Below, piece by piece: positions 1-13,485 of a DNA stretch of 13,485 nt. This stretch comes from an archaeon. GTDB lineage: Archaea; Hydrothermarchaeota; Hydrothermarchaeia; JALTZZ01; JALUTC01. Numbering within the stretch: position 1 is the first letter of the stretch; every line of letters starts with the position of its first letter. The stretch is from assembly GCA_027051265.1 (NCBI GenBank), contig JALTZH010000142.1, forward strand, positions 1 to 13,485. The letters run 5' to 3'. The translations under genes were made by a program, and so were the position numbers. The notes beneath the pieces were generated by a model. That model did no database searches. It was not told the DNA's origin and saw nothing but the letters and a program-made list of their open reading frames with translations.

Positions 1-55
1 ACCGGCGACCAGGGGATCTACAGTCCCCCGCTCTACCAGGCTGAGCTACGCCGGG
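1..55 (-). tRNA. tRNA-Tyr (GTA), 3' end cut off by the window edge
   Basis: Read on the minus strand, this gives a seven-base 5' acceptor strand CCCGGCG (55 to 49), TA at positions 8-9, a D arm closed by GCTC/GAGC with a GG-containing loop, and an anticodon arm GGGGA-CTGTAGA-TCCCC whose loop places GTA at 34-36. A short variable loop (TGGTC) and the first strand of the T stem (GCCGG) follow before the window ends. The T loop and 3' acceptor strand lie outside. A C at position 1 fits the C1-G72 identity pair of archaeal tRNA-Tyr. No intron interrupts the anticodon loop. The very G-C-rich stems contrast with the AT-rich surroundings, as in thermophiles. Confidence 0.93.
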
Positions 56-56
56 G

Positions 57-125
57 TTTCTATAACTATATATAAATTATTAAAAAATTTAAAAAACGAA
101 AAAGATCATTTTTTATACTTAAATT
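57..125. promoter_or_regulatory. Divergent promoter region of tRNA-Tyr and the monophosphatase gene
   Basis: This 69-base, almost pure A/T gap separates two divergent genes. On the minus strand TTTATATA (76 to 69) and the A/T run before it are candidate TATA elements for the tRNA. On the plus strand TTAAAAAATTTAAAA (about 79-95) is a candidate box about 30-40 bases before the ATG at 126, which would give a very short leader. No Shine-Dalgarno sequence precedes that ATG. The exact boxes are inferred. Confidence 0.4.
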
Positions 126-929
126 ATGATTGAAAATAAAGTAAGAGAAATTGTTATCAGTGTCAAAGAGGATATTTCGAAGATTTTAAATGATAAAAAT
201 ATAAAAGAAGTATTGTATAAAAAAAATGGTGATACAACATGGAGAATAGATATTATTTCGGAGAAAATGATCATCGAAAAACTTAAAGAAGAAGAGATCC
301 CATGTATCATTGTTTCAGAGGAACATGAGAAGCTTAAGCTTAACGATGTTCCGGAATATATATTCGTACTTGATCCAATAGATGGTTCTTTTAATTTAGT
401 AAAAGGAATACCCTTTGCTTCAGTATCTGTAGCTGTTGCAAAATATAAAAGAAACGCAACATTATCCGATTTATTTTATTCGATAGTTGTTAATATTTTT
501 GAGGAAGAAATATTTGAAGCTTATAAAGGAAAAGGCTCAAAGTTTAACGGTAAAGCTGTACATGTTAATAAAAGATATGATATCGATAATCTTACAGGAG
601 TAATATATACATATAACGTTAATAATCTGGAAAGATTGCTCAAAAAGACAAAAAGGGTAAGAGTTTTAGGTGCAGCATCTCTTGAAATCTCTTATATTGC
701 ATTAAATCGTATAGATTACTTTTTAGATATAAGAAACCATTTGAGAAATGTTGACATAGCTGCAGCGTATCTAATACTTAAAGAAGCTGGAGGTTTTATA
801 GTTGATTTAAACGGAAGAGATTTCAATTGTAATATAACCGGTATAGTAAGGATAACATTACTATGTTCAAAATGTAAAGACCTCTCCTTAAAGTTGTTGA
901 ACTATGTTAGAAGTAGAGATAAAAGCTAG
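126..929 (+). CDS. Inositol monophosphatase / fructose-1,6-bisphosphatase family phosphatase
   Basis: This 267-residue protein has the full motif set of the Mg2+-dependent, lithium-sensitive phosphatase superfamily in order: GDTTWRID (residues 35-42), an acidic VSEEHE (63-68, E65/E66), the metal-binding DPIDGS (83-88), and near the C terminus NVDIAAAYLILKEAGG (208-223), with D210 as the last metal ligand. Length is normal for the family (about 250-270). Archaeal members often hydrolyse both inositol-1-phosphate and fructose-1,6-bisphosphate, so roles in gluconeogenesis, inositol-lipid or compatible-solute synthesis are all possible; the sequence does not decide. The ATG at 126 is the first in frame after the promoter-like region and has no Shine-Dalgarno site, consistent with a short or absent leader. 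Its last 26 bases overlap the CYTH gene, so the two are probably co-transcribed. Confidence 0.9.
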   Translation: MIENKVREIVISVKEDISKILNDKNIKEVLYKKNGDTTWRIDIISEKMIIEKLKEEEIPCIIVSEEHEKLKLNDVPEYIFVLDPIDGSFNLVKGIPFASVSVAVAKYKRNATLSDLFYSIVVNIFEEEIFEAYKGKGSKFNGKAVHVNKRYDIDNLTGVIYTYNVNNLERLLKKTKRVRVLGAASLEISYIALNRIDYFLDIRNHLRNVDIAAAYLILKEAGGFIVDLNGRDFNCNITGIVRITLLCSKCKDLSLKLLNYVRSRDKS

Positions 930-1413
930 AGTTAGCGATCCAGATAAAATAAGAAGAAAATTATTAAATCTTGAATTTAAATTCAAAGAAAAAATTCATC
1001 AAATTGATTATTATTATAATCATCCATGTAAAGATTTTAAAAAAACCGATGAAGCCTTAAGAGTTAGGTTTTCTAAAGGAGAATGTACTCTTACATATAA
1101 AGGAAGAAAAATCGATAACATAACTAAATCCAGAGAAGAAATAACCGTTAAAGTTGATGGTGATATTTTAACGCTTCTAAAAAGATTAGGCTTTACTTTT
1201 GTTGAAAAGATAGAGAAAGTTAGAGAAATTTATGAAAAAGATGATTTAAAGATATGTATAGATAGAGTTAAAGAGCTTGGATGTTTTGTTGAAATAGAAT
1301 CAAAAAGATACGATGTAAAAAAGTTATTTGAAGTTGCGAAAGAAATTGGTGTAAATGAATTTATTAGAGAATCTTATCTTGAAATGTTTTTAAGAATAAG
1401 AAGATCTCTTTAA
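904..1413 (+). CDS. CYTH-domain protein (class IV adenylate cyclase CyaB / triphosphatase-like)
   Basis: The 169-residue protein begins MLEVEIKARV, the canonical N-terminal ExExK signature of the CYTH fold (E3, E5, K7), which lines a triphosphate-binding tunnel. Further basic and acidic strand residues follow, such as LRVRFSKGECTLTYKGR (about residues 52-68) and SREEITVKV (76-84), and the C-terminal half carries LKICIDRVKELGCFVEIES (114-132), typical of the second half of the barrel. Length matches small CyaB-like members (about 165-185). Family members are adenylate cyclases, thiamine triphosphatases or inorganic triphosphatases; the archaeal substrate is usually unknown. The start is placed by the ExExK motif, inside the end of the upstream phosphatase. 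The 3' end overlaps the convergent propeller gene by 24 bases. Confidence 0.86.
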   Translation: MLEVEIKARVSDPDKIRRKLLNLEFKFKEKIHQIDYYYNHPCKDFKKTDEALRVRFSKGECTLTYKGRKIDNITKSREEITVKVDGDILTLLKRLGFTFVEKIEKVREIYEKDDLKICIDRVKELGCFVEIESKRYDVKKLFEVAKEIGVNEFIRESYLEMFLRIRRSL

Positions 1414-2259
1414 AATATAAAGTCCAGAATCTGTTCCAACTAATACAACATCTGATCCTAATTCGGAGTGAACATCGTTTATATACGATTCAAAATTTGT
1501 CTCTGAAATTATTCTTAAATCCTTATCAAAACACAACAACGAATCTTCAGCACCTACAAATATATATTTTTTCGTAGCATGTACACATAATGGTTCCTTT
1601 TTTAATTCAACTTTTTTAAACAAACTTCCATCCAGATTATACATGTTTATGGAAAATTCTTCACCAGATATTGTAAGAACTATTTTATTGTTAATCATCG
1701 TAACCTTATATATTCCAGATTTCTCAATGTTTCTTAAAAGAATTAAATCTCCATTTTCATTAAAAACGTATAACGTTGAATCTTCATCCACTGCGATAAG
1801 AAAATTAGCATTGGAATCCATAAAGAAACCTGTTATTCTATTACGAGTTCTCTTTGAAAATTTTTCAACGTTATCTTCGTAAAACCTAACAGTTCCTGGA
1901 TTATATGTAGCGATGGCAAACTTTTTTGAATCTTTTGAAACATATGCAAAATGTAACACGTTCTTAACATCAAGCTTCAGGAATAATTTCCTAAAATCCC
2001 TATCCATAAGGATAACGTTACTCCTCGTAACCATCAGGATTCGGTTAAGATTTTCACTAATCGCTATATCATCTACTAGAGTGTTATATTTCTCTTCATA
2101 CAACTTTTTAAGTTCTTTTAGTTCATAAATCTTAACGATATCTTTATATTTTTCATGTTCAACATTTTCCACAACATATCCAAAATATTTTCCACAATAA
2201 GATAAAAATACGGATTTAATAACCTTATCTTTTTCCATAATGCTTATTATTTTCCACAT
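1390..2259 (-). CDS. Beta-propeller (WD40/YVTN-like) protein of unknown function
   Basis: The 289-residue protein consists of short repeating beta-strand blocks of about 40 residues, such as RILMVTRSNVILMDRDFRKL (from 73), KFAIATYNPGTVRFYEDNVE (113-132), FLIAVDEDSTLYVFNENGDL (153-172), IFVGAEDSLLCFDKDLRI (233-250) and VVLVGTDSGLYILKRS (271-286). The recurring hydrophobic strand, polar turn with D/N, and Y/F-V/L-F/Y strand pattern is that of a six- or seven-bladed propeller. There is no signal peptide or membrane segment, so it is probably cytoplasmic and may act as a binding scaffold. I recognise no specific family. Start: ATG at 2259 gives MWKIISI; a second Met at residue 8 is an alternative. 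The stop lies 24 bases inside the convergent CYTH gene. Confidence 0.78.
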   Translation of the reverse strand: MWKIISIMEKDKVIKSVFLSYCGKYFGYVVENVEHEKYKDIVKIYELKELKKLYEEKYNTLVDDIAISENLNRILMVTRSNVILMDRDFRKLFLKLDVKNVLHFAYVSKDSKKFAIATYNPGTVRFYEDNVEKFSKRTRNRITGFFMDSNANFLIAVDEDSTLYVFNENGDLILLRNIEKSGIYKVTMINNKIVLTISGEEFSINMYNLDGSLFKKVELKKEPLCVHATKKYIFVGAEDSLLCFDKDLRIISETNFESYINDVHSELGSDVVLVGTDSGLYILKRSSYS

Positions 2260-2297
2260 CTCTCTCTTCTAATAAATTTTTTTGAATCTAATTATTA

Positions 2298-2308
2298 CAT
2301 TTATAACT
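2298..2308 (-). promoter_or_regulatory. Candidate TATA box for the propeller gene
   Basis: On the minus strand GTTATAAAT lies about 40 bases before the ATG at 2259. This would place a start site about 26 bases downstream near 2273 and leave a leader of some 14 bases containing the purine run AGAGAGAG. It is a plausible archaeal arrangement inferred by position only. Confidence 0.35.
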
Positions 2309-2383
2309 TTTGTTACACTGATCATATTCATGCTTTACATCTTTTAATTTCTGATTTATTGTAATAAAAATTAACAACAAAAA

Positions 2384-2798
2384 GTATTTGTTTTACTTTT
2401 ACAAAACGTCGCTAAGAAAGCCTTGCTTTTTCAAATTGGGGATGAATTAAAGCTGTAGTATGCGAAACGTTTATATAGTGAATTATACTGTCGTGCATAG
2501 ATTCGTAAAGCTTTGCAAAACGTTAAAACAATCTTCATCAGAGATCCCAAAGGTTTAAGAAGAAACAACAAAAGCAAAAAATTAACGCTATCATCCATAA
2601 TTTCTTCAGCTATAAATACATCATCCAAAGAATTAAAATCTCTACCGAAAACTTCGGATTAAGGGTGAACCCGTTAATGAACGTAACTCCTCCTCTCACT
2701 ACCATTGGTGTGAATCAGCTATGTTCGTTAAAAAATTTAAATACCTTAAATCTCGTGTAGAATCCCATAGAGATGTCGTAGCTACACTAAATATATAG
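2384..2798 (+). pseudogene. Decayed tnpB (IS200/IS605 OrfB-type) relic
   Basis: No single frame is open, but three plus-strand frames in succession give recognisable pieces of an archaeal TnpB. From 2384: QNVAKKALLFQIGDELKL, a TAG (2456-2458), YAKRLYSELYCRA, a second TAG (2498-2500), then TIFIRDPKGLRRNNKSKK, matching the family's IGDPKGI-RxNN block. From about 2581, shifted: INAIIHNFFSYKYIIQRI and ENFGLRVNP, matching the following helix and strand. From 2673, shifted again: VNERNSSSHYHWCES, the remains of the zinc-finger half VNE-TS-CxxCG, and HRDVVATLNI, the terminal RuvC-III block, ending at TAG 2796-2798. Most zinc-finger cysteines are gone and the N-terminal and central parts are too short for a complete gene of about 400 codons, so internal deletions are likely. 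The assignment rests on remembered family motifs. Confidence 0.68.
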
Positions 2799-3050
2799 CC
2801 CTCGTCTCAATTAAATCTCCTAAACAAAATCTGTAACAATGTAGGCCTAAAAGAGCTGAGAGAGAATGGTTTAACTAGCTGCTGACCTATCCCATGCTTC
2901 TGTAGATTTCTATTGTATATAAAAGGAAAGAAGACTAGCACCTCAGCACAGAGAGGAGATCAAATAGTATCTTAGCAGATAATCGCTTCCGCTTTGAAAG
3001 GATAAAAAATCCTATACAGTACCTAAATAAGAACGTTTTTTATATTTTCT
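2799..3050. other. Non-coding remainder between the tnpB relic and tldD
   Basis: No open frame, RNA gene or clear repeat is visible. It probably contains the old right end of the element. Small inverted repeats occur: CCTC...GAGG at about 2941-2954, and AGGAT-AAAAA-ATCCT at 2999-3013, a 5-bp stem close to the 3' end of tldD. A T-rich stretch (3035-3050) abuts the tldD stop. I cannot identify transposon boundaries or a target-site duplication. Confidence 0.4.
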
Positions 3051-4388
3051 TTAAATTCCACCAACCGTAACTATACATCTAATGTGAGGAGAACCATCAG
3101 ATACTGGAACTAGTTGAGATTCCTTACCACAATGACCAATGTGAAAGTCTAAATCTTTTCCTACTGCATCTATAGTTTTTAAAACGTTAACAATCTCTCC
3201 AGACATAGATATATCTCTTATAGGATATTTAATCTCTCCTCTTTCTATAACGTATCCTTCTTCAGCGGAAAATTGAAAAACACCTCTTGTTGTATCTACT
3301 TCTCCACCTTTAGATCCTATTAAATAGTATCCGAAATCAATATCCTCAAGCATTTCTTCAAACGAATGATCACCTCTTTCAATAAAGGTATTACTCATTC
3401 TAACTATAGGTAAGTATGAAAAATTCTGAGCTCTAGCATTTCCTGTAAGATTTAGATTTAATCGTTTTGAAGTTTCTCTAGATGTTAAAAATGATTTTAA
3501 AATACCATTTTTAACCAAAATTTTTCTCTTCGCTTTGACTCCTTCATCATCATAAAAATAAAAACCGTAAGCATTTCTTAACGTTGCATCATCGTATACG
3601 TTTAACAATTCTGATCCTATTTTTAAACCAAGTTTATCTTTCAATATTGATTCTCCTCTCAAGACATGATCCGCTTCAACAGCATGTCCCAATGCTTCGT
3701 GGATAAAAACACCAGCAAGTTTTGGATCAAGAATTACCTTATATTTACCAGCCTTAGGTTTTTTAGCGTCAAGTAATCTAATAGCACGTTCACATACGAG
3801 ATCAATATCGAAATGTTTAACTAATTCGAAACCACCAATACCTCCTTTTCTTTCAAAAGCAACTTGTAATTTATCGTTTTTCTTTGAAAAACATGATGCA
3901 TAAAGGGATACGTATTTAAGTTCTTGAAAAATTTTTGAGCCTTCAGAATTGTAATAATGTTTTCTTACCGTAGCAAAGCTTAGGATTAAAGTCGAGCTTA
4001 TTATTTCAGGATATTTTTTCGTTTTATTATAAAGTTCTTTCAAATAATTTACTCTTTCTTCAATATCAACATCTTCAAGCTTAATTTTTTCTTCAACACT
4101 TTTATTATCTTCGTAAACTTCCTCTATATTAATTTCAATACTTTCTTCTCCTTGTCTTGATGTTTTATATATACGATCAAAAATATCTGGTAATTTTTTG
4201 ATATCATTTACTGAAGCAAAAGAAATCTTTTTATCAACTATTCTAACACTGCCTCCTAAAACTTTGTCAAACTTTATATCTTCAACTTTTCCATCTTTTA
4301 GTATAATCGTCTCTATATTTGATTCTTGAAATCTAATATCAATAAACTTAGCATCTTTACTCAATATCTTGTAAATTATTTCCTCCAT
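3051..4388 (-). CDS. tldD: TldD family metalloprotease
   Basis: The 445-residue protein has the TldD/PmbA fold. Its zinc site is visible as HEALGH (residues 230-235, the HExxxH motif) followed by EADHVLRGES, and the third ligand is the Cys in GHCGKESQLVPVSDGSPHIR (C420). Other conserved blocks are GNARAQNFSYLPIVRMSNT (317-335), SKGGEVDTTRGVFQFSAEEG (359-378), and the N-terminal half that builds the cage. Length agrees with archaeal TldD (about 440-480). In bacteria TldD works with TldE (PmbA) as a heterodimer that degrades unfolded peptides; no tldE partner is in this window. The ATG at 4388 lies only 11 bases after the mature 3' end of tRNA-Leu, so there is no room for a promoter of its own and it is probably read through from the eL41/tRNA promoter. 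Confidence 0.94.
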   Translation of the reverse strand: MEEIIYKILSKDAKFIDIRFQESNIETIILKDGKVEDIKFDKVLGGSVRIVDKKISFASVNDIKKLPDIFDRIYKTSRQGEESIEINIEEVYEDNKSVEEKIKLEDVDIEERVNYLKELYNKTKKYPEIISSTLILSFATVRKHYYNSEGSKIFQELKYVSLYASCFSKKNDKLQVAFERKGGIGGFELVKHFDIDLVCERAIRLLDAKKPKAGKYKVILDPKLAGVFIHEALGHAVEADHVLRGESILKDKLGLKIGSELLNVYDDATLRNAYGFYFYDDEGVKAKRKILVKNGILKSFLTSRETSKRLNLNLTGNARAQNFSYLPIVRMSNTFIERGDHSFEEMLEDIDFGYYLIGSKGGEVDTTRGVFQFSAEEGYVIERGEIKYPIRDISMSGEIVNVLKTIDAVGKDLDFHIGHCGKESQLVPVSDGSPHIRCIVTVGGI

Positions 4389-4399
4389 AATTTATATGA

Positions 4400-4485
4400 T
4401 GCGGGGGGTGGGATTTGAACCCACGCAGGCTCTTCGCCAGCAGGTCTTAAGCCTGCCCCCTTTGACCAGGCTCGGGCACCCCCGC
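4400..4485 (-). tRNA. tRNA-Leu (TAA), class II with long variable arm
   Basis: The minus strand folds into a full 86-base class II tRNA: acceptor strand GCGGGGG (4485 to 4479) pairing with CCCCCGC (4407 to 4401), discriminator A at 4400, an anticodon arm GCAGG-CTTAAGA-CCTGC giving anticodon TAA, a variable arm of about 14 bases, and T arm GTGGG-TTCAAAT-CCCAC. CCA is not encoded (the next three bases are TCA). No intron is present. The bases just outside the mature ends (4486-4490 and 4396-4399 together with 4400) continue the acceptor pairing to a perfect 12-bp helix. The tRNA sits one base after the stop codon of eL41. Confidence 0.97.
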
Positions 4486-4486
4486 A

Positions 4487-4600
4487 TCATCTTCTTTGTA
4501 ACTTCTTCTTACGTTTCCTTTCTCTTAATCTTTTTTTTCTTGTTTTCCATCTACATTTACCAGCCTTTTTCCATTTTCTGGAACTATGTTTTCCAGCCAA
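4487..4600 (-). CDS. rpl41e: Large-subunit ribosomal protein eL41 (TTG start)
   Basis: This 37-residue, extremely basic peptide starts MAGKHSSRKWKKAGKCRW and continues KTRKKRLRERKRKKKLQRR. It follows the archaeal eL41 pattern RKWKKxGxxRWKxxKKRxRxLKRxRKK in composition, spacing and length; eL41 is a single-helix peptide in the ribosome. The start is TTG at 4600, chosen because GGTGAT, an excellent match to the 16S 3' end, lies just upstream on the minus strand (about 4608 to 4603), and because this start gives the family's usual length. A longer in-frame reading begins with ATG at 4687 but lies inside the divergent gene, has a hydrophobic non-family extension, and is rejected. The TGA stop (4489-4487) falls in the leader of tRNA-Leu, suggesting a joint transcript. 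Confidence 0.84.
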   Translation of the reverse strand: MAGKHSSRKWKKAGKCRWKTRKKRLRERKRKKKLQRR

Positions 4601-4643
4601 ATAATCACCCAAAATATAATAAAAAGTTAACAAATTTAAATTT
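4601..4643. promoter_or_regulatory. 43-bp bidirectional promoter region
   Basis: The region separates the eL41 start (TTG, minus) from the ATG at 4644 (plus). Toward eL41, the self-complementary AAATTTAAATTT (4632-4643) can act as a TATA element, with start site near 4610 and GGGTGAT serving as ribosome binding site. Toward the plus-strand gene, AATATAATAAAA (about 4612-4624) lies some 25 bases before the ATG, the spacing expected for a leaderless transcript; no Shine-Dalgarno site precedes that ATG. The assignment of boxes is positional. Confidence 0.5.
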
Positions 4644-6278
4644 ATGAGGATTATAGATGTAATCGTGGCTTTGGTTTTATTCTTCATCGTTATATTTTCT
4701 TCCTTACTGATAATTACGAATACGTTAGAGAATGTTGCTAAAGAGAGGGAATATATGGGTATAAAAAAAATTTTAGAAACAATTTCTATTAAAGATTGCT
4801 TTTTATCTAACGGATCAATTAATATTGAAATGGAAAATTTTAATGAGATATATAATTACATTGAGATATATCCATTCAAAGAAGATTGGATCGTTGATTT
4901 TCGTTATAGAGTTCCGGTTTTATTAAATGGTATTGGAAATTTTAGTATAACGATACGATTTGAATATGGTCATTCGAGAAATTTTTCGATTATAGTTTCT
5001 TCCAGTGAAAATATTATTCCTTTTGAAGCTAGCTGTGAATACTATAACAATTACTGGATTAAATCTTGCAACATCTCATTTTCGTCAAATACTACGCTTG
5101 TTTTTATTTATTACGATATAACTGATAGGAATACCTTAATATACAATAAAAGTTTAAACTTAATTAATTTAAGTAGAAATTACAAAATTCTTCCAGAAGA
5201 GATAAACGTTTATAGATCAATAGGAAAAGCGAGAGGTAAAGAATATATTCCGATAATCAGATATATAAACTGTTATGAGATATATAGAATAGCATGTGTT
5301 GGTAAGAATTACTCGTTTTGTACGAAATTCTTTAACGAATCAAATATAGATGAACTTTTTAATCTATCTTCTTCGGAGAACATTTACGAATATGATGCCG
5401 TGTTCTTTTTCTCAAATTTATCTGAAGATATTCTATCAAAAGTAAATGCTACAATTTTATACGATTTTTATAATATGGGTGGAGATGTCATATCTTTTTA
5501 TCAAAACTCTTATGAATTTTTATCCAAATTTAACATAAACAAACTTGATTATTATGGATATGGAATAATTTTACACGATAATCATTTAATCGTTAACTAT
5601 CCAAACGAGATAAGAGATATCTATTTTTATAATAGTTTAAAATCGTTACTCAAAAGTGATTACAAATATTACTATCCAATTTTCATACTGGATTATATAA
5701 TCCGAAACGATTCGCTAATTTGTCAATATGAGGAATGTTGGAACGTTACTTCAAGTCCTAATGTTAGATATGAGTTCATTGATAGTACAATAAATATACG
5801 AATCTCCGGAAATAAGTATATCTCTCTCTTACAGGAATTTATGTTTAACGAATCTTATTATAATAACCTCTCACTTCTTTTAAGGTATAGTGTTACGCAA
5901 ATAGCAGCTGCATCATCATTAAGAATATTTATTTCAATAGATAACTATACAATATATAAACATTTCTGTGAGGCACCATGTCAAGGAGTGTTTGATATTG
6001 AAGAAAAATATTATAATTTTTTAAAATATAAAAAAAGATATCTATTCAATATCTCTATTTATCATGGCGGTGGGAGAAGCGATATATCAATTGAAAACGT
6101 AACATTAGTCTCGGAATATTATCCTATAGGGTTTCTTCTTATCGAAAATTATTCGAACGGTATTCTTATTTTAATAACAACTTTCGAATCAGAAGACCTC
6201 GTTGAAAATATTAGATATTATATTACAAGAAAAGGAAAGAGTTATATTTTGAAAACAAAAATATACTATTTAAAATGA
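4644..6278 (+). CDS. Membrane-anchored extracellular protein, rich in N-glycosylation sequons
   Basis: The 544-residue protein opens with a short N terminus and one strongly hydrophobic segment (about residues 5-25) without an obvious cleavage motif, suggesting a signal anchor or pilin-like N terminus with the rest outside the cell. The remainder is rich in Asn, Tyr, Ile and Ser. By eye it contains about 20 N-x-S/T sequons spread along its length, for example at residues 56, 99, 113, 143, 149, 168, 175, 222, 231, 240, 258 and 268. Ten cysteines, all but C52 beyond residue 130, could form disulfides. Residues 249-287 (EYDAVFFFSNLS ... FYNMGGDVISFY) resemble a glutamine-amidotransferase-like flavodoxin-type core, but no catalytic triad is evident. 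I do not recognise a family. It may be a cell-surface or S-layer-associated protein. Confidence 0.8.
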   Translation: MRIIDVIVALVLFFIVIFSSLLIITNTLENVAKEREYMGIKKILETISIKDCFLSNGSINIEMENFNEIYNYIEIYPFKEDWIVDFRYRVPVLLNGIGNFSITIRFEYGHSRNFSIIVSSSENIIPFEASCEYYNNYWIKSCNISFSSNTTLVFIYYDITDRNTLIYNKSLNLINLSRNYKILPEEINVYRSIGKARGKEYIPIIRYINCYEIYRIACVGKNYSFCTKFFNESNIDELFNLSSSENIYEYDAVFFFSNLSEDILSKVNATILYDFYNMGGDVISFYQNSYEFLSKFNINKLDYYGYGIILHDNHLIVNYPNEIRDIYFYNSLKSLLKSDYKYYYPIFILDYIIRNDSLICQYEECWNVTSSPNVRYEFIDSTINIRISGNKYISLLQEFMFNESYYNNLSLLLRYSVTQIAAASSLRIFISIDNYTIYKHFCEAPCQGVFDIEEKYYNFLKYKKRYLFNISIYHGGGRSDISIENVTLVSEYYPIGFLLIENYSNGILILITTFESEDLVENIRYYITRKGKSYILKTKIYYLK

Positions 6279-6296
6279 ATAATTTTTTAGTTTAAA
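6279..6296. terminator. T-rich convergent junction
   Basis: The 18 bases between the two convergent stop codons contain TTTTTT on the plus strand and an A/T-rich run on the other. This is the only space for archaeal oligo-T termination of both the surface-protein gene and the fwd operon. There is no hairpin. Confidence 0.3.
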
Positions 6297-8003
6297 TTAT
6301 TTCATAACTATTCTCTCAAGCTTTGGTATAGTTTTAATTTCAACTGGATTTGTAAGATATATTGTATCTAATGGATAGTTTGCAAGGTTAACGGAGTAAA
6401 ACCTCTTAAAGTAATAGCTTAAATCGCTGTATATCTCTCTCATTATATCATCATCGATTTTCGGTGCAACATAAAACGTTTTACCATAAATTTCATCGAT
6501 TACCTTCCCTTTCTTTACAACAACTCTACCGTTTTTTATCGTTAGGTATGAGTTTGAAAACGCTTTGATAATATCTTCGTAAGTATACTTTTCGGGATTT
6601 ATTTCATATACAGAAATATTTGCATCATTTCCAATATTCAAACTCCCAATGAATTTTTCCATACCTAAAATCTTTGCCGGTGCACTTCTAGTTATTATTG
6701 CTATTTCATAAAAATCATATTCACGATCTATACTTTCAATTATTGCCCTTCTTTTAATAGCAGGATTTACCTCTTTGATTATTTCTTCACGATATTTCTT
6801 TGACATAAGCATCGCAATTATTTCAGGATATCTTATAAAAGGAGCACCGTTTGGATGATCTGTTGTTAAGCAGTATTTCCATGGATCTGAAAGTAATGCT
6901 AGTTCAAGTCCGATTGCAAATTGAATTGAATGAACAGGACTTTTTTTTCTATAAATTATTGGCGTAACTCCAGGAGATGTTTCTAATTCTATACCAAGAT
7001 TCTGCCATTTTAATCCAGTTAATCTGCTTAAATAATATTCCATTGGTCCATCCGCTGTCATCGTTGTAGTTTCTCCAAACAGTACAAATCCGACATCGAA
7101 TGTCACGTTTCTATATTTATGAAGCTCTTTCACGATTTCTTCTGATTTAGATTCAAAATCTTTCCATGTTTTACCACCGTATGAATGAAATTGTATATGT
7201 GTTACATGCATAACCTGTCTTTTTTCGTTAGAATATTTTCCAGCAATTCTTATGGTTTCTATTGTATCAATGTAATTTCCAGGTCTGCCAAGATTTATTG
7301 TATGTAAATGTATGGAATGTGGCAAGTTAAGAATTTCATTCGCTTTTATTAATCCGTCGATTATATCTCTGGGTGTTATATCAAAATTTGGAACTATATC
7401 ATCCAAACTCTTAACATTTCCACCCCATGCCCATGCTTCATCTCCACCAGGATTTACTAGTTTAATAGCAAAACCCTTAACACTTTTCAGAATAAATGAA
7501 ACAAATGCAGCAAGTTTTTTATAATCCTTTTCTCTTATATATTTAAATACGAACCAATTGTTACCGAAGAGTGTATAGGCTGCTTTATCTACGATTGGAA
7601 TAGATTTCAGTTCTTCATGTGTATGTCTTGCAGATAATGGTGGCATTGCTGGAGTTGCAGCAAACGTGTATCCCATTTTAGCATAAAGATACCCGGTTAG
7701 CCATGTGGTTGGTAATGAATATCCACTTCCAGAATGGATTATACCTTCACGCTCTTTTACAAAATAAACGTGATCCTCTGGTCTCATAATTCTTCCAGCA
7801 TTAACTTTACCACCAGCTATATGAGTATGTATATCGACACCACCTGGCATTACAATTTTATTTGTACAATCTATGATTTTAACGTCTCGTTCATTACTGA
7901 ATTTTTCAACAACTTTACCATTCTCTATGAGTATATCCATTTTTTCTCCTTTTATGTTATTGAGAGGATCAAATACTATACCGTTCTTTAATAACAATCT
8001 CAT
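6297..8003 (-). CDS. fwdA: Formylmethanofuran dehydrogenase subunit A
   Basis: The 568-residue protein belongs to the amidohydrolase superfamily. It carries formyl transfer between formate and methanofuran at a binuclear zinc site, at the far end of the tunnel from the FwdB site. Visible landmarks are DIHTHIAGGKVNAGR (residues 57-71, H59 and H61), the lysine in FAIKLVNPGG (K181, candidate carboxylated lysine), HSIHLHTINLG (H232/H234), and LTTDHPNG (D382). They follow the order and approximate spacing of the ligands known from the Methanothermobacter wolfeii enzyme. Length is normal. The ATG at 8003 lies 35 bases inside fwdB, preceded by GAGGTTGAT, and is the last gene of the minus-strand fwdG-fwdB-fwdA set. 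The family can be called fwdA (tungsten) or fmdA (molybdenum); the sequence cannot distinguish them. Confidence 0.97.
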   Translation of the reverse strand: MRLLLKNGIVFDPLNNIKGEKMDILIENGKVVEKFSNERDVKIIDCTNKIVMPGGVDIHTHIAGGKVNAGRIMRPEDHVYFVKEREGIIHSGSGYSLPTTWLTGYLYAKMGYTFAATPAMPPLSARHTHEELKSIPIVDKAAYTLFGNNWFVFKYIREKDYKKLAAFVSFILKSVKGFAIKLVNPGGDEAWAWGGNVKSLDDIVPNFDITPRDIIDGLIKANEILNLPHSIHLHTINLGRPGNYIDTIETIRIAGKYSNEKRQVMHVTHIQFHSYGGKTWKDFESKSEEIVKELHKYRNVTFDVGFVLFGETTTMTADGPMEYYLSRLTGLKWQNLGIELETSPGVTPIIYRKKSPVHSIQFAIGLELALLSDPWKYCLTTDHPNGAPFIRYPEIIAMLMSKKYREEIIKEVNPAIKRRAIIESIDREYDFYEIAIITRSAPAKILGMEKFIGSLNIGNDANISVYEINPEKYTYEDIIKAFSNSYLTIKNGRVVVKKGKVIDEIYGKTFYVAPKIDDDIMREIYSDLSYYFKRFYSVNLANYPLDTIYLTNPVEIKTIPKLERIVMK

Positions 8004-9285
8004 CCTCTATCAACCTCTCATAAATTTCTTTTAAAACTTCTTCATCTGAAGGAAGATCTTCGTTTTCAATAACCTTTCTAAGTCTAATCGGAATATTATC
8101 CATTCTATAAGCTGTACCTTCAACTTCAACTCCAACTATTTTGGTGGGTATATAAATTTTAGCATACTTGGAAGATAAGTTGTAAAATGGATCCACATTT
8201 ATGTATGGAATAGAAAGTAAATGTCTTATTGCTTCCTTAGGAAAATTTGAAACCGGATCTGCGGCGATGATTAATGCGGAATCGACTTCTTTATTTGAAA
8301 GAACATCAACAGCACTTGTCTCACCGGGATTATATCTCGGATAGCCTCTCGTAAAATCTACAGCGTAAGGAAAGCCAGATAACCAAGCAAAAACTTGGTT
8401 GGACCCGGTTACGTTGTAATGTCCTCTCATCATCATTATGCTAAACTTTGTATATCGATTTAAATCAATTACAAGTGAGATCGCATTATCTATGGTTCTA
8501 TCTCTACCATATGTCTGCGTTAACCCCATTCCAAAAAATAGTACACCATATCTGCAGGATTTCATCATATCAACGATCTCATATATTTCATCTCTCTTTA
8601 TTCCTGCTATTGTATCCTGTTGAATATCTAGACCATTTAGTATCGATCTCATGGCAGATACGAGTTCATAATCCTTATTTGGTTCGATTCTTAAAAATTT
8701 CGTTGCAATCTTTGCTGTATCGGTTTCTCTTACATCAATTACTATCAATTTTCTATCAAGAAAACCCCTCTCTGTAAATAATCCTCTCGGATATAATGTG
8801 TATCTGGACAGATGTCTTGGATGTGCATTTAACGGATTACAACCCCAGTATATTATTAAATCTGCTCTGTTTTTTACATCTCCAAGAGTACACGATGGAT
8901 ATCCAACCGTTTGGTAGGAAACAACGCTAGGACCATGACATACGGTAGATGTGTTATCGATATATCCTCTTAGTAATTCTGCTATTTTAACTCCATATTC
9001 TATTGCTTCGTTTGATGTACTTGAAAATCCATAGAGTAAGCATCTTGTAGAATTTTTTAAGAGTTTTACTGCTTTATCTATTGCATAATCAAAATCAACT
9101 TCCTTTTTTTCACCATTTTCTTTTATTATTGGTTTTTTCTTTCTATTTTTTTTATGTTTTAAAAATTTTGATGCACCTAATCTACATGCATTTCTAACGG
9201 TTTTTATTTCGTTGTTATCAACTTCTATTACTAAATCATCACAGAGACATCCACAGAAAGGACATACTACATCCGTTACTATCAT
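7969..9285 (-). CDS. fwdB: Formylmethanofuran dehydrogenase subunit B (W/Mo-pterin catalytic subunit)
   Basis: The 438-residue protein is the formate-dehydrogenase-like subunit that reduces CO2 to formate at a tungsten or molybdenum bis-pterin centre. An N-terminal [4Fe-4S] site is formed by CPFCGCLCDD (C8, C11, C15) with C34 in NACRLGASK. The metal-ligating residue is expected at C116 in STVCHGPS; it is an ordinary TGT codon, so this is the cysteine, not a selenocysteine, form. WGCNPLNAHPRHLSRY (147-162) and MMMRGHYNVTGSNQVFAWLSGFP are typical pterin-binding stretches. The C-terminal molybdopterin domain carried by FwdD in many archaea is not fused here. Translation start: AGGTGATC, an eight-base match to the 16S 3' end, sits six bases before the ATG and overlaps the ferredoxin stop codon, only 4 bases separating the genes. 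Confidence 0.97.
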   Translation of the reverse strand: MIVTDVVCPFCGCLCDDLVIEVDNNEIKTVRNACRLGASKFLKHKKNRKKKPIIKENGEKKEVDFDYAIDKAVKLLKNSTRCLLYGFSSTSNEAIEYGVKIAELLRGYIDNTSTVCHGPSVVSYQTVGYPSCTLGDVKNRADLIIYWGCNPLNAHPRHLSRYTLYPRGLFTERGFLDRKLIVIDVRETDTAKIATKFLRIEPNKDYELVSAMRSILNGLDIQQDTIAGIKRDEIYEIVDMMKSCRYGVLFFGMGLTQTYGRDRTIDNAISLVIDLNRYTKFSIMMMRGHYNVTGSNQVFAWLSGFPYAVDFTRGYPRYNPGETSAVDVLSNKEVDSALIIAADPVSNFPKEAIRHLLSIPYINVDPFYNLSSKYAKIYIPTKIVGVEVEGTAYRMDNIPIRLRKVIENEDLPSDEEVLKEIYERLIEDEIVIKERYSI

Positions 9286-9295
9286 TTGATCACCT
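9286..9295 (-). promoter_or_regulatory. Strong Shine-Dalgarno site of fwdB
   Basis: AGGTGATC on the minus strand overlaps the TAG stop of the upstream ferredoxin gene and lies a few bases before the fwdB ATG at 9285. It fixes the fwdB start and suggests tight translational coupling of the catalytic subunit to the small ferredoxin. Confidence 0.75.
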
Positions 9296-9517
9296 AATCG
9301 TTATAGCATTTCTTGGACAAAATTTTAAACAATTACCACATCCAGTACAAAATTTCTTTTTGATAGCAATGATACCATTCTTAAGTTCCATTTTTGTTAA
9401 ATAACCGCTTTCAATCTCTTCTAAATCTATCTCTGGACAACAAACAATACAGTTTCCACAACCTATACACTTTTCCTCATCTATATATACGTCGTAGAGT
9501 TTCATACATAATACCAT
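9290..9517 (-). CDS. fwdG: Two-[4Fe-4S] ferredoxin subunit (FwdG-like)
   Basis: The 75-residue protein contains two complete CxxCxxCxxxCP motifs, CIGCGNCIVCCP (residues 17-28) and CTGCGNCLKFCP (57-68). They are separated by about 28 residues, longer than in a minimal bacterial ferredoxin but usual for FwdG/FmdG-type subunits of formylmethanofuran dehydrogenase. It would pass electrons to the FwdB cluster. It is the first gene of the operon. ATG at 9517 gives MVLCMKLYD; the Met at residue 5 (9505) is an alternative start. TATA-like sequence about 26-30 bases before 9517 supports the upstream ATG as a leaderless start. It could also be a stand-alone ferredoxin, but its position against fwdB favours the subunit role. 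Confidence 0.85.
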   Translation of the reverse strand: MVLCMKLYDVYIDEEKCIGCGNCIVCCPEIDLEEIESGYLTKMELKNGIIAIKKKFCTGCGNCLKFCPRNAITIR

Positions 9518-9603
9518 CGATTTTTAAAAATGCAAAACATTTAAATTATAAAAAATTAATCGATTCTCAACATTTAGAAATACCAAAAGAAAAAATATTT
9601 ATT
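9518..9603. promoter_or_regulatory. Divergent promoter region of the fwd operon and the radical SAM gene
   Basis: This 86-base A/T-rich gap contains CATTTAAATTATAAAAAATTAA (about 9538-9559), a block that reads as a TATA element on either strand. For the minus strand it lies about 26-30 bases before the ferredoxin ATG. For the plus strand it predicts a start site near 9574 and a leader of about 30 bases before ATG 9604, without a Shine-Dalgarno site. The inverted repeat TTTTTAAAAA (9521-9530) lies between them. Shared regulation is possible but unproven. Confidence 0.45.
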
Positions 9604-10827
9604 ATGAATGATGAAAAATTCTCATCGGAAAATCCTCATAGATACAAAAAGCCAATTTCCGTTATGTGGGAATGTACAATTTTCTGCCAGATGAATTGTT
9701 TACATTGTAAAGCAAATGCAAAAAAAGAGAGATCTCCAATGGAACTATCTACCGAGGAAGCTTTTCAACTCATTGATCAAATACTTGAATTTAGAAAACC
9801 ATATCCCATTTTAAGAATAACCGGCGGAGATGCTTTAGCTAGAGAGGATATTTTTGATATCATAAAATATGCGAAGGATAATGATATCGAAGTAACTATA
9901 GCTCCAAGTTCAACGAATAATCTTAACAGAATTAATTTAGAAAAGTTAAAGAAGGTAGGTATAGATGCTATTGCTTTAAGTATAGATGGTCATGAAGCAT
10001 ATCTACACGATAGTTTTAGAGGATATAAAGGGAGTTTTGAAATTCTAACCAAAGCCATTAATATAATTAACGATTTAGGTATTCCTTTAAGATTAATGAC
10101 CACAGTAACTAAAATAAACGTAAATTATCTTCCCGAAATGTTTGTATTTGTAAATAAACTTAACGCTGAAGGGTGGTATTTATATTTATTGATACCTGTA
10201 GGTAGAGCTAGTATTAAATATGAGCTAGAACCACAAGAAATAGAGGATGTTTACAATTTTGTATATGATTTAATTAATCTAAACGTCATGAAAGTAGATA
10301 TAATAGCTGGTGGTGAACCTTTCAGAAGAGTATTTATAATGAGAAAGTTAATTGAGATGGGAGTATTAAAAGAAAACGTTATAAAGTTTGGAGATTTGTA
10401 TAAGTATTTAAAAAAGAAACTTTTAAAATTGGTCTCGGAAACAAATTTAAAGAAAAAAGAAATTAAAAGAGTTAGAAGAAAAGGATTTGGTAAAGGAATA
10501 TTCGTTGCTCATGATGGTAGAGTATATCCAAGTAGTTTCTTACCAATTGAAATCGGGAATATTAGGAAAGCACGACTTCTAGACATCTATAACAACTCCG
10601 AAATTTTAGAAAAGATCTCAAATCCTAAATATTTGAAAGGTAAATGTAGTCTTTGTGAATTTAATTCTATCTGTAGAGGATGCAGATCGAGAGCATATGC
10701 TATAACTGGAGATTATTTGGCCGAGGATCCTCTTTGCATATACGAACCTGGAACGATATCTAAAGATATTAATATGAGAGAATTTTTGGAGAAATTCGGT
10801 ATAACATTTTATACAAGAATTTATTGA
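9604..10827 (+). CDS. Radical SAM/SPASM-type enzyme, TIGR04053-like (NirJ/AhbD relatives)
   Basis: From the ATG at 9604 the protein has 407 residues. The radical SAM cluster motif CQMNCLHC (C28, C32, C35) is followed by ELSTEEAFQLIDQILEF, the SAM-binding TGGDAL, and APSSTNNL and LSIDGHEAYLHDSFRG blocks. After residue about 310 come GIFVAHDGRVYPSSFLP and a cysteine-rich end (C348, C351, C357, C360, C378) in the pattern CxxCx5CxxC...C, with RSRAYAITGDYLAEDP between, an auxiliary [4Fe-4S] site. This order matches the TIGR04053 group, related to the haem enzymes AhbC/AhbD and NirJ, whose substrate I do not know. Residues about 240-305, with KKLLKLVSETNLKKKEIKRV, look lineage-specific. A longer reading frame extends upstream over the divergent ferredoxin gene; the shorter start is chosen because it clears the promoter region. 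Confidence 0.87.
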   Translation: MNDEKFSSENPHRYKKPISVMWECTIFCQMNCLHCKANAKKERSPMELSTEEAFQLIDQILEFRKPYPILRITGGDALAREDIFDIIKYAKDNDIEVTIAPSSTNNLNRINLEKLKKVGIDAIALSIDGHEAYLHDSFRGYKGSFEILTKAINIINDLGIPLRLMTTVTKINVNYLPEMFVFVNKLNAEGWYLYLLIPVGRASIKYELEPQEIEDVYNFVYDLINLNVMKVDIIAGGEPFRRVFIMRKLIEMGVLKENVIKFGDLYKYLKKKLLKLVSETNLKKKEIKRVRRKGFGKGIFVAHDGRVYPSSFLPIEIGNIRKARLLDIYNNSEILEKISNPKYLKGKCSLCEFNSICRGCRSRAYAITGDYLAEDPLCIYEPGTISKDINMREFLEKFGITFYTRIY

Positions 10828-10828
10828 A

Positions 10829-11350
10829 ATGCATTTAGATGTAGCCGATATTAGAGAAAACGATTTAAAACGATTACTAAAAATTGTTGGTGAAGAGAAG
10901 GATCAAACGTTAATCATTGCAGCTGCAAACATATTAAAAAGAGTAGCAAACAAGAATATACAGCTGTTTAAAAATTTTAAAGATGACCTATTACATCTTT
11001 TAAATAGCCAATATGAAGAGATTATATCAGCTGCGATGTTCTGTTTAACATTGTATGTGAACAAATTCGATGACAAAGATATTAGAAATGTTTTAAGAAA
11101 AAAAATTATAGAAATTTTTGAAAAAAGTGATGATCCTTATATAATAGGTGAAGCACTATTCTCTATAGGAGAAATAGGAAGTGTTAACGATATAAAATAT
11201 ATCGAAAAATATTTAAATGATAAACGTGAGATACATATTTTTCTACCAAAAAAGGGATTTGTTATAATAGAGCTTAAATATTTAGCTAGAGAAGCTATTA
11301 ATAAAATATATGATAGATATAAAAACTTTAGACCTAAAGAAAAACGTTGA
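10829..11350 (+). CDS. HEAT-repeat protein, uncharacterised
   Basis: The 173-residue protein is all-helical by composition, with paired amphipathic helices of HEAT type: LIIAAANILKRVANKNIQLF (from 28), EEIISAAMFCLTLYVNKF (63-80), and PYIIGEALFSIGEIGSVNDI (102-121), the last matching the common HEAT signature A-xxL-xxIG-ix. It ends in a basic tail. HEAT proteins are protein-binding scaffolds, and one that directly follows a radical SAM enzyme could present a substrate or partner, but this is inference. It starts one base after the upstream stop codon, with no Shine-Dalgarno site visible, and overlaps the next gene by 41 bases. No membrane segment or metal-binding motif is seen. Confidence 0.75.
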   Translation: MHLDVADIRENDLKRLLKIVGEEKDQTLIIAAANILKRVANKNIQLFKNFKDDLLHLLNSQYEEIISAAMFCLTLYVNKFDDKDIRNVLRKKIIEIFEKSDDPYIIGEALFSIGEIGSVNDIKYIEKYLNDKREIHIFLPKKGFVIIELKYLAREAINKIYDRYKNFRPKEKR

Positions 11351-11579
11351 GTATCTTACGAAAAGAACGTTAACGGAAAATGGTAAAAGAGGATTTGTTG
11401 TAATCGTTAAGTTAAAAGATCATGAAAAAGCTAAATATCATTTAAAATGTCCTAATTGTACAAAAGAGAGTGTGGGTGAAATAGATTATAGTAAAAGATC
11501 ACATATCGTTTCGTGTGAATATTGTAAACGAAAATACGTTGTAAAACGATTATATTCTAAAAGAAGAATAAAATATTGA
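11310..11579 (+). CDS. Small zinc-ribbon protein, uncharacterised
   Basis: The 89-residue basic protein carries one four-cysteine zinc ribbon, CPNC (C47, C50) and CEYC (C69, C72), spaced by 18 residues and flanked by beta-strand-like stretches GFVVIVKLK and KRKYVVKRL. The C terminus is Lys/Arg-rich (RLYSKRRIKY), so nucleic-acid or ribosome binding is possible. No family is recognised. The only in-frame ATG before the ribbon is at 11310, inside the end of the HEAT gene, giving a 41-base overlap; translation could start later at an unusual codon. It is the last of three closely packed genes. The intact cysteine pairs support it as real. Confidence 0.68.
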   Translation: MIDIKTLDLKKNVEYLTKRTLTENGKRGFVVIVKLKDHEKAKYHLKCPNCTKESVGEIDYSKRSHIVSCEYCKRKYVVKRLYSKRRIKY

Positions 11580-11674
11580 GCTTGCATCTTAATCTTACCA
11601 GAACTTCAATAAACATTTTTATATTTTTATATAATATATTATCAATTAGATGTTAATATTTTATCTCATTCTAT
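11580..11674. promoter_or_regulatory. Terminator/promoter gap before the glycosyltransferase gene
   Basis: T-rich runs (ATTTTTATATTTTT, about 11615-11628) follow the zinc-ribbon gene and could end its transcript. TTTTTATATAAT (11624-11635) is a strong TATA candidate for the plus strand, predicting a start near 11656 and a leader of about 20 bases before ATG 11675. No Shine-Dalgarno site is visible. Confidence 0.5.
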
Positions 11675-12772
11675 ATGAAAATAGCAATAATGTCGAGATG
11701 GAATACGGCATGTGGCGTATCTCTTCATTCAGAATTAATTGGAAGAGGTTTTAAGGAACGTGGATATGATGTTGTAATCTTCGCACCTTTTGCTAGTAGG
11801 GATTGGCATCACAGAAGGTTAAATGTTAGAGATGAAGATTTCGTATATAGATGTTATGATGAAGATGGATATATTAATAAGGATATAATTTTAGCTGAAA
11901 ATTACGATGTAATAATCTTTGAAGGTTTAAAACATTTACCAATAGAGAAATTACGTTCCATTTTTAATGATATAAGAAAGAAAGCAAAAACCGTAGCAGT
12001 GATACATCATCAAGATGAAAAAGAGATTAGAGCGTTATATCAATTAAATTTCGATTGCATAGTTGTTTTCGATTCAAGATATTTACAAGAGGTAGTACCA
12101 AAAAATTTTCATAAGAAATGTTATATAATACCTTATCCATTTTCAGAAGGATATAACGTTAATCCTAAAAGATATCATATATTTAAGGATAAAATCTTAT
12201 TCTTCAGTTTTGGAAAACAACCAGTACATGAGCATGAAATATATATAAATGTCTTAAAGAACCTTCGTAAAAAATATGATCTAGTGTATTTCGTAATAAA
12301 ATCTTACTGGAATTTAATACCAAGATATAACTGGATTTATGTTGAGAAAAAAACTATAAGTTTAAAGGAAGCGTATGAATATCTAAAAGGTGCAGATTTT
12401 CATTTAATACCAAAAAGTCCAACAAGAAAAGTTGTCGTTTCATCAACTGTTGCTGCAACTCTAGCTTCTCTCTGTCCTACTATAGTACCAAATACGAGAC
12501 ACTTTGAAATGTTTGAAGATTATAATCCGGTTGTAAAATTCAACGATGAAGTTGAGCTTGAAAACAAAATAATTGAACTAATAGAAGAAGATGAAATAAG
12601 GAAGGTATTAATTACAAACATGAAAAAACATGTTAAAATGTATTCATACAAAAAAATAGTTAATCAATACATAAATCTGTTTAAGAAATTAATGTATGAA
12701 AAAACAAATTTAGAAAGATATTTAACAAGAGAATCATCATATCTTCAGTTTAGATATCCTTTACACGATTAG
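11675..12772 (+). CDS. GT-B type glycosyltransferase, divergent
   Basis: The 365-residue protein looks like a two-domain GT-B enzyme. The N-terminal domain begins with a Rossmann-like strand and loop, MKIAIMSRWNTACGVSLHSE, as in GT4 enzymes, continues GFKERGYDVVIFAPFAS, and ends with CYIIPYPFSEGYN (149-161), the typical linker with a conserved Pro. The second domain begins KILFFSFGKQPVHEHE (173-188) and ends SLKEAYEYLKGADFHLIPKS (229-248). The EX7E motif expected near residue 250-270 in retaining GT4 enzymes is not present; the corresponding stretch reads RKVVVSSTVAATLASLCPTI. It may be an inactive or differently catalysing member. The substrate is unknown; cell-surface glycan work is likely. 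Its 3' end overlaps the next gene by 23 bases, in convergent orientation. Confidence 0.75.
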   Translation: MKIAIMSRWNTACGVSLHSELIGRGFKERGYDVVIFAPFASRDWHHRRLNVRDEDFVYRCYDEDGYINKDIILAENYDVIIFEGLKHLPIEKLRSIFNDIRKKAKTVAVIHHQDEKEIRALYQLNFDCIVVFDSRYLQEVVPKNFHKKCYIIPYPFSEGYNVNPKRYHIFKDKILFFSFGKQPVHEHEIYINVLKNLRKKYDLVYFVIKSYWNLIPRYNWIYVEKKTISLKEAYEYLKGADFHLIPKSPTRKVVVSSTVAATLASLCPTIVPNTRHFEMFEDYNPVVKFNDEVELENKIIELIEEDEIRKVLITNMKKHVKMYSYKKIVNQYINLFKKLMYEKTNLERYLTRESSYLQFRYPLHD

Positions 12773-13485
12773 ATTTTTGTATAAGAGTTAGAATTCTTAG
12801 AGTAGTATTTTTCCATGAAAATCTCTTCAAAACAAAGCTTCTCGCTAGATATCCTAGCTTTTTTCTAATCGATGGATTCTCTATTAATAATTTTAAACAA
12901 TTCCTTAATCCTATATGATCTCCAGGTTTAAATATGAGTGCTATTTTTTTATTAACGGGTAATCCTATATCAGTAACTATACATGCTTTTCCTGCTAGCA
13001 TTGCTTCTAGAAGAGCCATTGGTAATCCTTCAGAATATGATGGTAATACAAAAATATCGCTGGCATTTAATATTTTAAATACATCGTTCCTCCAACCTAA
13101 AAATATAACTTTATTATATAATTTTAATTTGTTTGAAAGGTTTAGTAAGAAATCTTTATCAGGACCATCACCAACCAACAATAATCTGATGTTATTGTCT
13201 ATTTCTTTTATAGCTAATAGTAACACATCAACACCTTTAACTCTAACTAATCTTCCTACAAATACTATGACTATATCGCCTTTCAAATTAAATTCTTCTT
13301 TTACTTTTTCAGAGGATATTGAACTTAAATCTTCAGTTTGAGAAATACCTGGCGGAATTACGGTATTATTCTTTGGTATAAATCCAAAAGATTTTTTAAA
13401 GTTTGTTTTTTCCATATTTGAAAGAAAGATAATAGTATCAATGTTTCTATATGCAATTTTCTTCATATGATGTAGAAAAAATTTT
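12750..13485 (-). CDS. Glycosyltransferase family 4 protein, N-terminal domain outside window
   Basis: The reading frame is open to the right edge (upstream residues KFFLHH), so this is the C-terminal two-thirds of a GT4 enzyme of typically about 370 residues, and the ATG at 13466 is probably internal. Counting from that Met, VIPPGI (36-41) ends the first domain; IVIVFVGRLVRVKGVDVLL (65-83) starts the nucleotide-sugar domain, with the conserved R and K; LLLVGDGPD (95-103), VIFLGWRNDVF (120-130), and the catalytic SEGLPMALLEAM (145-156; E146 and E154 of the EX7E motif) follow. It is a retaining glycosyltransferase, probably of cell-surface glycan assembly, and its intact EX7E contrasts with its convergent neighbour. 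Confidence 0.9.
   Translation of the reverse strand, partial: KFFLHHMKKIAYRNIDTIIFLSNMEKTNFKKSFGFIPKNNTVIPPGISQTEDLSSISSEKVKEEFNLKGDIVIVFVGRLVRVKGVDVLLLAIKEIDNNIRLLLVGDGPDKDFLLNLSNKLKLYNKVIFLGWRNDVFKILNASDIFVLPSYSEGLPMALLEAMLAGKACIVTDIGLPVNKKIALIFKPGDHIGLRNCLKLLIENPSIRKKLGYLARSFVLKRFSWKNTTLRILTLIQKSNRVKDI

Follow-up and report, generated by a model that had tools for sequence, protein, structure and literature searches.

A TIGR04053-branch radical SAM protein as a candidate AhbD-type tetrapyrrole decarboxylase for sulfite respiration in Hydrothermarchaeota

The chemistry of AhbD is established: SAM is cleaved, a hydrogen atom is abstracted from a propionate side chain, CO2 is lost, a vinyl group is formed and an electron departs via the auxiliary cluster (PMC11306076, PMC10452713). 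In the AhbDs of non-methanogenic archaea, Fix et al. described a pattern restricted to the AuxII cluster, and none of these enzymes has been assayed biochemically (PMC10452713). One member of this kind is the ahbD gene HVO_2144 of Haloferax volcanii, the deletion of which nearly abolishes anaerobic growth, with added haem rescuing the mutant (PMC5746218). The Thermus gene of the TIGR04053 family, treated below, goes by the name NirJ in the literature on the nirSJM operon (PMC5748679, PMC7694296). A literature search on the family name TIGR04053 retrieved no paper.

The locus considered here belongs to an archaeon of the Hydrothermarchaeota. The window, i.e., the whole stretch of 13,485 nucleotides that was analysed, is contig C142 of a 1.46-Mb draft genome, 95% complete (genomes, contigs and loci are designated below by G, C and L numbers). 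The features of interest are as follows:

6297-8003, minus strand: fwdA, formylmethanofuran dehydrogenase subunit A (TIGR03121); neighbour only
7969-9285, minus strand: fwdB, formylmethanofuran dehydrogenase subunit B (TIGR03129); neighbour only
9290-9517, minus strand: fwdG-like 2[4Fe-4S] ferredoxin, 75 aa; neighbour only
9518-9603, no strand: 86-bp intergenic region from which fwdG and the radical SAM gene diverge
9604-10827, plus strand: TIGR04053-branch radical SAM/SPASM(twitch) protein, 407 aa; relative of AhbD-type haem synthases
10829-11350, plus strand: HEAT-like alpha-solenoid protein, 173 aa; no conserved unit
11310-11579, plus strand: small zinc-ribbon protein (CPxC...CxxC), widespread archaeal family; no conserved unit

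The three plus-strand ORFs are real coding genes, displaying the codon bias of the genome in frame (+0.19 to +0.25 bits per codon) and negative scores in all other frames. Position 9604 was kept as the start of the radical SAM gene, since the upstream extension of 70 codons (9394-9603) lacks this bias. An AT-rich element, ATTTAAATTATAAAA, located in the intergenic region about 50 bp 5' of the start codon, is a possible candidate for the TATA box of this gene. On the opposite strand, FwdB and FwdA score well above the cut-offs of TIGR03129 and TIGR03121 in the profile search. Elsewhere in the window, the ORF at 4396-4647 is spurious, coinciding with a tRNA-Leu(taa) on the minus strand (4398-4486), and positions 3051-4388 of the minus strand encode a TldD-type metalloprotease, with no PmbA/TldE partner seen within the window.

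The order and spacing reported by the first-pass annotation agree with these coordinates: the HEAT ORF begins one base past the radical SAM stop, the zinc-ribbon ORF overlaps it by 41 bp, and all three genes diverge from fwdGBA across the 86-bp gap. The same annotation suggested that the HEAT and zinc-ribbon proteins could be dedicated partners of the radical SAM enzyme, possibly helping to mature a cofactor or peptide that serves C1 metabolism. The spacing does suggest co-transcription in this genome, and a HEAT fold could serve as a scaffold. Still, this reading is by now largely refuted and very improbable, as the three genes neither co-occur nor adjoin in relatives. The HEAT protein was found in the genome of the window only: 177 other genomes, among them one from its genus and every sampled member of the class, yielded no relative at E 1e-5. 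The zinc ribbon has relatives in 24 of 61 genomes, scattered over unrelated loci, and none of 20 such neighbourhoods contains the radical SAM gene. Conversely, 16 neighbourhoods of the radical SAM gene in relatives harbor no homologue of fwd, HEAT or zinc-ribbon genes, and the proposed tie to C1 metabolism is not supported. Hence, a conserved module was rejected; the HEAT and zinc-ribbon genes would adjoin the radical SAM gene by chance, perhaps sharing its transcript in this single lineage.

The identity of both small proteins can be specified in part. Against Pfam HEAT_2, the HEAT protein scores 18.6, below the threshold of 27.7, so its designation is not borne out by sequence profile; at the same time, its single-sequence AlphaFold2 model (pLDDT 90.6) is an alpha-solenoid with HEAT/ARM-type repeats as the best PDB matches (E about 1e-3), which upholds the fold. 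The zinc ribbon resembles Elf1-like proteins in its CPxC...CxxC ribbon and length of 80-110 aa, with CP.C and C..C invariant among its relatives, but its best Pfam match, Zn_ribbon_Elf1, reaches 21.2 against a threshold of 29.8, and no convincing solved relative was found.

The family assignment of the radical SAM protein made earlier, i.e., a TIGR04053-like enzyme with an auxiliary cluster and kinship to AhbC, AhbD and NirJ, is corroborated by profile scores and phylogeny. Its top NCBIfam family is TIGR04053 at 393.7 bits, 1.3 under the curated cut-off of 395, which is exceeded by the clade-A genes of nine class relatives and of G044; the next families are AhbD, NirJ2 and NirJ1. Clade A comprises the window protein and eleven relatives aligning over the full length at 51–62% identity, ten of them from members of the class (the class relatives compared are Hydrothermarchaeota, i.e., Pyrohabitans, Hydrothermarchaeum and others), whereas the eleventh, G044, belongs to a different class. 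A tree of 35 proteins places the TIGR04053 branch as one group next to AhbD (support 100/99), inside which the window gene falls in the 12-member clade A (100/100); the nearest sister of the latter is an Archaeoglobus-like protein from G028 (86/85). AhbC and NirJ (TIGR04546, TIGR04051), though of the same group of tetrapyrrole radical SAM enzymes, constitute a separate branch. Within clade A, the branch of the window gene is the longest (0.61), and the full-SPASM AhbD of the same genome (L122:3469-4485) has a branch of 1.06 vs. 0.21 for its sister in G002: the haem enzymes of this lineage evolve fast.

The cysteine pattern is that of the AuxII-only AhbDs. The window protein carries the SAM-cluster cysteines C28, C32 and C35 (CX3CX2C) and the auxiliary-cluster cysteines C348-X2-C351-X5-C357-X20-C378, conforming to CX2CX5CX20-38C, with the AuxI cysteines replaced save for C360. 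This extra cysteine, found in the window protein alone among the TIGR04053 rows examined, stands at an AuxI position and yields CX2CX5CX2CX17C, the remaining AuxI ligands being absent. In the alignment, AhbD rows possess all eight SPASM cysteines, a full set that the window protein lacks, and TIGR04053 rows have the four AuxII cysteines, almost all of them showing Ser at two of the AuxI positions. Cluster geometry was not taken from the predicted structure, because much of its C-terminal part is of low confidence (pLDDT under 50 over 344–380).

The closest described systems are AuxII-only AhbDs such as HVO_2144 (PMC5746218, PMC10452713), with which the window protein shares CX3CX2C, the AuxII cysteines, the loss of most AuxI cysteines and the TIGR04053 profile; its identity to TIGR04053 proteins of haloarchaea, Thermus, Deinococcus and a Campylobacter plasmid is about 32–38%. 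Clade A differs from them in the motifs HCK, GG(N/D)A, CRG and YPSSF, in a longer linker (about 400 vs. 360–390 aa in total) and in occurring mostly alongside a second AhbD. At twelve positions, including 36, 76-77, 163, 194, 311 and 358, clade A has a residue that is invariant or almost so and that differs from the one fixed in other TIGR04053 rows; some of these changes, e.g., HCR to HCK (36), GGDP/GGEP to GGNA (76-77) and CGG to CRG (358), affect sites where the other TIGR04053 and AhbD proteins (nearly) agree. The AhbD of methanogens and sulfate reducers (TIGR04545; e.g., Methanosarcina barkeri) is similar as the sister group in the tree with the same SAM domain and AuxII motif, but the window protein scores 269.7 bits against its curated cut-off of 500 and lacks the AuxI ligands other than C360.

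The SPASM/twitch domain and the top PDB fold matches (PqqE, SuiB, SkfB) could also be read as signs of a RiPP-type maturase modifying a peptide. This is hardly credible, since after TIGR04053 the tetrapyrrole enzymes AhbD, NirJ and AhbC score far above the peptide maturases, and no precursor-like short ORF recurs beside clade-A genes, except for an ORF of 70–100 aa in three close relatives. The GMGT lipid synthase Gms, another archaeal SPASM enzyme, was likewise set aside: the paper describing it separates it from AhbC/AhbD, and its N-terminal helical domain and pair of auxiliary clusters (PMC11186832) distinguish it from the window protein.

The gene neighbourhoods of TIGR04053 members in other organisms point to haem synthesis and denitrification. 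The genes on plasmids of Haloferax larsenii and Halobaculum (501.6 and 471.3 bits) are accompanied by genes for halocyanin, a cbb3-type subunit I (NorB-like) and multicopper oxidase/nirK, and HVO_2144 has been reported amid the same gene set (PMC5746218). This synteny, together with the H. volcanii match to TIGR04053 in the control genomes, indicates that HVO_2144 is itself a member of the family. In Thermus, the TIGR04053 gene follows nirS, and in Deinococcus it is located near CbiX, CobA and a nitrite/sulfite reductase. In other archaeal genomes, according to by-eye reading of translations, on which several of the neighbour-gene names depend, the order TIGR04053 – fused ahbAB-like – ahbC-like occurs at L168, an ahbB-like gene at L170, hemL at L167 and L174 (the latter also with a HemY-type oxidase) and hemA at L173; at L094, the neighbour is a ferrochelatase-like gene. 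The view of the first-pass annotation that these enzymes have no established substrate therefore needs amending in light of the Haloferax phenotype and the haem-gene contexts. Because of these contexts and the synteny with the tested Haloferax ahbD, Fe-coproporphyrin III is a likely substrate.

The distribution of the two families outside the class agrees with such a role. When TIGR04053 is counted above its cut-off and AhbD as TIGR04545 at 395 bits or more, 14 genomes have TIGR04053 only, six have AhbD only and one (G044) has both (the ambiguous G158 and the truncated gene in G077 were left out). This exclusivity in 20 of 21 genomes is the pattern expected of two interchangeable haem synthases.

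In Hydrothermarchaeia, clade A is associated with the genes of Dsr. Clade-A genes lie about 1.5–6 kb from dsrA/dsrB, a ferredoxin gene and hemA in G006, G007, G011, G017 and G044; in G014, the clade-A gene adjoins hemA, hemA also adjoins dsrAB in G008 and G018, and in the latter a hemE homologue is found 1.2 kb from the clade-A gene. dsrAB are present in 12 of 13 carriers of clade A vs. 4 of 10 other genomes of the class (Fisher p = 0.019, with related genomes treated as independent and G009 left out). In the genome of the window, the clade-A gene is not near dsrAB; there, an AhbC/NirJ1-like radical SAM gene, distinct from it, directly precedes dsrA and dsrB (L120:7117-10557, contig C48), an order repeated in the sister genome G001 (L124).

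The class also departs from the exclusivity seen elsewhere. Nine of its genomes at least 85% complete, including that of the window, hold both clade A and a full-SPASM AhbD; besides these two, the genome of the window encodes ahbA-like, ahbB and ahbC-like genes. In the carriers of families f3 and f4 and in G044, ahbA, ahbB and ahbC were not detected (thresholds E 1e-15 and 1e-35), with the reservation that genes may be missing from a draft assembly where contigs break off, as illustrated by the partial clade-A gene at the end of a contig at L112. The carriers devoid of AhbC prompted the idea of clade A as its replacement, which was dropped, as the genome of the window, G002 and G011 also have AhbC.

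Other radical SAM loci of the class deserve mention in their own right. At L189:4591-9141 (G008) and L192:2199-6894 (G015), an AhbD-type gene shares a cluster with hemE, a ferrochelatase gene and one of protoporphyrinogen-oxidase type, and no ahbA/ahbB was found in G008; this looks like a hybrid haem route with AhbD performing the last step of a coproporphyrin-type pathway. Genes at L121:1611-3044, L123:5345-6784 and L125:7341-8762 encode a further AhbD-related protein, about 475 aa long, that is extended at its N-terminus and has the full SPASM; in G000 and G001 they adjoin HdrA/B/C-like genes. L205:5261-11703 (G006, C15) contains a pair of adjacent radical SAM genes, both from this superfamily, and two paralogous neighbours nearby, possibly for peptide modification.

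If clade A merely repeated the reaction of AhbD, it would be redundant, since nine genomes of the class hold both. Could it be a plain haem b isoenzyme, its association with dsrAB reflecting the shared ancestry of a few lineages? The haem-gene context across the TIGR04053 family and the phenotype of Haloferax ahbD (PMC5746218) fit this, and in Haloferax the last step is likewise served by two enzymes, ChdC and AhbD. However, the two types regularly occur together in the class but do so once outside it, the clade-A substitutions are fixed, and G044, although of another class, shares the cluster of dsrAB, ferredoxin, radical SAM gene and hemA. Overall, this explanation seems rather improbable.

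A somewhat stronger competitor, unlikely as it is, holds that the reaction of clade A has changed: instead of making haem b, it would modify a tetrapyrrole, sirohaem or some other, for the Dsr of this lineage. Besides the dsrAB–hemA linkage in five genomes and the near-restriction of carriers to genomes with dsrAB, it draws on the separate AhbD of nearly all carriers and on the clade-specific residues near the SAM site and the auxiliary cluster. The missing ahbA, ahbB and ahbC genes of the f3, f4 and G044 carriers, combined with the hemE, hemH and protoporphyrinogen-oxidase-type genes beside the AhbD of G008, leave no obvious slot for clade A in haem b synthesis there. On the other hand, clade A has retained the auxiliary-cluster ligands, and its nearest sister is the only AhbD-like gene of G028, an Archaeoglobus-like genome with dsrA, so that this sister probably makes haem b. 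We know of no modified sirohaem from such an organism.

The explanation preferred here, by a little better than an even chance, is that the product of the radical SAM gene is a tetrapyrrole decarboxylase of the AhbD type that serves sulfite respiration alone. A reduced [4Fe-4S] cluster and SAM would generate the 5'-deoxyadenosyl radical. The iron tetrapyrrole attacked by this radical would most likely be Fe-coproporphyrin III, one of whose propionate side chains would give up a hydrogen; CO2 would be released and a vinyl group formed, the spare electron presumably leaving via the single auxiliary cluster. Clade A would be the copy for sulfite respiration, kept with dsrAB and hemA, and ordinary haem b in the class would come from the second, full-SPASM AhbD. 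Family, cysteine pattern, position in the tree, joint presence with AhbD, association with dsrAB and the absence of a conserved trio are direct results, from which substrate, reaction, electron path and dedication to Dsr are deduced. Against this explanation stand the coexistence with AhbD, the clade-fixed residues and the distance of the gene from dsrAB in its own genome.

Given its coexistence with AhbD and its fixed changes, clade A might make some other tetrapyrrole for Dsr. An altered AhbD adding a new modification there, e.g., converting propionate to vinyl on sirohaem, is a speculative prospect with a low chance of proving correct; if true, the deep archaeal Dsr would carry a cofactor not described before. 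As for the family, AuxII-only AhbDs have so far been without biochemical study (PMC10452713), and TIGR04053, a database name without a function, can be tied via gene order to the haem synthase step.
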